From: Phycisphaerales bacterium
Lineage (GTDB): Bacteria > Planctomycetota > Phycisphaerae > Phycisphaerales > UBA1924
Length of the DNA: 64,000 nucleotides
NCBI GenBank assembly: GCA_029260345.1
Contig: JAJDDK010000005.1
Span: 248,001 to 312,000, forward strand
Reading direction: 5' to 3'
Position 1 is the stretch's first letter. Each line of letters begins with the position of its first letter. The translations under genes were made by a program, and so were the position numbers. Positions 1-64,000 of the stretch are shown piece after piece. Under the pieces are notes generated by a model. That model did not search any database and was not told the DNA's origin. It was given only the letters and a program-made list of their open reading frames with translations.

Positions 1-1
1 A

Positions 2-751
2 ATTGATGAAAGTGTTTCACGGTTCGTGATCACGGCTTCGGGCGGGCCGTTTCGCACGTGGAGTCGCGACCGGGTCTTCAATGCCACGCCCGAACAGGCG
101 CTGGCGCACCCGACGTGGAACATGGGCGCCAAGATCACCGTTGATTGTGCGTCGCTGACCAACAAGGGTCTTGAAGTCATCGAGGCGCACTGGCTGTTCG
201 GCCTCCCCGGTGATCGCATCGATGTAATCGTGCATCCGCAGTCCATCATTCATTCGTTTGTGGAATACGCAGATGGCTCCGTGCTCGCGCAACTTGGTGC
301 GCCGGACATGCGCACGCCGATTCAGTGGGCGCTCACGTGGCCACAGCGAGCCGCGGGCATCAGCCAGGCGCTTGATTTCACTGCGCTGTCGAAGCTTGAT
401 TTCGAACCGCCGGACTTTGAACGATTCCCAGCGCTCAAACTCGCCTACGACGTCATCGAGCGCGGCGGAACCGCCGGCGCCGTGTTCAACGCGGCGAACG
501 AAGCCGCCGTCGCCGCGTTCCTTGATCATCAGATCCCGTTTGGACGAATCACCGAACTTTCCGCGGCGGCCCTGGATTCACTGGTCGGCGAAGGCCGGCA
601 GCCGGCGCTGACGTCTCTTGATGACGTGCTCGCCGCAGACTCGGAAGCACGCGCTTTCGTTACACAATCGCTTGGCGGCGGGGGCGCGGTCGCTACCACC
701 GGGACCACTCGCGCCACGCACTCCTCTGCGCTAGGATCATCCGATGCTTGA
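2..751 (+). CDS. dxr: 1-deoxy-D-xylulose 5-phosphate reductoisomerase, C-terminal part (5' end outside window)
   Basis: Dxr converts 1-deoxyxylulose 5-phosphate to 2-C-methyl-erythritol 4-phosphate with NADPH in the non-mevalonate isoprenoid pathway, in the cytoplasm. The frame is open to the left edge, so the N-terminal NADPH-binding domain is missing. Visible family blocks are TASGGPFR, the HP.W.MG.KI..D.A...NKGLE block that carries catalytic residues, and HPQS.IHS, followed by [15 protein letters not shown]. The C-terminal NAANE block is also present. The tail after about residue 215 (Gly/Ala/Thr rich) is not conserved in the family. The stop overlaps the start of rseP by 8 bases, and dxr-rseP is a very common bacterial gene order, so co-transcription is likely. 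Confidence 0.95.
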
Positions 752-2915
752 ATCGCTCTCCAGCGCGTTCGACTTGTTCCTCGTGATCATCGGCTTCGGC
801 ATGGTGATCTTTATCCATGAGCTGGGGCACTTCCTTGCCGCAAAATGGGCGGGCGTGCGCGTGCATCAGTTCGCGATCGGCTTTGGCACGCCAATCGTTT
901 CATGGCGCAAGGGTATGGGCTTCGCCGTTGGGTCCACCGAGAAGAAAGTGCTGGAGCTTCTTCGCACCAAACACAGCGAAGAAGGCGTGGATTGCACAGA
1001 CAAGACAATTTCAGATTTTGAGTTTCCCGACGGCGTCAGCCCGACGGAGTATCGCTTGAACTGGATCCCCTTCGGCGGGTACGTGAAAATGCTCGGGCAG
1101 GAGGATCTTGATCCCGCCGCGGCAAGCCAGGCGCCGGACAGTTACACCAAGAAGCCCGTGTGGAAGCGCATGGTGATCATCTCCGCGGGTGTGGTGATGA
1201 ACCTCATTCTCGCGGCGGTTCTCTTTGTGATTGTGTACATGGTCGGGCGTGATGTGATCACGCCGCGGATTGGTAATGTGGTCGCCAACAGCCCCGGCGC
1301 CAATGCGACGCTTGTCGCGGGCGATCCTGGCAACACACCATCGCGGCTCATGCCCGGCGACACGTTTGTCAACGTTGCAGGTGAGGAGCCCAAGTCATTC
1401 AACGACGTGCAGCTTGAAGTGATCATGGCTCGGCGCGGGCGTCCGATTTCAATTGAAGTTGAGCGCGCCGGCGTGAGTGGCCCGCTCACGTTTGAAGCGA
1501 CGCCCCGGCAGAGCAAGACGACCGGCATGCTGGAAGTCGGCATTGAGCCGGTTGTGTCCACTCGTGTGGTGTCGCCCCTCATGCCTGATCCTGTGGCGGA
1601 GCAGGAATTTCGCGAGGCGATGGCAACCATAGGACTGGTCGGCGTCGATCCCGGCATGACGCTTGTCAGCGTGAACGGCGAGCCGGTTGAAATGTTGTCG
1701 CCACTGACGGACGCATTGGAGAATGGCAATGGCGCGCCCGTTCGCACCGTCTTTCGGTCCGACGTCGGCAACACGACGATGGTCGAAGTGCGGCCTGAAC
1801 CGGAGTTTCAGGTGGAGCTGGTGCGCAGCGCGAGCCGCGATGAGCGCACGCGCGTTGATCACCTGCTCGGGTTGACACCCGCCGTTCGTATTGGATCAGT
1901 GCAGCCGCGCGCCGAAGTAGCAGGGTTGCGCAAGGACGACATCATTGTGCAGGCGGGCGGCGTCGCCTGGCCCGACATCGCGACGCTGATCAGTGAAATC
2001 GGTCGGCATGCCCGATCGGACATTCAACTCACCGTGCTGCGCGATGGTGAATATGTGTCACTCGAAGCGCCGGTGGACCGCAAAGGCCGCATCGGGTTTG
2101 GCATTGATCTGACGCAGCGCGACAAGACAATCATCACCCGCACGCCGCCCGTGAGCGCGGAATCAAGCGACAATGACGAAGAGACAATGCAGCCCAGCGC
2201 TCCGCTCGCGGCGACGCGGCTCGAACTCCCACCCGGCTCCGTGATTCTCGCGGTCGATGAAACGCCGGTTCAGAGCTTCGCAATGTTGCGAGCTGCGCTT
2301 CGCACCGCAACGGCGCAGGCGTTTGAGTCGTCAACGGATGCAACCGTGACGCTCGATGTTCGTTTGCCCGTGGGCGGCGTATACGGCGACGGCCCGACGG
2401 AGGAACGCACATGGTCGCTGACCGCGGATGACGTGCAAACACTGCACGCGCTCGGTTGGAAGAGCCCCGTCAATCCCATCTTCTTTGAACTTGACGAGAA
2501 ATTGCTGCGCACGAGCAACCCGCTGACGGCCATCGCATGGGGTGTGGAAGACACCCACAACATGATGATGAAGACGTACCTGACATTTGTGCGCCTGTTC
2601 CAGGGCACCGTCAAGGTGGATCAATTGAAAGGCCCGGTCGGCATTGCGCACCTTGGCACACTCGTCGCCGAGCGCGGCATTATGGATCTGCTCTTCTTCC
2701 TCGGCCTCATCAGCGTGAACCTCGCAGTCATCAACTTCCTCCCGATCCCGATCGCGGACGGCGGGCACTTTGTGATGTTGCTCATCGAACGCATCACCGG
2801 CAAGCCGGTTTCGCCTGCGATACAGAACATCATGGCGCTGGCGGGCATCGCGATCATCGCGACTGTGTTTGTCGTCGTGACGTACAACGACCTCGCGAAC
2901 CTGCTTGGCGGTTGA
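744..2915 (+). CDS. rseP: RseP-family site-2 zinc protease with PDZ domains
   Basis: Intramembrane metalloprotease (M50B) that cleaves membrane-bound anti-sigma factors or signal-peptide remnants. The zinc motif HELGH is at residues 25-29 inside the first membrane helix, and the conserved FGGYVKMLG stretch follows near residue 113. A central periplasmic region of roughly 400 residues contains PDZ-like repeats (for example around [16 protein letters not shown]). The second catalytic segment near residue 675 reads [11 protein letters not shown], where most family members have LDGG. At 723 residues it is much longer than the usual 420-460, mostly because of the periplasmic part. It overlaps dxr by 8 bases. 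Family assignment is secure; its actual substrate cannot be read from the sequence. Confidence 0.93.
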
Positions 2916-2957
2916 TCACATGAATTGTGCTTACTTGGTGCGTGCCCGATTGCATCC

Positions 2958-3905
2958 ATGATCGGTCTTCTGACCATTCTGGCGTACGGACTTGCCGTGA
3001 CGATCGTCGCGGCGACATGGTGGACAATGCATCGATTGCGCCGACCGCCCCGCCGAACGTATGCGAGCGCTGTGGCCCGCGGCATTCCCGGCGATCCGTC
3101 GGAGCTCGCATCTCCGCGTGCCTTTGAAACATGGACGGCGCACTGCGAGATGGGCGCGCAAACGTATGACCTCGCTGTCTGGGATATCGAAGGCGATGAT
3201 GGTGAAGCGCCGGTGGTGTTATGCACGCCAGGCTGGGGTGATTCGCGCATCGGAGCGCTGGCCCGCGTCAGAGCATTGGCGCCGGTTGCATCGCGAATCA
3301 TCGCATGGGATCCGCCGGGGTTGGGTGAATCGCCGGGCTTGTGCGACCTTGGCTTGCGCGAGCATAAGGCCATCGCATGCATCGTTGATCAATTGTCCGA
3401 TGAAGCGCAGCAGCGCGGCGTGGTGCTGTATGGATGGTCGCTCGGCGCCGGCGCCTCGGTTGTCGCCGCTGGCGCGATGGCCAATGACCCGCGCGTACGC
3501 GGCGTTGTCGCCGAGGCGCCGTACCGATTGGCAACGACCCCGGCGCGCAATGTGATTCGCAACGCGGCCATGCCATGGGCGATCAATGGGCCGCTGGCGT
3601 TCTGGCTGCTCGGCCTGCGCCTCGGCGTCGGGCCGTTCTGGCGCGGCTTTGATCGCGCCAGTCATGCACGCCTGATGTCGCAACCAATTCTGGTGCTGCA
3701 CGGCACGCACGATGATGTGTGCCCGGTGGATGATGGCCGATCCGTCGCGCAGGCGGCGAGCCGCGGGCTATTCGTCGGTATCGAGGGCGGCGGCCACAAT
3801 GATTTATGGGTGGATGAGACGTTCACGCCGCAATGCGAGCGCACCGTCCGCGATTTCATGACAAGCTTGCGATTGCAGACTCGTGAAACGACGCCTTCCG
3901 CTTGA
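2958..3905 (+). CDS. membrane-anchored alpha/beta hydrolase
   Basis: Predicted serine hydrolase of the alpha/beta fold. An N-terminal hydrophobic helix (about residues 1-22) followed by Arg-rich MHRLRRPPRR suggests a membrane anchor. The nucleophile elbow GWSLGAG is present, with HGTHDDVCPVDDG as the likely acid-loop segment and GGGHNDLW supplying the catalytic His. The oxyanion region lies around CTPGWGDSR. I chose the ATG at 2958, because an upstream TTG at 2925 would add eleven residues that do not look like a signal. It follows rseP by 42 bases on the same strand and may be read through from it. Substrate unknown. Confidence 0.8.
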   Translation: MIGLLTILAYGLAVTIVAATWWTMHRLRRPPRRTYASAVARGIPGDPSELASPRAFETWTAHCEMGAQTYDLAVWDIEGDDGEAPVVLCTPGWGDSRIGALARVRALAPVASRIIAWDPPGLGESPGLCDLGLREHKAIACIVDQLSDEAQQRGVVLYGWSLGAGASVVAAGAMANDPRVRGVVAEAPYRLATTPARNVIRNAAMPWAINGPLAFWLLGLRLGVGPFWRGFDRASHARLMSQPILVLHGTHDDVCPVDDGRSVAQAASRGLFVGIEGGGHNDLWVDETFTPQCERTVRDFMTSLRLQTRETTPSA

Positions 3906-4022
3906 AGGTCGCATCGCTTCGGCGATCATGCGATGATCATTGGCAGAGGCAATCCGCAGCCGAATCCCGGATTGGGCATATACACGGCGATCAGTGGGAC
4001 TGATTGAACGAAGGAGATTGTC

Positions 4023-6563
4023 GTGCGCATTCCGAGACTGACCCATGGATGCTCCGTTGTCGCGGTGATGTGCTTTGCCGCAGTCGCGGCCGGGCAAGGG
4101 GCGCCGCTCACGCTTGAACTCATCATGCAGGACCCGGACTGGATCGGGAATTCGCCGCAGGGCGTCTACTGGTCTGACGATGGCGAGGCGGTGTACTACG
4201 AATTGAAGCGTGTTGGTTCACCGCTGCGCGATCTGTATCGCGTCACGCTGGATGGCGAAACGGTGCTTATCGCGGATGAGGATCTCGGCGACGCGCACGA
4301 GCGCGGCGGGGACTGGTCGCAGGATAGATCGCGCAAAGTGTTCAGCCGCAACGGCGATGTGTTTCTCTCGATGGTCGAATCCGGCGACGTGATTCAACTC
4401 ACACGCACCAATTCCGCCGAGTCGTCGCCATTCTTTATGGATGATGAAACATTTATTGCGTTTCGTCGCGGCGGCGACTGGTTCGTGCGCGATCTCGCAA
4501 CTGGTCTTGAGTATCAGCCGTTTGAAGTGCGGGCCACGAAGGATCCGGACGAAGACGATAAGAAGGACCATGGATACGTCGATGCCCAGCAGGAGCGCCT
4601 CTTCGACATCATCAAGAAGCGAGAGCGCGAAGATGAAGAACGCAAGTCGCGGCAGGAAGAGTTGCGCCTCGCCGATGCGACCCGCGCCGACAAGCCGTGG
4701 TATCTCGGCGACAAAGTAGTGATTGCCGGCACGGATCTCTCGCCGCGCGGCGACGCGATGCTCGTGCGCACAACGCCGAAGAGTCACAAAGACGGCAAGC
4801 GCGACCTCATGCCCGTCTGGGTGAATGAAGAGGGGTATGTTGAGAATCGCGAAGTGCGCACATTGGTGGGGACGGGCGAACCGGAGCCGCACTCGGTGTT
4901 GTTGTTGAAGGCCGATGGACGTGAGACGATCGCCATTGATTTCACCAAATTGCCGATGATCGACGATGATCCGCTGGCCGAGTTGCGCGCGATCGCAGAC
5001 GCGAAGAAAAAGGAAGCGGCCGAGAAAGCGAAGCTGGAGAAAGAAGCAGACACTGAAGTGTCGAGCGATGATGAATCGTCTGACGCTGAAGTTGAAACGT
5101 CATCAGATTCGTCAAATGGTGACGATGAGTCCGCAGACGAGAAGAAGGACGAGAAGAAGTCCAAGCCGCACAAGCGCACTGTTTCGACGTTTGGCGTGCA
5201 GTGGAATGATGCAGGAACAAAGGTGGCGTTCTGGGCTCGCGCAAACGACAACAAGGACCGCTGGTTGTGTGTCGTTGATGTTGAGTCTGGCGAGTTGACC
5301 GTCGCTGAGCATTTACGCGACGAGGCATGGATCAACTGGGCGTTTAATCAATTCGGCTGGATGCCTGACAACGAGTCGTTGTGGCTGCTTTCCGAACGCA
5401 CCGGCTATTCGCATTTGTATCTCGCCTCAGCGGATGGAGAATCACTCCGCGCGCTCACCGAGGGTGACTGGGAAGTGCGCGATGTGACACGCAGCCACGA
5501 TGGTTCGCGACTGTGGATCAGCGCAAGTCGCGAACATCCCGGGCGCGATGATTTGTACGAAATAGACGTTGCGAGTGGAGACATGGCGCGGCTGTCGTCC
5601 CTTGTTGGCCGCAACCGGTTTGAGATTTCGCCTGACGAAGAGCATGTGTTGGTGACGCACTCGTCGCCGCTGTCACCGCCTGATGTGTACGTGCAGCCGC
5701 TGATTCCCGGCGGCCGCGCGACGCGGCTCACCTCCACCGTCAGTGAAGAGTTCCTTGCCATCGAATGGGCGGAGCCGGAACTCGTTGAGGTCGCGTCCTC
5801 GAACAGTGAACAGCCGATCTTCGCTCGCGTGTACACGCCTGATGAGGATGCGCCTGGCGCCGATGCCGACGGTCGCCGCCCGGCGGTGATGTTTGTTCAT
5901 GGCGCGGGGTATCTGCAAAACGCACACTTCGGCTGGTCCACGTACTTCCGCGAATTCATGTTTCACTCGCTGCTCACGCAGCTTGGCTACGTCGTCATCG
6001 ACATGGACTATCGCGCCAGCGCTGGCTACGGCCGCGACTGGCGCACGGCGATTTACCGACGCATGGGCGAACCGGAGCTTGAAGACTTCATTGATGGTGT
6101 GGACTGGCTCATCGCGAACAAGAACGTCGATCCCGATCGCATCGGCGTCTACGGCGGCTCGTACGGCGGGTTCATGACGTTCATGGCGTTGTTTCGTGAG
6201 CCGGACCTCTTCGCTTGCGGCGCGGCGCTGCGACCGGTCACCGATTGGGCGCACTACAACCACGGCTACACCTCAAACATTCTCAACACGCCGGACATTG
6301 ATCCTGAGGCGTATGAACGTTCGTCGCCGATCGAGTTTGCCGGTGGTCTGTCGAGCCCGGTGCTGATCTGTCACGGCATGGTGGATGACAATGTGTTCTT
6401 CAAAGACACGGTGCGGCTGGCGCAGCGGCTGATCGAACTTCAGAAGGAAGATTGGGAAGTGGCGATTTATCCGGTGGAGCCGCACGGATTTCGGGAGCCA
6501 TCGTCGTGGCTGGATGAGTACCGCCGCATCTTGAAACTGTTTGAAGAGAACCTGAAGGACTAG
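4023..6563 (+). CDS. secreted S9 family prolyl oligopeptidase-like peptidase
   Basis: Exported serine peptidase related to dipeptidyl/acylaminoacyl peptidases. The GTG start is supported by AAGGAG at 4011-4016 and gives a classic signal peptide (hydrophobic VVAVMCFAAVAAG). An N-terminal beta-propeller region is followed by an alpha/beta hydrolase domain with nucleophile S713 in GGSYGG, acid D788 in HGMVDDN and H821 in EPHGF. Residues about 316-385 form a charged low-complexity insertion rich in Asp, Ser, Glu and Lys within the propeller half, which is atypical. Two further S9 peptidases lie at 26634-28850 and 28983-30992. The gene is followed by a hairpin with a T run. Specificity cannot be assigned. 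Confidence 0.9.
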   Translation: MRIPRLTHGCSVVAVMCFAAVAAGQGAPLTLELIMQDPDWIGNSPQGVYWSDDGEAVYYELKRVGSPLRDLYRVTLDGETVLIADEDLGDAHERGGDWSQDRSRKVFSRNGDVFLSMVESGDVIQLTRTNSAESSPFFMDDETFIAFRRGGDWFVRDLATGLEYQPFEVRATKDPDEDDKKDHGYVDAQQERLFDIIKKREREDEERKSRQEELRLADATRADKPWYLGDKVVIAGTDLSPRGDAMLVRTTPKSHKDGKRDLMPVWVNEEGYVENREVRTLVGTGEPEPHSVLLLKADGRETIAIDFTKLPMIDDDPLAELRAIADAKKKEAAEKAKLEKEADTEVSSDDESSDAEVETSSDSSNGDDESADEKKDEKKSKPHKRTVSTFGVQWNDAGTKVAFWARANDNKDRWLCVVDVESGELTVAEHLRDEAWINWAFNQFGWMPDNESLWLLSERTGYSHLYLASADGESLRALTEGDWEVRDVTRSHDGSRLWISASREHPGRDDLYEIDVASGDMARLSSLVGRNRFEISPDEEHVLVTHSSPLSPPDVYVQPLIPGGRATRLTSTVSEEFLAIEWAEPELVEVASSNSEQPIFARVYTPDEDAPGADADGRRPAVMFVHGAGYLQNAHFGWSTYFREFMFHSLLTQLGYVVIDMDYRASAGYGRDWRTAIYRRMGEPELEDFIDGVDWLIANKNVDPDRIGVYGGSYGGFMTFMALFREPDLFACGAALRPVTDWAHYNHGYTSNILNTPDIDPEAYERSSPIEFAGGLSSPVLICHGMVDDNVFFKDTVRLAQRLIELQKEDWEVAIYPVEPHGFREPSSWLDEYRRILKLFEENLKD

Positions 6564-6585
6564 CCATCCTGAAGCAATGATCGTG

Positions 6586-6655
6586 TGCCACTGCTCTTGA
6601 GCAGTGGTTTGTGGCGTGTGCCGAAATCCTGCGGCACTGCTCAAGAGCAGTGGCT
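6586..6655. repeat. family A palindromic repeat, dimer copy 1
   Basis: Two near-perfect palindromes with arms CCACTGCTC / GAGCAGTGG and a 2-base centre lie 23 bases apart, the first with centre TT and the second with centre AA, so the pair is a head-to-head dimer of about 70 bases. The same dimer occurs at 14936-15005 and 51001-51074, and single copies at 6847-6865 and 15273-15291. The arrangement resembles REPIN doublets, but no REP-associated transposase gene is in this window. Confidence 0.85.
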
Positions 6656-6661
6656 TTTTTT
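6636..6661 (+). terminator. rho-independent terminator formed by a family A repeat
   Basis: The second palindrome of the dimer (stem ACTGCTC/GAGCAGT) is followed directly by GGC and six T residues, 75-100 bases after the S9 peptidase stop codon. This is the layout of an intrinsic terminator for the peptidase gene, made from a mobile-type repeat. Confidence 0.6.
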
Positions 6662-6666
6662 CAGGC

Positions 6667-6759
6667 GCCGTGGTCTTGACTGTCTTCAGTCAAGGCCACG
6701 CGTTCGTTGTATTTCGCAGAACATTCGCGGTCTTGTCCGAGGACGGACAAGACCACGGC
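6667..6759. repeat. family B palindromic repeat, dimer copy
   Basis: Two palindromes built on CGTGGTCTTG...CAAGACCACG, each with a short variable centre (6667-6700 and 6729-6759), separated by about 28 bases. The second is followed by GGCACCGTTGAAA, which also follows other copies. Related copies are at 15127-15161, 42754-42860 (dimer) and 43024-43065. Confidence 0.8.
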
Positions 6760-6782
6760 ACCGTTGAAACGAACACACAACA

Positions 6783-6820
6783 CCCCTCACCCCGGCCCTT
6801 TCCCGGGGGAGAGGGAGGAG
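6783..6820. repeat. family C palindromic repeat (CCCTCACCCCGGCCC type)
   Basis: CCCCTCACCCCGGCCC followed by TTTCCC/GGGGGAGAGGGAGGAG, a GC-rich hairpin. Other copies of the same type are at 7435-7470 (inside the SDR gene), 15211-15251, 42697-42732 and 42938-42973. A sister form beginning CCCCTCATCCG is at 15045-15096, 42881-42933 and 43087-43140. Repeats of this general text are known from many GC-rich bacteria. Confidence 0.8.
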
Positions 6821-6846
6821 AATCGTTGTGGATATCGAAGCTCAAT

Positions 6847-6865
6847 CACTGCTCAAGAGCAGTGG
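6847..6865. repeat. family A repeat, single copy
   Basis: CACTGCTCAAGAGCAGTGG, one arm pair of the family A dimer, lying 8 bases beyond the stop codon of the convergent SDR gene. It closes the 310-base stretch 6564-6873, which consists almost entirely of repeats and has no credible gene. Confidence 0.85.
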
Positions 6866-6873
6866 CACACGTC

Positions 6874-7722
6874 TTACGGATAGTCCTGCCGCGTCGGACG
6901 GATGACGACGTCGTTGATGTGCACGTGCGCCGGTTGCGATGCAATGAATGCGATCGTGCGTGCGACGTCGTTGGCTTCCAGCAGTGGCGCGAATTTCTCT
7001 TTGAATCCCTGCTGCAACTCATCGGTGTAGCCCGCGACGGCCTGAAACTCGGTTGAAACGATGCCGGGGCAGACGAGCGAGACGCGGATGCCTTTGGGGC
7101 CGAGTTCACGGCGCGCGCCTTCGGCGATGGCGCCGACTCCGAACTTCGTCGAGCCGTACATCGACGAAAACGGCGAAACGTGTTTACCCACGTTGGAGCC
7201 GAGAATGATGATGTCGCGGGCGCGGTCGGTCAATGACTCGCCACGTTGCAGCATGCGCTCGGCGGCGCTGCGCACCAGCATCGCCGCGGCGGTCAGGTTC
7301 GTGCGAATCATCTCATCCCACTGGGCCGTGTCCGAAGTCATCACACTGCCAGCGAGGCCGCGCCCGGCGTTGACGACGACCAGATCAACACCTTGACAAG
7401 TGGCGCCGCTCTCCGAGCGGTGCGTTGGTCGGGCCCCCTCACCCCGGCCTTCTCCCGAGGGGAGAGGGGAAAGAGTGTTCGCCACATTCAGCATGCCGTC
7501 GATGACGGATTGCTCCGCACAGTCCCCTGCAACCGCGGCAGCGCGCCCGCCGTCTGCTTCAATGGCCTTCACCAGCGCATCGAGGCGCTCCTTCCGCCGC
7601 GCGTTCACAACAACCGCGGCGCCCAGTGATGCAAGCTCGCGGGCGCACGACTCGCCGATTCCGGCGGAAGCGCCGGTGACGACGGACGTGCGGCCCGCGA
7701 GAGGTTGGTCTAGAGTCTTCAT
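6874..7722 (-). CDS. short-chain dehydrogenase/reductase with repeat-encoded insertion
   Basis: Classical SDR oxidoreductase, expected to be a cytoplasmic NAD(P)H-dependent alcohol/ketone reductase. The cofactor motif TGASAGIG is at residues 16-23, NAG at 118-120, catalytic S176, and YGSTK with Y189 and K193. Residues about 83-110, just before the VDLVVVNAG strand, are foreign to the family. This stretch begins TLSPLPSGEGRGEGA and is the translation of a family C palindromic repeat (7435-7470) plus flanking bases. The frame stays open through it, so the protein may be functional with an extra surface loop of about 25 residues. The gene faces the repeat cluster 6564-6873. Substrate unknown. 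Confidence 0.9.
   Translation of the reverse strand: MKTLDQPLAGRTSVVTGASAGIGESCARELASLGAAVVVNARRKERLDALVKAIEADGGRAAAVAGDCAEQSVIDGMLNVANTLSPLPSGEGRGEGARPTHRSESGATCQGVDLVVVNAGRGLAGSVMTSDTAQWDEMIRTNLTAAAMLVRSAAERMLQRGESLTDRARDIIILGSNVGKHVSPFSSMYGSTKFGVGAIAEGARRELGPKGIRVSLVCPGIVSTEFQAVAGYTDELQQGFKEKFAPLLEANDVARTIAFIASQPAHVHINDVVIRPTRQDYP
7435..7470. repeat. family C repeat inside the SDR coding sequence
   Basis: CCCCTCACCCCGGCC then TTCTCCCGAGGGGAGAGGGG: same text as the intergenic copies at 6783-6820 and 15211-15251, here in frame in a gene. An additional small inverted repeat (CCGCTC/GAGCGG at about 7406-7420) lies beside it and probably belongs to the same insertion. Confidence 0.85.
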
Positions 7723-7750
7723 GCCGCCAGACTAACGCGCATTGATGGTG

Positions 7751-9373
7751 TTATTCGCTGGGCGTGCTCCAGTTCGCAAGGAGTGACGCCAGATCGGCGC
7801 CGTTCACTTTGCCATCGCCCGTGAGATCCGCAGGCGCACCCGTCGAGAAGGTCCAGACGCCTGAATCACTCATCGTTGAGCCCGTCGGGTTCGCCGCGGT
7901 GACGGTCCAGTGGTAGGTCGTGTTTGGCTGAAGAATTCCGGCAGGGACGGTGTAACTCGAGTGGATGAGTCCTGCGGCTTCAGAGACGACTTCCGTCAAC
8001 GCGGCATCGGTCGCGATCACCACGGTGTACGTGTGATGGAACGCAGCGGAGTCGGACCAGTCCAGCGCGGCGATCGTGCCCGGCCAGAAACTGGACGCGC
8101 CGGGCACCGGCAGCCCGACCTCGCCGTCGGCGGGCGTTAGGAGCTGGAAGGGGTCCGGCGCCGCGATCGGTGTGAGGTTCGTGGCGGCGCCGACGAATCC
8201 CATCGCCAGCGCGATGACGACGTCCGGTGAGAGATCCTGGTTGACGTCCGTCATTCGGACCGCGCAGGCATTGAATCCGAACGTGATGTTGGAGTGGCTG
8301 AGGAAATCGCCCTCGTGGTTGATGAGAATTTCGATTCCACCATTGTTGGTCGCACGCAGGACGGCGAGGGTCAGGTCGAGGTCGCCATCGCCATCGATGT
8401 CGCTGATCGCGATGTCCAGCATGCTGCTTGCGCTGGGCGTCGTCGCGTCATAGCGCACCTCATCGAGGAATCCTGCGCCGTTGTTGTTGAACAGCACGGA
8501 GATATCCGGCTGGCGGTTGGCGACTGCGAGATCGATCCAGCCGTCGCCGTTAAGATCGCCTGCCTGGACTTCAGTTGAGAATATTCCGGTCGGCAGCGTC
8601 CCGGTCACAACAAACACGCCGGCGCCGTTGTTGGACAGAATCGTCACAAATCCCTGCAATTCCGATGACGGAGCGGTCCCCCCGGCGCAGGCAATGGCGA
8701 GGTCCAGATCGCCATCATTGTCAACATCGAACGCCGTCAACCCATGCGGCCCAGTGGCGGTCGGGAACGCGGCGCCCATCGAAAAACCAAAGCCGCCGAG
8801 GTTCATGAACACGGTCACCGTGTTGTCGGCGACATTGCTCGTGGCAATGTCCGGCAGCCCGTCTCCGTTCATGTCCGCGATCGTCAGTCCTGTGGGCATC
8901 GGCGTGGAAAGCGCCACGGCTTCGGCAAAGAAGCCATCGCCGATCCCTTGGAAGATGCGAATCAGGTTCACCGCCGAATGTTGACACGCGATGGCGAGAT
9001 CAAGGTGTCCGTCGCCATTGAGATCGGCCGTTTGGATGTCGCGCAACTCCCACTGAATTGTCGCCGGGGACGCCCCCTGAACGAATGTGCCATCGCCTTG
9101 TCCAATTCCGATGCTGAGGACGTGAAGATCGTTGTCGAGCGAGGCAACGTCGATGACGCCGTCTCCGTTGAAATCGCCGCACGCGATGCTGTTCAATGGA
9201 CTCGTATTGCCAAAACCGAGGTTGCTGCTTTGCATTCCTGCCAGTCCGGAAAAGGACATCGCATAGCTGGAGGGGGTGGCGACGCCGAGCAACAGGCACG
9301 CGCCGGTCACGACGAGGGCGCCGCGAATGTGAATGAGGTGGTGCGGGTGACGTTGATTTGTTTCGGGGTTCAT
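7751..9373 (-). CDS. secreted FG-GAP/VCBS repeat protein with dockerin-like C-terminus
   Basis: Exported protein of 540 residues. A signal peptide (hydrophobic ALVVTGACLLLGVA) is followed by at least six repeats with the calcium-binding pattern D.NGDG..D...A, typical of FG-GAP/VCBS beta-propellers (for example ACGDFNGDGVIDVAS, TADLNGDGHLDLAIA). A fibronectin-like segment (residues about 405-510) comes next. The C-terminus is DLTGDGKVNGADLASLLANW, a dockerin-type calcium loop that ends many secreted Phycisphaerae proteins. The role is probably extracellular binding or surface attachment; no catalytic motif is visible. It is transcribed divergently from the sigma factor at 9573. A second protein of the same design is at 40674-42008. 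Confidence 0.85.
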   Translation of the reverse strand: MNPETNQRHPHHLIHIRGALVVTGACLLLGVATPSSYAMSFSGLAGMQSSNLGFGNTSPLNSIACGDFNGDGVIDVASLDNDLHVLSIGIGQGDGTFVQGASPATIQWELRDIQTADLNGDGHLDLAIACQHSAVNLIRIFQGIGDGFFAEAVALSTPMPTGLTIADMNGDGLPDIATSNVADNTVTVFMNLGGFGFSMGAAFPTATGPHGLTAFDVDNDGDLDLAIACAGGTAPSSELQGFVTILSNNGAGVFVVTGTLPTGIFSTEVQAGDLNGDGWIDLAVANRQPDISVLFNNNGAGFLDEVRYDATTPSASSMLDIAISDIDGDGDLDLTLAVLRATNNGGIEILINHEGDFLSHSNITFGFNACAVRMTDVNQDLSPDVVIALAMGFVGAATNLTPIAAPDPFQLLTPADGEVGLPVPGASSFWPGTIAALDWSDSAAFHHTYTVVIATDAALTEVVSEAAGLIHSSYTVPAGILQPNTTYHWTVTAANPTGSTMSDSGVWTFSTGAPADLTGDGKVNGADLASLLANWSTPSE

Positions 9374-9572
9374 GATGGGCTCCGTTTGCCGGAATACGCT
9401 GGGTCGCGGGGCCCGTCGCCCCTCGCTCGTAGCTCAATCCGAAAGCCCCTTGCGTTGACCGACATGGGTTCTGCGAAAAACGTTGATTCAGGGGGTTCGG
9501 CCGGGCGATAGAGAGCGGCCGGTCGTATCTTGAAGCGGGTGGCGGACGCCCATTCCCAGCAGAGGACGGCGC

Positions 9573-10166
9573 TTGACGGATCCAACCGCGAACGTGACGC
9601 AGATCCTTGAGGCGATCGGCGCCGGCGACCGGCACGCCGCCGAGGCGCTGTTGCCCGCTGTGTATGACGAATTGCGGGCGCTGGCTCAGGCACGCATGGC
9701 GAAAACGCCTCCCGGCAACACATTGCAGCCCACAGCGTTGGTGCACGAGGCGTATTTGCGCGTCGTCAAAGAGGTCGATCCAATGTGGGACGGGCGCGGG
9801 CATTTCTTTGGCGCGGCGGCCCGAGCGATGCGTGACATTCTCGTCGATCAAGCGCGGCGCAAGGCGGCGATTAAGCATGGCGGCGATCGCAAGCGCGTCG
9901 ACGCCGAGTTTGTGGAATTACCGATCGACACTCCGGCGGAGGACATGCTCGCACTGAATGAAGCGCTCGAGCGATTGGAAGCCGATGACCCCGTCAATCA
10001 TCAGGTTGTGATGCTGCGCTTCTTCGCTGGGTTGTCCGCAGCGCAGACCGCGGATGTGATGGATGTCAGCGAACGCACGATTGAGCGGCGATGGCGCTAT
10101 GCGCGCGCACGATTGCACAAGGAGCTTGGTGATTCATTCACCAATCGCGAGGGGCGGGACGAATGA
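9573..10166 (+). CDS. ECF-type RNA polymerase sigma factor
   Basis: 197-residue sigma-70 family factor of the extracytoplasmic-function group seen mostly in planctomycetes and acidobacteria (TIGR02999-like). Region 2 includes LVHEAYLRVV and FFGAAARAMRDILVDQARRK. Region 4 ends with VVMLRFFAGLSAAQTADVMDVSERTIERRW, a helix-turn-helix for the -35 element. The start is TTG, with GAGGA 6-10 bases upstream. The stop overlaps the start of the kinase gene by ATGA, so the two proteins are translationally coupled and probably functionally linked. A paralogous pair lies at 59269-62366. No anti-sigma factor gene is adjacent, so control may be through the kinase. Confidence 0.92.
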   Translation: MTDPTANVTQILEAIGAGDRHAAEALLPAVYDELRALAQARMAKTPPGNTLQPTALVHEAYLRVVKEVDPMWDGRGHFFGAAARAMRDILVDQARRKAAIKHGGDRKRVDAEFVELPIDTPAEDMLALNEALERLEADDPVNHQVVMLRFFAGLSAAQTADVMDVSERTIERRWRYARARLHKELGDSFTNREGRDE

Positions 10167-12784
10167 CCAGCCCCGACCCCAAGCGCGTTGAGGAAATTTT
10201 TTCCGGAGCGATCGAGCTGCCGCCGGGCGAACGGGCGGCGTACCTGGAAGAAGCCTGCGCCGGTGACGCTGGCCTCCGCCGAGAGGTCGACGATCTGCTT
10301 GCACACGACGAGCAGGCGTCCACACGATTTCTTGGCGGACGAGGCGACGCGCCGGACTTCGCGCCGGGCGAACATGTCGGTGACATCGTCGGCCGCTACC
10401 GGCTTGATGAAGTGATTGGTGAGGGCGGCTTCGGCGTGGTGTATCGCGCGCATCAATCAGCGCCGGTGCAGCGCGACGTCGCACTCAAAATTATCAAAGT
10501 TGGCATGGACACGCGGCGTGTCGTCGCTCGTTTTGAAATGGAACGTCAGACGCTGGCGCAGTTCAGCCATCCGAACACGACGCGCGTCCTAGACGCCGGC
10601 AGCACCGATCGTGGACGACCGTATTTCGTGATGGAGCTGGTCGAAGGCGAACCGATCACGAAGTATTGTGAACGCAACGATCTTTCGGTCGAAGATCGCC
10701 TCGCGCTATTCCTGCAAACCTGCGCCGCCGTGCAGCACGCGCACCAGCGCGCCATCATTCACCGCGATATCAAGCCGTCCAATGTGTTGGTGGAGCGCAT
10801 CGATGGCGAGCCTTCAGTGAAGGTGATCGACTTCGGGATTGCACGAGCGCTCGATCAGGACGATTCGCCGCAGTCAATGGTGACGTTGCGCGGCGCTGTC
10901 ATCGGCACGCCGGAGTACATGAGCCCCGAGCAAGCCGCGGGCGAAGCGCTCGATACACGGACCGATGTGTATTCCCTGGGTGTGTTGCTCTATGAATTGC
11001 TTGCCGGCGCCCATCCGTTTGCGGAGCAATTGTCAAAGTCGCACGACGTGACGGAGCGGCTTCGTTTGGTGCGCGAAGTGGATCCGCCGCGACCGAGCAC
11101 ACGGATGGGCGGCGAAGACAGCGACACAGCGCTGGGTTCGTCGAATGGTCGCCGGCGGGCGTTGCGCGGCGATCTGGACTGGATCGTCATGCGCGCCCTG
11201 GAGAAGGACCCCGCTCGACGCTACGCCTCGGTTGGCGAATTGGCGGATGACCTGCGGCGCCATCAGAACAATGAGCCCGTTGTCGCCGGTCCGCCGGGGC
11301 GCACCTATCGCATGAGAAAGTTCGTGCGCCGTCATCGCGTCGGCGTGGTCGCAGGGTCGTTCGTCGCGGCGGCGCTGGCGCTTGGGATGGTCGGATTGTT
11401 CGTCGGACTTGCGCAGGCGCGCATTGAAGCGGAGCGGGCCCGCCGAGAAGCGACACGAGCGACACAGGTCGCGACGCTTTTAAAGGATCTGTTCGAGGGC
11501 GTGAATCCCGCGGTGACGCGCGGGCGCGAGGCGCCGGTGCTGCGCGAAATCCTCGCCGCGGCGTCAGAGCGGATCGAACACTCGCTCGCCGACGAGCCGC
11601 TCGTCGAGGCCGAATTGCGCGGCACCATCGGCCAGACACAGATCGCCATCGGCGAGTTTGACGCCGCCCGCGCGAATTTCCGCATCGCGCATCAGGTGCG
11701 GCTTGCAAAGCTCGGCGCCGAGCACCCCGACACGCTCAGCGCGGCGCAGGGCGTTGCATCGGCCATGAATTACCTGGGTTTGCACGATGATGCGGCGGCG
11801 TTTCTTGAAAACGCGCTTGCGCCATGGCGCCGCTCGCAAAATCGTGTCGCAGGGGACATCAGCGCGGAACTGCATTCGCTCGCGTCCATCTACCGCGAGC
11901 AGGGAAAGTACGAACGTGCAATGGCGACGATGCGCGAATCGCTCGAGGCGCACATTGCCTCGGATGGACCGGAGGCGCCGACGACGCTGCGCGTGCGGCA
12001 CGACATCGCCGCGATGCACACGCGTTTGGAGCAATACGAGCAAGCCGAACAATTGCATCGTGAGGTCTATGAAACGCGGCTGGAAACGCTTGGCGAAGAT
12101 CACCCGGACACGCTGTACTCCATGAATTCGCTGGCGTATCTGTACGGCTCGCTCGGGCGGTTCGAAGAAGGTGAGCCGTTCTATCGCAAGACGCTTGAAG
12201 GGCGCCGGCGCGTGCTCGGTGAGACGCATCCCGAGACGCTCACCTCCATCAACAATCTTGCGTTTTTGTATGCGCGGATGGGGCGGTTGTCGGAGGCGGA
12301 GGCGCTGTTCCTCGAAGCGCTTGAGAAGCAGAAAACGCAACTCGGCGCCGCGCATCCGCTGACGCTGTTGTCGATGAACAACATCGGGACCGTGCTGTCC
12401 ATGCAAGGGCGGCACGATGAGGCGAGCCCATTCCTGATCGACGCCTACGAGGGTCGGCGCGAAACGCTCGGCGCCGATCATCACTACACGCTCTTCAGCG
12501 CGCATCGCCTTGGCGAGAACCGGCGCGACATGGGTCTTATGGCGGAAGCCGCTGACTACTTCCGCGTCGCGGCGGAGGGACGCCGGCGCACACTCGGCTT
12601 AACGCACGCGGACACGCTCGCGTCGATCGAGGGGTACGCGAAGGCGTTGGCGGCGGACGGACGCTCCGCCGAAGCGAGGGTGATGATAGAGCGGCACCTG
12701 GCGAATATCCCTGTCGACAACGAATCATTGGGGACAGCGCGCAATCGTTTGCAGGCGGAGCTAGAGGCACACAGGAGACCGTGA
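10163..12784 (+). CDS. transmembrane Ser/Thr protein kinase with TPR domain
   Basis: Hanks-type kinase of 873 residues. Glycine loop GEGGFG 86-91, ATP lysine K109, catalytic HRDIKPSN from H200, DFG 223-225, and activation segment GTPEYMSPEQ. One membrane helix (about residues 388-412) separates the cytoplasmic kinase from a C-terminal half of repeated kinesin-light-chain-type TPRs (ALFLEALEKQKTQLGAAHPLT and relatives) for protein contacts. The first 60 residues (RVEEIFSGAIELP...LRREVDDLLAHD) form the conserved N-terminal segment of this planctomycete family. It overlaps the sigma factor gene by 4 bases, so the sigma factor or its regulator is the likely partner, by inference. Confidence 0.92.
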   Translation: MTSPDPKRVEEIFSGAIELPPGERAAYLEEACAGDAGLRREVDDLLAHDEQASTRFLGGRGDAPDFAPGEHVGDIVGRYRLDEVIGEGGFGVVYRAHQSAPVQRDVALKIIKVGMDTRRVVARFEMERQTLAQFSHPNTTRVLDAGSTDRGRPYFVMELVEGEPITKYCERNDLSVEDRLALFLQTCAAVQHAHQRAIIHRDIKPSNVLVERIDGEPSVKVIDFGIARALDQDDSPQSMVTLRGAVIGTPEYMSPEQAAGEALDTRTDVYSLGVLLYELLAGAHPFAEQLSKSHDVTERLRLVREVDPPRPSTRMGGEDSDTALGSSNGRRRALRGDLDWIVMRALEKDPARRYASVGELADDLRRHQNNEPVVAGPPGRTYRMRKFVRRHRVGVVAGSFVAAALALGMVGLFVGLAQARIEAERARREATRATQVATLLKDLFEGVNPAVTRGREAPVLREILAAASERIEHSLADEPLVEAELRGTIGQTQIAIGEFDAARANFRIAHQVRLAKLGAEHPDTLSAAQGVASAMNYLGLHDDAAAFLENALAPWRRSQNRVAGDISAELHSLASIYREQGKYERAMATMRESLEAHIASDGPEAPTTLRVRHDIAAMHTRLEQYEQAEQLHREVYETRLETLGEDHPDTLYSMNSLAYLYGSLGRFEEGEPFYRKTLEGRRRVLGETHPETLTSINNLAFLYARMGRLSEAEALFLEALEKQKTQLGAAHPLTLLSMNNIGTVLSMQGRHDEASPFLIDAYEGRRETLGADHHYTLFSAHRLGENRRDMGLMAEAADYFRVAAEGRRRTLGLTHADTLASIEGYAKALAADGRSAEARVMIERHLANIPVDNESLGTARNRLQAELEAHRRP

Positions 12785-12878
12785 CTTTACGACAACGGGC
12801 CCACGGACTATTCGCTGTTCCAATGGGAATCATCGATTGTCGCTCGTCAGGTGAAGTTCAAAGACTGCTTCGAAGGCA

Positions 12879-13403
12879 TTAGTCTGGCGGCCTCCATTCA
12901 TACTGGCCTCCGAGATCAGTCAGCATTGAGAAGGTATCCCTGAACGGCACATTGAACTGCATACAGACATCGGGTAGTAGAATCCGGTTCCGTGATTCAG
13001 GCCGAGGTTGTTCGTTCGTCACGACCGTGACATCGTGGACCATCGCATACGCCACAAGCCAGCCGTCGGCTTCGGTCGCGAATTTCGCCTTCGCTTGATC
13101 GAAGTACTGCGCATTGCGCTGCACCCATAGCATGACTTGGCCGAAGGCATCCGTAACCGCGTCGTCATCCGTACCCACGAAGAACTCTGCTGGCACCTGC
13201 TCCTTGACCCACAAGACGAGGTCTTCCGTCTTTCGCCCGGCGAGCAATTCGCCTTTGACTCGGTCAATGCTGAGCACGTGACCATTATTGTGGTGGTGGA
13301 TCAGGCTGTCCCAAAATCCGGGGCAAATCGCGAAGGCGTAATACTTGTTCTTCGCTGCAATAAACACGTCTGAATCCAGCACATTGGGGCAGTCCGTGCT
13401 CAT
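12879..13403 (-). CDS. DUF4411 PIN-like protein (putative ribonuclease toxin)
   Basis: 174 residues resembling the DUF4411 family, which is predicted to have a PIN nuclease fold. Acidic residues in the expected places are visible: VLDSDVFI near the N-terminus, then an internal KGEL, ADGWLVAYA with an Asp, and VVTNE followed by RILLPDVC. Its ATG overlaps the stop of the upstream XRE/ImmA-IrrE gene (ATGA), so the two are one translation unit. PIN-like proteins paired with an XRE-metallopeptidase are commonly interpreted as toxin-antitoxin-like or stress modules; that role here is inference. Nothing suggests truncation. Confidence 0.75.
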   Translation of the reverse strand: MSTDCPNVLDSDVFIAAKNKYYAFAICPGFWDSLIHHHNNGHVLSIDRVKGELLAGRKTEDLVLWVKEQVPAEFFVGTDDDAVTDAFGQVMLWVQRNAQYFDQAKAKFATEADGWLVAYAMVHDVTVVTNEQPRPESRNRILLPDVCMQFNVPFRDTFSMLTDLGGQYEWRPPD

Positions 13404-14539
13404 GGGAGACTGACCCCCAGCCGCGCCGCGTACTGCTGGAATGCGCCCCCCCGAAGGTCGGTGAGGTCGTACGCCTCTTTGAAGCTCAGGCGACCCTCTT
13501 TGGCGGCACGGATGGCGTGTGTCGCAAACAACTCACCTACCCGAGTATTCTGATTGTTGTAGAAGTCACCGCCACCCGCCCCAGCGCGGCGCCCGTGCTC
13601 TCGCGCGATGTAGGTGTCATAGAACTCGAAAAACGTTTCCCGTCCCACTAAGCGAAGATCCATCGCGCGACGTCCCGCCACGATGGGGCTGACCTTGAAT
13701 CGCCGCGCGATGGCTTCGAAGGGCGACTGCATACGGCGGACATCGCGCCAGATCGTCTTAAGCGATTGCGCTGGGACGAGAAACTCGGCGGCGGCCTTGT
13801 CGCACCACGCTTCGATGTCCAGCGACGACCGGACTGTCAGCCCGACATTCGTCAGTGCGCTCTCCCCGAGCCAGATGTGCGCTAGCTCATGGGCGAGCGT
13901 GAACATCTGAGCCGACTTGGCGTCAGCGCCGTTGACAAATACGAGCGGCGCATAGTCGTCGCTGAGCGCGAAGCCCCGGAATTCCCCGACACTCAGTTTT
14001 CGATGCGTGTTATTGCCCACCACGCCGTTGATGACCGCCATGACGTTTAAGTCTTCGATGACTCGCCGCAGCTCACCAACAGCCTCTTGCCATGTGCGCA
14101 CGTCCGCGGCCCATCCATCCGTCAGGCCGACCATTCGGCGCATCTCGCGCCCGATGTCTTCTGGGTTGTCTGCTTGGCTGGCGCTGCCAACGAAGTCCAG
14201 CGGTTCCGCTTCGCATTCCATCCGATCCTCTCGAAGCCACGCTTGCCGGCGCTGCATCGCATAGATCGTGTCGAGTAAGTCGGGGCTGGGCTGTTTGATC
14301 TCCAGATTGCGTATTGTTCGCAAATCCGGAATTGGAATGTTTTCTGTCGGTGGCTCTGGAAGAAAGAAGTATCCGATCGGTGCGTGCGTAGCGCGAGCGA
14401 AATTCTCCAGCTGGCGAAACGTTGGTTGGGACTCCTCGTTGAGCCATTCTTCCAGTCTGGGGAATCGGTTGCTCAACGCATCCGCCGCAAGGCCTGCACG
14501 TTCAATTGCCCAGTCGAGGAGCTCAGTTTTTACGCGCAC
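13400..14539 (-). CDS. XRE-type HTH / ImmA-IrrE metallopeptidase
   Basis: 379 residues. The N-terminal part (RVKTELLDWAIERAGLA...LEEWLNEESQPTFRQLENFARATHAPIGYFFL) is the helix-turn-helix domain typical of Xre-peptidase proteins. It is followed by a ImmA/IrrE (DUF955) domain with the zinc motif HELAHIWLG. Such proteins cleave partner repressors or act as the regulator of a neighbouring toxin. I chose GTG at 14537-14539. An ATT codon three residues earlier (14546-14548) has the better spaced ribosome site (GGAGGT, complement of 14554-14559). The gene is coupled by ATGA to the DUF4411 gene, and a methylase remnant lies head-to-head upstream. Confidence 0.85.
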   Translation of the reverse strand: MRVKTELLDWAIERAGLAADALSNRFPRLEEWLNEESQPTFRQLENFARATHAPIGYFFLPEPPTENIPIPDLRTIRNLEIKQPSPDLLDTIYAMQRRQAWLREDRMECEAEPLDFVGSASQADNPEDIGREMRRMVGLTDGWAADVRTWQEAVGELRRVIEDLNVMAVINGVVGNNTHRKLSVGEFRGFALSDDYAPLVFVNGADAKSAQMFTLAHELAHIWLGESALTNVGLTVRSSLDIEAWCDKAAAEFLVPAQSLKTIWRDVRRMQSPFEAIARRFKVSPIVAGRRAMDLRLVGRETFFEFYDTYIAREHGRRAGAGGGDFYNNQNTRVGELFATHAIRAAKEGRLSFKEAYDLTDLRGGAFQQYAARLGVSLP

Positions 14540-14571
14540 ACGACTAATGCGACACCTCCGAAGGGTACTGA

Positions 14572-14922
14572 ATGCCAATTCTACTTCGGTTCCAACGGGT
14601 CTTCTTGGCCAACTGCTGTCTGAGACTACAAAGGCCCGTCTGGGCATCGGAGAAAATGCTCGCACTCGCCGAGGCGTGCGATTTCACCGGTGGCAGCTTC
14701 AAGAAGGAATACGGCGGCCGTTTGAACAAGTGGGACGAGCGCGAGCGTGCGGAGCTGATGGCCCAGCTCGACGCGGCGTATTTCCATCTCTACGGCGTGA
14801 GCCGCGACGATGCGGAATACATTCTCTCAACGTTCAAAGGCATTCACACGCCGAGCGGTTTGTTTCCGGGATCGGTGACGACAGAGGAGCGGATCCTGGA
14901 GTTGTACGATGAATATTCCTAA
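14572..14922 (+). pseudogene. C-terminal remnant of an Eco57I-like DNA methylase/restriction protein
   Basis: Only the last part of a larger protein is present. The stretch WDERERAELMAQLDAAYFHL followed by YGVSRDDAEYILSTF, with ERILELYDEYS at the end, is the signature C-terminus of type IIG/Eco57I-like N6-adenine methylases (RAELDA.YAHLYGL.RD...YILDTF). The methylase and nuclease domains and any proper start are absent. The upstream end abuts the HTH/ImmA-IrrE gene, and no promoter or good ribosome site is seen. I read it as the stub of a restriction-modification system lost from this locus. Identification is from motif recall, not from a search. Confidence 0.7.
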
Positions 14923-14935
14923 GGATTGTGGGGGT

Positions 14936-15005
14936 GTGCCACTGCTTTCAAGCAGTGTCTTGTTGTGCATGCCGTTGTTCAACGGCACTGCTCAAGAGCA
15001 GTGGC
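14936..15005. repeat. family A palindromic repeat, dimer copy 2
   Basis: GTGCCACTGCTTTCAAGCAG (first half, slightly diverged centre) and CACTGCTCAAGAGCAGTGG (second half, 14986-15004), same 70-base spacing as at 6586-6655. It begins 14 bases after the methylase remnant. Confidence 0.85.
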
Positions 15006-15044
15006 ACGCGTGGGAATTGCGCCTGATTGGGTAAACATGCAAAT

Positions 15045-15096
15045 CCTTCTCCCATCGGGAGAAGGTGGCAACGCGCAGCGTTGACGGATGAGGGGA
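15045..15096. repeat. family C' repeat (CCTTCTCCC/GGGAGAAGG ... GATGAGGGG)
   Basis: Hairpin CCTTCTCCCATCGGGAGAAGG followed by TGGCAACGCGCAGCGTTGAC and GATGAGGGG. Same composition, in the opposite orientation, as 42881-42933; 43087-43140 is a third relative. Confidence 0.8.
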
Positions 15097-15126
15097 ATCC
15101 AGTGCAAAACAGTCGTGTTCAACGGC

Positions 15127-15161
15127 GCCGTGGTCTTGACTGTCCTTCAGTCAAGGCCGCG
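15127..15161. repeat. family B repeat, single copy
   Basis: GCCGTGGTCTTGACTGTCC then TTCAGTCAAGGCCGCG; nearly identical to 6667-6700. Confidence 0.8.
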
Positions 15162-15210
15162 ACTGGGCGCACAATTTCATCAATGACGCAAAGGAATCTT
15201 TGTTCACTCA

Positions 15211-15251
15211 ACCCCCTCACCCCGGCCCTCTCCCGGGGGAGAGGGAGGAGG
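15211..15251. repeat. family C repeat
   Basis: CCCCCTCACCCCGGCCC then TCTCCCGGGGGAGAGGGAGG, nearly identical to 6783-6820, 4.4 kb... 8.4 kb away on the other side of the sigma/kinase and defence genes. Confidence 0.85.
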
Positions 15252-15272
15252 AATTGTTATACAGCTCAACGG

Positions 15273-15291
15273 CACTGCTCAAGAGCAGTGG
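15273..15291. repeat. family A repeat, single copy
   Basis: CACTGCTCAAGAGCAGTGG, preceded by AACGG exactly as in the dimer copy at 14981-15004. Confidence 0.85.
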
Positions 15292-15323
15292 CACACTGAC
15301 AGAGCGAATGGGATCAGGGGTGG

Positions 15324-15347
15324 CATGCCCACGTCTGCGTGGGCATG
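15324..15347. repeat. family D palindrome (CATGCCCACG/CGTGGGCATG)
   Basis: Perfect 10-base arms CATGCCCACG and CGTGGGCATG around TCTG. A degenerate copy with the reverse-type centre CAGT is at 43149-43172. With families A, B and C it fills the 515-base stretch 14923-15437, which has no credible gene. Confidence 0.75.
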
Positions 15348-15437
15348 GTTGAGCGATGAAATCAAGTGCAATTTCAGTTCGAGAACCGCACTTCGAAATA
15401 CGCTGCCGCGACCCCGCGCTGGCGCTTGGGGCTCTGG

Positions 15438-16052
15438 TTAATACCGGCGCATCACGCCGCGCACCACGCCTTGCACGGTGCACTGCCGCACGCGGATGGG
15501 TTCGAAGGCAGGGTTGGCGGGTTGCAGGCGAATGTGGTCCTTCTCTTTGAAGAAAGTCTTGAGCGTTGTTGAACCGTCCGGCAGGAGCGCGACGACGCGA
15601 TCGCCGTTGCGGGCAATCTCGGTGCGTTCGATGATGACGTAATCCCCTTCGAGGATGCCTTCGTCGCGCATGGAGTCGCCTTCGACACGCAGCGCAAACG
15701 AGCCGGCGTTCTTGCCGGCTTGCGGGCCGAACAGCGCGGAGACGTCAAGCTCATCGCGGTCTTCGAGCTTCTCGATGGGCAGGCCCGCGGCGATCTTGCC
15801 GACGAGCGGAAACCGGAGCGGCGCCTCTTCGTCAGGGAGCGGCATGCCCTTGGCGATCGTCAAAGAGCGCGCCTTGTTGCGTTCGCGCTGCAGCACGCCG
15901 CGCTTGACCAGCGTTTCGACGTGTTCGAACGCGGTGACCTTGCTGATGCCGAGAGCGTCGGCGATCTCCTGCATGGTCGGGGAATAGCCCCGCTGAATGC
16001 GGCTGTCCCGCACGTGCTGAAGAATGGTGAGCTGCTTCGGGGTGAGATTCAT
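15438..16052 (-). CDS. lexA: LexA repressor
   Basis: SOS-response transcriptional repressor with self-cleaving peptidase (S24), 204 residues. The N-terminal winged helix MNLTPKQLTILQHVRDSRIQ leads into SPTMQEIADALGISKVTAFE, with EHVETL as recognition helix. The autoproteolysis site is A89-G90 in KIAAGLP. Catalytic serine S127 lies in GDSM, and lysine K165 in TTLKTF. The start is the ATG at 16052, where family similarity begins; the upstream open extension does not resemble LexA. DNA-damage activated RecA triggers cleavage. dprA lies upstream on the same strand after a 775-base gap, and nfo in this window is a plausible repair partner but no operator was identified. Confidence 0.95.
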   Translation of the reverse strand: MNLTPKQLTILQHVRDSRIQRGYSPTMQEIADALGISKVTAFEHVETLVKRGVLQRERNKARSLTIAKGMPLPDEEAPLRFPLVGKIAAGLPIEKLEDRDELDVSALFGPQAGKNAGSFALRVEGDSMRDEGILEGDYVIIERTEIARNGDRVVALLPDGSTTLKTFFKEKDHIRLQPANPAFEPIRVRQCTVQGVVRGVMRRY

Positions 16053-16401
16053 TCCTGGCGGTCTCCGGGTCGAAGGTGGCGAGCGCGGGCGAAGAGCAAC
16101 AGACGCGGACGGGCGCCAGAACAGCAATCCAACGGTCGGCCCACAGGCGAAGCGCACCGGCATGTTGCCCGAGCGCCATTTCCAACGCGCCAAGCGCACC
16201 GGCCGTCTGGGCCAATGCGAGCGAAGCATCGTCAGCCTGCCGATCCCAACGATCGCGCTCCTTGCGGCCTTCACGCCGGGGTTCCGAATCGTCCTCGCGG
16301 ACAATGCGGCCCTTGCGACCGTGATAGGTGGCGGTGAAATCTCCGCCGGGACCGAGTTTCAGAAGCGCCGTCGCCGAAGGGGATGCCGATCGAAGCCGCA
16401 T
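16049..16401 (-). pseudogene. possible small gene upstream of lexA, apparently frameshifted
   Basis: From the ATG at 16401 (GGAGC 8-12 bases upstream) a frame with coding-like G+C periodicity runs MRLRSASPSATALLKLGPGG, later ETARN. It would run about 220 bases into lexA in another frame before stopping at 15832. Close to the lexA start, a second frame looks better (codons for RLLLFARARHLRPGDRQE) and ends in a TGA at 16049-16051 that overlaps the lexA ATG, as coupled genes usually do. One indel, real or a sequencing error, would join them. No homologue recognised; this is a weak call. Confidence 0.3.
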
Positions 16402-16827
16402 GAGTTCGCTCCGTCCTACCTGTTGCGGCCGCAGTGTTTCGGTCGAATCACCCGCTTGTTCCGATGCATCATCCGAACGAAACGGGTGAACGGTTCTCCC
16501 GAACTTGCGCTTCCGGTCGGCTCCGCCCCGGAATCGCTTGATTCTGCCGCCGCACTGTGTTGACCCGGCCAATCCGCTTCGAGGCCCCGCGTGGCGATTT
16601 CCCCCAAACTGGGGCGCCACCAGACCTCGGGCGTGATGCATGCCGTTCCACGACATGTTGGATCTCCGCCGATCCGGATATTCTCGATCGGCCGGGTTCG
16701 CGTCCTTGCTGCACAAACGAATTCAGATTTTGTTCGGGTGACGTTAGCCGATCAGAAGCCGCACAGCAAGGGCATTTCGGCAAGTTTGTTCGGTTAATTT
16801 TCGGGGCGCGAAATCGTCGGCGCGAGG
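16402..16827. other. intergenic stretch upstream of lexA
   Basis: No credible gene. It should hold the promoter for lexA. The 9-base word TTTGTTCGG occurs twice as a direct repeat (16728-16736 and 16785-16793), a possible repressor half-site, but there is no clear palindrome. GCGAAATC (about 16808-16815) pairs with GATTTCGC (16832-16839) across the dprA stop codon without a T run. Confidence 0.35.
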
Positions 16828-18015
16828 TCAGGATTTCGCTTCGCGCCGGATCAGCGTTTGGCCGCGCCGTTCGATGAGGCGGCGCACCTCAAGCATCGTC
16901 ACTTCGGTCCGCACCGCGGCGGGTTCGAGGCTGGTCCGCCGCACCAGTTCGTCCAAACTCATCGCATCCGCCAGCGTTTCGATGATCACACGCTGGATGT
17001 CATTCAGGTTTGCCGTCGCGATGGCGCTCTCGGCGGCGCCGTCATCGAAGATGCCGCCGATTGGCGCAGGGTCCGCGTAGCGCTGTTCGTGCGCACCGTT
17101 GTGGAGGTGTCGCGCCGGGGCTTCGAGCTGTTCGATGACGTCTGTGGGTGTGGTGACGAGAGCCGCGCCAGCGCGTTTCAGCAAATCATTCGAACCTTCC
17201 GAAGCCGCCGAATCAATACGCCCCGGGATCGCCATGACCTCGCGCCCGTGTTCCTCAGTCGCAACGCGGGCCGTGATCAGCGCGCCCGATCCCGCCGCGG
17301 CTTCGACGACAAGCACTCCGAGACTTAATCCCGAGATGATGCGATTGCGCATCGGAAAATTCTCCGCCGTTGGATTTGTTTCCAGCGGTAATTCAGAGAT
17401 GACCGCGCCGCGGCCATCTGCAATCTCGTCAAACAGCTCCGCGTTCTCAGGCGGATAGCAGCGGGCTAGGCCGCAACCCAGCACGGCGACGGTGCGCCCG
17501 TTCATGCGAAGTGCCGCCCGGTGCGCGGCGGTATCAATCCCGCGCGCCCCTCCCGAAATCACCGTCAGGCCCGCCGAGGCAAGCATGCCGGCGAAACGTT
17601 CGGTTTGTTCGATTCCATACGGCGTGCAGGCGCGCGAACCGACCATGGCGACGGGGAAGCGGTCTTGTTCAGGGTGCAGTTCGCCGCGCACGTAGAGGAT
17701 GGGCGGCGGATTGGGAATGGTGCGCAGGAGCGCCGGGTAACGATCGCTGCTGATCGGAATGAGATCGACGCCGAGCTCATTGGCCAGCGCGAGTTCGTGC
17801 GCGACGCGCTCCGCCGCGGCGGCTCGTTCGGCGATGATTGTTTGTGCGAGTTTGGGTCCGACGCGAGGCACGCGCTGCAGCGCGCTCTCGGATGACGCCA
17901 GCGCTTTTTCTGCGCTGCCGAATGATTCGATCAGACGGCTGATGAGCACCGGACCGAGTCCGGGGATGAGCGTCAGACGCAGGATGGCGTCAACTTCTGG
18001 GTCGAACGCAGCCAT
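16828..18015 (-). CDS. dprA: DNA processing protein DprA
   Basis: Loads RecA onto incoming single-stranded DNA during natural transformation. 395 residues from the ATG at 18015. N-terminal helix-hairpin-helix region (LTLIPGLGPVLISRLIESFG). The Rossmann-like DprA domain has VAMVGSRACTPYG, SGGARGIDTAAHRAAL, TVAVLGCGL...YPPEN, and FPMRNRIISGLS with EAAAGSGALITA. A C-terminal winged helix (about residues 330-390, MSLDELVRRTSLEPAAV) completes the full-length form. The eleven residues of an upstream in-frame start are not family-like. Located upstream of lexA on the same strand. Competence is therefore possible but no other competence genes are here. Confidence 0.95.
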   Translation of the reverse strand: MAAFDPEVDAILRLTLIPGLGPVLISRLIESFGSAEKALASSESALQRVPRVGPKLAQTIIAERAAAAERVAHELALANELGVDLIPISSDRYPALLRTIPNPPPILYVRGELHPEQDRFPVAMVGSRACTPYGIEQTERFAGMLASAGLTVISGGARGIDTAAHRAALRMNGRTVAVLGCGLARCYPPENAELFDEIADGRGAVISELPLETNPTAENFPMRNRIISGLSLGVLVVEAAAGSGALITARVATEEHGREVMAIPGRIDSAASEGSNDLLKRAGAALVTTPTDVIEQLEAPARHLHNGAHEQRYADPAPIGGIFDDGAAESAIATANLNDIQRVIIETLADAMSLDELVRRTSLEPAAVRTEVTMLEVRRLIERRGQTLIRREAKS

Positions 18016-18067
18016 AGCCCGCGCAGTGTAATGGCAGGGGAACGCCATGAAAAATCAATTCTACGGG

Positions 18068-18565
18068 TTAGAAGTGATCGACGAACGGGATTTCGCAGTC
18101 GAGGCAGACGGCGCGGAGATGTTCGAGATGCTCAGGCGTGCGTGCTGGGATCGGCGCCTCAGGCGAGGCCATAGGGATGCCGGCGCGCTCGACCATGGAT
18201 TCGAACCCGGCGGGATGGCACCAAACCAGCATGCGCGCTTCATTTGAAGTTTCATTGCGAAAGCAGTGCGGCACATTCTTCGGCAGATGCACAAATCCGC
18301 CCTTGCTGATGCGCGTCGGACCGGCGCTGTGCAGGAAGGTGATCTCGCCCTCTAACACATAAAAGGACTCTGCCTCGCGTCGATGCACGTGCGGGGGGGG
18401 CCCGCCACCGGGCGGCACGCGAATCTCGACGAGGCAGAAAGCACCGCCCGTTTCGCCGCCGCGAATCTTGATGGTGACGACATCGCCGGCGACGGCGAAC
18501 GAATCCCCCTGACCCGGCAACGTGACAAAGGCGCCGCCGGAAGTTGACACAGATGCGGTGGACAT
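18068..18565 (-). CDS. cupin domain protein
   Basis: 165-residue single-domain cupin. The metal-binding motif 1 is seen as PPPHVHRREAESFYVLEGE (two His and a Glu), and motif 2 as PKNVPHCFRN. The role in such small cupins ranges from dioxygenase and isomerase activity to ligand sensing, and none can be chosen here. I start at the ATG 18565, since the upstream extension is not cupin-like. It is divergent from the arsenate reductase gene 18752, with a 186-base shared upstream region; a link to arsenic handling is possible but unsupported. Cys158-type CLDCE at the C-terminus is unusual for a cupin. Confidence 0.8.
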   Translation of the reverse strand: MSTASVSTSGGAFVTLPGQGDSFAVAGDVVTIKIRGGETGGAFCLVEIRVPPGGGPPPHVHRREAESFYVLEGEITFLHSAGPTRISKGGFVHLPKNVPHCFRNETSNEARMLVWCHPAGFESMVERAGIPMASPEAPIPARTPEHLEHLRAVCLDCEIPFVDHF

Positions 18566-18751
18566 AACGCGAATTGTTCCAGTTAAGTCGTCGCCGTCGG
18601 TCGGGCTTTCGCGCCCGGTTGGCGATCGCGCCATTGTATCTGACATGGGCGTCCGACCGCAGCGTCGTCCTTTATCGAATCCGAACATTCTTCAGCGATC
18701 AATAGGAAGAATTGATGGGATCATGCGCCGCGACGACTCGGAGACTGGCTC

Positions 18752-19228
18752 ATGACAGACGAACCAATCCAGAAGAAGCGAATTCGCATTCTGTTTTTGT
18801 GCACAGGGAATTCGTGCCGCAGCCAGATGGCGGAGGGTTGGGCGCGGGCGCTGAAGCCGGACGTGATAGAGGCACATTCGGCGGGCACGGAGCCGCACGG
18901 ACTGAACCCGCTGGCTGTCCGTGCGATGGCGGAAGCAGGTGTGGATATCTCGTTGCACCGTTCCAAGCACATTGATGAATGCATGGCCGAGCCGTTCGAT
19001 TTTGTGATGACGGTGTGCGACAGCGCCCACGAAGCGTGCCCGACGGCGCCGGGGCTTGGGCGAATCGTGCATCAAGGGTTCGATGATCCGCCCCGATTGG
19101 CTGCGGAAGCGATCGACGATGAGGATGCGATGCGGCACTACCGTCGCGTGCGCGATGAGATCCGCGACTTCGTCGAGGCGATGCCCGGCGTCTTGTCGCA
19201 GGATTCGAATACGGTGTCGCCCGCATGA
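18752..19228 (+). CDS. arsC: arsenate reductase, low-molecular-weight phosphatase type
   Basis: Reduces arsenate to arsenite in the cytoplasm using thioredoxin. The fold is that of low-molecular-weight tyrosine phosphatases: P-loop CTGNSCRS with C17 and R23. The further cysteines C89 and C96 in TVCDSAHEACP shuttle the disulfide, which separates ArsC from plain phosphatases. The acid loop HQGFDDPP carries the Asp. 158 residues, with a slightly long C-terminal tail. The last 4 bases overlap the start of the aquaglyceroporin gene. No ArsR repressor or ArsB/Acr3 pump gene is next to it, so expression control is unknown. Confidence 0.9.
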   Translation: MTDEPIQKKRIRILFLCTGNSCRSQMAEGWARALKPDVIEAHSAGTEPHGLNPLAVRAMAEAGVDISLHRSKHIDECMAEPFDFVMTVCDSAHEACPTAPGLGRIVHQGFDDPPRLAAEAIDDEDAMRHYRRVRDEIRDFVEAMPGVLSQDSNTVSPA

Positions 19229-19929
19229 CCACGACGTTCCCCCTGTTCAATCGCGCGTTCGCCGAGTTTCTGGGGACATTCTTTCTTGTGTTCTCGGGAA
19301 CCGGTGCGATTGTCGTGAATGAAGTCAGCGGCGGTGTGGTGACGCACGCCGGAGTGGCGCTCACGTTTGGACTCGTTGTGATGGCCGTGATTTATGCGAT
19401 CGGCGATGTCTCCGGGGCGCACATCAACCCCGCCGTGACCGTGGCATTCTGGCTCGCGAAACGATTTCGCGGCTCGGACGTCGCCCCGTACATCGGCGCG
19501 CAGTGCATGGGGGCGCTTGCCGCGAGTGTGGCGCTGCGGGTGATGTTTCCTTCGGCGGAGACGCTTGGTGAGACGATCCCGGCGGGCGGGGCCATGCAGT
19601 CGTTTGTCCTTGAGGTGATCCTCACGTTCATGTTGATGTTTGTGATTCTGGCCGTCGCGACGGGCGCGAAGGAAAAGGGTGTGATGGCCGGCGTCGCCAT
19701 CGGCGGCGTCATTGCGTTCGAAGCGATGTTCGCAGGACCGATCAGCGGGGCTTCGATGAACCCGGCGCGGTCGCTGGGGCCGGCGGTGGTGAATGGCCAA
19801 CTGGATTCGATCTGGATTTACCTTGCGGCGCCCGTGGTTGGAGCAGCCCTCGCCGTGCCAGCGTTTTGGCTCATCGCAAAACGCGAAGACCTCGGGTCGG
19901 ACGCCGGCGGCGCCAATTCGACCGCCTGA
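19225..19929 (+). CDS. aqpS: MIP-family aquaglyceroporin, probable arsenite channel
   Basis: 234-residue channel with six hydrophobic segments and both pore signatures: SGAHINPAVT (NPA at 68-70) and SGASMNPARS (NPA at 179-181). It overlaps arsC by ATGA, so both are made together. In Sinorhizobium the analogous AqpS-ArsC pair lets arsenite formed inside leave by downhill diffusion instead of an ATP or proton pump. The gene symbol rests on this context; by sequence alone it is a MIP channel that could carry water, glycerol or metalloid hydroxides. Confidence 0.85.
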   Translation: MTTTFPLFNRAFAEFLGTFFLVFSGTGAIVVNEVSGGVVTHAGVALTFGLVVMAVIYAIGDVSGAHINPAVTVAFWLAKRFRGSDVAPYIGAQCMGALAASVALRVMFPSAETLGETIPAGGAMQSFVLEVILTFMLMFVILAVATGAKEKGVMAGVAIGGVIAFEAMFAGPISGASMNPARSLGPAVVNGQLDSIWIYLAAPVVGAALAVPAFWLIAKREDLGSDAGGANSTA

Positions 19930-20118
19930 CGTCGAGCCGGCGTGACCGATACATCACGAGATCGATCTCCCAATTGACCGATCCATTCCCTGGGATGGTG
20001 CGTAGGACATGTCCCGGGCGGGTTCGGCGCGATCCGGCTCACGGTTCCTGAATGTGCGGGAATCGCGTACCATCGCCTCTTTCCAGTCCTTAGAAGAGCC
20101 AACGGGGAATCGGCGCGT

Positions 20119-21078
20119 ATGACTGTGATGGTTCAGATCAAATCACTCCGCAAGGAGTTCGGCCCCATTCTGGCGGTGGACGACGTCTCTTTTGACGTCG
20201 TTCGCGGCGAGGTTCTTGGGTTCCTTGGCCCGAATGGCGCCGGCAAATCCACGACCATGAAGATGGTCACCGGGTTTCTTGCCCCGACCGCCGGGACCGC
20301 CGTCGTCTGCGGGCATGACGTCAAAGAGGAGCCCATCAAGGCAAAGGCCAAGATCGGCTACCTGCCGGAAGGCGCTCCGCTCTATGGCGACATGACGCCC
20401 GAAGGGCTGCTCAAGTTCATCGCCGAAGTGCGCGGCATCCCGCGCTCGAAGCGCAAGGCCGCAATTGAGCTGGCGGCCGGGCGCGTGCAGCTTGAAGGCG
20501 TCATGCGGCAACCAATTGAGACGTTGTCCAAGGGATATAAACGGCGCGTCGGGCTGGCGCAGGCCATCCTGCATGACCCCGATGTGCTGATTCTTGACGA
20601 ACCGACGGACGGGCTTGATCCAAATCAGAAATTCGAAGTGCGCCAACTGATTCACGAGATGTCTGGTGAGAAAGCCATCATTCTTTCGACACACATTCTC
20701 GAAGAGGTCGGCGCTGTGTGTTCACGAGCAATCGTGATTTCGCGCGGCAGGATCGTGGCGGATGAAACGCCGCAAGATCTTGAAACACGATCGCGCCACT
20801 ACAACGCGGTTCGCGTCAGTGTGCGGGGCGGGGCGGAAAAGCTCGTCGCGGAACTCAAGCGGCTTGAGCGCGTCTCTTCGGTCGAATCGCTGGAGTCGGC
20901 GAATGGCGTGGCGGAGTGCCGCGTCTTTCCGAAACCGGGCGCTTCGATCGTGGCGGATGTGAGTCAGCGATTGAAGGATCTAAACTTGCAAGTGGATGGG
21001 TTGACGGTTGAGCCGGGACGCCTTGATGACGTCTTCCGCTCGCTGACGAAGCCATCGTCGCAGGGAGGTGATGCGTGA
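20119..21078 (+). CDS. ABC transporter ATP-binding protein (GldA-like)
   Basis: ATPase subunit of an ABC-2 type system, first gene of an operon running to 24920 or beyond. Walker A GPNGAGKST, Q-loop region YLPEGAPLYGDMT, signature LSKGYKRRVGLAQA, Walker B VLILDEPTDGLDP, and switch His in LSTHILEE. After about residue 225 comes an extra domain of roughly 95 residues typical of the GldA/NosF branch. The ATG at 20119 is used; a second ATG three codons later is equally possible. It overlaps the permease gene by 4 bases. Related systems serve gliding motility in Bacteroidetes, but in planctomycetes the exported substrate is not known. Confidence 0.9.
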   Translation: MTVMVQIKSLRKEFGPILAVDDVSFDVVRGEVLGFLGPNGAGKSTTMKMVTGFLAPTAGTAVVCGHDVKEEPIKAKAKIGYLPEGAPLYGDMTPEGLLKFIAEVRGIPRSKRKAAIELAAGRVQLEGVMRQPIETLSKGYKRRVGLAQAILHDPDVLILDEPTDGLDPNQKFEVRQLIHEMSGEKAIILSTHILEEVGAVCSRAIVISRGRIVADETPQDLETRSRHYNAVRVSVRGGAEKLVAELKRLERVSSVESLESANGVAECRVFPKPGASIVADVSQRLKDLNLQVDGLTVEPGRLDDVFRSLTKPSSQGGDA

Positions 21079-21809
21079 AAGGCCTCATTGCGATCATCAA
21101 GCGCGAGCTCGCCGGGTATTTCATCACGCCGGTCGCGTATGTCTTCATCGTGATTTTTCTCGCCATGTCGGGCGTGTTCACGTTTAACGTGGGCGGGTAC
21201 TACGAACGTGCCCAGGCGGACCTTCAGCCGTTCTTCAACTTTCATCCGTGGATGTATCTCTTCCTGATCCCGGCGATTTCGATGCGCCTGTGGGCGGAGG
21301 AGCGTCGCGTCGGCACGATTGAACTGCTCATGACATTGCCTGTTTCCGAATGGGCGATCGTCGCGGGCAAGTTCATCGCGGCATGGCTCTTTGCGGGCAT
21401 TGCGCTGGCGCTGACTGTGCCGATGTGGATCACGGTGAACTGGCTCGGCGATCCGGACAACGGCGTGATTTTTGCTAGTTACATCGGCAGCTTCCTGATG
21501 GCGGGGGCGTTTCTGGCGATTGGCGCCTGTGTTTCGGCGTCCACAAAGAGCCAAGTGATCGCGTTTGTCATCAGCGTCGTGATCTGCTTCCTGTTTCTCG
21601 CGGCGGGCATGCCGGCGGTGACAAATTTCTTCTCAAGCTGGGCGCCGGACATTGTGATCGACACGGTGACTGGCTTCAGCTTCCTGACGCACTTTGACGC
21701 CATCACCAATGGTGTGATTGATCTCCGCGATCTCGTGTTCTTTGTGTCGTTGATTGTGCTCGCGCTGGCGGCCAATGTCGTGATCATTGAGATGCGGAAA
21801 GCGGCCTGA
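21075..21809 (+). CDS. ABC-2 type permease (GldF-like)
   Basis: 244-residue membrane subunit with about six helices, partner of the preceding ATPase. The N-terminus AIIKRELAGYFITPVAYVFI is the recognisable GldF/NosY start, and SMRLWAEERRVGTIELLMTLP is the conserved cytoplasmic coupling segment. GTG start overlaps the ATPase stop. The following GldG-like gene starts 19 bases after its stop, so translation coupling along the operon is likely. Confidence 0.88.
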   Translation: MKGLIAIIKRELAGYFITPVAYVFIVIFLAMSGVFTFNVGGYYERAQADLQPFFNFHPWMYLFLIPAISMRLWAEERRVGTIELLMTLPVSEWAIVAGKFIAAWLFAGIALALTVPMWITVNWLGDPDNGVIFASYIGSFLMAGAFLAIGACVSASTKSQVIAFVISVVICFLFLAAGMPAVTNFFSSWAPDIVIDTVTGFSFLTHFDAITNGVIDLRDLVFFVSLIVLALAANVVIIEMRKAA

Positions 21810-21828
21810 GACGACTGGGAGATATGGA

Positions 21829-23721
21829 ATGAATCGGATTCTTGCATCCGCCGCTGGTCTGGTGATTCTCATCGCGCTGTTTCTCGCGGTGAACGTGATC
21901 GCGGGCGCGACGTTGCGATCGGCGCGCGTGGATTTCACCGAGGGCCGGTTGTACACACTGGCGCAAGGCTCAAAGAACATCGCGCAGTCAATCGACGAAC
22001 AGCTCACGCTGGATTTTTACTTTTCCTCCAAGCTTGCGGCGGGCCGCCCCACGTTGCAGACGTACGGCAAGCGCGTGCGCGAATTGCTTGAGGAGTACGA
22101 GCGCGTTGCTGACGGTCGCATCAAGCTGCAAATCTATGATCCCGAGCCGTTCTCGGATCTCGAAGATCAGGCGGTGCAATTCGGTCTGCGCGGCATCCCG
22201 GTTGGGGATGATGGCGAGCGTTTCTACTTCGGGTTGGTGGGCAGCAACGCCGTCGGCGTGCGCAGCGTGATCACGTTCTTCGATCCGCAGCAGCAGCAGT
22301 TTCTGGAATATGAAATCAGCCGCATGATTCAGCAACTTGCGCACCCGAAGCGTCGTGTGCTGGGGTTGATTTCAACGCTGGAAATCGGCGGCGTCATGCC
22401 GACGCCGGGCAGTCAGCAGCGCGGCATTCCGGCGTGGCAGATCGCACGCGAGATCGGCACGTTGTTTGAAGTGCGCCGCATCGATCCTAAAGAAGCAACC
22501 ATCCCGGCGGGTCTGGATGTGCTGTTGGTCATCCACCCCAAGAAATTGCCTGACGCAATGGTCTACGCGATTGATCAGTTCGTTCTTGGCGGCGGCCATG
22601 CGATGATCTTTATGGATCCGCATTCGGAGTCGGATCAGCCGAGCGACCCGAATGATCAGGTGGCGCGGCTCAGTCACGACACCTATTCCGAAATTCCGCG
22701 ACTGTTGCAGTCGTGGGGCGTCAAGATGGATCGCGCGCAAACCGCGACGGACCTGCTCAACGCGCAAGAGGTGCTGTATCAGGTGGCCTCCGGTCAGCGC
22801 GAACCAATGATGTACGTCCCGTGGATTACGCTTGGACCGAAGAATCTCGACGACGACGACCTGGTCACTGGCAAACTCTCACGTTTGAACTTCGCCAGCG
22901 CCGGTGTGCTTGAACCAATCGAAGGCGCGACCACGACGTTTACGCCGCTCGCGTGGACGAGTGAACAGTCCATGGCAATGGAGACACTCCGCGTGCGCGG
23001 CATGCCGGACCCCAAACGCCTCATGAGTGAGTTTGTCGGCAGCGGCGAGAACTTGACGCTGGCGGCGCGAGTCACGGGCGAAGTGCGCACGGCGTTTCCG
23101 GATGGCCCGCCGCAGGGTGTGCCGGTGAGCCCCGTGGCGCCGCTGTTGGAATCGGTCGAGCCGATCAACGTGATTCTCGTGGCGGATACGGAAGTGCTCG
23201 CAGATCGGTTTTATTTGCAGCAGAATGCTCTTGGCAGCATCGAGAAAATTGCCGACAACGCGGATTTCATCATCAATGGCCTCGACAACCTGTCGGGGAC
23301 GTCGGATCTCATCAGCCTGCGCGCTCGCGGCTCGTTCGCTCGTCCGTTTGAGCGCGTGAATGAAATCCGCGCCACCGCCGAAGAGCAGTTCCGCGCTCGC
23401 GAGCTTGAACTGGAGCGCGAGATCAGCGGCATTCGCCAGCGCATTGATCGCATCCGTCAGGAGCGCCCTTCATCGTCACTGATCCTTGAACCGGAAGTGC
23501 AAGAAGAGATTGCGCAACTGAACATCTCGCTGCTCGAAGCCCGCAAAGAGCTTCGCAACGTGCAACTCAATCTGCGCCGGGATGTTGAATCGCTCGGCAC
23601 GCGTCTGAAAATCCTGAACACGGCGCTGGTGCCGACGATCGTCGCCCTTGGCGCCATTGGCCTTGGCGCGTACCGCGCTTCGCGCCGGCGTGCGGATCGC
23701 CGCGCCATGGCTCAGAAATAA
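21829..23721 (+). CDS. GldG-like ABC transporter auxiliary membrane protein
   Basis: 630 residues with one N-terminal and one C-terminal membrane helix (LASAAGLVILIALFLAVNVI and about 605-622) enclosing a large periplasmic GldG/ABC_transp_aux domain. Recognisable parts are FTEGRLYTLAQGSK near the N-terminus, LDFYFSSKLA, YEISRMIQQLAHPKRRVLG, and the late LVADTEVLADRFY with an AGxGNADFIINGLDNL-type block (here DNADFIINGLDNLSG). A coiled-coil of about 90 residues (ATAEEQFRARELELEREISG onwards) precedes the last helix. Start ATG at 21829 chosen because it gives the hydrophobic N-terminus directly. Thought to regulate or extend the permease in the envelope. Confidence 0.85.
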   Translation: MNRILASAAGLVILIALFLAVNVIAGATLRSARVDFTEGRLYTLAQGSKNIAQSIDEQLTLDFYFSSKLAAGRPTLQTYGKRVRELLEEYERVADGRIKLQIYDPEPFSDLEDQAVQFGLRGIPVGDDGERFYFGLVGSNAVGVRSVITFFDPQQQQFLEYEISRMIQQLAHPKRRVLGLISTLEIGGVMPTPGSQQRGIPAWQIAREIGTLFEVRRIDPKEATIPAGLDVLLVIHPKKLPDAMVYAIDQFVLGGGHAMIFMDPHSESDQPSDPNDQVARLSHDTYSEIPRLLQSWGVKMDRAQTATDLLNAQEVLYQVASGQREPMMYVPWITLGPKNLDDDDLVTGKLSRLNFASAGVLEPIEGATTTFTPLAWTSEQSMAMETLRVRGMPDPKRLMSEFVGSGENLTLAARVTGEVRTAFPDGPPQGVPVSPVAPLLESVEPINVILVADTEVLADRFYLQQNALGSIEKIADNADFIINGLDNLSGTSDLISLRARGSFARPFERVNEIRATAEEQFRARELELEREISGIRQRIDRIRQERPSSSLILEPEVQEEIAQLNISLLEARKELRNVQLNLRRDVESLGTRLKILNTALVPTIVALGAIGLGAYRASRRRADRRAMAQK

Positions 23722-23765
23722 AGTATCGGACTTCCCGCGGCGCCTTTTGACAAACGAATCGACGC

Positions 23766-24920
23766 ATGAAGATACGCACGCTTCTCATTCTCGGAATTCT
23801 CGCAATGGCGATGCTTGCCGCAGCAGTCATTGCATACACCCGCAAGTCGACGGAGTACGTCGCCCCGACGCCGGAACTGCTGTACGGCGGGCTGTTTGAT
23901 CGGGTCGGCGACATCAAAGAAATCCATGTGATCGGGCCCAAGGGCGAGTTTCACGTGGATCTTGAAGACGATCAGTGGCGCATGCGCGAAAAGGGCGGGT
24001 ATCCGATCCGCACGGAGCGGATTCGCACGGCGGTGCTCTCGCTGTCCGACCTTCGCGTGATCGAACCGAAGACGAGCCGCCCGGACAATTACCCGTTGCT
24101 TGGGTTGCAGGAGCCCGGCGAGGGATCAGATTCAATTCTTGTCGAAATGCACGACGCCGAGGGCGAAGAGATCGTCTCCATCATCCTCGGCTATCTCGAG
24201 CGCGGCGGGCCGATGAATGCGCCGATGCGGCGCTACGTGCGCCTCACTGGTGATCCGCGCACCTACTTTATCGACGGTGTCGCGGAGATCGAAGTCGATC
24301 CGGTCCGCTGGATCGATCGCGAAATTCTTCGCGTGCTCCGATCCTGGACGTACGACGTCGAGATCGAACAAGTGGACGGCGACGTGTTGCGCGTTTTTCG
24401 ACCTGATCCGCAAGCGATGGACTTCGAACTGGCGGACATGCCCGAAGGCACTGTTTTCATTGACGAACGCGACGTCAATCTCGTGGGCAATTCCTTCATC
24501 TACATCGGAATGGAAGATGTGGCGCGCACGAGCACGCTTGACGAAAGCAAAGTCATCCCCGGTCCGGAAGCGCGCGTTCGCACGTTTGATGGATTCGTGA
24601 TGACGGCGCACCTCTTCGATTACGAGGGCGCCACGTGGGCGACCTTTGAGGCGTCCACAACAGAGCCGGTCATTGATGTGGACGCCGCAAACGCCGCGAT
24701 GACGGCGGGCGCCCCAGGCGCCAATTTCCGGCCCATGTCGGACGTCATCGCCGCTGCCGAGCGTTTCAACGAAGAACTCGACGGCTGGCGATTCCAAATG
24801 ACGGAGAACAAGACCCGCCTGCTGTCCTTCCGCATCACCGACCTCGTGCAGCAGCCGGGCGAGAATCGTTCATCGCCGATTCAGCCGGACTTCGGCCCGG
24901 GCGCCCCTGGCGCGCCCTGA
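23766..24920 (+). CDS. DUF4340 membrane-anchored protein
   Basis: 384 residues: N-terminal hydrophobic anchor (LLILGILAMAMLAAAVIAYT), then an extracytoplasmic region of the DUF4340 type, with two similar halves (GEFHVDLEDDQWRM..YPIRTERIRTAVLSL and a second beta-rich part). This family usually follows GldG-like genes, as here with a 44-base gap, so it is probably the last envelope component of the ABC system. The Gly/Pro-rich C-terminus is variable. No catalytic motif seen. Confidence 0.8.
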   Translation: MKIRTLLILGILAMAMLAAAVIAYTRKSTEYVAPTPELLYGGLFDRVGDIKEIHVIGPKGEFHVDLEDDQWRMREKGGYPIRTERIRTAVLSLSDLRVIEPKTSRPDNYPLLGLQEPGEGSDSILVEMHDAEGEEIVSIILGYLERGGPMNAPMRRYVRLTGDPRTYFIDGVAEIEVDPVRWIDREILRVLRSWTYDVEIEQVDGDVLRVFRPDPQAMDFELADMPEGTVFIDERDVNLVGNSFIYIGMEDVARTSTLDESKVIPGPEARVRTFDGFVMTAHLFDYEGATWATFEASTTEPVIDVDAANAAMTAGAPGANFRPMSDVIAAAERFNEELDGWRFQMTENKTRLLSFRITDLVQQPGENRSSPIQPDFGPGAPGAP

Positions 24921-24978
24921 TTGCCGCAATTCATCCCTCAAATTGAAACAAACTGCTCCGACCGCCGAATAGTGTCTT

Positions 24979-25701
24979 GTGGCAGCTTCACACATTTGCC
25001 TCTCGTGCGGCCTTGATCTCGCGCGCGTTCGCGTGCAGCGGGATGCTGCGCTTGGGCTGCCCATCGTCACCTGCCCGGAGTGCGGCGACCATTCCGTTCG
25101 CCGCCGGGCTTTTCTGGTGACCGAGTGGCGCACCGCCATGCGCCGGCGCTATGCAATCTGGACGCTCATCGCACAGCTCGTGGTGTTCAATTCGCTCCTT
25201 TGGACGGCCGTTGGATTGAGCTGGTCCATCACCGAGCAGATGTGGACGGACCGCACCACGCTTGTGACCGTGATCACGGATGCTTTTCAGCTAGAGAGTT
25301 CAGCAGGGCGCCATTTTTCAAATGTCGGGCCGTGGCACATCGCCATCTGGTTGATCGTGTCGATCACGGCGGGGTTGTGGATGGGGGCGGCGCTGCCGCA
25401 CTGGAAACGCTGGGCGCCGTACCTCGTCTGGCCGATCGCTCTTGCGGCCGCCGCGAGCGCGCCGATGATTGCGTGGCTCATCTGGTGGCCGCTGGCCACA
25501 CTCGCGGATCGGCCGCCGGTGTATTTCGGCCCGACGCGCGGTGAGTCACTGGTGATGGCGCAAGTGGTTATGGCGTCATTTGCCATCACCGTCGTCGCAC
25601 TGCAAGCAGGCCCGCTGGTAAGCAACGCCTGGAAACGCTCGCGAAATCGTCGCTGGCGGAAACGACTGGCGCGAGCTCGTCGAGCAAGGAGTGGAGAATG
25701 A
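24979..25701 (+). CDS. zinc-ribbon membrane protein 1
   Basis: 240 residues. The N-terminal zinc ribbon is CLSCGLDL at about residues 7-14, paired with CPECGDH some 20 residues later. Four hydrophobic segments follow, then an Arg-rich C-terminus. This 'C-x2-CG-x-x-L ... CPECG' header on small membrane proteins is very common in planctomycetes and rare elsewhere; function unknown. GTG start. It overlaps the next gene, which has the same design, by 4 bases, so the two are a paralogous coupled pair. Same strand as the GldA/F/G operon, 58 bases downstream. Confidence 0.7.
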   Translation: MAASHICLSCGLDLARVRVQRDAALGLPIVTCPECGDHSVRRRAFLVTEWRTAMRRRYAIWTLIAQLVVFNSLLWTAVGLSWSITEQMWTDRTTLVTVITDAFQLESSAGRHFSNVGPWHIAIWLIVSITAGLWMGAALPHWKRWAPYLVWPIALAAAASAPMIAWLIWWPLATLADRPPVYFGPTRGESLVMAQVVMASFAITVVALQAGPLVSNAWKRSRNRRWRKRLARARRARSGE

Positions 25702-26621
25702 GCGATGTGTCACCCAACGATCGCGCAGACGCCGCAGCGGAGAGCCAATCTCGTGCCACGCAGGATGAAGTGCGCGTGTCAACGATCGTCGGCGATCGGG
25801 TGTGCATCGGGTGCGGGTTTAACCTGACAGGCCAGCCGGTGGTCAAGGAGTCACGGTATGGACTCTTCATTGCACGCTGCCCGGAGTGCGGCGCCGTCGC
25901 GTCGCTTCAGGAGTATCCGACGCTGGGGAAGTGGGCGAATCGCTGGGCGGCCATGGCGGCGGCGTTGTGGCTCCTTGTGCTTGCCGCCGGGACATTTGCG
26001 TTCAGCATGATTCTCATGGGGACTTCCCTTGCGACCGTTGATGAAGGGCTGTCTGATTTTGTGCGCTGGGTGCACGAACGCGCCGAGTTGGATCCGGAGA
26101 GCGGATACCAAGAGCAATCCATGCAGTTCTACACGACAGACGTCGTGGACATCGCATGGTGGGGCCAGCAGGACCACTGGGCGATGCTGCGCGAGGCGGG
26201 AGGATTTCGCCGCGTCATCTTGAGCGAAGTCGTCGGCGTGTGGTTTGCGATCCTGCTCGGGTCGCTCGCATTCGGCGTCATCGCGAGTGTGGCGCTCTTG
26301 CACCTGCGCCGATGGCGGCTTGCGTTCGTCTTGCTGCTGCCTATTGCGATCGCGACTGTCTTTCAGATTGCGATCTATACGAATTTCCGCGCCGATATGG
26401 CGTTCAACACGGTGGCGCAGCCGCGCGAATTGGTGCGGCTCATGCTGGCGCCCCTGATCTTTGCGCTCACGGACGGACTGGCGTACTTCGGCGTGATTGT
26501 TGGCTCACAATTCGGCAGGCCAGTGGCGCGCGGGCTGATGCGCGCGTTCCTGCCGCCGCGACTTCGCTCAAGCCTTGCATTTCTCTGGCTTGCGGACGGA
26601 AAGACGCCGCCCAAGCCGTAG
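25698..26621 (+). CDS. zinc-ribbon membrane protein 2
   Basis: 307 residues, paralogue in design of the previous gene. About 35 polar residues lead to a zinc ribbon CIGCGFNLTG ... ARCPECG, then four or five membrane helices (e.g. AAALWLLVLAAGTFAFSMIL). Overlap ATGA with the gene before suggests a fixed stoichiometry. The region between helices 1 and 2 (about residues 115-160) is polar and probably extracytoplasmic. Function unknown; it may be an accessory of the ABC system, by position only. Confidence 0.7.
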   Translation: MSDVSPNDRADAAAESQSRATQDEVRVSTIVGDRVCIGCGFNLTGQPVVKESRYGLFIARCPECGAVASLQEYPTLGKWANRWAAMAAALWLLVLAAGTFAFSMILMGTSLATVDEGLSDFVRWVHERAELDPESGYQEQSMQFYTTDVVDIAWWGQQDHWAMLREAGGFRRVILSEVVGVWFAILLGSLAFGVIASVALLHLRRWRLAFVLLLPIAIATVFQIAIYTNFRADMAFNTVAQPRELVRLMLAPLIFALTDGLAYFGVIVGSQFGRPVARGLMRAFLPPRLRSSLAFLWLADGKTPPKP

Positions 26622-26633
26622 TGGGCGCGAGTT

Positions 26634-28850
26634 CTATTCGGAAACGTGCACGGGCGCGGGCGTCGTGTTGTTCGAATAGCGTTCAAAGAACTCGACGATG
26701 CGCATGAGACGATCAAGCCGCTGGCGCGGGTCGCCGTTGCGCGATAGATCATGACCGGCGCCGGGGTAGCGCACATACTCAACCGGGCGATGCAGTTCCT
26801 TCAGCGCTCGATACATCATTTCGCTTTGCGAAACGCCGGTGCGAAGATCATTGGAGCCGTGCATGATCAGGAATGGCGTGGTGATCTGATCGACGTATGT
26901 GAACGGCGATTCACGCACATGAATCTCGCGGGCTTCGTCCTGCCACGGGAATCCGCCCATGGCGTGTTCGACGAGCAGCCACGCGTTGCCTTCGCCAAAG
27001 AAGGTCGCGATGTCGTAGACGCCGCGCTGCGCGACGGCGCCCTTGAAGCGATCCGTATGCGCGATGATCCATGCGGTGAGGTAGCCGGCGTATGAGCCGC
27101 CGGTGACGAACTGCCTATCCGGGTCGATCCAGTTATTGCGCTGCATGGCGTCGTCAAGGCAGGCAAGAACATCGCCGGTTGGCCCTTCACCCCAGTTGGT
27201 GTGGTTGGCGCGCTGGAACTCGTAGCCATAGCCGCCGGAGCCGCGCGGGTTGGAGTAGACAATGCCGTAGCCCCAGGCGCACAGCAGTTGGAACTCATGC
27301 CACATGGAAAACTCACCCGGCCCCCACATCGCCATCGGTCCGCCGTGGATCGCGAGCACCGTGGGGTACGTCTTGGCGCGATCGTGGTTGGCCGGCGGCA
27401 TCACCCAATACTGAATGTGCTCACCGTCCGGACGTGTGATGGTGTGTTCGGTCGGTTGCACAATGATGCGATCACGCAGCCACACTTCGTTGTGACTGGT
27501 GATGCGGCGCTGTTCGCCGGTGGATTCAATGACATAGAGCTCGGAGGGGTTCTCGACACTGGTGAGCGCCGCGACGATGCGATTGTCGGTCGCATCAAAG
27601 GCGTGCGCGCCGACCTCGCCCTCGACAATCGGCTGGCCGGCGCCCATTACATCCCCATAGAGCGCAAATCGCAGCGGGAATGCGCCGTGCCAGGGTGAAG
27701 CGAAATACACGCCGCGCGTGGTGACAACCGGGCTGGTGAAGTCCGACGGCCAGTCCGGCGCCAGCCATTGCGGCGCCCTGTTCGAGGCCGTCACGCGCCC
27801 GAGACGCGCCTGGCGGTAGAGCAACTCATCGTGCTGCGTCGCCGTGAAAATGATGCTGCCGTCATTCGGAGCGAAACGCGGCGAGCCGTACGACCACTCT
27901 TCATCATCCAGAAGTACGCGCCACGCGCCGCCATCCGCGTTGGTGAGATAAATGCACGTGCGGTAGTAGCGGTCGGGATGTGTTTCAGTGCGAGGTTTAT
28001 CAACGAAGACGATGGATTTGCCATCAGGCGAGAACGACGCATTGCTGTGATTCACGAAGCCGCTGGTGATTTGTTTGGCGGCGTCACCATTCTCCAAGTC
28101 GATCACAAACAACTGGCTGAACTTGTCTTCGCCTTTGATCGACTGCTCATCCTGAAATGCGAGCCGGTTGTAGACGTGCGGGTCATCTTTGAGGGCGTTG
28201 CGTTCGAGCCAGTTTCGAACTTCCTGAAGATCGCCGGCGGGGCTGGCTTTGGTGTGGTCGTCTTTGTCCTGCGGGACTTTCGCATCACCCCAGGCTCGCG
28301 CGGGGCGTTCGCTTAACCACTGCGGCAAGCCATCCGTCCTCGAGAATGGAATCGAACTGGAGACGAGCAGCGCCTTGCCGTCCGGTCGCCACGCCGGTGA
28401 TGTCGCGCCGTGTTCGAGTGTGGTGATCTGCCGCGCTTCGCCGGGCGATTTCACTGAGAGCGTCCACACCTGCGGCTTGGGGCGCTCCTTTTCGTCGTCG
28501 CTCTTCATGGCCTGACGCACGAATGCCACGGTGGCGCCATCCGGGCTGAACGTCGGGCTGGAGTCATCGCGATCGCCGTGCGTGAGCTGCACCGGCTTGG
28601 CGTCTGGCTTCTCGAGATCAACCATCCAGAGATGCGTGTGGTAGTCGTACTTTTCGAGGCCCTTGTCGTTGTCGCCTTCGCGCGCGATGGATTTCAGCGT
28701 ATAAACCGCGATGGCGCCGTCGGGGGAGAGTTCCACATCTGTAATCTGCTTAATGTTGAGCAGATCGGTTGCGTTGATCGGTTGCTTCGCCGAGACCGGC
28801 GCAACAGTGGACATCGCGGTTATGGCAGTCATAAGGAAGCTCCGGATCAT
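26634..28850 (-). CDS. secreted S9 family peptidase (acylaminoacyl/dipeptidyl type)
   Basis: 738-residue exported serine peptidase. The start at 28850 gives a signal peptide (SFLMTAITAMSTVAPVSAKQ). Beta-propeller half with repeated SPDG turns, then a hydrolase domain with GGSYAGY (S586), an acid in MHGSNDLRTG, and His in GAGHDLSRNG. The GGSYAG/TGVSQS combination is that of the acylaminoacyl-peptidase branch. A much longer open frame runs upstream of 28850 but lacks family similarity. Divergent from another S9 peptidase, with a 132-base shared upstream region; ends 12 bases from the convergent zinc-ribbon gene. Confidence 0.92.
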   Translation of the reverse strand: MIRSFLMTAITAMSTVAPVSAKQPINATDLLNIKQITDVELSPDGAIAVYTLKSIAREGDNDKGLEKYDYHTHLWMVDLEKPDAKPVQLTHGDRDDSSPTFSPDGATVAFVRQAMKSDDEKERPKPQVWTLSVKSPGEARQITTLEHGATSPAWRPDGKALLVSSSIPFSRTDGLPQWLSERPARAWGDAKVPQDKDDHTKASPAGDLQEVRNWLERNALKDDPHVYNRLAFQDEQSIKGEDKFSQLFVIDLENGDAAKQITSGFVNHSNASFSPDGKSIVFVDKPRTETHPDRYYRTCIYLTNADGGAWRVLLDDEEWSYGSPRFAPNDGSIIFTATQHDELLYRQARLGRVTASNRAPQWLAPDWPSDFTSPVVTTRGVYFASPWHGAFPLRFALYGDVMGAGQPIVEGEVGAHAFDATDNRIVAALTSVENPSELYVIESTGEQRRITSHNEVWLRDRIIVQPTEHTITRPDGEHIQYWVMPPANHDRAKTYPTVLAIHGGPMAMWGPGEFSMWHEFQLLCAWGYGIVYSNPRGSGGYGYEFQRANHTNWGEGPTGDVLACLDDAMQRNNWIDPDRQFVTGGSYAGYLTAWIIAHTDRFKGAVAQRGVYDIATFFGEGNAWLLVEHAMGGFPWQDEAREIHVRESPFTYVDQITTPFLIMHGSNDLRTGVSQSEMMYRALKELHRPVEYVRYPGAGHDLSRNGDPRQRLDRLMRIVEFFERYSNNTTPAPVHVSE

Positions 28851-28982
28851 CGGGGTCTCGCCCTCCAGGTAGTGGTGTGCGGCACAGTGTCGTCGAGAGT
28901 CGACATCCGCCGCAAGCCGGCGCCGCCCGCACGCGCCGGCGCGGTAGGCTGATGTACCGCATACAGCGGCAGGAGGTAGATG

Positions 28983-30992
28983 ATGCGATTGAAGTCGATC
29001 AGTGGGGCGTTTGTGGCATTCGCGCTGGCGATTCCGACGCTGGTGTTCGCCCAAATGCGACCGACCGCCATGGACGTCGCCGGGATGAGTTCGGTGAGCG
29101 ATCCGCAGCTCTCCGGCGACGGACGCGTCGTCGTCTACACACTGAAAACATGGGACTTTGATCCTGATTCGGTTCAGGACGATGAGGAATCGAAGGCGGG
29201 GTGGTCGAGCGATCAGCAGTTGTGGCTGGCGCCGGCGGATGGCTCTGCGCCGGCGCGGCAGATCACGTTTGGTGAGGAGAGCGCTTCGTCGCCGCGCTTT
29301 GCGCCGGACGGGCGATGGCTGGCGTTTCTGCGCAAACAGGATGGCGATCGCAAGATTCATTTGCTGCGATTGTCCAGCGGCGTGTGGGGCGGCGGTGAAA
29401 CTCAGATTTTGGACACCGGCGACTTGTCGCCGGAGTCGTTGCAGATCGCGCCGGACAGCCGCACGATTTCGTTTATCGCGACGCCGCCGATGAGTGATGC
29501 GGAGAAAGAAGCAAAGCAGGCTTCCGGCGGCGCCGTTCGCTTTGGCGAAGAATGGCGCAACGCGCGGCTGTATTCCATGTCCTCCGAAACCGGCGAAGTG
29601 ACAGAACTGACGGATGGCTCGGAACATGTGATTGATTATGCGTGGTCGCCAGCGGCGCATCAGGTCGCGATTGTCGCGTCGGAGTCCGCTGATCCGTATC
29701 ACTCATTCAGTTTGCGCACGGTGAAGCTGATTGATGCGCGCACAGGTGAGGTGGAGCGCGTGCTGGAGGAGGAGCCGGGAGCGATCGGGCACATCGCGTG
29801 GTCGCCGCGCATGCGGTACATCGCGTATGAGAAGGGTGAGAATTCACTGAGCTTGCTCAATGCGCTCGTCGTGCATTCGTTGCGCGGCGGGCCGTCCAAG
29901 AATGTCGTCGCATCGCTTGATCCGACCCTGTCCGGGTTTGTGTGGTCGGAGGATGGCAACATCGTCGCTCACGTGTATGAGAAAACGAAATCGCAGTTCT
30001 ATTCGATCAGCCCGGATGGCCAGCGCATTGAACGAATCGCTTCTCCGGGCGTGGTTTTTGGAGAATCATTTGCGACGGACACCAATCGGCGCGTGGCGGT
30101 CGGGGTCGCCTCAACGCCTTCATCGGCCCCCAATCCGATGACGGTAAATCTGAAGACTGGCGCGACGAACACCGTGGCCGATGTCCACCCGTACACGTCT
30201 GATTGGGACATGGCTGTCGCTGATGTGTTCGCGTGGGACGGCCCCGAGGGGACGAAACTTGAAGGCGTGTTGTGGCGCACGCCGCTGGCGCGGAATGGCG
30301 CGCCAGCGCCGCTGATGGTCCTCCCCCACGGCGGGCCGGATTCGGTGACGACGGAGAACTTCAGTTCGTGGGCGCAGTTCTTCGCGGCTCGCGGGTTCCA
30401 TGTGTTTCGCCCCAACTATCGCGGCGGGTTTGGGTACGGGCATGACTTCTATGCCGCCAACCGCGGGCGACTTGGCGAGATTGAGTTCATGGACATCGAG
30501 TCCGGTGTTGATGCGCTGATTGATGCGGGCATCGCGGACCCCGCGCGGCTCGTGTACGGCGGCTGGTCGTGGGGCGGGTTCTGCACGGCGTACACCATTG
30601 CGCACACGAATCGATACCAAGCGGCCGTTGCGGGCGCGGCGGTGACGGACACGGTGAATCAGTACGCGTTGTCCGACATCAATCACGGCGTCGCGGCGGA
30701 GTGGGAATATACGACTGTGCCGTGGACGAACTTTGAACCGTTCGACGACGCCAGCGCTGTGCGCCATCTTGAAGGCGCGACCACGCCGACGCTGATCATT
30801 CACGGCATGGCGGACGACCGTGTGCCGTTCGGGCAGGGGATCACGCTGTATCGCGCGCTCAAGGATGTGGGGTGCGAAGTGGAGTTTCTGGCGTATCCGC
30901 GCGAGCCGCACGGTTTTCGCGAGCCGGCGCACACGGCGCACATGCTGCAGGCGTGGGCGGATTGGTACGCGGAGCATCTCAGCGGGAACTGA
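28983..30992 (+). CDS. secreted S9 family peptidase
   Basis: 669 residues, exported (signal peptide SISGAFVAFALAIPTLVFAQ). Two adjacent ATG codons exist; AGGAGGT at 28971-28977 is better placed for the second (28983). Propeller repeats are followed by a peptidase domain with nucleophile S529 in GGWSWGG, D611 in HGMADDR and H643 in EPHGF. The serine elbow GWSWGG, with Trp on both sides, differs from the more usual GGSYGG of its two relatives here. Probably a periplasmic di- or oligopeptidase in protein scavenging. Divergent from the S9 gene 26634-28850. Confidence 0.9.
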   Translation: MRLKSISGAFVAFALAIPTLVFAQMRPTAMDVAGMSSVSDPQLSGDGRVVVYTLKTWDFDPDSVQDDEESKAGWSSDQQLWLAPADGSAPARQITFGEESASSPRFAPDGRWLAFLRKQDGDRKIHLLRLSSGVWGGGETQILDTGDLSPESLQIAPDSRTISFIATPPMSDAEKEAKQASGGAVRFGEEWRNARLYSMSSETGEVTELTDGSEHVIDYAWSPAAHQVAIVASESADPYHSFSLRTVKLIDARTGEVERVLEEEPGAIGHIAWSPRMRYIAYEKGENSLSLLNALVVHSLRGGPSKNVVASLDPTLSGFVWSEDGNIVAHVYEKTKSQFYSISPDGQRIERIASPGVVFGESFATDTNRRVAVGVASTPSSAPNPMTVNLKTGATNTVADVHPYTSDWDMAVADVFAWDGPEGTKLEGVLWRTPLARNGAPAPLMVLPHGGPDSVTTENFSSWAQFFAARGFHVFRPNYRGGFGYGHDFYAANRGRLGEIEFMDIESGVDALIDAGIADPARLVYGGWSWGGFCTAYTIAHTNRYQAAVAGAAVTDTVNQYALSDINHGVAAEWEYTTVPWTNFEPFDDASAVRHLEGATTPTLIIHGMADDRVPFGQGITLYRALKDVGCEVEFLAYPREPHGFREPAHTAHMLQAWADWYAEHLSGN

Positions 30993-31005
30993 GGATTTTC
31001 ATTGG

Positions 31006-31075
31006 TCGGCAGGACGGGCGTCTCGCCCGTCCGATGTGCGTTTTTTCCACCGCACGGCCGAGACGGCCGCGCCAC
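31006..31075. repeat. family E palindrome pair (GACGGGCGTCTCGCCCGTC type)
   Basis: GACGGGCGTCTCGCCCGTC (31013-31031, 8-base arms) is followed after TGCG-T6 by a second palindrome CGGCCGAGACGGCCG. GTGCG/CGCAC around the T run makes a third small stem. The first palindrome is related to the in-frame sequence in rdgB (42521-42546). It lies between the S9 peptidase and the ABC exporter and could terminate transcription. Confidence 0.7.
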
Positions 31076-31104
31076 CGCTTTCTTGAGCGCTACGATTGGC
31101 GTCT

Positions 31105-33078
31105 ATGCAACGAAACCGTGTGTCCAGCAGACGGCGCTATGCGGAGTACAAACTCCGGCGAGCGCGCCATGACGAGCCGACCGAGCTGCCTGATCCCGCG
31201 GCGCCGATGCAGAATCGGCGGCGGTCACGATCAATCAGGGAACTCTTTCACAAGCTCTGGGGTTTGCTGCGTGGCCAGCGCCTGGGGGTCTTGCAGGCGC
31301 TCTTGACGTTGAGCGTGGCGACGGCGGCAGGTCTTGTGATGCCGTACGCGCCGAAGGTCGCTATTGACTACATCTTCAATGATGACCCCGGTCCGGCGGG
31401 GGCGCCGCTTGGCCTTGGTTTTGGCGGCAACCGCATCGCGATGTTGTGGGCGCTGAGCGGGGCGCTCCTGGTCGCGACGCTGGTGGCAGTGGCGTTCGGC
31501 ATGTGGGGACGCTGGCGCATGACGTCCATGCGCATGAAGCTGCAGGCGTCATTGCGGCGGAAGGCATTTGAACATGCATCGCGCCTGCCACTGAATCGGA
31601 TCTATTCGATTCGTTCCGGCGGGCTGGCGAGCCTGTTGCGAGACGATGCCGCCGGCGCCGGCGACCTGCTGTTCAGCCTGGTCTACAACCCGTGGCGGGC
31701 AATTCTGCAATTCATCGGTTCGCTCTTCGTGCTGGCGTTTATTGATTGGCGCCTGCCGGTGGCGGCCTTGGTCCTCGTGCCGATCGTCTTCTTTACCCAC
31801 CGCACGTGGATCAACCGCATCCGCCCCGTCTATCGCGACATTCGGCGCACGCGACAGGGCATCGATGCGCAAAGCACGGAAGTCTTCGGCGGCATGCGCG
31901 TGGTGCGCGCTTTCAACCGTGAACATGGCGAATCCGCACGATTCGTGCGGGCGACGCACTACATGCTGCGCCAGGAAATGCTGGCATGGTGGCGCTCCCG
32001 CGCCGTCGAAATCGCATGGCAACTCGTCATTCCGCTTTCACTGATCGGAGTGATGCTCTACGGCGGCTGGCAGGTTGTGAATGGCGTGTTGACGATCGGC
32101 GACCTGATGGCGTTCTATGCCTATCTGGGATTCCTGCTTTCGCCGCTGGAAACGCTCGCGTCGACGGCAACGCAGGTGCAGACCAGTCTTGCCGGGTTTG
32201 ATCGCACGCTGGATCTGCTCGAGGAGCCGACGGAGTTCGCGTATGCGACGGGGACGCGCGTGCTGGATCGCCGCACCGTCGCCGGTCGCTTAGCGTTCGA
32301 GAATGTCACGTTCCGCTACCCGGACATGAACGCCGACAGTGAACCAGTGCTCAAGGACATCAACGTCGAAGCGCAGGGTGGCGAAGTGATCGCATTGGTC
32401 GGCTCCAGTGGCGCCGGCAAGACCACCTTCTGCAATCTCGTGGCGCGATTCTTCGACCCGACCGAAGGCGCCGTGCGCCTCGACGGTGTTGACCTGCGCG
32501 ACATCGAACTCGACAGCTATCGGCGTTTGCTGGGCGTCGTCGAACAGGATGTGTTCCTCTTCGATGGGTCCATCGCGGAGAACATCGCCTTTTCGCAGCC
32601 GAGCGCCTCGATGGACGAAATCATTGAAGCGGCGAAAGCCGCGGACGCGGATGAGTTCATCTCGCGCTTCGACGATCAATACGAAACACTCATCGGCGAG
32701 CGCGGCGTGCGCCTCTCCGGTGGCCAGCGCCAGCGCATTGCCATCGCCCGCGCCGTCCTTGCGGACCCGCGCATCCTCATTCTCGATGAAGCCACCAGCA
32801 ACCTGGATTCCGAGAGTGAACGCCTCGTGCAGCGCAGTCTCGCGCGGCTCATGCAGGGGCGCACCAGCTTCGTCATCGCGCACCGGCTCAGCACGATCCG
32901 CCACGCCGACCGAATTGTGGTTCTCGACGGCGGCGAAGTCGCGGAGATTGGTTCACATGAAGAATTGTGGGCCAAGGGCGGGCGCTATGCGACGTTGCTG
33001 ACGCTGCAACTCGGCGAGCGAGCCCGTGAACTGATGGAAGGATCGGACGAAGAGGTTGGCGCGCTGTTCGAGGATTAA
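31105..33078 (+). CDS. ABC exporter, fused membrane and ATPase domains (MsbA-like)
   Basis: 657-residue half-transporter that works as a dimer in the inner membrane. An Arg-rich N-terminus is followed by six helices (about residues 60-340). The ATPase domain has Walker A GSSGAGKTTF, Q-loop VEQDVFLFDG, signature LSGGQRQRIAIARA, Walker B ILILDEATSNLD and H-loop AHRLST. Family members export lipids, peptides or drugs; no substrate is implied by the neighbours. The ATG at 31105 is used; TTG at 31096 would add three residues. It ends 7 bases from the convergent acetyltransferase gene. Confidence 0.92.
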   Translation: MQRNRVSSRRRYAEYKLRRARHDEPTELPDPAAPMQNRRRSRSIRELFHKLWGLLRGQRLGVLQALLTLSVATAAGLVMPYAPKVAIDYIFNDDPGPAGAPLGLGFGGNRIAMLWALSGALLVATLVAVAFGMWGRWRMTSMRMKLQASLRRKAFEHASRLPLNRIYSIRSGGLASLLRDDAAGAGDLLFSLVYNPWRAILQFIGSLFVLAFIDWRLPVAALVLVPIVFFTHRTWINRIRPVYRDIRRTRQGIDAQSTEVFGGMRVVRAFNREHGESARFVRATHYMLRQEMLAWWRSRAVEIAWQLVIPLSLIGVMLYGGWQVVNGVLTIGDLMAFYAYLGFLLSPLETLASTATQVQTSLAGFDRTLDLLEEPTEFAYATGTRVLDRRTVAGRLAFENVTFRYPDMNADSEPVLKDINVEAQGGEVIALVGSSGAGKTTFCNLVARFFDPTEGAVRLDGVDLRDIELDSYRRLLGVVEQDVFLFDGSIAENIAFSQPSASMDEIIEAAKAADADEFISRFDDQYETLIGERGVRLSGGQRQRIAIARAVLADPRILILDEATSNLDSESERLVQRSLARLMQGRTSFVIAHRLSTIRHADRIVVLDGGEVAEIGSHEELWAKGGRYATLLTLQLGERARELMEGSDEEVGALFED

Positions 33079-33085
33079 CCGCGAA

Positions 33086-33628
33086 TCAGCCGCGCGCCGC
33101 CCACGCAAGCCATGCTGACTGACGCGCTTCGTACATGACCACGTCTTTGCCTTTGTATGTGGATGGGCCTACGAGCGTCATGCCCGATTTTTCCATCACG
33201 CGCATTGAAGCGCGGTTGTCCGGGTGCGCGACGGCGACGATGCGGTCGAGGCCGCACGTTTTGAATCCATACCGAATCGAAGCAATTGCCGATTCTGTGG
33301 CGTATCCCGCGCCCCAATGCTCTTCGGCGAAGTGGTAGCCAACTTCGACCAGCGGTCCAGTTCCTTCCAGCGGCGCCAGGCCGGCGTCCCCGATGATCGT
33401 CCCGTCACGAAGTTCGGCGGTCCAGAGTGTGTAGCCACGCTCGCGCTCAAGATTGATGCGGCGTTCAAGGCGCATGCGCACGTCATCGCGTGTTTCCGTG
33501 GGCTTCACGTATCGCATGGCATATTCATCGCAAAAAATCGTGCACATTGCGTCCAGATCCGACGACGCCGGTGTCCGAAGGATCATTCGCGGCGTCTCAA
33601 TGCGGATTGGCTGCCCGGTTCGATGCAT
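33086..33628 (-). CDS. GNAT family N-acetyltransferase (RimJ/RimL type)
   Basis: 180-residue acetyl-CoA dependent acetyltransferase. IRIETPRMILRTPASSDLD is the typical opening of the Acetyltransf_3/RimJ-RimL branch; GDAGLAPLEGTGPLVEVGYH forms the central beta-bulge strand; EEHWGAGYATESAIASIRYGF binds acetyl-CoA; and VAHPDNRASMRVMEKSGM is the conserved C-terminal block. Substrate could be a ribosomal protein N-terminus or a small amine. It is divergent from the M32 carboxypeptidase gene with 77 bases between the start codons. Confidence 0.9.
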   Translation of the reverse strand: MHRTGQPIRIETPRMILRTPASSDLDAMCTIFCDEYAMRYVKPTETRDDVRMRLERRINLERERGYTLWTAELRDGTIIGDAGLAPLEGTGPLVEVGYHFAEEHWGAGYATESAIASIRYGFKTCGLDRIVAVAHPDNRASMRVMEKSGMTLVGPSTYKGKDVVMYEARQSAWLAWAARG

Positions 33629-33705
33629 CGTCGCAATTCGTTAGAATCCAGCCCGTCGCGGCAATTGGTCGCGAAACTCTGAAAGTGAAGAGAAAAGGGT
33701 ACGGC

Positions 33706-35238
33706 ATGACGACCAAGACGGCTCCGGCGACGGCGGCATACACCGAATTGTGCGATCACCTGCGCGAGGCGGAAACGGTGGACTCTCTCGCGCGGCTTAC
33801 GTCGTGGGATCAAGAGACAGAAATGCCGCCCAAAGCGGCGTCGTTCCGCGCCGAGCAGCTTTCACTGCTGAGCCGACTGGCGCACGAACGCTGGACCAGC
33901 CCGAAGCTAGGTGAACTCATCAGCGCGTGTGAGTCGGACTCGGACCTTCAGAGTGATCGCGTGCGAGCCGCAAACATTCGAGAGATTCGCCGCGATTACG
34001 ACCGCGCGACAAAGCTGCCGTCGAGCCTCGTGTCGGAGATTGCCGACACATCGAGCCGCGCGATGGAAGTGTGGAAGGAAGCGCGCAGCAAGAACGACTT
34101 CAAATTGTTCCAGCCGTGGCTGGAAAAGACCGTAGGTCTCGCGCGAAAGAAGGCGGAGTGCTACGGTGCGCCCGCCGGCGGCGAGTTGTATGACGCGCTG
34201 ATTGATGAATACGAACCCGGCGTGCTTGGCTCTGAGATCGCGGAGGTGTTCAAACCGCTACGAGCCGCGCTGACGCCGTTCATTGCGGAAATCGCACAGG
34301 CGCCGAAACGACCGTCGGGCGCGCCTGATGAAGCGAAGGTTGATCGCGCCAAGCAGATCGAATTCAACAAGATGGTCGCGGAGAAGATCGGCTTCGATGC
34401 GAAGGCGGGGTATCTCGCGGTCTCGGCGCATCCGTTCTCGGAGAGCATCGCTCCCGGTGACACGCGCATGACCACGCGTTACTACGAAGACCACTTCACG
34501 GATTCACTTTCCGGCACGATGCACGAAACGGGCCACTCGCTGTACGAGCAGGGCTTGCCGAAAATGGAGTTCTTCGGCCAGCCGATCGCGAAGTACATCA
34601 GCCTCGGCGTGCATGAGAGCCAGTCGCGCTTGTGGGAAAATCAGGTTGGACGAAGCCGCGCATTCTGGGAGTGGATCACGCCGATCGTGAAGAAGGACCT
34701 GGCGCCGGCGCTGGATAAATTCGGCGTGGATGATTTCTACGGCTGTGTGAACATCATCGAGCCGTCGTTCATTCGCGTGGAAGCTGACGAAGCGACGTAT
34801 CACTTGCATGTGATGCTGCGCTTTGACTGCGAACGTGCGCTCATCTCTGGTGATCTCGCCATTGCTGACCTGCCCGCGTGGTGGAACGACCGCATCAAGA
34901 AGGATCTCGGTCTGACCGTGCCCAATGAAGCCAAGGGGTGTCTGCAGGACATTCACTGGTCGATGGGCGCCATCGGGTATTTCCCGACGTATTCGTTGGG
35001 AAGTCTGCTGTCGGCGCAGCTGTGGGACACGATTCAGGAGCAGGTTCCCGGCGTTGAAGACGGTTTCTCCCGCGGCGAGTTCGCACCTCTTCTCGACTGG
35101 CTGCGCATGAACATTCACTCCGTCGGTCGTCAGCACACGGCGAGCGAACTCACAGAGAAGCTCACCGGCGCTCCGCTCTCGCACGAGCCGCTGATGCGGT
35201 ATCTCGAGAAGAAGCTGCGCCCGATGTACGGAATCTGA
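33706..35238 (+). CDS. M32 metallocarboxypeptidase (carboxypeptidase Taq)
   Basis: 510-residue cytoplasmic carboxypeptidase. The HEXXH zinc motif is H273-ETG-H277 in TMHETGHSLYEQG, and the third ligand Glu is in the LGVHESQSRLWENQVG block about 30 residues later. Further M32 landmarks are SWDQETEMPPKA near the N-terminus and EADEATYHLHVMLR. Start ATG at 33706 matches the family N-terminus (long upstream extension rejected). Full length. Releases C-terminal amino acids except proline; not in an obvious operon. Confidence 0.95.
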   Translation: MTTKTAPATAAYTELCDHLREAETVDSLARLTSWDQETEMPPKAASFRAEQLSLLSRLAHERWTSPKLGELISACESDSDLQSDRVRAANIREIRRDYDRATKLPSSLVSEIADTSSRAMEVWKEARSKNDFKLFQPWLEKTVGLARKKAECYGAPAGGELYDALIDEYEPGVLGSEIAEVFKPLRAALTPFIAEIAQAPKRPSGAPDEAKVDRAKQIEFNKMVAEKIGFDAKAGYLAVSAHPFSESIAPGDTRMTTRYYEDHFTDSLSGTMHETGHSLYEQGLPKMEFFGQPIAKYISLGVHESQSRLWENQVGRSRAFWEWITPIVKKDLAPALDKFGVDDFYGCVNIIEPSFIRVEADEATYHLHVMLRFDCERALISGDLAIADLPAWWNDRIKKDLGLTVPNEAKGCLQDIHWSMGAIGYFPTYSLGSLLSAQLWDTIQEQVPGVEDGFSRGEFAPLLDWLRMNIHSVGRQHTASELTEKLTGAPLSHEPLMRYLEKKLRPMYGI

Positions 35239-35243
35239 AAGAG

Positions 35244-35294
35244 GCCCCAGGAGCCGGTGGCCAGGCATCAGCGAGAACTGGGGCCTGGCTCCTG
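35244..35294. repeat. inverted repeat between convergent genes
   Basis: GCCCCAG...CCAGGAGCC at 35244-35255 is matched by CTGGGGCCTGGCTCCTGG at 35278-35294. The segment lies between the convergent ends of the M32 peptidase and the CPBP protease and may act as a two-way terminator or be another repeat; there is no T run. Confidence 0.5.
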
Positions 35295-35311
35295 GTGACT
35301 GACGCCTGCTA

Positions 35312-36805
35312 TTAGCTCATTGCGACGATGAGCGCTGTCACGAGGATGGCGTTGTGAACGCCGTGCGCGAACATGGGCGCGATGAGTGAGCCGCGCCATT
35401 CGCGCATCATGGCGAAGTTGAATCCGAGCGCCATCAGGGGCGGCACCAGAAGAATGCCCTGCGGATGAATCACCGCGAAGATGAATCCGACCAGAAGCGC
35501 GCTGAAGACAGCGCCGAATGTGCCGCGCAAATGGTGGAAGAGCGCGCCGCGGAACATGGATTCCTCCGTCAGCGGCGCCCACACGGACGCGAGCAAATAC
35601 AACGAGATCACCGTCCAAAGTGAGGCGCCGCCCACGCTCTGCACAATCGGGTGCGACGGGGGCGCGGCGGGGCCTTCCGCAGGCGCCGTGATCGCGCTGA
35701 GCACCAACGTCAAAAGAACACTCAGCGCCACGATCGGCAGTCCGGCGAGGTATCCGACAATGCCCGCGCCAAGTTCCTTCATCACGCCTTCGCCGCGATG
35801 CCAGCCGAGGGCGTATTTCAGTTGCGTTGGCGAGGCGCCGCGCACGAGTGGCCAGAACAGGATGAGCAGCAGCGACCATCGCAAGATCTCGACGGCGATT
35901 GACGGGAGATAATCCGCGACCGAAGCCATCCCGATGAAACCCAGAAGGAAGAGGGCGAAGGTTTCGAGGTACACGCTGCCGCCCGGCGCCGGCGGCGCAT
36001 AGCGCACGCGCAGTTTCCCGCCCATTAGGCGCACGAACAGAACGATCAGAATCACGAAGCCGATGATCACGGCGATCAATGCGACGGTCGCGAGACCCAG
36101 CACCAGATACAGCACGCGCATCGCGGGCGCGATGACGGCCTCGCGGGCCGGGTCATTGTCTTCGAGGTTTGACGTCAGCGCAACCTCGGCGAACCAGCCG
36201 TGATGGTCGCGCAAGGCCGCGGCGTCTTCATCAGTGAGCGCCTCCGAGCCGGATTCGATCAGCGTGCGAATGCGAGCGGCGTCTTTGAAGACATATTCCG
36301 GAACCTCCGGAGTGACCGCCGTCTCATCTATGACGTCAGGCTCTTCGGGCGCTGATGTGGCCAGATCGAGCTGCTCAAGCGCGGTTTCAGAACGATCAAA
36401 GTTGGCGGCGACGAGCGCAAGGCGAAGTTGGTCGTCGCGCGACGCGGCCATGCCCTCGAGTTGTTCGAGCATCTGGTCGGTCGCCATGTCCACCTGCTCT
36501 TGCGCGGGCGACATCTTGGCGACCTCAACGGCGCCGACGGCGTAGCGGCCCATCAGTTTGAAGATGCCCGAGGTGGAGGAGGGCGCGGTTTGCGCCGTTG
36601 CCGGGGCGCCGCCGCCCACTACGAAGTTGTTGCTGATGACGATGATCGAGACCACGCAGATGATGGCGAGCCACGACAGCGCCGTCATGCCCATCGAGCC
36701 GGGGTCGCGCAGCTTTTGAGGCCTGGTGGCGCCCGCGTTGGGGCCGGGGTCGTTCTCAAAGTGGTCGGAATGGCCTGCGGGCGTGTTGGGGGGCAGATTC
36801 TCCAT
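35312..36805 (-). CDS. CPBP (CAAX/Abi-type) intramembrane metalloprotease
   Basis: 497 residues with about nine membrane helices. The catalytic signature is in the C-terminal third: TEESMFRGALFHHLRG (EExxxR), then AVIHPQG and HGVHNAIL, which supply the His residues. The N-terminal part holds one helix (ALSWLAIICVVSIIVISNNF) and a polar region of about 170 residues (54-215) outside the family core. Eukaryotic relatives process CAAX prenyl proteins; bacterial members act in bacteriocin immunity or envelope processing. Its role here is unknown. It is divergent from rplM with a 341-base region between. Confidence 0.85.
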   Translation of the reverse strand: MENLPPNTPAGHSDHFENDPGPNAGATRPQKLRDPGSMGMTALSWLAIICVVSIIVISNNFVVGGGAPATAQTAPSSTSGIFKLMGRYAVGAVEVAKMSPAQEQVDMATDQMLEQLEGMAASRDDQLRLALVAANFDRSETALEQLDLATSAPEEPDVIDETAVTPEVPEYVFKDAARIRTLIESGSEALTDEDAAALRDHHGWFAEVALTSNLEDNDPAREAVIAPAMRVLYLVLGLATVALIAVIIGFVILIVLFVRLMGGKLRVRYAPPAPGGSVYLETFALFLLGFIGMASVADYLPSIAVEILRWSLLLILFWPLVRGASPTQLKYALGWHRGEGVMKELGAGIVGYLAGLPIVALSVLLTLVLSAITAPAEGPAAPPSHPIVQSVGGASLWTVISLYLLASVWAPLTEESMFRGALFHHLRGTFGAVFSALLVGFIFAVIHPQGILLVPPLMALGFNFAMMREWRGSLIAPMFAHGVHNAILVTALIVAMS

Positions 36806-37146
36806 GGTCGTATCATCGGCTGATGGGCCGATCCGTCCAGCACGAGGAGCCCGGAGCCGGGCAATCGGGCGGCGTGCGCGGTTTGACAGGATTCTGGGGG
36901 CGGCTAAGCTACTCGACTCAAATTCGCGATTGGCGCCGCCTCGTGCGGCTCACCACCTGCGAATTCCATTCAGTTTCTGTCGCCTGTGCCGGATCGAGTC
37001 GCGATCAGCAGGCCGCAGCCGTCGCAGGCGAAAGCGTTTGCGAAGGGCCCAATACACGCGGTTGCTCGGAAGGATCCGGCAACAGGCGTGAATGAGTGAT
37101 CGTGTCGTCGTTTCTTCCGCGTGCTTGACCACTGAGGTGAGACGCT
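36806..37146. other. intergenic region upstream of rplM
   Basis: 341 bases with no credible gene. Holds the likely rplM promoter (36883-36910) and the upstream side of the CPBP protease gene. I see no riboswitch or ribosomal-protein binding hairpin that I can name. Confidence 0.5.
36883..36910 (+). promoter_or_regulatory. candidate sigma-70 promoter for rplM-rpsI
   Basis: A perfect -35 TTGACA at 36883-36888, 16 bases, then TAAGCT as a weak -10 (36905-36910). It would leave a leader of about 230 bases before rplM. Confidence 0.45.
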
Positions 37147-37578
37147 ATGCGTCAGACGTACTTTGCAAAGAACGGTGAGATTGAGCGTCGTTGGCGCCAG
37201 GTTGACGCTGAGGGCAAGTCCCTTGGTCGTCTGGCCTCCGACATCGCTGTGATTCTCATGGGCAAGCACCGGCCGGAATACACGCCGCACGTGGACACGG
37301 GCGACTTCGTCGTCGTGACCAACGCGGAGAAAATCGTGTTGACTGGCTCGAAAGCGCAGCACAAGTTCCGCAAGACGTACAGCGGCTATCCCGGCGGCCA
37401 GCGGATGGAGTCGTACGAGAGCCTGCTGCGTCGTCGTCCTGAGATCGTCGTTGAGGACGCGGTTCGCCGCATGCTCCCCAAGACGCGTCTCGGTCGTCAG
37501 ATGATCAAGAAGCTGAAGGTGTACCGCGGCCCCAACCATCCCCATCAGGCGCAGCGTCCTGAAGCGATGGCGGTCTGA
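37147..37578 (+). CDS. rplM: 50S ribosomal protein L13
   Basis: 143 residues, full length. RQTYFAKNGEIERRWRQVDA is the N-terminal block, LGRLASDIAVILMGKHRP the next, then SGYPGGQRMESYESLL and VRRMLPKTRLGRQM with LKVYRGPNHPHQAQRPEA at the end. Early 50S assembly protein. GAGGTGAG lies a few bases before the ATG. Followed after 92 bases by rpsI, the universal order. Confidence 0.97.
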   Translation: MRQTYFAKNGEIERRWRQVDAEGKSLGRLASDIAVILMGKHRPEYTPHVDTGDFVVVTNAEKIVLTGSKAQHKFRKTYSGYPGGQRMESYESLLRRRPEIVVEDAVRRMLPKTRLGRQMIKKLKVYRGPNHPHQAQRPEAMAV

Positions 37579-37670
37579 CACTTCGTACGAATCACCCAAC
37601 CGTGATTGCCTTGAACCCGAATTCGATTCCCGCGACTTCCCGCATCGACGCCCATCCGGAGCAACGCACC

Positions 37671-38186
37671 ATGGCGGACGAGACCATGACCCCAGCCGCT
37701 GAAGCCACGATTACCCCCGCTGAGGCGCCTGCGCCCAAGCCGAAGTTCGAGTTCACGGCGGACAATCCGTGGTGCTGGGGCACCGGCCGACGCAAGACCG
37801 CAGTGGCGCGTGTTCGCATCCGTCCCGGCACGGGCAAGTTCATGGTGCAGGTGAAGCGCATCAACAAGAAAGACCCAGACGCGGCGTTCAAGCCCGTCGA
37901 CGTGTACTTCACGGAGGATCGCGATCGCAACGACGTGGTCGCCCCGCTGAAGGAAACGGCCACGCTCGGCAAGGTCGACGTCTACGCCCGCGTGCGTGGC
38001 GGCGGCTACATGGGCCAGGCCGGCGCGATTGTGCTCGGCATCGCTCGTGCGCTGAAGGATTTCGATCCCGGCCTCGAACACACGCTGCGTGAGCACGGTT
38101 TCCTGACGCGCGACCCGCGCGAAGTGGAACGCAAGAAGTACGGTCAGGCCGGCGCTCGCCGTCGCTTCCAGTTCTCGAAGCGATAA
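37671..38186 (+). CDS. rpsI: 30S ribosomal protein S9
   Basis: 171 residues; the ATG at 37671 is supported by GGAGC upstream. Residues 1-40 are an Ala/Pro/Glu-rich extension absent from most S9 proteins. The S9 core starts at WCWGTGRRKTAVARVRIRPG, with GGGYMGQAGAIVLGIARAL and the basic tail ERKKYGQAGARRRFQFSKR that reaches the P-site tRNA. Pairs with rplM. Confidence 0.97.
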   Translation: MADETMTPAAEATITPAEAPAPKPKFEFTADNPWCWGTGRRKTAVARVRIRPGTGKFMVQVKRINKKDPDAAFKPVDVYFTEDRDRNDVVAPLKETATLGKVDVYARVRGGGYMGQAGAIVLGIARALKDFDPGLEHTLREHGFLTRDPREVERKKYGQAGARRRFQFSKR

Positions 38187-38229
38187 TTCCTGTTCGCCGC
38201 CGGGGCCACATGCCCGGCTGGAAGTTGTC

Positions 38230-38670
38230 ATGACCACCGAACCGGGTGTTGAAACCCCAATCTGCACGAGCGTCATCGTTTGTGAGCAGATTTATCAGGA
38301 TCGCGCCACGGGAAAGCTGGCGCTGATCGGGGTGTTCAATCGCGTCGGCGCTGAGCGGTTCCCGCATCAGGAAAACATCAGTGTGTTCTTCTCGCTGACC
38401 AACGGCCGCGGGCAGGTGGATGTGACGCTCCGTATCGAGCAGGACGACGGCGAAGCGCTCGTCACGATCAATGGGCAGCACACGATTCCGGGTCCGCTGA
38501 CGATCCTTGACCACGGCGTGCAGCTCAAGAAAGCGACATTCAAAAAAGCCGGTCGTCACTGGGCGACCGTCTGGTGCGGCGCCGAACTGCTCAACCGCCG
38601 CCCCTTTGACGTCGTGCCTATGCAACAAGCGCCGCAGGGCGACATGCCACCGGACGTTACCGAGGCATGA
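38230..38670 (+). CDS. conserved hypothetical protein (DUF6941-like)
   Basis: 146 residues, no signal peptide or membrane segment. The opening pattern (CTSVIVCEQIYQDRATGKLALIGVFNRV) matches the small DUF6941-type proteins often found in planctomycetes, which begin with a 'cd-i--d--tgK-slIGvf' strand, and the remainder is beta-rich (VDVTLRIEQDDGEALVTING). Function unknown. It overlaps the pseudouridine synthase gene by 4 bases and follows rpsI by 43, so it is probably co-expressed with both. A role in translation is therefore conceivable by position only. Confidence 0.65.
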   Translation: MTTEPGVETPICTSVIVCEQIYQDRATGKLALIGVFNRVGAERFPHQENISVFFSLTNGRGQVDVTLRIEQDDGEALVTINGQHTIPGPLTILDHGVQLKKATFKKAGRHWATVWCGAELLNRRPFDVVPMQQAPQGDMPPDVTEA

Positions 38671-39335
38671 ACGCGCCGGGCGAATTGCCCGTCGTGTGCG
38701 CCGGTGACGGGTGGGTCGTGATCGACAAACCCGCGGGGTTGCTCTCCGTTCCCGGCATCGGGCCAGCCAATCAAATTTGCGTGGCGTCTTACGTGCAGTC
38801 GCTCTTTCCTGAGGCGACGGGGCCGCTGATTGTGCACCGGCTCGACATGGAAACGAGCGGGCTGATGGTCGTCGCGCTGAACTCGGAAACACACCGAAAA
38901 CTGTCGATGGCGTTCGAACAGCGCGTGATCGAGAAAAAGTACGTCGGTGTCGTGCATGGCGATGTGCGCGGCTCGGGCGGCGTCATCGAGTTGCGCCACC
39001 GCGTCGATCTCGACAATCGACCCAAGCAGATGATCGATCCCGAGCGCGGCAGGCTTGCGATTACCCAGTGGCGCGTCATCGGGCGAAATGAAGCCGGCGC
39101 TGATTCGGATTCCGTGCGCACGCGGCTGGAGTTCAAACTCATCACCGGACGCACGCACCAGATCCGCATTGCGTGTTCCGCGGGACAGGGGCTCAATGCG
39201 CCGCTGGTCGGCGACAGTTTGTATGGCGTGACTGGTGACGAATCGCCCCGAATGCTGCTGCACGCGACTTCACTGATCTTCACCAGCCCGAACAACCGCC
39301 AGACCGTGCGCACAGTGTCGCCCCCGCCGTTTTGA
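38667..39335 (+). CDS. RluA-family pseudouridine synthase
   Basis: 222 residues converting uridine to pseudouridine in rRNA or tRNA. The catalytic aspartate is D60 in HRLDMETSG, preceded by VVIDKPAGLLSVPG and followed by KKYVGVVHG and GRTHQIRIACS. No S4 domain, so it resembles the short RluA/TruC-like members; the target base is not predictable. ATGA overlap with the upstream small gene. Confidence 0.9.
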   Translation: MNAPGELPVVCAGDGWVVIDKPAGLLSVPGIGPANQICVASYVQSLFPEATGPLIVHRLDMETSGLMVVALNSETHRKLSMAFEQRVIEKKYVGVVHGDVRGSGGVIELRHRVDLDNRPKQMIDPERGRLAITQWRVIGRNEAGADSDSVRTRLEFKLITGRTHQIRIACSAGQGLNAPLVGDSLYGVTGDESPRMLLHATSLIFTSPNNRQTVRTVSPPPF

Positions 39336-39428
39336 CGGATTGCCAAGAAGAGGCATCCGGACCGCCGCGCCGTGCGTACAAGCACTGGCGCCCGCCGGCG
39401 GCGGCGCGGTGAGAAAAGGGGCAATTTG

Positions 39429-40490
39429 ATGACAACGCGAATGATCGCAGTGATTGGTGTGATCTCAGCGCTGGCAAGCGCAACGCATGCCAACGCGCAA
39501 ACGAATGACGATGACGTTCGGCGCCAGTTCGATTTCTGGCTCGGCGAGTGGGACGTCGTGAATCGATTCTGGGCGGCGGGCCAAGGCGAAGCGGTCGTCC
39601 CCGGCAATGCGCTGCGCGTGTATCCGATTCTCAATGGCGATGCGCTCGTCGAACACTATCGCGGCGTCAACTGGCTCGGCGCCGACATCCTTGGCTTCAG
39701 CGTGCGCGCGTACGACCCGGAAAAAGAAAAGTGGGTCATCCTGCTGAACTGGCCGTCGAATGATGCGCGCTTCTGGACGATGGAAGGCGGCTTTCGCCAC
39801 AACCGCGGCGAGTTCTTCGGTGATTCCAAAACACCCGACGGCGGCGAGCGTCTGAACCGCTACACATTCTCCGACTCCGTCCCCGGATTCTACCGCTGGG
39901 ACAACTCATTCAGTGATGACGGCGGCGCCACATGGGCGCGCCCGAGCTACATCATGGAAGGCGTCCGCCGCGAGAAGGGAACAGAAAAGTTCGACACGGC
40001 GTGGCTGCACGGCGCAGACATTGACGAACGCTGCCCCGGTGATGAACGGCGCGATATGGATTTCACGGTTGGATCATGGTCGGGAACCGCTTCGCAACTG
40101 CAAGGAGATGGAAGCTGGCGCGACATGCCCGCAACGTTGCAAACGGATCTCATCCTCGCCGGCTGCGCCGTGATGAGCCAGTTCACACTCACGACGCCCA
40201 GCGGTGAGGTCTACGAAGAGTTCGACATCAACGCCTACAACGGCCAGGCGCAGCAGTGGGTGGCGTACACACTCAGTACGCAAAGCACATCACTGAAGCG
40301 ATACGAGGGCGCCGCGGCGGATGAGGATGGCGTGATCACACTGACTACCACACTGCCCGACGGCGTTGTCGAACGCGTTCGCCGCTTTCCGAAGAATGAA
40401 CACGAATTTCTATGGGAGGCGGCGTGGTCCTACGACGACGCGAAGACGTGGACAGTGCTGATGAAGGGTGAGTTCAGCAGGACGGAATAA
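39429..40490 (+). CDS. secreted protein with two DUF1579-like lipocalin domains
   Basis: 353 residues from the ATG at 39429, which gives a signal peptide (MIAVIGVISALASATHANAQ). Two similar beta-barrel-like halves follow: the first opens FDFWLGEWDVVNRFWA (about residue 32) and the second MDFTVGSWSGTASQL (about residue 215). Both contain the Phe-x-x-Gly-x-Trp start of the DUF1579/lipocalin-like family and end near EAAWSYDDAKTWT-type strands. I read this as an internal duplication. Ligand and role unknown. Confidence 0.65.
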   Translation: MTTRMIAVIGVISALASATHANAQTNDDDVRRQFDFWLGEWDVVNRFWAAGQGEAVVPGNALRVYPILNGDALVEHYRGVNWLGADILGFSVRAYDPEKEKWVILLNWPSNDARFWTMEGGFRHNRGEFFGDSKTPDGGERLNRYTFSDSVPGFYRWDNSFSDDGGATWARPSYIMEGVRREKGTEKFDTAWLHGADIDERCPGDERRDMDFTVGSWSGTASQLQGDGSWRDMPATLQTDLILAGCAVMSQFTLTTPSGEVYEEFDINAYNGQAQQWVAYTLSTQSTSLKRYEGAAADEDGVITLTTTLPDGVVERVRRFPKNEHEFLWEAAWSYDDAKTWTVLMKGEFSRTE

Positions 40491-40673
40491 GTGCGATTGC
40501 AGGGCTATTGTCGGCCAAGACGCGGTTTTTCGAATGGGATTGGGAATCCGGCAGGTACGATTGAATCAGTTCGCCGTGAGCGGCGCGAGGAGGCGCTGCT
40601 TTTCGGCGAGTTGTTGGCTGGTGAACTTGTCGTCGTCGATATGGTGACGACGGCGCCTAGCTGGAGCAGCGCC

Positions 40674-42008
40674 ATGAGGGTGCGCAAGACTTGGTTATTT
40701 TCTCTGAGCGCTGCTGCGGCGGTGACGGCAGGCTCGAACGCTTCGGATTTTCTTGGTTTCTTTACAGCGTCGCCTATTCCGTCCGGCGGCGATAATCACA
40801 CCATCGAAGCGGCTGATCTGAACGGCGATGGCCTCGTTGATCTGGTGCTGCCGAATTTCGAAGTGGATTTCGACAGCGTGTCAGTTGTGCTCAATACGAG
40901 GGGCGGAACATTCGCCGCGCCAATACTCGTTGATCTGGGCGCTCGGCCGTGGGCAGCTCGATCAGCCGATCTTGATTTGGATGGCGATCTCGATATCTGC
41001 GTGAATGCGACGGATGGCATGCTCGTCACCCGTGTTCATGTCTTGCTGAACGATGGCGATGCAAATTTCACGCCCGGCGGCGCATTTCTCATCGCCGGTC
41101 AGGCAAGACAATTGCGCCTCGCAGACTTGAATGGTGACGGCGTGATAGATGCGGTGACCGTGAACCACGGCTCCAACAACATATCAGTACTTATGGGTGA
41201 CGGCGCAGGAGGGTTTTCGCCGCAATCGGTCTACCTTGCCGGGCATGTGCCGGCCGATGCGACGATCGGTGATATCAACATGGATGGCGCGCCTGATTTG
41301 GTCGTCGCTAATGCCTTTAGTAAAGACGTTTCAATCTTTTTGAATGATGGGAGTGGTGAGTTTCCTGTAGAGCAAATCACCACCTTCCAACTGCCACCGC
41401 CGCCAGGTTCAACATTTGTTCACAGCCCGAACTCGGTTGTCATTCAAGATTTCAACAACGACGGTGTCAACGATCTCATCATCGCACATGGTGGCCCTTG
41501 GTGGGCAATATTATTTGGAGTGAAGGATGGCGGACTTGGCGAACCCATTCTCATTGCAGCGCCCGCCGGCATGGTGGATGTGATTGCGCCTGATCTTGAC
41601 GAAGATGGCGATCTTGACCTGATGTTCACACAGCCGCTCGATCGATCGCTTGCCGTCTGGCTGAACGATGGGGATGGAAACTTTGAACTTGTGCAGGAGA
41701 TGCCGACGCTCATCGAGCCGCTCGACATCGCGATTGCCGATTTTGATCACGATGGCGACCTCGACGCAGCCGTCGCGCATGCGCTTGCAGAAGAGCTTGG
41801 CCTTCACTTCCAAGCCAGCGGACCGTTTGCGCCGGACTTCAATGGCGACGGGGTGGTCAACGGAATTGATTTGGCGCACCTGCTTGCGCAATGGGGCGGG
41901 CCAGGCGATGCAGACGTCAATCGATCGGGCATTGTTGATGGAGTTGATCTGACGGCAGTTTTGTTTGAGTGGGGTCCGATCGGCGATAAGCGGTTCACGA
42001 CTCGCTGA
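40674..42008 (+). CDS. secreted FG-GAP/VCBS repeat protein with dockerin-like C-terminus
   Basis: 444 residues. Start at 40674 chosen because it gives the signal peptide VRKTWLFSLSAAAAVTAGSNA and has GGAG upstream; an upstream GTG frame adds a non-signal extension. Seven or so D.NGDG..D repeats (AADLNGDGLVDLVLP, LADLNGDGVIDAVTV, IQDFNNDGVNDLIIA) form a beta-propeller. The C-terminus has two dockerin-like loops, DFNGDGVVNGIDLAHLLAQW and a second built on DVNRSGIVDGVDLT. Same architecture as 7751-9373, probably extracellular. Its last 14 bases overlap the end of the convergent rdgB. Confidence 0.85.
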   Translation: MRVRKTWLFSLSAAAAVTAGSNASDFLGFFTASPIPSGGDNHTIEAADLNGDGLVDLVLPNFEVDFDSVSVVLNTRGGTFAAPILVDLGARPWAARSADLDLDGDLDICVNATDGMLVTRVHVLLNDGDANFTPGGAFLIAGQARQLRLADLNGDGVIDAVTVNHGSNNISVLMGDGAGGFSPQSVYLAGHVPADATIGDINMDGAPDLVVANAFSKDVSIFLNDGSGEFPVEQITTFQLPPPPGSTFVHSPNSVVIQDFNNDGVNDLIIAHGGPWWAILFGVKDGGLGEPILIAAPAGMVDVIAPDLDEDGDLDLMFTQPLDRSLAVWLNDGDGNFELVQEMPTLIEPLDIAIADFDHDGDLDAAVAHALAEELGLHFQASGPFAPDFNGDGVVNGIDLAHLLAQWGGPGDADVNRSGIVDGVDLTAVLFEWGPIGDKRFTTR

Positions 42009-42672
42009 TTAAATCACGAAGCGTTGAAGCAATCGCCCGCGTCGCGTCGCCGCGGTGGCTGCGCGCGTTTTTTTCTTCTGGTGGCAGTTCGGCGCTGGTG
42101 CGACCGTCGGGGAGTTCGAGCAGGGGGTCGTAGCCGAAGCCGTTGTCGCCTCGGGGGGTGTCGGTGATGACGCCTTCGAACACGCCGCGACTGGTGGCGA
42201 GGATGGCGCCGTCGGGGGCGGCGAGGCACATGGCGCAGACGAAGCGCGCGGTGCGTTTTGCCTTTGGAACGTTCGCGAGTTCGCGCAGGAGTTTGTCGTT
42301 GTTGGCGGTGTCGCGCGCGGCGCGGTCGCCTTTAGCGCCGGCGTAGCGGGCGCTGCGCACGCCCGGAGCGCCATTGAGCGCATCGACTTCGAGGCCGGAG
42401 TCGTCGGCGAGACAAGGGCGGCCGGTGTGAGCCGCGTAGTAGCGCGCTTTGATCGCGGCGTTGCCTTCGAAGGTGTCCGCGTCTTCGATGGGTTCGGGGA
42501 GGGTGGAGGCGGCCGCCGCGCCCACGGGCGAGACGCCAGTGCCACCGTCTGTGTTCGATTCGGGGAGCCGCACGTCACCAAGCCCGATCGCTCGCACACC
42601 CAGCGGCGTGAGGATCGCGCTGATCTCTTCGAGCTTGTGTGGATTGGTGGTGGCGATGAGGAGGTCAATCAT
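41995..42672 (-). CDS. rdgB: RdgB/HAM1 dITP/XTP pyrophosphatase with repeat-encoded insertion
   Basis: Removes ITP, dITP and XTP from nucleotide pools. 225 residues from the ATG at 42672: LLIATTNPHKLEEI (start signature), DTFEGNAAIKARYYA, PCLADDSGLEVDALNGAPGVRSARYAG (catalytic Asp), and DNGFGYDPLL. Family members are about 195-205 residues. The excess lies at residues 40-57, between the VRLPE strand and PEPIEDADTFEGNA. This insertion reads TDGGTGVSPVGAAAAS and is the translation of a palindromic repeat core (42521-42546). The gene borders the repeat cluster 42673-43206, so two events of repeat spread are probably linked. Catalytic residues are intact. Confidence 0.93.
   Translation of the reverse strand: MIDLLIATTNPHKLEEISAILTPLGVRAIGLGDVRLPESNTDGGTGVSPVGAAAASTLPEPIEDADTFEGNAAIKARYYAAHTGRPCLADDSGLEVDALNGAPGVRSARYAGAKGDRAARDTANNDKLLRELANVPKAKRTARFVCAMCLAAPDGAILATSRGVFEGVITDTPRGDNGFGYDPLLELPDGRTSAELPPEEKNARSHRGDATRAIASTLRDLISES
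42521..42546. repeat. family E-type palindrome inside rdgB
   Basis: CCCACGGGCGAGACGCCAG followed by TGCCACC: arms ACGGGCG and CGCCAGT around AGA, imperfect. The intergenic element at 31013-31031 has the same GGGCGAGACG core when read on the opposite strand. Confidence 0.65.
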
Positions 42673-42696
42673 TGAGAGGAGACTAGTGGATTGGGT

Positions 42697-42732
42697 CTCA
42701 TCCCTCTCCCATTGGGAGAGGCTAGGTGAGGG
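42697..42732. repeat. family C repeat (diverged)
   Basis: CTCATCCCTCTCCCATTGGG then AGAGGCTAGGTGAGGG; hairpin CCTCTCCC/GGGAGAGG. First element of the 534-base gene-free stretch 42673-43206, which consists of repeats. Confidence 0.7.
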
Positions 42733-42753
42733 CTTTTGAGTGAGCATTTCAAA

Positions 42754-42860
42754 GGTGCCGTGGTCTTTTCCGTCCACGGAAAAGGCCGCGGTTCCATGTT
42801 CAAATGCGAAGAACGCGTGGCCTTGTCTGAGGACAGACAAGACCACGGCACCATTGAAAT
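42754..42860. repeat. family B palindromic repeat, dimer copy
   Basis: GGTGCCGTGGTCTTTTCC...GGAAAAGGCCGCGG (42754-42791) and GCGTGGCCTTGTCTGAGGAC...CAAGACCACGGCACC (42815-42853), spaced like the dimer at 6667-6759. Arms differ between the two halves but remain complementary within each half, a sign that the hairpin itself is conserved. Confidence 0.8.
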
Positions 42861-42880
42861 GTATGACTTTGCACCGGTCG

Positions 42881-42973
42881 CCCCTCATCCGTCAACGCTG
42901 GCGCGTTGCCACCTTCTCCCGGGGGGAGAAGGGTTTGCTCCCTCTCCTTCGGGAGAGGGCCGGGGTGAGGGGG
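42881..42973. repeat. family C' and C repeats, back to back
   Basis: CCCCTCATCCGTCAACGCTG ... CACCTTCTCCCGGGGGGAG (42881-42933), then CCCTCTCCTTCGGGAGAGG ... GGGGTGAGGGGG (42938-42973). Both forms are found singly elsewhere in the window. Confidence 0.8.
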
Positions 42974-43023
42974 TTGTGCGGACATAAACACTTCTTAGTT
43001 GAAGTGGTGAGTGTGCGCTACTT

Positions 43024-43065
43024 CGTGGCCTTGACTGAGGACAGTCAAGACCACGGCACCGTTGG
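43024..43065. repeat. family B repeat, single copy
   Basis: CGTGGCCTTGACTGAGGAC then AGTCAAGACCACGGCACCG, followed by TTGGAATGAACA; compare GTTGAAACGAACA after the copy at 6729-6759. Confidence 0.8.
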
Positions 43066-43086
43066 AATGAACACTTTGCACTGGCC

Positions 43087-43172
43087 GCCCCTCATCCGAT
43101 CCGCCTGCGGCGGACAACCTTCTCCCGGGGGGAGAAGGGGCTCGCAACCATGCCTACGCAGTCGTGGGCACG
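43087..43172. repeat. family C' repeat followed by family D palindrome
   Basis: GCCCCTCATCCGATCCGCC ... CCTTCTCCCGGGGGGAGAAG (43087-43140), then CATGCCTACGCAGTCGTGGG (43149-43172), the degenerate second copy of the family D palindrome at 15324-15347. It ends about 35 bases beyond the nusG stop codon. Confidence 0.7.
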
Positions 43173-43206
43173 CCACCCGTTTCCTTTATTTTTCTCTGCG
43201 TTTGCC

Positions 43207-43896
43207 TTACGCCTCTTCCGGTTTGGCGAGTTGCCATTCCTCGAGTTCGATGGGCGCCTGGCGGCCGAAGATCGTGACGAGCACGCGCACGAGGCCCTTC
43301 TCCGGCAAGATCTCGTCGACCGTGCCTTCGTAGTTCTCGAACGGGCCTTCCTTGATCGTGACCGCGTCACCCTTCTCGAAGACCATGCGCACGGTTGGCA
43401 TCTCTTCGGGCTTGCGCGAGTCGATCAGCATCTTCTCAACTTCGTGCGGCTGCATCGGCGTCGGTCGCCCGGCCGTGCCGACGAAGTCACCTACGCCGGT
43501 CGTTTCCTTCACAAGGAAGAACACGTCCTGCGGGATGCGGCCGTCGTCTTCGAGCTGCATCTCCACGAAGACGTAGCCCGGATAAAGCTTGGTCTCGGTG
43601 ATGCGCTGCTTGCCGCCCTTGATGGTCTTGGTCTTCTCAGTCGGAACGAGAATCTTGCCGACGCGGACCTGCAGGCCCTCAATCTGGACCTTGCGCAGAA
43701 GCGTGTCGCGCACGTAGGACTCTTTGTTGGAGGCGACGCGCAGCACGAACCAGTCAAAGCCGGGGCGGGTCTGCTCATCGGCGGTCAGAAGGTCCTCGCG
43801 CTCGTTGACGCGACCGTCCATCGCGCTATCGCCAGTGGCGGCTTGTGGGTTTGTTTCGTCAGTCATGGAGTCGCGCCCCGCGAGTGTGGAGTCCAT
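43207..43896 (-). CDS. nusG: transcription termination/antitermination protein NusG
   Basis: 229 residues. The NGN domain starts at WFVLRVASNKESYVRDTL (about residue 50) and continues through YPGYVFVEMQLEDDG and GVGDFVGTAGRPTPM. The KOW domain is at about 172-205 (GDAVTIKEGPFENYEGTVDEI). The first 45 residues are a polar extension; ATG at 43866 is an alternative start. NusG binds RNA polymerase and couples it with Rho or the ribosome. It follows secE as usual, but downstream come repeats and rdgB instead of rplK. Confidence 0.96.
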   Translation of the reverse strand: MDSTLAGRDSMTDETNPQAATGDSAMDGRVNEREDLLTADEQTRPGFDWFVLRVASNKESYVRDTLLRKVQIEGLQVRVGKILVPTEKTKTIKGGKQRITETKLYPGYVFVEMQLEDDGRIPQDVFFLVKETTGVGDFVGTAGRPTPMQPHEVEKMLIDSRKPEEMPTVRMVFEKGDAVTIKEGPFENYEGTVDEILPEKGLVRVLVTIFGRQAPIELEEWQLAKPEEA

Positions 43897-43936
43897 AGGA
43901 AAAATCTCAAATGCAGCGGCGCTGGGTCAGGCCGCG

Positions 43937-44341
43937 TCAGGTCTTGAGCACATCGAGCCATCGGAAGATGCTCGAGAAAACAATGTCGGAAACGAAGAGG
44001 ATCGCCGCGATGATGATGCTGACGCCGATGACGACCCACGTGGAGCCGGTGAGCTCCTTCTTGGGAGGCCAGGCGACCTTGCGCATCTCGCCTTCGGTGG
44101 CGATGAAAAATTCGTTGGTGCGTCGATTGAGGCCCACCAGCCAGTAGGCCATGATCGCGGTGCCCACCACGATCACGCCGGCGATACTGGCCTGAAGGTA
44201 GAGCACTTCGAAACTGGTGTTGACGGCGGCAAGCTCTCTCCAGGCCCAGTTGGCGCCGGAAAGCCCGAGCATGCCGATGCCGATCGCGCTCATCACGCGC
44301 GTCCAGTAGCCCTGTCCAGGTTTGTAGATGCCGAAGGCCAT
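43937..44341 (-). CDS. secE: preprotein translocase subunit SecE (extended form)
   Basis: 134 residues from the ATG at 44341. The conserved SecE part is C-terminal: an amphipathic helix FFIATEGEMRKVAWPPKKEL with the Trp-Pro motif, then the essential helix TWVVIGVSIIIAAILFVSDI. Two extra membrane helices precede it (about 18-36 and 50-70), as in E. coli SecE and unlike the one-helix form of many bacteria. It clamps SecY in the protein-export channel. Placed between tRNA-Trp and nusG in the standard order. Confidence 0.95.
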   Translation of the reverse strand: MAFGIYKPGQGYWTRVMSAIGIGMLGLSGANWAWRELAAVNTSFEVLYLQASIAGVIVVGTAIMAYWLVGLNRRTNEFFIATEGEMRKVAWPPKKELTGSTWVVIGVSIIIAAILFVSDIVFSSIFRWLDVLKT

Positions 44342-44398
44342 GGAAAGCGCCTCATTGAGGGTCGTGCATGGCGGGACGAACCGCCGCGTGGGAAGAAA

Positions 44399-44471
<73 letters not shown>

Positions 44472-44517
44472 TCCAGAGCGCAGCTTCGTGCGGTCCGAGC
44501 GTCGCCCGGACCATCGC

Positions 44518-44700
44518 TCACTTGCGCTTGATCTTATGCAGCGTGTGCTTGCGAAGACGCGGGCAGAACTTGTTCAGTCCTTCCTTCACGCGCTCCGGCA
44601 TGCCACCCTTGACGCGCACAGAGGTTCGGTAATTCAGGTCGCCGGTTTCGGTGCACTGGAGCCAGACATGCTCACGGGCGCCGGTTTTCTTCTTGGCCAT
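44518..44700 (-). CDS. rpmG: 50S ribosomal protein L33
   Basis: 60 residues: KKKTGAREHVWLQCTETGDL then NYRTSVRVKGGMPERV, ending in a basic tail (KFCPRLRKHTLHKIKRK). Two of the four cysteines of the zinc form are present (one in LQCTE, one in KFCPRL), where C+ forms have CxxC pairs, so zinc binding is probably lost. Part of the tuf-rpmG-trpT-secE-nusG cluster. Confidence 0.92.
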   Translation of the reverse strand: MAKKKTGAREHVWLQCTETGDLNYRTSVRVKGGMPERVKEGLNKFCPRLRKHTLHKIKRK

Positions 44701-44816
44701 CGCAGGTGCTCACAAGTCGCAAATGTGGTTGCGGGTGAAACGCCAGCGCGTCGAGGGCCCCGGAGGACCCCCGACGCGTGGTGGGTTGGGTCAATTTGAG
44801 AAACAGTGATTCAGCA

Positions 44817-46022
44817 TCACTCAAGAACTTTGGTCACGACGCCGGAACCGACGGTGCGGCCGCCTTCGCGAATGGCGAAGCGGAGGCCTTCCTCCATGGC
44901 GATCGGCTTCTCGCCGAGATCGACCTCGATCTTGACGTTGTCGCCGGGCATGCACATCTCGGCCCCGCCGAGCAGCTTCACCGCGCCGGTCACGTCCGTT
45001 GTACGGAAGTAGAACTGCGGCTTGTAGCCGGTGAAGAACGGCGTGCTGCGGCCGCCTTCTTCCTTGCCAAGCACGTAAACCTCGCCCTCGAACTTCGTGT
45101 GGGGTGTGATCGAGCCGGTCTTGCACAGCACCTGGCCGCGCTCGAGGTCGTCCTTTTCCACACCACGAAGCAGGATGCCGACGTTGTCGCCGGCCTGGCC
45201 GGAGTCGAGCGTCTTGTTGAACATCTCGACGCCGGTGACGGTTGTCTTGCGGTTGGGAAGCACGAGACCGACGACTTCGACTTCGTCGCCAACCTTGATG
45301 ATCCCGCGTTCGATACGACCCGTGCCGACCGTGCCGCGACCTTTGATCGAGAACACGTCTTCGATCGGCATGAGGAAGGGCTTGTCGGTGAGGCGCTCGG
45401 GCTCGGGGATGTAGCTGTCGAGCGCGTCGAACAGTTCGTCGATGCTCTTGCAGGCCGCATCATCCGTGCCGGCGCAATCGAGGGCCGCCTTCGCGGAGCC
45501 GCGAATGACGGGGATTTCGTCTCCGGGGAAGTCGTACTTGCTGAGGAGGTCGCGGATTTCCAGCTCAACGAGGTCGAGCAGTTCCGGATCGTCCACCAGG
45601 TCGACCTTGTTCATGTACACGACGATGAAGGGCACGTTCACCTGACGGGCGAGCAGCACGTGCTCACGCGTCTGGGGGGCCGGGCCGTCATCGGCGCCGA
45701 CCACCAGGATCGCGCCGTCCATCTGGGCGGCGCCGGTGATCATGTTCTTGACATAGTCGGCGTGACCAGGGCAGTCCACGTGGGCGTAGTGCCGGTTCTC
45801 CGTTTCGTACTCGGTATGAGACGAATGGATGGTCACGGTCTTGTTCGCGTCACGGACAGTGCCGCCCTTGGTGATTTCGGCGTAGGACTTCGCCTTCTCG
45901 CCGCGCTTTGCGGACGAGCGGGCTGACAGCGCCGCCGTCAGGGTGCTCTTGCCGTGATCGATGTGCCCGATGGTGCCGACGTTCACGTGCGGCTTTGTGC
46001 GTTCGAAGTTGTCCTTCGCCAT
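44817..46022 (-). CDS. tuf: elongation factor Tu with planctomycete-type switch I
   Basis: 401-residue GTPase delivering aminoacyl-tRNA to the ribosome. G1 is GHIDHGKS (residues 19-26, Ser instead of the usual Thr), G3 DCPGH 83-87 with catalytic H87, and G4 NKVD. Switch I (45-66) reads [20 protein letters not shown] before TI; it lacks the usual RGITI but keeps the GTP-sensing threonine as T64. Domains 2 and 3 are ordinary ([26 protein letters not shown]-like end). Start at 46022 fits the family; the longer open frame does not. Leader of 324 bases behind tRNA-Thr. Confidence 0.97.
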
Positions 46023-46346
46023 TGCTCCAAGACCTCCACCGTCTGGTTCGTAGACCTGCGTTCGGGGTCGCGCTCTCAGTGTTCTGAGCCGACTCGCCGC
46101 ACGCGACGTTTCATGATTGTCCACCGGCCGAAGGCAACGCCTTTCGACCGCCCGGCGCACGCCGCCGGACCTGAAAATGGTGCACGAGCCCCGCGGCTCG
46201 CCGACAATGATTTCGCCGCAGGGGACCAGACCATCCCAACGCGGATCGAAGCTTCAATGTTTTCGCTCGTCCAACTCGCAACGAGCAGTTTGCCGCCGGT
46301 TCACCAGCCGCGCATCCTAGCGGCGGCCGACTGCCGGTTGCGCAGA
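46023..46346. other. leader between tRNA-Thr and tuf
   Basis: 324 bases without a credible gene on either strand. GGAGG and GGAG lie just before the tuf ATG. I see no sharp promoter, hairpin or repeat; tuf is probably transcribed from upstream of tRNA-Thr or from an unrecognised site here. Confidence 0.4.
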
Positions 46347-46419
46347 AGCCGCCAATGGGACTTGAACCCATGACCTCACCCTTACCAAGGGTGTGCTCTA
46401 CCAACTGAGCTACGGCGGC
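46347..46419 (-). tRNA. thrT: tRNA-Thr (GGT)
   Basis: Minus strand: acceptor GCCGCCG/TGGCGGC, D arm GCTCAGTTGGTAGAGC, anticodon stem CACCC/GGGTG with loop TTGGTAA (anticodon GGT), T arm ATGGG-TTCAAGT-CCCAT, discriminator T. The tRNA-Thr - tuf - tRNA-Trp - secE - nusG order is shared by many bacteria. Confidence 0.95.
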
Positions 46420-46454
46420 GGGGCTCGCGCGGCGGGCTGGCCAGCGAGCCGGAC

Positions 46455-46483
46455 ACTGTAGCCATCTGCCCCATCAGCCACAA
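46455..46483 (-). promoter_or_regulatory. candidate promoter for tRNA-Thr/tuf
   Basis: On the minus strand TTGTGG (46483-46478), 17 bases, TACAGT (46460-46455). This would start transcription roughly 25-30 bases before the tRNA. Confidence 0.35.
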
Positions 46484-46625
46484 GTCTGACGGGTCACTCA
46501 AAAAAATGGATTTTCCCCTGCATGGCAGGGGGCCGCATCATCCGGACGCCGCCGCCCGTCCTTCAGTTTCTGAGCGGCGCCGGCCAGGCGAAAGTCGTCC
46601 CACTGACGCGGATTAGAATGATCGT

Positions 46626-48293
46626 ATGCGACCTGCCGTGTTCATCGACCGCGACGACACCCTCATTCGATGTCGCGATGTCACTCCCGACGGCGATCTG
46701 GGAGATCCGGCGCTGGTGCAGTTGCTCCCCGGCGCTGCCGAAAGCTGCCGGGCGCTCAAGGAAGCCGGTTTCGCGCTGGTGGTCGTGACAAATCAAGGCG
46801 GCGTGGCACGAGGGAAATACGATCTCGCCGCCGTTGACAGGGTGAACGCCCGTGTGAATGAGCTGCTGGGCGGCGTGATCGATGCGTTTCGAGCGTGCCC
46901 GTACCACCCCAAGGGAATCGTTCCGGAATATTCGAAAGAGCATCCATGGCGGAAGCCGGCGCCGGGGATGCTGCTCGACGCCGCGCAGACCCTCGGCCTC
47001 AATCTCGGCACTTCCTGGATGATGGGCGACGCCGTGCGGGATTGTCAGGCTGGGCGCGCCGCCGGCTGCCGCACGGTTCTGATCGGGGAGGCGCCGACCT
47101 CAGACGCCGTCGATTTCGTTGCACCTAGCCTCGAAGCGGGCGTGTCCACCATTTTGAGTCGATCCACACCGGCGAACGAAGCGCCGCCGCGCCGTCTTCT
47201 GATTGTCGCGCCAAGCTGGGTCGGCGACGTGGTTATGGCGACGCCGGCGCTTCGTGTCTTGCGTGAGCGACTTCCCGGCGCTCTCATAGGAGCGCTCGTA
47301 AAGCCGGGCGCTGACGAATTGCTCGCCGGAACAAGTTTCATTGATGAATTTCATGTGGATTCGCGCGACGGCATGATGGGCGTGAAGCGCGCCGCGATCA
47401 AAGTGCGTCCGCTCCGCTACGACGCCGCGCTTCTGTTCACGAATTCATTCTCGACGGCGGCGATCGTGCGCCTCGCCGGAATCCAGAGACGCCTCGGGTA
47501 CGGTCGCGATGGGCGCAGCATGTTGCTGACCGAGAGTCTTTCGGCGCCGCGCCGCGCCGACACTGCGCCGTACAACAAGTCATCCAGCGCGCGCAAATGG
47601 GCGCCGATCCCCGCGTGTGAGTATTACATGCGGCTTGTTCAGCACCTGCTTCGAGATGATTCGATTGCGATGCCGCCGATGCAACTCGGTGTAAGTGATT
47701 CACAAGCGGCGTCCGGCGATGCAATCCTTCAACAAGCCGGCGTCAATACGCTCGAACCGTTTGTCGTTTTGAATCCCGGCGGAAACAACCCCGCCAAACG
47801 CTGGCCTTCGGAGCGCTTTGCGGAGTTGGCTTCGTGGCTTGAGTCTGGGCGCCATGTTTCCGTCGTGGTCGCCGGTTCGCCGGGCGAGCGTGAACTGGCT
47901 GCTGACATTGTCCATGCCGCTGGTTTACCGGAAGAGCGATCGCTGCCGCACCTCGGGTTGTCACTCGGCTCATTGAAGCAAGTGGTGCGCAGCGCCAGTC
48001 TCGTCATCACCAACGACACCGGTCCGCGTCATATCGCCGCGGCGTTCGAGACACCCGTCATTACGCTCTTTGGCCCGACGGACCCCCGCTGGACAACCAT
48101 CCCGTTTGATGATGAGCGCATCCTCGTGGCCGACCCCACGCTCCCCGAAGAGGAAGTCGCTGAAGATCACATCGAGCGATGCCGCGTTGATCGCATATCA
48201 ATCGATCGCGTGCAGGCGGCGGCGGCGGAACTGCTGGAGCGACTCCCAAAAACGATAATCGCCCGCGCCGGATGGTCGGAGGCGGGCGATTGA
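46626..48293 (+). CDS. HAD phosphatase (GmhB-like) fused to GT9 heptosyltransferase
   Basis: 555-residue fusion. Residues 1-180 are a HAD-IIIA phosphatase: FIDRDDTL with D8 and D10, VVTNQGGVARG, WRKPAPGML with the Lys, and MGDAVRDCQAG. It resembles GmhB, which removes the 7-phosphate of heptose bisphosphate. The Zn-binding second cysteine pair of GmhB (CxCRKP) is replaced by HPWRKP. Residues about 188-545 are glycosyltransferase family 9 (RRLLIVAPSWVGDVVMATPA, LNPGGNNPAKRWP, ITNDTGPRHIAAAF..PVITLFGPTDP), as in lipopolysaccharide heptosyltransferase II. Both parts serve heptose use in the envelope, so the fusion is functionally sensible. Confidence 0.9.
   Translation: MRPAVFIDRDDTLIRCRDVTPDGDLGDPALVQLLPGAAESCRALKEAGFALVVVTNQGGVARGKYDLAAVDRVNARVNELLGGVIDAFRACPYHPKGIVPEYSKEHPWRKPAPGMLLDAAQTLGLNLGTSWMMGDAVRDCQAGRAAGCRTVLIGEAPTSDAVDFVAPSLEAGVSTILSRSTPANEAPPRRLLIVAPSWVGDVVMATPALRVLRERLPGALIGALVKPGADELLAGTSFIDEFHVDSRDGMMGVKRAAIKVRPLRYDAALLFTNSFSTAAIVRLAGIQRRLGYGRDGRSMLLTESLSAPRRADTAPYNKSSSARKWAPIPACEYYMRLVQHLLRDDSIAMPPMQLGVSDSQAASGDAILQQAGVNTLEPFVVLNPGGNNPAKRWPSERFAELASWLESGRHVSVVVAGSPGERELAADIVHAAGLPEERSLPHLGLSLGSLKQVVRSASLVITNDTGPRHIAAAFETPVITLFGPTDPRWTTIPFDDERILVADPTLPEEEVAEDHIERCRVDRISIDRVQAAAAELLERLPKTIIARAGWSEAGD
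48248..48291 (-). terminator. terminator inside the 3' end of the convergent gene
   Basis: Perfect 10-base arms AATCGCCCGC (48257-48266) and GCGGGCGATT (48282-48291). Read on the minus strand, the stem is followed after 4 bases by TTTTT (48252-48248), 25-60 bases past the stop of the phosphoesterase-like gene. It lies within the coding end of the HAD-GT9 gene. Confidence 0.5.
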
Positions 48294-48314
48294 ATTGATC
48301 TGAAACTGAAGTGG

Positions 48315-49400
48315 TTAACGCTTCTTCGGCGGATTCGGCGGCGGCGTCGTGGCGTTCACGCGCGTGTCGTCCCACAAGAGCGTGTACTTTTCGCCCACGA
48401 TCTCCAGTGAACTCAAGCGCCGGTCGGCTTCGCGATTCTGGTGTGATCGCATGCCCGAATCCACAAAGAATGCGCGTCCGCCCAGGCCGTCACGCGTCGC
48501 CAGTCGCGGCTGATTGATGCCGACCACGAGCGCACGAGCCTGCGCCTCGGCAAGCACCTCTTCAACCACACGCTGCATTTCAGTCTCGGTCTTCGCCGTC
48601 ATGTCACGCCACCACGACGGATGCGCAATATCAATGTCTTTTTGAAGCAGGAGCGTGTCTTTCGCCAGATCAGCGCGAGTCTCGTCGTTGATCTGCTGAA
48701 GCGGGATCTCGACAAACTTGGGGCTGAGGCCGCCGTGGCTGTAGATCAAATCGCCGATGCGAATGATGACGTTGCGGCTGCGCAGCCAATCGCCGTATTT
48801 CGTTCCTGGCTCGAACAATTCGAGAAACTCGACGCCGCCAGGCTTCATTTCCATGTCCATCATGCGCTCGTACTCAGCACGAAGGCGATCGGGATACGGC
48901 GCGCCGGGGAATCGTGACAACACTTCCTGCACGCCGCGCTCGGTGAATTCGTCAATCTTTTTGTTGCTGTCGTCGGTTGCGAGGTGCGCGTAATTCGCCG
49001 GGTCAACGATGCCCGCGTCTCGATGCAGCAATTGAATCTCGCCGTAGCCGAGCAGCAGGTGGACCATGCCGCCGGCGCGTTCGGCTTCGCTTTCGAGCTC
49101 CATGATCAAGTCGAACGAAGGCAGCACGCCTTGACCAAATCCGACAATGTTGCCAAGAATCACGAGGTGCGCCTCGCCGCCGATCCACTCGTTGTCGTCG
49201 TCGATCAACTTCGCAATGCGGAGCACATCGACGAACAAACCAAACTCGCCGAGGATGTCCGAGACCACCACGATGCGGCTCGGGACTTCATACGTCGTGG
49301 GCGGCGGATCGGCCGCGAGCGCTCGCGGGGCGCCGGTGAACATCGAGAGTGAAACGAGAAGGGCCGTCAGGAGGCCCGTCCGGTTCGAAAATCGTCGCAT
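48315..49400 (-). CDS. secreted calcineurin-like phosphoesterase homologue, metal ligands lost
   Basis: 361 residues, signal peptide ending ALAAD. The fold order of PPP/calcineurin-like phosphatases of the RLPH/ALPH type is visible, but the metal sites are changed. The usual GDxHG is SDILGE (D48 kept, His lost), GDxxDRG is GNIVGFG (N84), and GNHE is GYGE (119-121). The final GHT is GIN, while HGG survives in YSHGGLSP. I infer a binding protein or pseudophosphatase. Start ATG 49400 has GGAGAG upstream. An upstream in-frame extension to 49472 is not needed. Confidence 0.7.
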   Translation of the reverse strand: MRRFSNRTGLLTALLVSLSMFTGAPRALAADPPPTTYEVPSRIVVVSDILGEFGLFVDVLRIAKLIDDDNEWIGGEAHLVILGNIVGFGQGVLPSFDLIMELESEAERAGGMVHLLLGYGEIQLLHRDAGIVDPANYAHLATDDSNKKIDEFTERGVQEVLSRFPGAPYPDRLRAEYERMMDMEMKPGGVEFLELFEPGTKYGDWLRSRNVIIRIGDLIYSHGGLSPKFVEIPLQQINDETRADLAKDTLLLQKDIDIAHPSWWRDMTAKTETEMQRVVEEVLAEAQARALVVGINQPRLATRDGLGGRAFFVDSGMRSHQNREADRRLSSLEIVGEKYTLLWDDTRVNATTPPPNPPKKR

Positions 49401-49569
49401 CGGAATGCTCTCCTCAAAGAATCTGCAGTTATTGAATAGGGGCTCAGCGTCCCACCGAACGCCGCCAGCCACCAGATAGTACCTCTGGCTCGCGCTGCGG
49501 GTTCGATCATCGAATCGTGATCGGACAAATGCCGTGCCGCCTTCAGGGCGCCTGGAGGGCGCTCGTCCA

Positions 49570-50523
49570 TTATCGGTCGGCGTCGGTGAGGAGGGAATGC
49601 GTCGCGAGCGTCGCCGTGCCCATGGTGTATCCGTTCGAATTGAACTCCAGACTCATGGCCTGCTGCTTCTCGACGCTGCGAGCCCGGCCGCGATCCACAT
49701 CCCAAATGATCTCGAATTGGGAATACACGCCGGCGACGTCTTGCGAGACGCCGCTCAGATTCGGATCGACCTGCGTGGGTGGTTTGGTTTCGCCGGCGCC
49801 GCGAATCACGACCGTGTCTTCCCCGATGCGGTTAATGCGCCAGTCCACGTGCGTTTGCGCGCCAGGAAATCCGCCCAGCATCAGCGCCAGTTCAGAGGAC
49901 CACACATCGTCGCGGGTTCGTTGCGGCGCCTCGCCCGCCGGGCCAAACACGTCCTCCGCGATCTCGCGAAACCACTTGGTGGTCAGGACGCCGCCGATCA
50001 ATTCAAAGCCCGGCTGATTCTGCACGACGCGTTCGATCTCAGCGGCGCCGACCATCGAGAGTACCTGCCCGTTCGCGGAAATCTCGTACGTCACGGCAGA
50101 CTCCGCGACGCGCCGAATCGCCCGAACATACCGGTCAGTCTCGGGGCGATCGTGATCAATCTCCGTGTCGAATTTGAATTGCGGCTCAATCGCCGGCACG
50201 GCGTCGAGCGCCAAACGATCAAACGTCAGCTCCATGATGGCGCCGCCGTCGTCCGTCAGGCGGGTGACGACAAATCGCAAAGCGGTCGACATCTGAAGCG
50301 AGACCGCTTTCTCGGCGAACTCGTTGTAGCGCTGCTTCTGCGTCATCGTCAGCGTGTGCTGATAGCGCATCGGCTCGCGCAAAACAAATTGCGGCGTCAG
50401 GTCCGCGACGTTCGAAACCTCAGCGGGCGCGGCGGGCGGCGCCGGAGTCTCTCGACCGCAGCCGCCGACGAGCAACCCCATCGCGACAAGCAGGCAAGCG
50501 ACATGTGAGGTTCGTGAATTCAT
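49570..50523 (-). CDS. lipoprotein of unknown function (DUF6263-like)
   Basis: 317 residues from the ATG at 50523, with a lipoprotein signal peptide (ACLLVAMGLLVGGC, lipidated Cys at about 22). The rest is beta-rich and resembles the DUF6263-type proteins, with a repeated theme of quadratic 'error-like' strands (FVVTRLTDDGGAIMELTFDR, GAAEIERVVQ, SLEFNSNGYT). No catalytic residues recognised. Located between the phosphoesterase homologue and queF on the same strand, with gaps of about 170 and 57 bases. Probably periplasmic, anchored to a membrane. Confidence 0.65.
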   Translation of the reverse strand: MNSRTSHVACLLVAMGLLVGGCGRETPAPPAAPAEVSNVADLTPQFVLREPMRYQHTLTMTQKQRYNEFAEKAVSLQMSTALRFVVTRLTDDGGAIMELTFDRLALDAVPAIEPQFKFDTEIDHDRPETDRYVRAIRRVAESAVTYEISANGQVLSMVGAAEIERVVQNQPGFELIGGVLTTKWFREIAEDVFGPAGEAPQRTRDDVWSSELALMLGGFPGAQTHVDWRINRIGEDTVVIRGAGETKPPTQVDPNLSGVSQDVAGVYSQFEIIWDVDRGRARSVEKQQAMSLEFNSNGYTMGTATLATHSLLTDADR

Positions 50524-50580
50524 GAAAGGCGCCGAATGGTAGTACGTGCGAGGGCGATGTTCGGGTTCAGTTTTCAAGGC

Positions 50581-50964
50581 CTAACGGCCTCGATAGTGCG
50601 ACGGCACGTCGCCGTAATCCGCCCGAATGTCCGAACGAATCCCGCCCCGGCCCTTCCACGACGTGATGATCTGCAACCACGCCGGGTTGAGCGCCGCGAC
50701 GAGGTCAGCGCAAATCGCGTTGGTCACCGCTTCGTAATAGATGCCCTGCTCCCGGAAGTCCTGGTAATACAGCTTGAGCGATTTCAGTTCGACGCATGTG
50801 CCGCCGTCCGCGGCGGAGCGCGGCTGATACCGGAGCGTCACTACACCGAAGTCCGGGTGCCCAGTCTTCGGGCAGCGCGACGTGAACTCCTCCGCGACAT
50901 GCTCAATCACGAAGGGCTGGTCGGTGGGGGTGGGAAAAGTTTCAAGAATCGATGGATCGGCCAT
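50581..50964 (-). CDS. queF: 7-cyano-7-deazaguanine reductase QueF
   Basis: NADPH-dependent nitrile reductase making preQ1, the queuosine precursor. 127 residues, the short YkvM-type. The catalytic cysteine C31 lies in TSRCPKTGHPDFG, with the proton-donor Asp in the same block (D38). The QueF signature VELKSLKLYYQDFREQGIYYE is the NADPH and substrate region, and PAWLQIITSWKGRGGI is typical of the C-terminus. The ATG at 50964 fits the family. Other queuosine genes are not in this window, and I see no preQ1 riboswitch upstream; instead a family A repeat lies there. Confidence 0.95.
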   Translation of the reverse strand: MADPSILETFPTPTDQPFVIEHVAEEFTSRCPKTGHPDFGVVTLRYQPRSAADGGTCVELKSLKLYYQDFREQGIYYEAVTNAICADLVAALNPAWLQIITSWKGRGGIRSDIRADYGDVPSHYRGR

Positions 50965-51000
50965 GGAGCCAAGTGTAGCCGCCCATCGGAAAATGGACGT

Positions 51001-51074
51001 GTGCCACTGCTCTTGAGCAGTGGATTCGAGAATTGACCAATACACTTGAGAAGTACTGCTCAAGAGCAGTGGCA
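51001..51074. repeat. family A palindromic repeat, dimer copy 3
   Basis: GTGCCACTGCTCTTGAGCAG (51001-51023 with flanks) and ACTGCTCAAGAGCAGTGG (51055-51072) with a 31-base spacer, located between queF and the TPR lipoprotein. The first half is identical to the one at 6586-6608, 44 kb away. Confidence 0.85.
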
Positions 51075-51094
51075 CACATGAATCTCGGCTCTGC

Positions 51095-52096
51095 TTAACC
51101 GTACCGGCTGACGAGATCCGCAATACGCGGCTGATCACGATTCACAATCAGGCTCTTGCGCAGCGCTGCCACGCCTTCGCGGCGTGCTTCCGAATCAGTG
51201 CGGTCGCTCATCAAGTAGCGATTCAGCAGACACACACCCAAGCCATTGAGCGCCGGGAAGTGCGCGTTGTCGAGTTCCACCGCACGGGCGAACGCATCCT
51301 GCGCTTCTTCAAAGCGCTGCAAACGGAAGAGCGCAAAGCCGAGTCGTTCGTACGCCTGCGCCGTCGGCGCCATGCGCAGCAACTGCCCCAGCGTGTTCAC
51401 CATCTCCTGATAGCGACCCGTCTTGCCGAGGCTGTCCGCCAGATTCAGCAGCAGTGGCGGCGTGAAGTCCATGAGTTCGGCCGCCGCCTGATACTCACGA
51501 ATGGCGGATTCGTATTCACCAACGGCGGCGTAGATCGCGCCAAGATTCACGCGGGCCGGACCGTTGCGCGGATCAACCTCCACGGCCTTGCGCGCATACG
51601 GCAGCGCCTGACGTGACTCCTGCAACTGCAAGTACGCCGTTGCAAGATTCAGATTCGCATTGAAGTTGTTCGGATCAATCGATAGTGCACGGAGGTACGC
51701 CCGCACCGCATCCGACAATCGATCAAGGAGTTGCAGCACCAGGCCGTGCCCGTACTGCGCCTCAAAGTTTCGCGGCTCAAGCTCCGTCGCGCGGCGATAG
51801 CTCTGTTCTGCTGCTTGATAGTTGCCCTGCACGCGGTAGATGTCGCCAAGGTCGACGTGCGCCGTCGTCAGCGTCGCGTTTTCTTCGATAGCGAGTTCAA
51901 GCTGGGTGATGGCCTCATCCAGCATTCCCTCTTCGGTGAGCTGCTCGGCGCGGGCGACGTATTCCCGAGCGCGAATATCGGTTTCGCGTGTCTTGGCCGC
52001 CGTCGACATCGAACAGCCGGTCAGAGCGACGACTCCCGCGAGGGCCACCGCCGCAATGCCCTTTCGAGCCGCCAAGCCTACTCCAATTGCCATCAT
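51095..52096 (-). CDS. TPR-repeat lipoprotein
   Basis: 333 residues; signal peptide with lipobox VALTGC, so membrane-anchored on the outer side of the cytoplasmic membrane or to the outer membrane. Six to seven tetratricopeptide repeats follow (for example VDLGDIYRVQGNYQAAEQSY, LNLATAYLQLQESRQALPYA, VNLGAIYAAVGEYESAIREY), making a scaffold for other proteins. Two adjacent ATG codons (52096 and 52093) are possible starts. It begins 2 bases after the nfo stop codon, so it is translated from the same message as nfo; the functional link is unclear. Confidence 0.85.
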   Translation of the reverse strand: MMAIGVGLAARKGIAAVALAGVVALTGCSMSTAAKTRETDIRAREYVARAEQLTEEGMLDEAITQLELAIEENATLTTAHVDLGDIYRVQGNYQAAEQSYRRATELEPRNFEAQYGHGLVLQLLDRLSDAVRAYLRALSIDPNNFNANLNLATAYLQLQESRQALPYARKAVEVDPRNGPARVNLGAIYAAVGEYESAIREYQAAAELMDFTPPLLLNLADSLGKTGRYQEMVNTLGQLLRMAPTAQAYERLGFALFRLQRFEEAQDAFARAVELDNAHFPALNGLGVCLLNRYLMSDRTDSEARREGVAALRKSLIVNRDQPRIADLVSRYG

Positions 52097-52098
52097 GG

Positions 52099-53031
52099 TT
52101 ATCGGGCTCCTGCGGTCTTTCGAGGTCGATGCGTCGCCGGTTTGCCTTCGCCATGAACAAGGCGGAGCAGGCGCCGGCGATTGAGAGTGTCCCACGGAGT
52201 ACCTTTCGGCGTTTCCCCCTTCGGCGTTTCGAGGATTTTCGGTACGTCCTCCAGATGCGGGTGGTTCATGATGAACTCAAACGCCGCCATGCCGACCGCG
52301 CCTTCACCGATGTGCTCGTGCCGATCGATGCGGCTCCCCAAGGCGCCCTTCGAATCATTCAAGTGAAGCACACGGAGCCGATCGAGGCCGCAGGCCTTGT
52401 CAAACGCTGCAAACACGCTCTTGGCGCCCGCCGGCGTCGTCAGGTCGTATCCCGCCGCCAGTGCGTGACACGTATCAAAACAAAATCCGACGCGATTTCG
52501 TGTGCCGCGACCAGCCTTCGCCTCAACCAGACGCGCAATTTCGGCCAGTTGCTCAAAAGTGCGGCCGAGCGTTGTGCCGCTTCCGGCCGTGTCCTCAAGA
52601 CAAAGCGTGGTTGAGCAATCTGACGTTTCATCGAGAAGCTGAACGATCGCCGTCGCAATACGCTCCATCCCCGCCTGCTCGTCCGCATCGCCGGCGCCTT
52701 TGTGGGCGCCCGGATGAAACACGAGATACGGGATCGAGAGCGCATGACAGCGCTCGATCTCCTCACGCATCATCGCGACGGATTTCTTCCACAGCGGCGG
52801 CTCCGGACTTCCGAGGTTCGCGAGGTAGCTCGCATGAGAGATGGTCCGATCCTCCCACCCGAGGCGCTTGAGCTCCGCGAGCCATTCCTTGCGGTCGGCT
52901 TCCTTCAGCGGCGTGATCTTCCACTGCCGCTGGTTCTTGGTGAACACCTGCACGGTGTTGAACTTCAATGACTTCGCCTCGTGCAGCGCGTTGACCATGC
53001 CGCCGGCGATTGAAAGGTGCGATCCAAGCAT
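52099..53031 (-). CDS. nfo: endonuclease IV (AP endonuclease)
   Basis: 310-residue Zn-dependent AP endonuclease of base excision repair. Family signatures: GSHLSIAGG at the N-terminus, VFTKNQRQW, FHPGAHKGAG (His ligand), LEDTAGSGTTLG, FCFDTCHALAAGYD, HLNDSKGALGSRIDRHEHIGEG, and ILETPKG with the last Glu ligand. Directly after that Glu a five-residue unit ETPKG is doubled by a 15-base tandem duplication (52201-52230). The C-terminus is basic (RRRLLRLVHGEGKPATHRPR). Upstream of the TPR lipoprotein with a 2-base gap, and divergent from the AtoE-like gene. Confidence 0.95.
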   Translation of the reverse strand: MLGSHLSIAGGMVNALHEAKSLKFNTVQVFTKNQRQWKITPLKEADRKEWLAELKRLGWEDRTISHASYLANLGSPEPPLWKKSVAMMREEIERCHALSIPYLVFHPGAHKGAGDADEQAGMERIATAIVQLLDETSDCSTTLCLEDTAGSGTTLGRTFEQLAEIARLVEAKAGRGTRNRVGFCFDTCHALAAGYDLTTPAGAKSVFAAFDKACGLDRLRVLHLNDSKGALGSRIDRHEHIGEGAVGMAAFEFIMNHPHLEDVPKILETPKGETPKGTPWDTLNRRRLLRLVHGEGKPATHRPRKTAGAR

Positions 53032-53070
53032 GTCACCATCCTAGACGCACGATCCGGGTACGCTGGCGCC

Positions 53071-54453
53071 ATGCTCGCCCGACTTGGCCAGCGCATTGCG
53101 GCACTCTTTCGCGCCACGGCACCCGACCCGTTCGTCATCGCAGTTTTGCTGACGGCGCTGACGTTCGTCCTCGTGTTGGTCTTCACGGACGAAACACCCC
53201 GCACGATTGTCGAGTCTTGGTCCGCTGACAGCGGCGTATGGGCGTTCCTCGGATTTTCCATGCAGATGTGCCTGATCCTCGTGACCGGGCACGCGCTGGC
53301 GTCCAGCCCGCCGGTCGCCGCCGCGCTGCGCAAACTCGCGAATGTGCCAAAGACGGGCGCCCAGGCCGCTTTTCTCATTGCCTTTGTCGCGGCGTTGCTC
53401 GGTGTCTTGAACTGGGGACTCGGCCTGATCGGCGGCGCGATTCTCGCGCGTGACGTCGGCCGCGCCCTCGAAAAGCGCGGTGTGCCAGCACACTACCCGC
53501 TCCTCGCCGCCAGCGGATACGTCGGTCTCCTCGTCTGGCACGGCGGTTTCAGTGGCACCGCGCCGCTCAAAGTCACGACCGATCGCGAACTGCGCGACGT
53601 CCTCGGCGCGACGGCTGATCTCGTTCAGCCCATGCCGCTGACCGAAACCATCCTCAGCCCGATGAATCTCGTCGTCACCGGCGGCCTGCTGATCATCGCG
53701 CCGCTCATCATGGCGCTGCTATCGCCAAAGCGATCAGATCACATCGAACCCGCGAGCCGGTTCATCAGCCTCGATGAAAAACTAAAAGCGCCTCAAGCAC
53801 GCGAGCGCGCGCCACTGTTTCCAAGGATTCTCGAGGACACGCCCATCGTCACGGTCCTGCTTGTTGCACTTATCGCGGCATGGGCGTGGATGTATTACTT
53901 CCCCGCAAACCTCAGTCAGTCCGGCATCAAGAGTCTCACACCCAACACCGTCAACCTCACGATGCTGATGCTGGGTTTGATCCTGCACGGCACGCCGCGC
54001 CGTTACATCGCCGCAGTTGACGAAGCCGTGCGCGGCTGCGCGGGGATCATCCTTCAGTTTCCGCTCTATGCCGGCATCATGGGCATGATGCACGCCAGCG
54101 GCCTCACCGCACGACTCGCGCAGAGCCTCGCCGCCGGCGCCACCGAAACAACGCTCCCAATTTTCACTTTCATCTCCGCAGGAATCGTGAATCTGTTCAT
54201 CCCCTCCGGAGGCGGGCAGTGGGGCGTGCAAGGGCCGATTGCGATTCAAGCCGCGATCGATGCAGGCGTGTCACCGGCAAAAATGGTCATGGCTGTCGCC
54301 TATGGCGATGAACTCACCAACATGCTCCAGCCCTTCTGGGCGTTGCCGCTGCTGGCGGTGACAGGCGTGAAAGCCCGGGACATCGTCGGCTACACGGCAC
54401 TCTTGATGGTGATCGCCGGCGCCTGGATGGCCGCGTGCCTGCTCGTGTTTTAA
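53071..54453 (+). CDS. atoE: AtoE-family short-chain fatty acid transporter
   Basis: 460 residues with about ten to twelve membrane helices. Recognisable AtoE landmarks are DPFVIAVLLTALTFVLVLVF, FSMQMCLILVTGHALASSP, NWGLGLIGGAILARDVGR, LLAASGYVGLLVWHGG, and INLFIPSGGGQWGVQGPI (here VNLFIPSGGGQWGVQGPIAI). In E. coli AtoE takes up acetoacetate and butyrate; the exact substrate here is not established. The start ATG at 53071 suits the family; 18 upstream residues of the open frame would overlap nfo. Confidence 0.88.
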   Translation: MLARLGQRIAALFRATAPDPFVIAVLLTALTFVLVLVFTDETPRTIVESWSADSGVWAFLGFSMQMCLILVTGHALASSPPVAAALRKLANVPKTGAQAAFLIAFVAALLGVLNWGLGLIGGAILARDVGRALEKRGVPAHYPLLAASGYVGLLVWHGGFSGTAPLKVTTDRELRDVLGATADLVQPMPLTETILSPMNLVVTGGLLIIAPLIMALLSPKRSDHIEPASRFISLDEKLKAPQARERAPLFPRILEDTPIVTVLLVALIAAWAWMYYFPANLSQSGIKSLTPNTVNLTMLMLGLILHGTPRRYIAAVDEAVRGCAGIILQFPLYAGIMGMMHASGLTARLAQSLAAGATETTLPIFTFISAGIVNLFIPSGGGQWGVQGPIAIQAAIDAGVSPAKMVMAVAYGDELTNMLQPFWALPLLAVTGVKARDIVGYTALLMVIAGAWMAACLLVF

Positions 54454-54492
54454 TTGCAGCCAAAGCGATTTCGCAGCGGTATCATTCCCTTG

Positions 54493-54882
54493 ATGCGAAT
54501 GCGGTTTGCCGCCATCCTGACGATCGCACTCTTCGCGGCAATGCTCGCGGCGCCCATCAGTTTGCTCCGCGCAGCGCCCGCCCACACGCAAACCGCCGCC
54601 GATCATCCCTGCGGCCCAAACTGCATATGCGGCGTCGACATGAGTTGCGGCTGCATCGAAGAGGCGCCCGCCACCCCCCAGCCAGCGCCCCAAGCCCCCG
54701 CGCCAAACCAAAATCGCACGCAATGGCACTTCTCCCTGCCGCACAACATTGGCGTCGAAACGAATGCCGTGCCTGCGGTAGCGAAGATTGAAGTGAATCC
54801 CACGCATCGCATTGTCGGCGGCTTCCTGATTGATGGCCGCGTCAATGATGCGCTCGCGATGATCAGCGTCTGGCGGACGTAA
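54493..54882 (+). CDS. secreted cysteine-rich protein
   Basis: 129 residues. The start at 54493 gives a signal peptide (LTIALFAAMLAAPISLL). After it H38 and the cluster CGPNCICGVDMSCGC (Cys 40, 44, 46, 52, 54) form a C-x3-C-x-C-x5-C-x-C pattern suited to binding a soft metal or to a disulfide knot. A Pro/Ala-rich linker (residues 58-72) and a small beta-rich C-terminus follow. No homologue recognised. The next gene encodes a lipoprotein with a CxxC metal-binding domain and the one after it an outer-membrane barrel, so a metal-related envelope role is a reasonable guess. Confidence 0.6.
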   Translation: MRMRFAAILTIALFAAMLAAPISLLRAAPAHTQTAADHPCGPNCICGVDMSCGCIEEAPATPQPAPQAPAPNQNRTQWHFSLPHNIGVETNAVPAVAKIEVNPTHRIVGGFLIDGRVNDALAMISVWRT

Positions 54883-55040
54883 AGAAATCTATTGCGCCAC
54901 CAGTGCGCGCTCAGCGCACTGAAAATCCCTTCCATTCTCATTGTTTCGTCGCGGCGCCATTTCAAGACGTTCGCCGGGCGATCTCAATCAACATTCCCGC
55001 GTCGCCCAATCGCGATGCGATCAGACCCAAGGAGTGCGCC

Positions 55041-55424
55041 ATGCGCGCCCATATCAATACAAGTGTCCTCGTCCTCACCGCAACGTTTGGCCTTCTCGGT
55101 TGCCAGTCCGGCTCGGCCTCGTCCACTCAAAGCGACCAGGCATCAGCCGCGCGGCAAGCTTCCGACGCCGAACCCATCTCCGCCGACGCCGAATACGTTG
55201 TCCTTCACGTCTCCGGCCTCAGCTGCCCGCTCTGCGCCACCAACCTCGAAAAAGAGCTGCACTCGCAGCCCGCCGTTTCCACCGTGAATGTGAACCTCGA
55301 AACCGGCGAAGTGCGCGTCGGCCTTGACGGCGCCTTCCGCCCGTCCCGCTCTGACTTCAAGCGCATCGTTGTGAACTCCGGTTTCACGCTGCGCGGCATC
55401 GACGTCCCCGGTGAAGGAGCGTAA
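55041..55424 (+). CDS. HMA-domain lipoprotein (heavy-metal-binding)
   Basis: 127 residues from the ATG at 55041, with GGAG 7 bases upstream. The lipoprotein signal ends in GLLGC with lipidated C21. After a Ser/Ala-rich linker comes a heavy-metal-associated domain of about 70 residues: VLHVSGLSCPLCATNLEKEL with C62 and C65 (CxxC), then VSTVNVNLETGEVRVGLDG. HMA domains usually act as cytoplasmic copper chaperones or ATPase extensions. A membrane-tethered external form is less common; MerP-like proteins are periplasmic analogues. Only 4 bases separate it from the barrel gene. Confidence 0.82.
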   Translation: MRAHINTSVLVLTATFGLLGCQSGSASSTQSDQASAARQASDAEPISADAEYVVLHVSGLSCPLCATNLEKELHSQPAVSTVNVNLETGEVRVGLDGAFRPSRSDFKRIVVNSGFTLRGIDVPGEGA

Positions 55425-55428
55425 ACCC

Positions 55429-56268
55429 ATGGGCACATCCGCACTCCAATGGTGCAGCGCCGTCGGTGCGCTCATGCTCGGCGCGCACGCGATGGCGCAG
55501 CAGGCGCTCATCACCCCCGCCGCGACACAGCCCGGCGCGGGGCGATTCACGATTCGCGAAGTCGCGCAGTACATCCGGCTTGACGATGACCCCACACCCC
55601 TGAATCGCTCTGGCTCGAACATTCGCTTCACCACGCAAATCGCCGTCGGCATCACCGGCTCGCTCTCGCTCGAAGGCGATATTCCGTTTGCCTACCGCGA
55701 CATCAGCGGCGCCCCCGGTCAATCGTTCGATGGCTTCGGCGTTCCCGATCTCGCCGTGCGCGCCAAGTGGCGCGTCTGGAAAAAAGACTTCGGCCCGCTC
55801 GACACCGGGCGCCTGAGTCTCTTCGGCGGGCTCAAGATCCGCTCAGGCGACAGCGAATTCTCCAGCGATTCCTACGACCCGATCTTCGGCGCCGTCTATA
55901 CCCACATCACCGGGCGGCACGGCTTCAACCTCGCGGCTCAATACCGCCTCACCACCGGCTCCAACCCCACGCCGCTGCTCGCCGGCGAAGGCAAGGCCGA
56001 CCTCCTGCGCGGCGACGCGTCGTACCTCTTCCGCCTCGCTCCCGCATCATTCGCGGATTCATCGCACGATGCGTGGTACGCGGTCCTCGAATTCAATTCG
56101 GAGTACGAAACCAACGGCGATCTTGAATTGTTCCTGTCGCCGGGAATTCTTTACGAAGCAAAGACGTGGGCGCTGGAAGCGGGTGTGCAGATCCCGATCG
56201 TGCATTCGCTGGACTATCGCCCGCGCACGGTGATCGCCGCGCGGTTTGGGTTGAGGTTTCTGTTCTAA
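55429..56268 (+). CDS. outer-membrane beta-barrel protein
   Basis: 279 residues from ATG 55429 (an earlier GTG would overlap the lipoprotein). The signal peptide WCSAVGALMLGAHAMAQ is followed by alternating amphipathic strands such as FTTQIAVGITGSLSLEGDI, FGAVYTHITGRHGFNLAAQ, and WYAVLEFNSEYETNGDL. The last residues are RTVIAARFGLRFLF, with the terminal aromatic Phe typical of Bam-assembled barrels. Resembles Phenol_MetA_deg/transporter-type barrels by pattern. In tandem with the HMA lipoprotein, so it may export or import the metal bound there. Ends 16 bases from the convergent ChaN-like gene. Confidence 0.75.
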   Translation: MGTSALQWCSAVGALMLGAHAMAQQALITPAATQPGAGRFTIREVAQYIRLDDDPTPLNRSGSNIRFTTQIAVGITGSLSLEGDIPFAYRDISGAPGQSFDGFGVPDLAVRAKWRVWKKDFGPLDTGRLSLFGGLKIRSGDSEFSSDSYDPIFGAVYTHITGRHGFNLAAQYRLTTGSNPTPLLAGEGKADLLRGDASYLFRLAPASFADSSHDAWYAVLEFNSEYETNGDLELFLSPGILYEAKTWALEAGVQIPIVHSLDYRPRTVIAARFGLRFLF

Positions 56269-56284
56269 AGGATCACACGCGAAT

Positions 56285-57271
56285 TCACTCACCCACATGA
56301 ATCAAAACATCCGCGCGCCCTTCATCTTCCGTCCGCATGCCCGGCGCCGCGGTGTTCACCATGCTGATCGTGAGGATGCGAGCATCCGGTGACATCGCGC
56401 GCACGCGTTCGAGTGTGCCCCCGGCGAAATCCGTGTGGAACTGGCCGATCACATGCACGACGGGGCGCCGTTCATCTTCTAGCGCCCAGACGATCGTCTC
56501 CGCCATGGTCGAATCCCACAGATTCTGACTGCGGAAGAATGACAGAATCATTTCCTGATGCGCCTTCTCCTTCGCGGCTCGCTCCTCCTCAGTCAACTCT
56601 GAATCCTCATCGTCGCTATGCCCGCGCATGCCGCCCATGACTTCGAAGAAGCGTTCGCGATACGCGCCCTCAGACAACTCATCGGGAATCACAAAGAGCC
56701 GGCGCTGCTCCGGCGTCAGTTCTTCGAGCCGCTCGAACCCATCCGTTCGCGCCAACCGCACGTATCGTCGCGGCGCATTGGCGGCGTACACCGGCGCCCC
56801 CGCGCTCTTGGCAACTTCCACCATCGCGCGATGCCCCGGCGGATAGTTCCCGTCCGTCCGTCCGGACGCCTTGCGGAACCCCTCTTCATCCGTCACCCCG
56901 GTCAGGTAATCATCAATCGCCGTTTGCTCATCGCGCTCGAAGAACTCAAGCGACAGCGCCGCCGAGTGCGGCTCAATCGCCACCACCTCATCAAACAGAG
57001 CCGCCGCTGCCGCGAGACCGGTTGGGTGTCCGTGCATCTCGCCGATGAAGACAACGTCGGCGCCCGCCGCTCGTTCGATGACCTCACTCCAGGTGATCCG
57101 CTGACCGCTGGCGCCATCGAACATCGTGAGCTGCGTCGGGTCGAGCGACTCCATCGCGCGCTGCTGCGCCGCGATCGGGTCCGGCTTCGCGGCCGAGCCT
57201 GTTCCGGTGGACGCGCACCCGGCGAGACCGAGCAGCGCGATGAAAAGCATGAATGTCGTTTTGATGGGCAT
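56285..57271 (-). CDS. ChaN-family lipoprotein (iron-regulated, heme-binding type)
   Basis: 328 residues from the ATG at 57271; lipobox LLGLAGC. The ChaN (PF04187) core is visible as ADVVFIGEMHGHPTGLAAAAALFD, SLEFFERDEQTAIDDYLTG, NYPPGHRAMVEVAKSAGAPV with NAPRRYVR, AETIVWALED, and VVHVIGQFHTDFAGGT. In Campylobacter ChaN binds cofacial heme pairs and helps iron uptake; elsewhere the family looks like a TIKI-related metallohydrolase. Residues about 230-255 are very acidic (SDDEDSELTEEERAA), an insertion. Convergent with the barrel gene, which strengthens the idea of a metal-related locus. Confidence 0.8.
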   Translation of the reverse strand: MPIKTTFMLFIALLGLAGCASTGTGSAAKPDPIAAQQRAMESLDPTQLTMFDGASGQRITWSEVIERAAGADVVFIGEMHGHPTGLAAAAALFDEVVAIEPHSAALSLEFFERDEQTAIDDYLTGVTDEEGFRKASGRTDGNYPPGHRAMVEVAKSAGAPVYAANAPRRYVRLARTDGFERLEELTPEQRRLFVIPDELSEGAYRERFFEVMGGMRGHSDDEDSELTEEERAAKEKAHQEMILSFFRSQNLWDSTMAETIVWALEDERRPVVHVIGQFHTDFAGGTLERVRAMSPDARILTISMVNTAAPGMRTEDEGRADVLIHVGE

Positions 57272-57457
57272 GGTGAAAGGCTCCCCGTCGTGCCGCCGCT
57301 CGTCAACTGTGCCAATTCGTGCCGTGGTTCCATTCAAGTTGCGTCAATCCTCCGGTCGGGGCTTGTCCAATCGGTGATTCGAGGGAGAATGACGAAGACC
57401 TTCGCATGGATGCGGCGGGAGCATCGGGGCGTTCGACGAGCAGGAAGGCGGCCATCC

Positions 57458-58750
57458 ATGGCGTCAGTCGTGTACTACTTCCAAGTCCATCAGCCGTTTC
57501 GCCTGCGCCGGTACTCCGTCTTCGACGAAGACCCCTTCTACTTTGACGACCAGCACAATGCGGAAATCTGCCGCAAGGTCGCCGACAAGTGCTACCGCCC
57601 GGCGACGATCAAGATCCTCGATCTGGTCCGCCGGCACCAAGGCCGCTTCCGCGTGTCCTACGCCATCACCGGCGTCGTGCTGGACCAGCTTCAGGCGTGG
57701 GCGCCGGATGTGATCGAACTGTTCCAGCAGCTTGCAGAGACAGGCTGCTGCGAGTTTGTCGGCGAGACGTATTACCACTCGCTGTCGTTCCTCTACTCCC
57801 GCGAGGAGTTTCGTCAGCAGGTCGATCTGCACACGAAGAAGATTCAGGAGCTTTTCGGCAAGACGCCGCGCGTGTTCCGTAACACGGAGCTCATTTACAA
57901 CAACGACCTCGCTCAGTTCGTCGCTTCAATGAAAAACGACAAGGGCGAGCCCCGTTTTGCGGGCGTGCTGTGCGAAGGCGTGGACAACGTGCTGGGCTTC
58001 CGGTCGCCGAATTACCTCTACACGCCGCCGGGTGTGAAGTGGCGCAATGATTCAGCGCCATTCAAGGTGATGCTGAAGAACTACCGTCTCAGCGATGACA
58101 TCGCGTTCCGTTTTTCCAATCGTGACTGGGCGGAATGGCCGCTCTCGGCGGAGAAGTTCGCCGATTGGGTGGATCAGATCAATGGCGATGGGTACGTCTG
58201 CAATCTGTTCATGGATTACGAAACGTTCGGCGAGCACCAGTGGGCGGACACCGGCATCTTTGATTTTCTCGACGCCATGCCCGGCAAGATTTTCGACGCC
58301 AATCCCGGTCACAATCACTTCAACACACCCAGCGAAGCGATTCAGCAGTTTGAGCCGGTGGGGGAGTACGACGTGCCGCACATGATTTCATGGGCGGACA
58401 CGGAGCGCGATCTTTCCGCGTGGCTCGGCAATGCGATGCAGTCCAACGCGCTGCATGAGCTGTACAAGCTGGAGCGCCCGATCAAGGACGCTGTTGAAGA
58501 AACCACACGCGACGAGGCGACGCGCCGGCAGGCTGCTTTCCTTCTGGAGGATTGGCGCAAGCTCACCACGAGCGATCACTTCTACTACATGTGCACGAAG
58601 TACTTCGCCGATGGCGACGTTCACAAGTATTTCAATCCGTACGATTCGCCGTACGATGCGTACATCAACTTCATGAACGTGCTGGACAACGTGCGCACGC
58701 GTCTGGAGCGCCTGGCGCCGGGGCTTGCCGAAGTCGGCGCTGCACGATGA
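57458..58750 (+). CDS. glycoside hydrolase family 57 (alpha-amylase type)
   Basis: 430 residues. The ATG at 57458 has AGGAAGG upstream and gives the GH57 opening SVVYYFQVHQPFRLRRYS. Conserved GH57 regions follow: EFVGETYYHSL, RVFRNTELIYNNDL containing the nucleophile Glu, and NLFMDYETFGEHQW containing the acid/base Asp. A C-terminal helical part (WRKLTTSDHFYYMCTKYF) is typical of the short bacterial alpha-amylase/4-alpha-glucanotransferase branch. Without a signal peptide it should act in the cytoplasm on glycogen or maltodextrins. The long open frame before 57458 overlaps chaN antisense and is rejected. Confidence 0.92.
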   Translation: MASVVYYFQVHQPFRLRRYSVFDEDPFYFDDQHNAEICRKVADKCYRPATIKILDLVRRHQGRFRVSYAITGVVLDQLQAWAPDVIELFQQLAETGCCEFVGETYYHSLSFLYSREEFRQQVDLHTKKIQELFGKTPRVFRNTELIYNNDLAQFVASMKNDKGEPRFAGVLCEGVDNVLGFRSPNYLYTPPGVKWRNDSAPFKVMLKNYRLSDDIAFRFSNRDWAEWPLSAEKFADWVDQINGDGYVCNLFMDYETFGEHQWADTGIFDFLDAMPGKIFDANPGHNHFNTPSEAIQQFEPVGEYDVPHMISWADTERDLSAWLGNAMQSNALHELYKLERPIKDAVEETTRDEATRRQAAFLLEDWRKLTTSDHFYYMCTKYFADGDVHKYFNPYDSPYDAYINFMNVLDNVRTRLERLAPGLAEVGAAR

Positions 58751-58763
58751 TGTGGAGATTTCA

Positions 58764-59252
58764 ATGACGACCGCAGCGCCCACGATGACGTTCACAGACT
58801 ATGTCGATCGGCTGTTTGAGTACGACCGCTGGGCCAACGCGCGCGTGCTGGAAGCGATGGAATCGCTCGCCGGCGACCTGCCGCAGAAGTCGCTGGATCG
58901 ACTCAGTCACCTGCTCATTTGTCAGCGCATGTGGATTCGCCGCATGCGTGCCGATGCGAACCAGATCACGGACTACTTCCCGACGTGGCCGCTCGACAAG
59001 ACTAGATCGGAAGCGGCGGAAATCGGCAATGAAATGCGATTGTTCATCCAATCTCTTTCAGATGCCGATCTGCTCGAAGAATTTGAGTACCGGTCGTCGG
59101 ACGGCAAGATGTTTCACAATCGCCGCCTCGATATTCTGACGCAGCTCTCCCAGCATGGCTGCTACCACCGTGGGCAAATTGCCAGCGACCTGAATGCAAG
59201 GCTCGCCTCACCACTGGTGACGGATTACGTGTTCTTCTGCCGAAAGCCGTAA
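58764..59252 (+). CDS. DinB-like four-helix metalloprotein
   Basis: 162 residues of the DinB/YfiT fold. TFTDYVDRLFEYDRWANARVL is the usual first helix. Likely metal ligands are His in RLSHLLICQRMW and the pair in QHGCYHRGQI. Family members include mycothiol- and bacillithiol-dependent transferases, most uncharacterised. ATG at 58764 lies 14 bases after the GH57 stop, so the genes are likely co-transcribed, although no functional link is evident. Confidence 0.82.
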   Translation: MTTAAPTMTFTDYVDRLFEYDRWANARVLEAMESLAGDLPQKSLDRLSHLLICQRMWIRRMRADANQITDYFPTWPLDKTRSEAAEIGNEMRLFIQSLSDADLLEEFEYRSSDGKMFHNRRLDILTQLSQHGCYHRGQIASDLNARLASPLVTDYVFFCRKP

Positions 59253-59268
59253 AGCGAAGTTTGCAGGG

Positions 59269-61776
59269 CTACGAATCGTCACCAATCGGCGATAATGGCT
59301 TTGAGCCGGGTGAGCCCGCCGCAATGGCGCGCCAGTGATCGGTGTTTTCTTTATCACCGATGGTGTCATAAATTTCCCCAATCAACCGAGCGATGCGCCG
59401 CGTCGCCATGTGGTCCGGCCCAAGCGCTTCGTTGAACTCCTCGTACAACGGCCGCGCGATTTCAAACGATTCATCAATGCGACCCTGCATGCCCACCGCG
59501 GCGACGTAGTGCTCCGTCAAATCGATCGTCATGGGATGGGCCGGCCCAAACTCCGTCCGGCTGACTTCCAAAGACTCGAGTGCGAGCGATTCAGAATCGC
59601 CAAGCCGCTGCATCGCGGCGTACAACACAATGAGCTTGCGCGAGTAACTGATCGTCTCGAAATTACGAGGACCGTACACACGCCTGCAGCGATCCATGAC
59701 GTTCTCCAGCAGCACCAGGGCCTCACTGAGCTCATTGGTGCGCATTTGGAGGATGGAATAGTTCATCTGCGCAAACATCGTCACCGGGTGGTCTTGGCCA
59801 AGCTTTTCGACACCGATGGTGACGCTCTCCTCCAAGTATTCACGAGCCGCGTCGATTTGATTCTTGTTCATGAGGTAAGAACCAAGATTCGAAAGGGACT
59901 GCGCGAGATCTTCTGGTGAATGCTGGTTTCGTCGAACCTCCACCGATCGCCATAAGAGCGCTTCCGCTTCTTCATCGCGACCGAGATCTTCAAGAAGAGC
60001 GCCAAAGTTGGTGATTATGTTCCCAGTCACCTCCGCATTCGGCGGCAAGTGGCGATCGGCGAGATCCAACCCGCGGCGGCCGATGGCTTCACTCTCTTCA
60101 TCGCGCCCCATCCGGTGGAGCAAGTGGCACATGTTGCTCATCACCCCAATGGTCTCGGAATTGGCTTCGCCAACAGTCGAGATAAAGAGTGACAAAGATT
60201 GGTTGAAGTGGATGAGCGCTTCGTCATAGGCGCTCAGCCCCCAGTAGGTCGCGCCGATCGTGTTATGAAGCCGCGCGCGCGTCAGCGTGGTCAGCTTGTC
60301 ATTTAATTCAAGATCCTTGGCGGCTTCATCAAGCACAGCGCGCAGCGTCAGCGCGGCGCCGCCCGTGCGCCATGGACTATTCGACGACAAGACTTTGTGC
60401 AGGAACTGATTCACTTGCGCCGTATTGCGCATTTCAATCTTCGTTTGCCGCGATTGCCACAGCACGCCGCCAACGCCTGTCATCAGCACCAAAAAGACAA
60501 TGGCCGCGGCGATGCAAGCCACGCGATACCGCGCCACAAATCGCCCGGCCCGGTATCGCATCGTCGGCGGCCCGGCTTCCACCGGCTCGCGGCGCGCGCG
60601 GCGCTGCAAGTCCGCGGCAAGATCGGAAGGCGATTCATATCGCCCGCCCGGCTCGCGCGAAAGCGCTTTCATCGTGATCCAGTCCAGTTCGCCGCGCAGC
60701 GCTGATTGCAGCGCGCGCGGCGTGCAACCACGCTCAGCAGCGATGCGAATGCGATCCTCCTCCGGCATCGAAGCAAAGCAGCGGCTCGGCGCCGACGCCT
60801 CCTGTTTGCGCACATGCTCGGCGACCGCGCCAGAACTCTTCGTTCGCAATTCAGCCGGATCGATCGGCGTTCGCCCGCACAGCAACTCGTGCAGCATGAC
60901 GCCGAGGGAATACACATCGCTGCGCGTATCCACCACATGCTCATGCGCCGCTTGCTCCGGGCTCATGTACAGCGGCGCCCCGAGCAGCAGGCCCGGCGCC
61001 GTTTCCGTCATGGGATCATTGACCGTCGCCGTCAGGGCCTTGGCGATGCCGAAGTCAATCACGTGCGGCGTGGACACGCCATTTTCCATCTCCACCAGCA
61101 CGTTGGATGGTTTCAAATCACGGTGAATCACGCCGCGACGGTGCGCATGGTTTACCGCGTCGCACACCGCGATGAACAACGTGATGCGGTCCTCCACACT
61201 GAGCCGTTGGACATCACAAAACTGTGCAAGTGGCTCACCCGGCACATACTCCATCACAAAGTAGGGACGTCCATCGTCCGTGACGCCCGCGTCATAGACC
61301 TTCGCAATGCCGGCATGATTCATCGACGCCAGCGTTTGCCGCTCCGCTTCAAAGCGCGCCAGCATCGCGCGCGTCGCCATCCCGGCGCGCACGAGTTTGA
61401 GCGCGACTTCGCGCCGGATCGGCTCCGTCTGTTCAGCGCGATGCACCACACCCATGCCGCCCTGGCCCAATCGTTCGCAGATGTGATAGGGCCCGATCCG
61501 GGCCGGCGCTTCATCGTCAGCCATGGCGGCGTCGGCGAACGCAAGCCGATGCTCGTCGGAATAATCATTCAGCAGATTGAGAATGCTCGACGGCGCCTCA
61601 TCGATCGCCGGGCAGTCAACGTCAGCGCACTCCAGCAGCGAGCGCACCTCCGCGCCCAGCAGCGCATCGGTCTCTTCAAGCGATCGCAATCGATCCTGGC
61701 GCAACTCCGGAGACAACTCGCACAACTCATGAAAGAGCTGTCTGACGTCTTCAAAGTTGTCCGGGCTGAAATTCAT
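59269..61776 (-). CDS. transmembrane Ser/Thr protein kinase with TPR domain (second)
   Basis: 835 residues from the ATG at 61776, which overlaps the sigma factor stop by ATGA. N-terminal segment of about 90 residues (FEDVRQLFHELCELSPELRQ), then the kinase: GQGGMG 104-109, K127, HRDLKPSN with D220, DFG 241-243, and GAPLYMSPEQ. One membrane helix (about 425-450, VACIAAAIVFLVLMTGVGGV) and a C-terminal TPR array follow. Paralogue of the kinase at 10163-12784, same order with its own sigma factor. Cytoplasmic kinase, external TPRs. Partner inferred to be the coupled sigma factor. Confidence 0.92.
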   Translation of the reverse strand: MNFSPDNFEDVRQLFHELCELSPELRQDRLRSLEETDALLGAEVRSLLECADVDCPAIDEAPSSILNLLNDYSDEHRLAFADAAMADDEAPARIGPYHICERLGQGGMGVVHRAEQTEPIRREVALKLVRAGMATRAMLARFEAERQTLASMNHAGIAKVYDAGVTDDGRPYFVMEYVPGEPLAQFCDVQRLSVEDRITLFIAVCDAVNHAHRRGVIHRDLKPSNVLVEMENGVSTPHVIDFGIAKALTATVNDPMTETAPGLLLGAPLYMSPEQAAHEHVVDTRSDVYSLGVMLHELLCGRTPIDPAELRTKSSGAVAEHVRKQEASAPSRCFASMPEEDRIRIAAERGCTPRALQSALRGELDWITMKALSREPGGRYESPSDLAADLQRRARREPVEAGPPTMRYRAGRFVARYRVACIAAAIVFLVLMTGVGGVLWQSRQTKIEMRNTAQVNQFLHKVLSSNSPWRTGGAALTLRAVLDEAAKDLELNDKLTTLTRARLHNTIGATYWGLSAYDEALIHFNQSLSLFISTVGEANSETIGVMSNMCHLLHRMGRDEESEAIGRRGLDLADRHLPPNAEVTGNIITNFGALLEDLGRDEEAEALLWRSVEVRRNQHSPEDLAQSLSNLGSYLMNKNQIDAAREYLEESVTIGVEKLGQDHPVTMFAQMNYSILQMRTNELSEALVLLENVMDRCRRVYGPRNFETISYSRKLIVLYAAMQRLGDSESLALESLEVSRTEFGPAHPMTIDLTEHYVAAVGMQGRIDESFEIARPLYEEFNEALGPDHMATRRIARLIGEIYDTIGDKENTDHWRAIAAGSPGSKPLSPIGDDS

Positions 61777-62366
61777 GCCTCGTTCGATTTCATCAGGTTC
61801 TGGACGAGCCACGCCCGCGCCAGTTTCCAGTCCAGATCGACCGTCCGCGGCGACACTCCCACGGCCTCCGCTATCTGGTCAACGGAAAGCCCGGCGAAGA
61901 AGCGCAATTCAACGATCTGGGCCTGCCGCGGTGCGAACGCGGCCAGTTCGGTCATGGCCTCGTCCAGCCAGAGCACGTCATCGATGCCGGACTGCTCGTC
62001 ATCGCCGCTCATGGCAAGATTTTGCTCGATGCGCTCCAGCGACACGCGGCTCCAGCCCTTGCCGCGCTTCTTGGCGGACCGGGACCGGGCATGGTCAACC
62101 AGAATCTGCCGCATGGCCTGGGCGGCGACGGCGAAAAAATGCGTGCGATCGCGCCAGTCCGCGGAGGTTTGATCGATCAGTTTGAGATAGGCCTCGTGAA
62201 CGAGGGCCGTGGCTTGCAGCGTCTGATCAGGGCGTTGATTGCGGAAATATCCGCCCGCAATGGCCCGGAGGTGGTCGTAGACGGCTGGATACAGCTCATC
62301 CGAGGCGCCCGCGTCTCCTTGCCGCGCTCGCATCAAAAGCCCTGTGATTTCACCAGTTGTGTTCAT
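61773..62366 (-). CDS. ECF-type RNA polymerase sigma factor (second)
   Basis: 197 residues, same length and family (TIGR02999-like) as the factor at 9573. Region 2: LVHEAYLKLIDQTSADWRDR followed by FFAVAAQAMRQILVDHARSR. Region 4: IVELRFFAGLSVDQIAEAVG with SPRTVDLDWKLARAWL as recognition helix. The first 30 residues (EITGLLMRARQGDAGASDEL) are typical. It is coupled to the kinase and divergent from the secreted protein at 62509, so it may control that gene. Confidence 0.92.
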   Translation of the reverse strand: MNTTGEITGLLMRARQGDAGASDELYPAVYDHLRAIAGGYFRNQRPDQTLQATALVHEAYLKLIDQTSADWRDRTHFFAVAAQAMRQILVDHARSRSAKKRGKGWSRVSLERIEQNLAMSGDDEQSGIDDVLWLDEAMTELAAFAPRQAQIVELRFFAGLSVDQIAEAVGVSPRTVDLDWKLARAWLVQNLMKSNEA

Positions 62367-62472
62367 GCAAGCCTCCGCCCGCGACCAGCGTCAGTTTACC
62401 CGGAATGGGGCGGGCGCCCGCGAATTTTTCCGCGCTCTTGCGCCCAATAGGGCTGATTCTCGTTGCCGGGAT

Positions 62473-62494
62473 AGAGGAATCAGCAAATTCCTCT
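62473..62494. promoter_or_regulatory. inverted repeat before the secreted-protein gene
   Basis: AGAGGAAT-CAGCAA-ATTCCTCT, 8-base perfect arms. It ends 1-2 bases before GGAG (62495-62498), the likely ribosome site of the gene at 62509. Could be an operator or an mRNA hairpin limiting translation. Confidence 0.4.
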
Positions 62495-62508
62495 TGGAGA
62501 AATTCACC

Positions 62509-64000
62509 ATGTTTCAGGGCAAATGGATTCGAACCGGCGCCATCGCCGCTTCGTTGGCCACGGTCTCGATGGCGGCGGACACCCACGCTGATGTTCAAGA
62601 TGCGATTTACATCGTTCCAGAAGCGTTCTCGTACAAGATCCGCCACATGCCGGATCTTGACCAGAGGCGCTTTGTGCTGCCGGGTCTAGGCGGCATGTAC
62701 TGCGTCCCAACTGCGACTATGAATCTGTTCGCGTACGCCGCGAACCATGGGTTCCCGACATTGTCACCCGGCGCCAGAAACTGGCAACTGGCTGAGAATT
62801 ACAACACTGCTTCCGATGAGATCTTCGACCTCGGCGAACTCATGGGCACGCATCCCACCGAAGGAACCGGGAGCGCTTACGGAGGCGCGTATGCGTGGTT
62901 GTTTCTGGATCAAGCGCCGCTGACAGTGAGTCAGTACTACAGCACGGACACGTGGTTTCCAAAAATCCAGGATCTTGTGAAGACGGCCGTGCAGACAGAC
63001 AGCATCATTGCGTTTGCGTACGGTCGCTACTTCTACAAGTCAGACTTGCCTGGGTTCACAAGTGTTGGTGAGCGCACCGGCGGGCACATGGTGACCCTTT
63101 CGGAAGCGCATCGATTTGGCAGCAACATGTCCATCGGTATTCGCGACCCAGCGGACGAAGCGATCACCGGCTTCCATCTGCTGTCGCAATCACCATTCAG
63201 CACTCGTCAGTACCCAAACGTGGCTGAACGTCTCGTGTTTTATCAAAACGGCACGAACATCGTGAGCACCATTATGGAGTATCCGCCAACCGGAACCACC
63301 GCATCCATCATCGATTCGTACCTCGCGATTCGGCCGATGCAGGGATACGGCTGGTCGCCAGCGCAGGGGCTCAACGTCACTATTGCGCCGAATGTGTTTC
63401 TGGGAAATCCCAGTGGTTCCCAGCAGGTGATCCCGATGCTCGCGGGGCAGACGATTGTTGATGCGGCGCTGTCGCCCGAAGGCGATTCGTCGCTTGTAAT
63501 CGTCGCTGTACAGGGAACTCCAAATTCGCTCGTTGCGGTTGACCACACCGATGGCGCGCAGACGGCGATTGCAGGAATTTCCGGCGCGCAAGCCATGGCG
63601 TATGGACGCAATCGCGAACTGTACATCCTTCAAGATGAAATCGTCAGTTGCATGGATATTGATTCCGGCCTGCCCAATCCGACGGCGGCCGAGTTTGTGC
63701 CCGGCGTTCCAAATGCATTGACCTACAGCGATGTCACGGATCAAGTGATTGTCCTCAGTCCCGCGACTCGTCAAATTCTGCTTTACGAATCGGGATTGCC
63801 CGCTGGAGTTTCGCCAACCGTTGTGAATGTCCCATTCCCTTTCATTATTCCGATGGAGGGTCAGGGCGCCCTGGCAGTGAACCCGGTGGACGGACAAATC
63901 TGGTTTGTGACGGAAGCGTCAAATTCGCTCTTCAATGTGACCATCGACGGACAGGTGGTTTTTGTCGACAGCGTTTCGCTTCCGATCATCACCGACCCGA
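62509..64000 (+). CDS. secreted papain-like (C39-like) protein with beta-propeller, 3' end outside window
   Basis: Frame open to the right edge, 497 residues seen. GGAG is 10 bases before the ATG. Signal peptide (AIAASLATVSMAADTHA) then a domain with the marks of a C39-like cysteine peptidase: C65 in GGMYCVPTATMNLFAY, H193 in TGGHMVTLSEA, and an acid in IRDPADE soon after. From about residue 290 on the sequence is repetitive beta-strand (DAALSPEGDSSLVIVAVQ, AMAYGRNRELYIL), like a propeller. Probably an exported peptidase, or a binding protein of that fold. Divergent from the second sigma/kinase pair. Not matched to a named family. Confidence 0.65.
   Translation, partial: MFQGKWIRTGAIAASLATVSMAADTHADVQDAIYIVPEAFSYKIRHMPDLDQRRFVLPGLGGMYCVPTATMNLFAYAANHGFPTLSPGARNWQLAENYNTASDEIFDLGELMGTHPTEGTGSAYGGAYAWLFLDQAPLTVSQYYSTDTWFPKIQDLVKTAVQTDSIIAFAYGRYFYKSDLPGFTSVGERTGGHMVTLSEAHRFGSNMSIGIRDPADEAITGFHLLSQSPFSTRQYPNVAERLVFYQNGTNIVSTIMEYPPTGTTASIIDSYLAIRPMQGYGWSPAQGLNVTIAPNVFLGNPSGSQQVIPMLAGQTIVDAALSPEGDSSLVIVAVQGTPNSLVAVDHTDGAQTAIAGISGAQAMAYGRNRELYILQDEIVSCMDIDSGLPNPTAAEFVPGVPNALTYSDVTDQVIVLSPATRQILLYESGLPAGVSPTVVNVPFPFIIPMEGQGALAVNPVDGQIWFVTEASNSLFNVTIDGQVVFVDSVSLPIITDP

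Follow-up and report, generated by a model that had tools for sequence, protein, structure and literature searches.

The question raised by this locus is whether a short palindrome that is scattered between the genes of a genome can enter the coding sequence of an enzyme and be translated there as part of the protein. The window studied here is a stretch of 64,000 nucleotides from a member of the Phycisphaerales, and it contains a gene for an SDR enzyme with such a palindrome inside it. We believe the extra loop of this enzyme is very probably a translated REP-like mosaic, mobile or formerly mobile, which is tolerated when it is in frame, free of stop codons and situated in a surface loop. The features on which the argument rests are collected in Table 1.

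Table 1. Features of the SDR locus and related palindromes in the window
Feature	Position	Strand	Remarks
SDR gene, 282 aa, intact	6874..7722	-	TGASAGIG, NAG, S176/Y189/K193; fold match 2jah (predicted fold), Z 32.8
In-frame insert, residues 83-110 (TLSPLPSGEGRGEGARPTHRSESGATCQ), 84 nt	7393..7476	-	net ~+24 aa over orthologues; pLDDT <50 at 92-109
D6 palindrome in SDR (CCCCTCACCCCGGCCYTCTCCC...GGGAGARGG)	7435..7468	+	minus-strand reading PLPSGEGRGEG
D1b palindrome in SDR (ACGCACCGCTCGGAGAGCGGCGCCAC)	7400..7425	-	reading THRSESGA(T)
Intergenic D6 copy, immediately downstream of SDR gene	6783..6820	+	
Intergenic D6 copy	15213..15250	+	
Intergenic D6 copy (core)	42951..42972 (G000:C5:290951-290972)	-	
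D1 palindrome CACTGCTCAAGAGCAGTGGCAC	6847..6868	+	family that brackets a RAYT gene at another locus

The first-pass annotation claimed that a palindrome lies in frame within this gene and that the SDR motifs around it are intact, and both statements hold. The reading frame is open without interruption, and the D6 segment is about 90-94% identical to many other sites in the genome (94% over 34 bp, best E 2.5e-8). The glycine-rich motif and the catalytic serine, tyrosine and lysine are all preserved, and with the predicted Rossmann fold they are what defines a classical SDR; the Pfam domain, adh_short, is broken into two stretches. The extent and composition of the insert need revision. The annotation had placed it at 7435-7470, where a palindrome does lie, at 7435-7468, but the full insert runs from 7393 to 7476. 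Its palindromic origin stands and the idea of a single palindrome does not, for a second family contributes at 7400-7425. The SDR insert is a mosaic of two palindromes from different families, D6 and D1b.

Residues 83-110 are absent from 19 of 19 orthologues in the same taxonomic family. They are also absent from all 18 further orthologues found by a separate contig scan, which come from sequences labelled as Phycisphaerales, as other Planctomycetota, as Omnitrophota and, in one case, as Azospirillum; this set may overlap the first. The check proposed with the annotation, a search for the same loop in orthologues without repeats, was run on both sets and found no such orthologue, so the claim of extra residues is unrefuted. 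The stretch from helix C to strand 4 does vary in length, being longer in a few orthologues by a few to about 12 unrelated residues. The relatives searched included no genome of the same genus.

An AlphaFold2 model of the SDR, built from a 19-sequence input, has a mean pLDDT of 83.5. Residues 92-109, which fall below 50, lie between a helix (71-83) and a strand (114-117). Compared with clavulanic acid dehydrogenase (2jah), with the low-confidence stretches of the model omitted, it aligns over 243 residues with an rmsd of 2.1. The SDR fold is thus predicted to be intact, with the insert as a low-confidence loop from helix C to strand 4. In a Rossmann fold the cofactor site is at one end of the sheet, and the loop preceding strand 4 is at the other. 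This position, away from the cofactor, would be compatible with tolerance of an insert, and the enzyme presumably retains its activity.

The palindromes themselves are easy to find elsewhere. The 22-bp core of D6 has 31 copies in the genome at 0-1 mismatch, a count that leaves out three weaker matches with three mismatches, against 0 for a reversed control. With up to 3 mismatches allowed, the D1b pattern ACGCACNGCTCNNAGAGCNGNGCCAC has 31 matches and its control has 1, and a pattern search finds 52 copies of a third family, T2. All three families are dispersed through the same genome, and the annotation was right that the palindrome is repeated between genes (Table 1). One could argue that the SDR loop is an artefact, either of a chimeric assembly or of a chance likeness between a GC-rich loop and the repeat, and the genome is indeed a draft in 8 contigs. 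The repeat matches of 34 bp at 94% (E ~1e-8), set against zero matches in the control, together with the recurrence in several independent genes and in other genomes, leave this reading with almost no probability in our opinion. Chance resemblance and assembly error were rejected on the matches, the control and the recurrence in other genes.

That recurrence is extensive. Each D6 copy was checked against likely coding ORFs, which were then compared with Pfam and solved structures. In-frame palindromes occur in unrelated conserved ORFs, namely SDR, MutS, RarA (RarA/MgsA), BioF, ThiF (ThiF/MoeB) and NadA, and in each of them the Pfam domain is interrupted at the insert. The clusters in the last five are longer than that of the SDR, at about 45-96 extra residues each. 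MutS has an insert of 66 aa (residues 497-562) that is absent in 23 of 23 relatives with a match. RarA has about 70 residues between aligned blocks as against about 26 in E. coli. BioF has two D6 copies, and two of its blocks that almost adjoin in 1bs0 are separated by about 62 extra residues. Compared with 1zud, ThiF is longer by about 96 residues at one place and by about 80 at another; the two inserts are composed of D6, T2, D1b and further hairpins in a single frame throughout, and D1b occurs twice in ThiF and also in MutS in the same frame as in the SDR. NadA aligns to 4p3x on either side of a stretch of about 65-70 residues that is rich in palindromes. Five or six more proteins probably carry in-frame palindromes, and the evidence is less complete for ThiD2-ThiE, Lnt, QueG, DUF58, an amidohydrolase and, in the window, RdgB. 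Counting from the searched patterns and the fetched stretches rather than from a full gene census, about 5 of 31 D6 copies, about 5 of 52 T2 copies and up to 9 of 31 D1b copies lie inside such genes. The annotation's suggestion that a planctomycete genome can host palindromes within its proteins is strengthened by these conserved genes. Several long ORFs over repeats (L036, L059, L057, L053 and similar) were discarded, being either spurious or N-terminal extensions that are not real; Pfam gives no match for L036, L059 and L057.

A skeptic might say that the insert-bearing enzyme genes are inactive alleles of recent date that are turning into pseudogenes, and would point to the MutS insert, which falls inside the ATPase domain. 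We find this very unlikely, since every frame is intact and the SDR has kept its catalytic motifs. In a tree of the same-family set the SDR branch has a length of 0.469, the sixth longest of 20, which is mid-range and thus gives no sign of decay. The search of this genome matched no further MutS gene, and several genes would have been hit simultaneously.

The frames in which the repeats are read differ between families. Nearly all noncoding copies of D6 are free of stops in five of six frames, and all five D6 copies inside genes (four genes) are read in the same one, as PLPxGEGRGEG or a close variant. By simple counting the chance of four genes agreeing among five frames is about 0.008, a figure that presumes independent genes and equally likely frames. 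For D1b at least three frames are in use, which rules out a strict one-frame rule across all families. The sequences of T2 that we inspected have just one usable frame in the sense direction with the commonest inner stem, and this accounts for the uniform T2 peptide.

Relatives tell a similar story. The D6 core is found in 17 of 41 genomes, counting that of the window. A genome from another family of the same order, G036, contains a dispersed unit of 135 bp made of two inverted palindromes and a variable spacer, with 35 long matches in the stretches sampled. This unit lies within at least five conserved proteins. Six ORFs, of which five encode a CopA-type ATPase, a PfkB kinase, a pyridine-nucleotide oxidoreductase, a flavin amine oxidoreductase and an alpha/beta hydrolase, all read it in the same frame, and outside those genes four frames are commonly open. 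The use of one frame in 6 of 6 ORFs therefore exceeds what avoidance of stops would lead one to expect. Palindromes read in the GEGRGEG frame also occur in MnmG and DnaE of G036 and in the isocitrate dehydrogenase of another relative, G001.

One reading of this bias is that palindrome-coded loops have been domesticated; they might serve as interaction loops, for instance, or form hairpins in the mRNA at which the ribosome pauses once a folding unit is made and before the next begins. Several inserts directly precede a core strand and form strong mRNA hairpins, which fits the idea. However, the family, length and place of the inserts all differ, and the orthologues manage without any. When folded by itself, the SDR insert does no better than shuffled sequence (z -0.15), its hairpin being weak, and selection against harmful peptides can also yield a frame bias. 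We regard domestication as unlikely, and near-neutral, selfish maintenance of the inserts seems to us the better account of a translated mosaic.

The transposase genes bear on how the palindromes are copied. Three Y1-type transposase (Y1_Tnp) genes were found in this genome, which is 96% complete. One is of RAYT type, with HVHVL and YIHANP motifs, at G000:C6:148451-149107 (L186:2952-3608) between inverted D1 palindromes, and it looks like a typical REPtron. The other two are flanked by unrelated repeats; the RAYT on contig C5 was ruled out as a mobilizer of D6, since another repeat lies in its flanks. None of the three genes is a RAYT bracketed by D6, D1b or T2. D1b is similar to D1 in both stem and tail, so cross-mobilization of D1b is plausible. 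Some of the families have probably been transposed by RAYTs, and copying through repair or slippage instead of transposition is conceivable. We infer a scenario in which several short palindrome families spread through the genome, probably by transposition, with D1 bracketing the RAYT-type transposase, and copies would occasionally insert into genes. Those that kept the frame, brought no stop and fell in a surface loop would be tolerated and give rise to extra, probably disordered, protein segments. D6 and D1b would jointly occupy the helix C to strand 4 loop of the SDR in this way, at the end of the sheet far from the active site, and would be translated with the rest of the enzyme.

The repeat family RPE of Rickettsia is the classical case of in-frame palindromes, and a comparison by features shows how close the present case comes. 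Dispersed palindromes lie in frame in unrelated conserved proteins and are missing from orthologues in both, and the 135-bp dimer of G036, which codes for about 46 aa in one frame, resembles RPE particularly well. The differences are the planctomycete host, the use of several short families per insert and a RAYT gene linked to one family. The Rickettsia case has been restated in a 2024 review (PMC10969869). The annotation held that the phenomenon is known mainly from Rickettsia, and this does not stand, since tagged REPs inside the ORFs of known proteins were catalogued in many phyla by Di Nocera and colleagues in 2013 (PMC3733652), with hosts that include Opitutus terrae, Thauera, Thioalkalivibrio, Xanthomonas and Stenotrophomonas. 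Those REPs occur singly or in clusters of up to 43-82 aa and often in DNA repair genes, as do the palindromes here in MutS, RarA and the relative's DnaE. They carry GTAG or CGTC tags, whereas the D6 and D1b units have neither tag at the end of the stem-loop as that paper defines it, and the two inserts of ThiF, at about 96 and 80 aa, draw on at least three families. REP/RAYT systems (REPtrons, BIMEs, REPINs) likewise have short palindromes in high copy and in inverted pairs, as here with the transposase bracketed by D1, but the protein-borne families D6, T2 and D1b were not found beside a RAYT in this genome. No report of protein-coding palindromes in Planctomycetes turned up in the literature searched, which left most subscription journals out of reach.

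What we describe is the same phenomenon as RPE and intragenic REPs. It stands apart in that the families are untagged, that several of them are combined within a single protein, that the inserts are longer, and that the literature searched held no report for this lineage. A broader proposition is a serious possibility, though one we lean slightly against: that across the Phycisphaerales and their kin untagged palindromes have time and again added length to conserved and probably essential proteins, in a selected frame and through multi-family mosaics, so that selfish noncoding repeats account for a measurable share of the growth of the proteome. With many genes, several families, relatives that lack the inserts and a measurable choice of frame, this is a dense natural experiment in how selfish noncoding DNA becomes protein. 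It is also a warning for annotation, because LPLPPGEGRGEG or PSPxGRR...DEG peptides within the proteins of planctomycetes represent translated repeats and should not be taken for domains.

Some smaller observations concern the window and its repeats. Its RdgB-like gene (41998-42888, minus strand) has at 42496-42555 what may be a second in-frame insert within the window, read GGTGVSPVG, and the GC-rich repeat of that gene apparently also occurs in the BioF, DUF58 and amidohydrolase genes. Copies of D1 are frequent in the window (for example at 6585, 6847, 14986, 15273 and 51001). Strict D1 was not found in any verified gene in the stretches examined, whereas the variant D1b is often inside genes; stop codons apparently do not explain this. 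T2, GGGAGAAGG...GGATGAGG, lies at 15057-15093, 42883-42920 and 43090-43126 and at 49 other sites in the genome. Its inner stem is highly variable yet nearly always a perfect palindrome (CATCGC/GCGATG, CCGCC/GGCGG, CATCCCGAC/GTCGGGATG), and this variation is compensatory change within a dispersed repeat. Another repeat, CCGAACCGCGCCCGTNAGGAAGCGGT, was seen as 10 distinct sequences in the stretches examined, and it is read in one frame as DPNRAREEAV in ThiF, in MutS (as a variant) and in an amidohydrolase.
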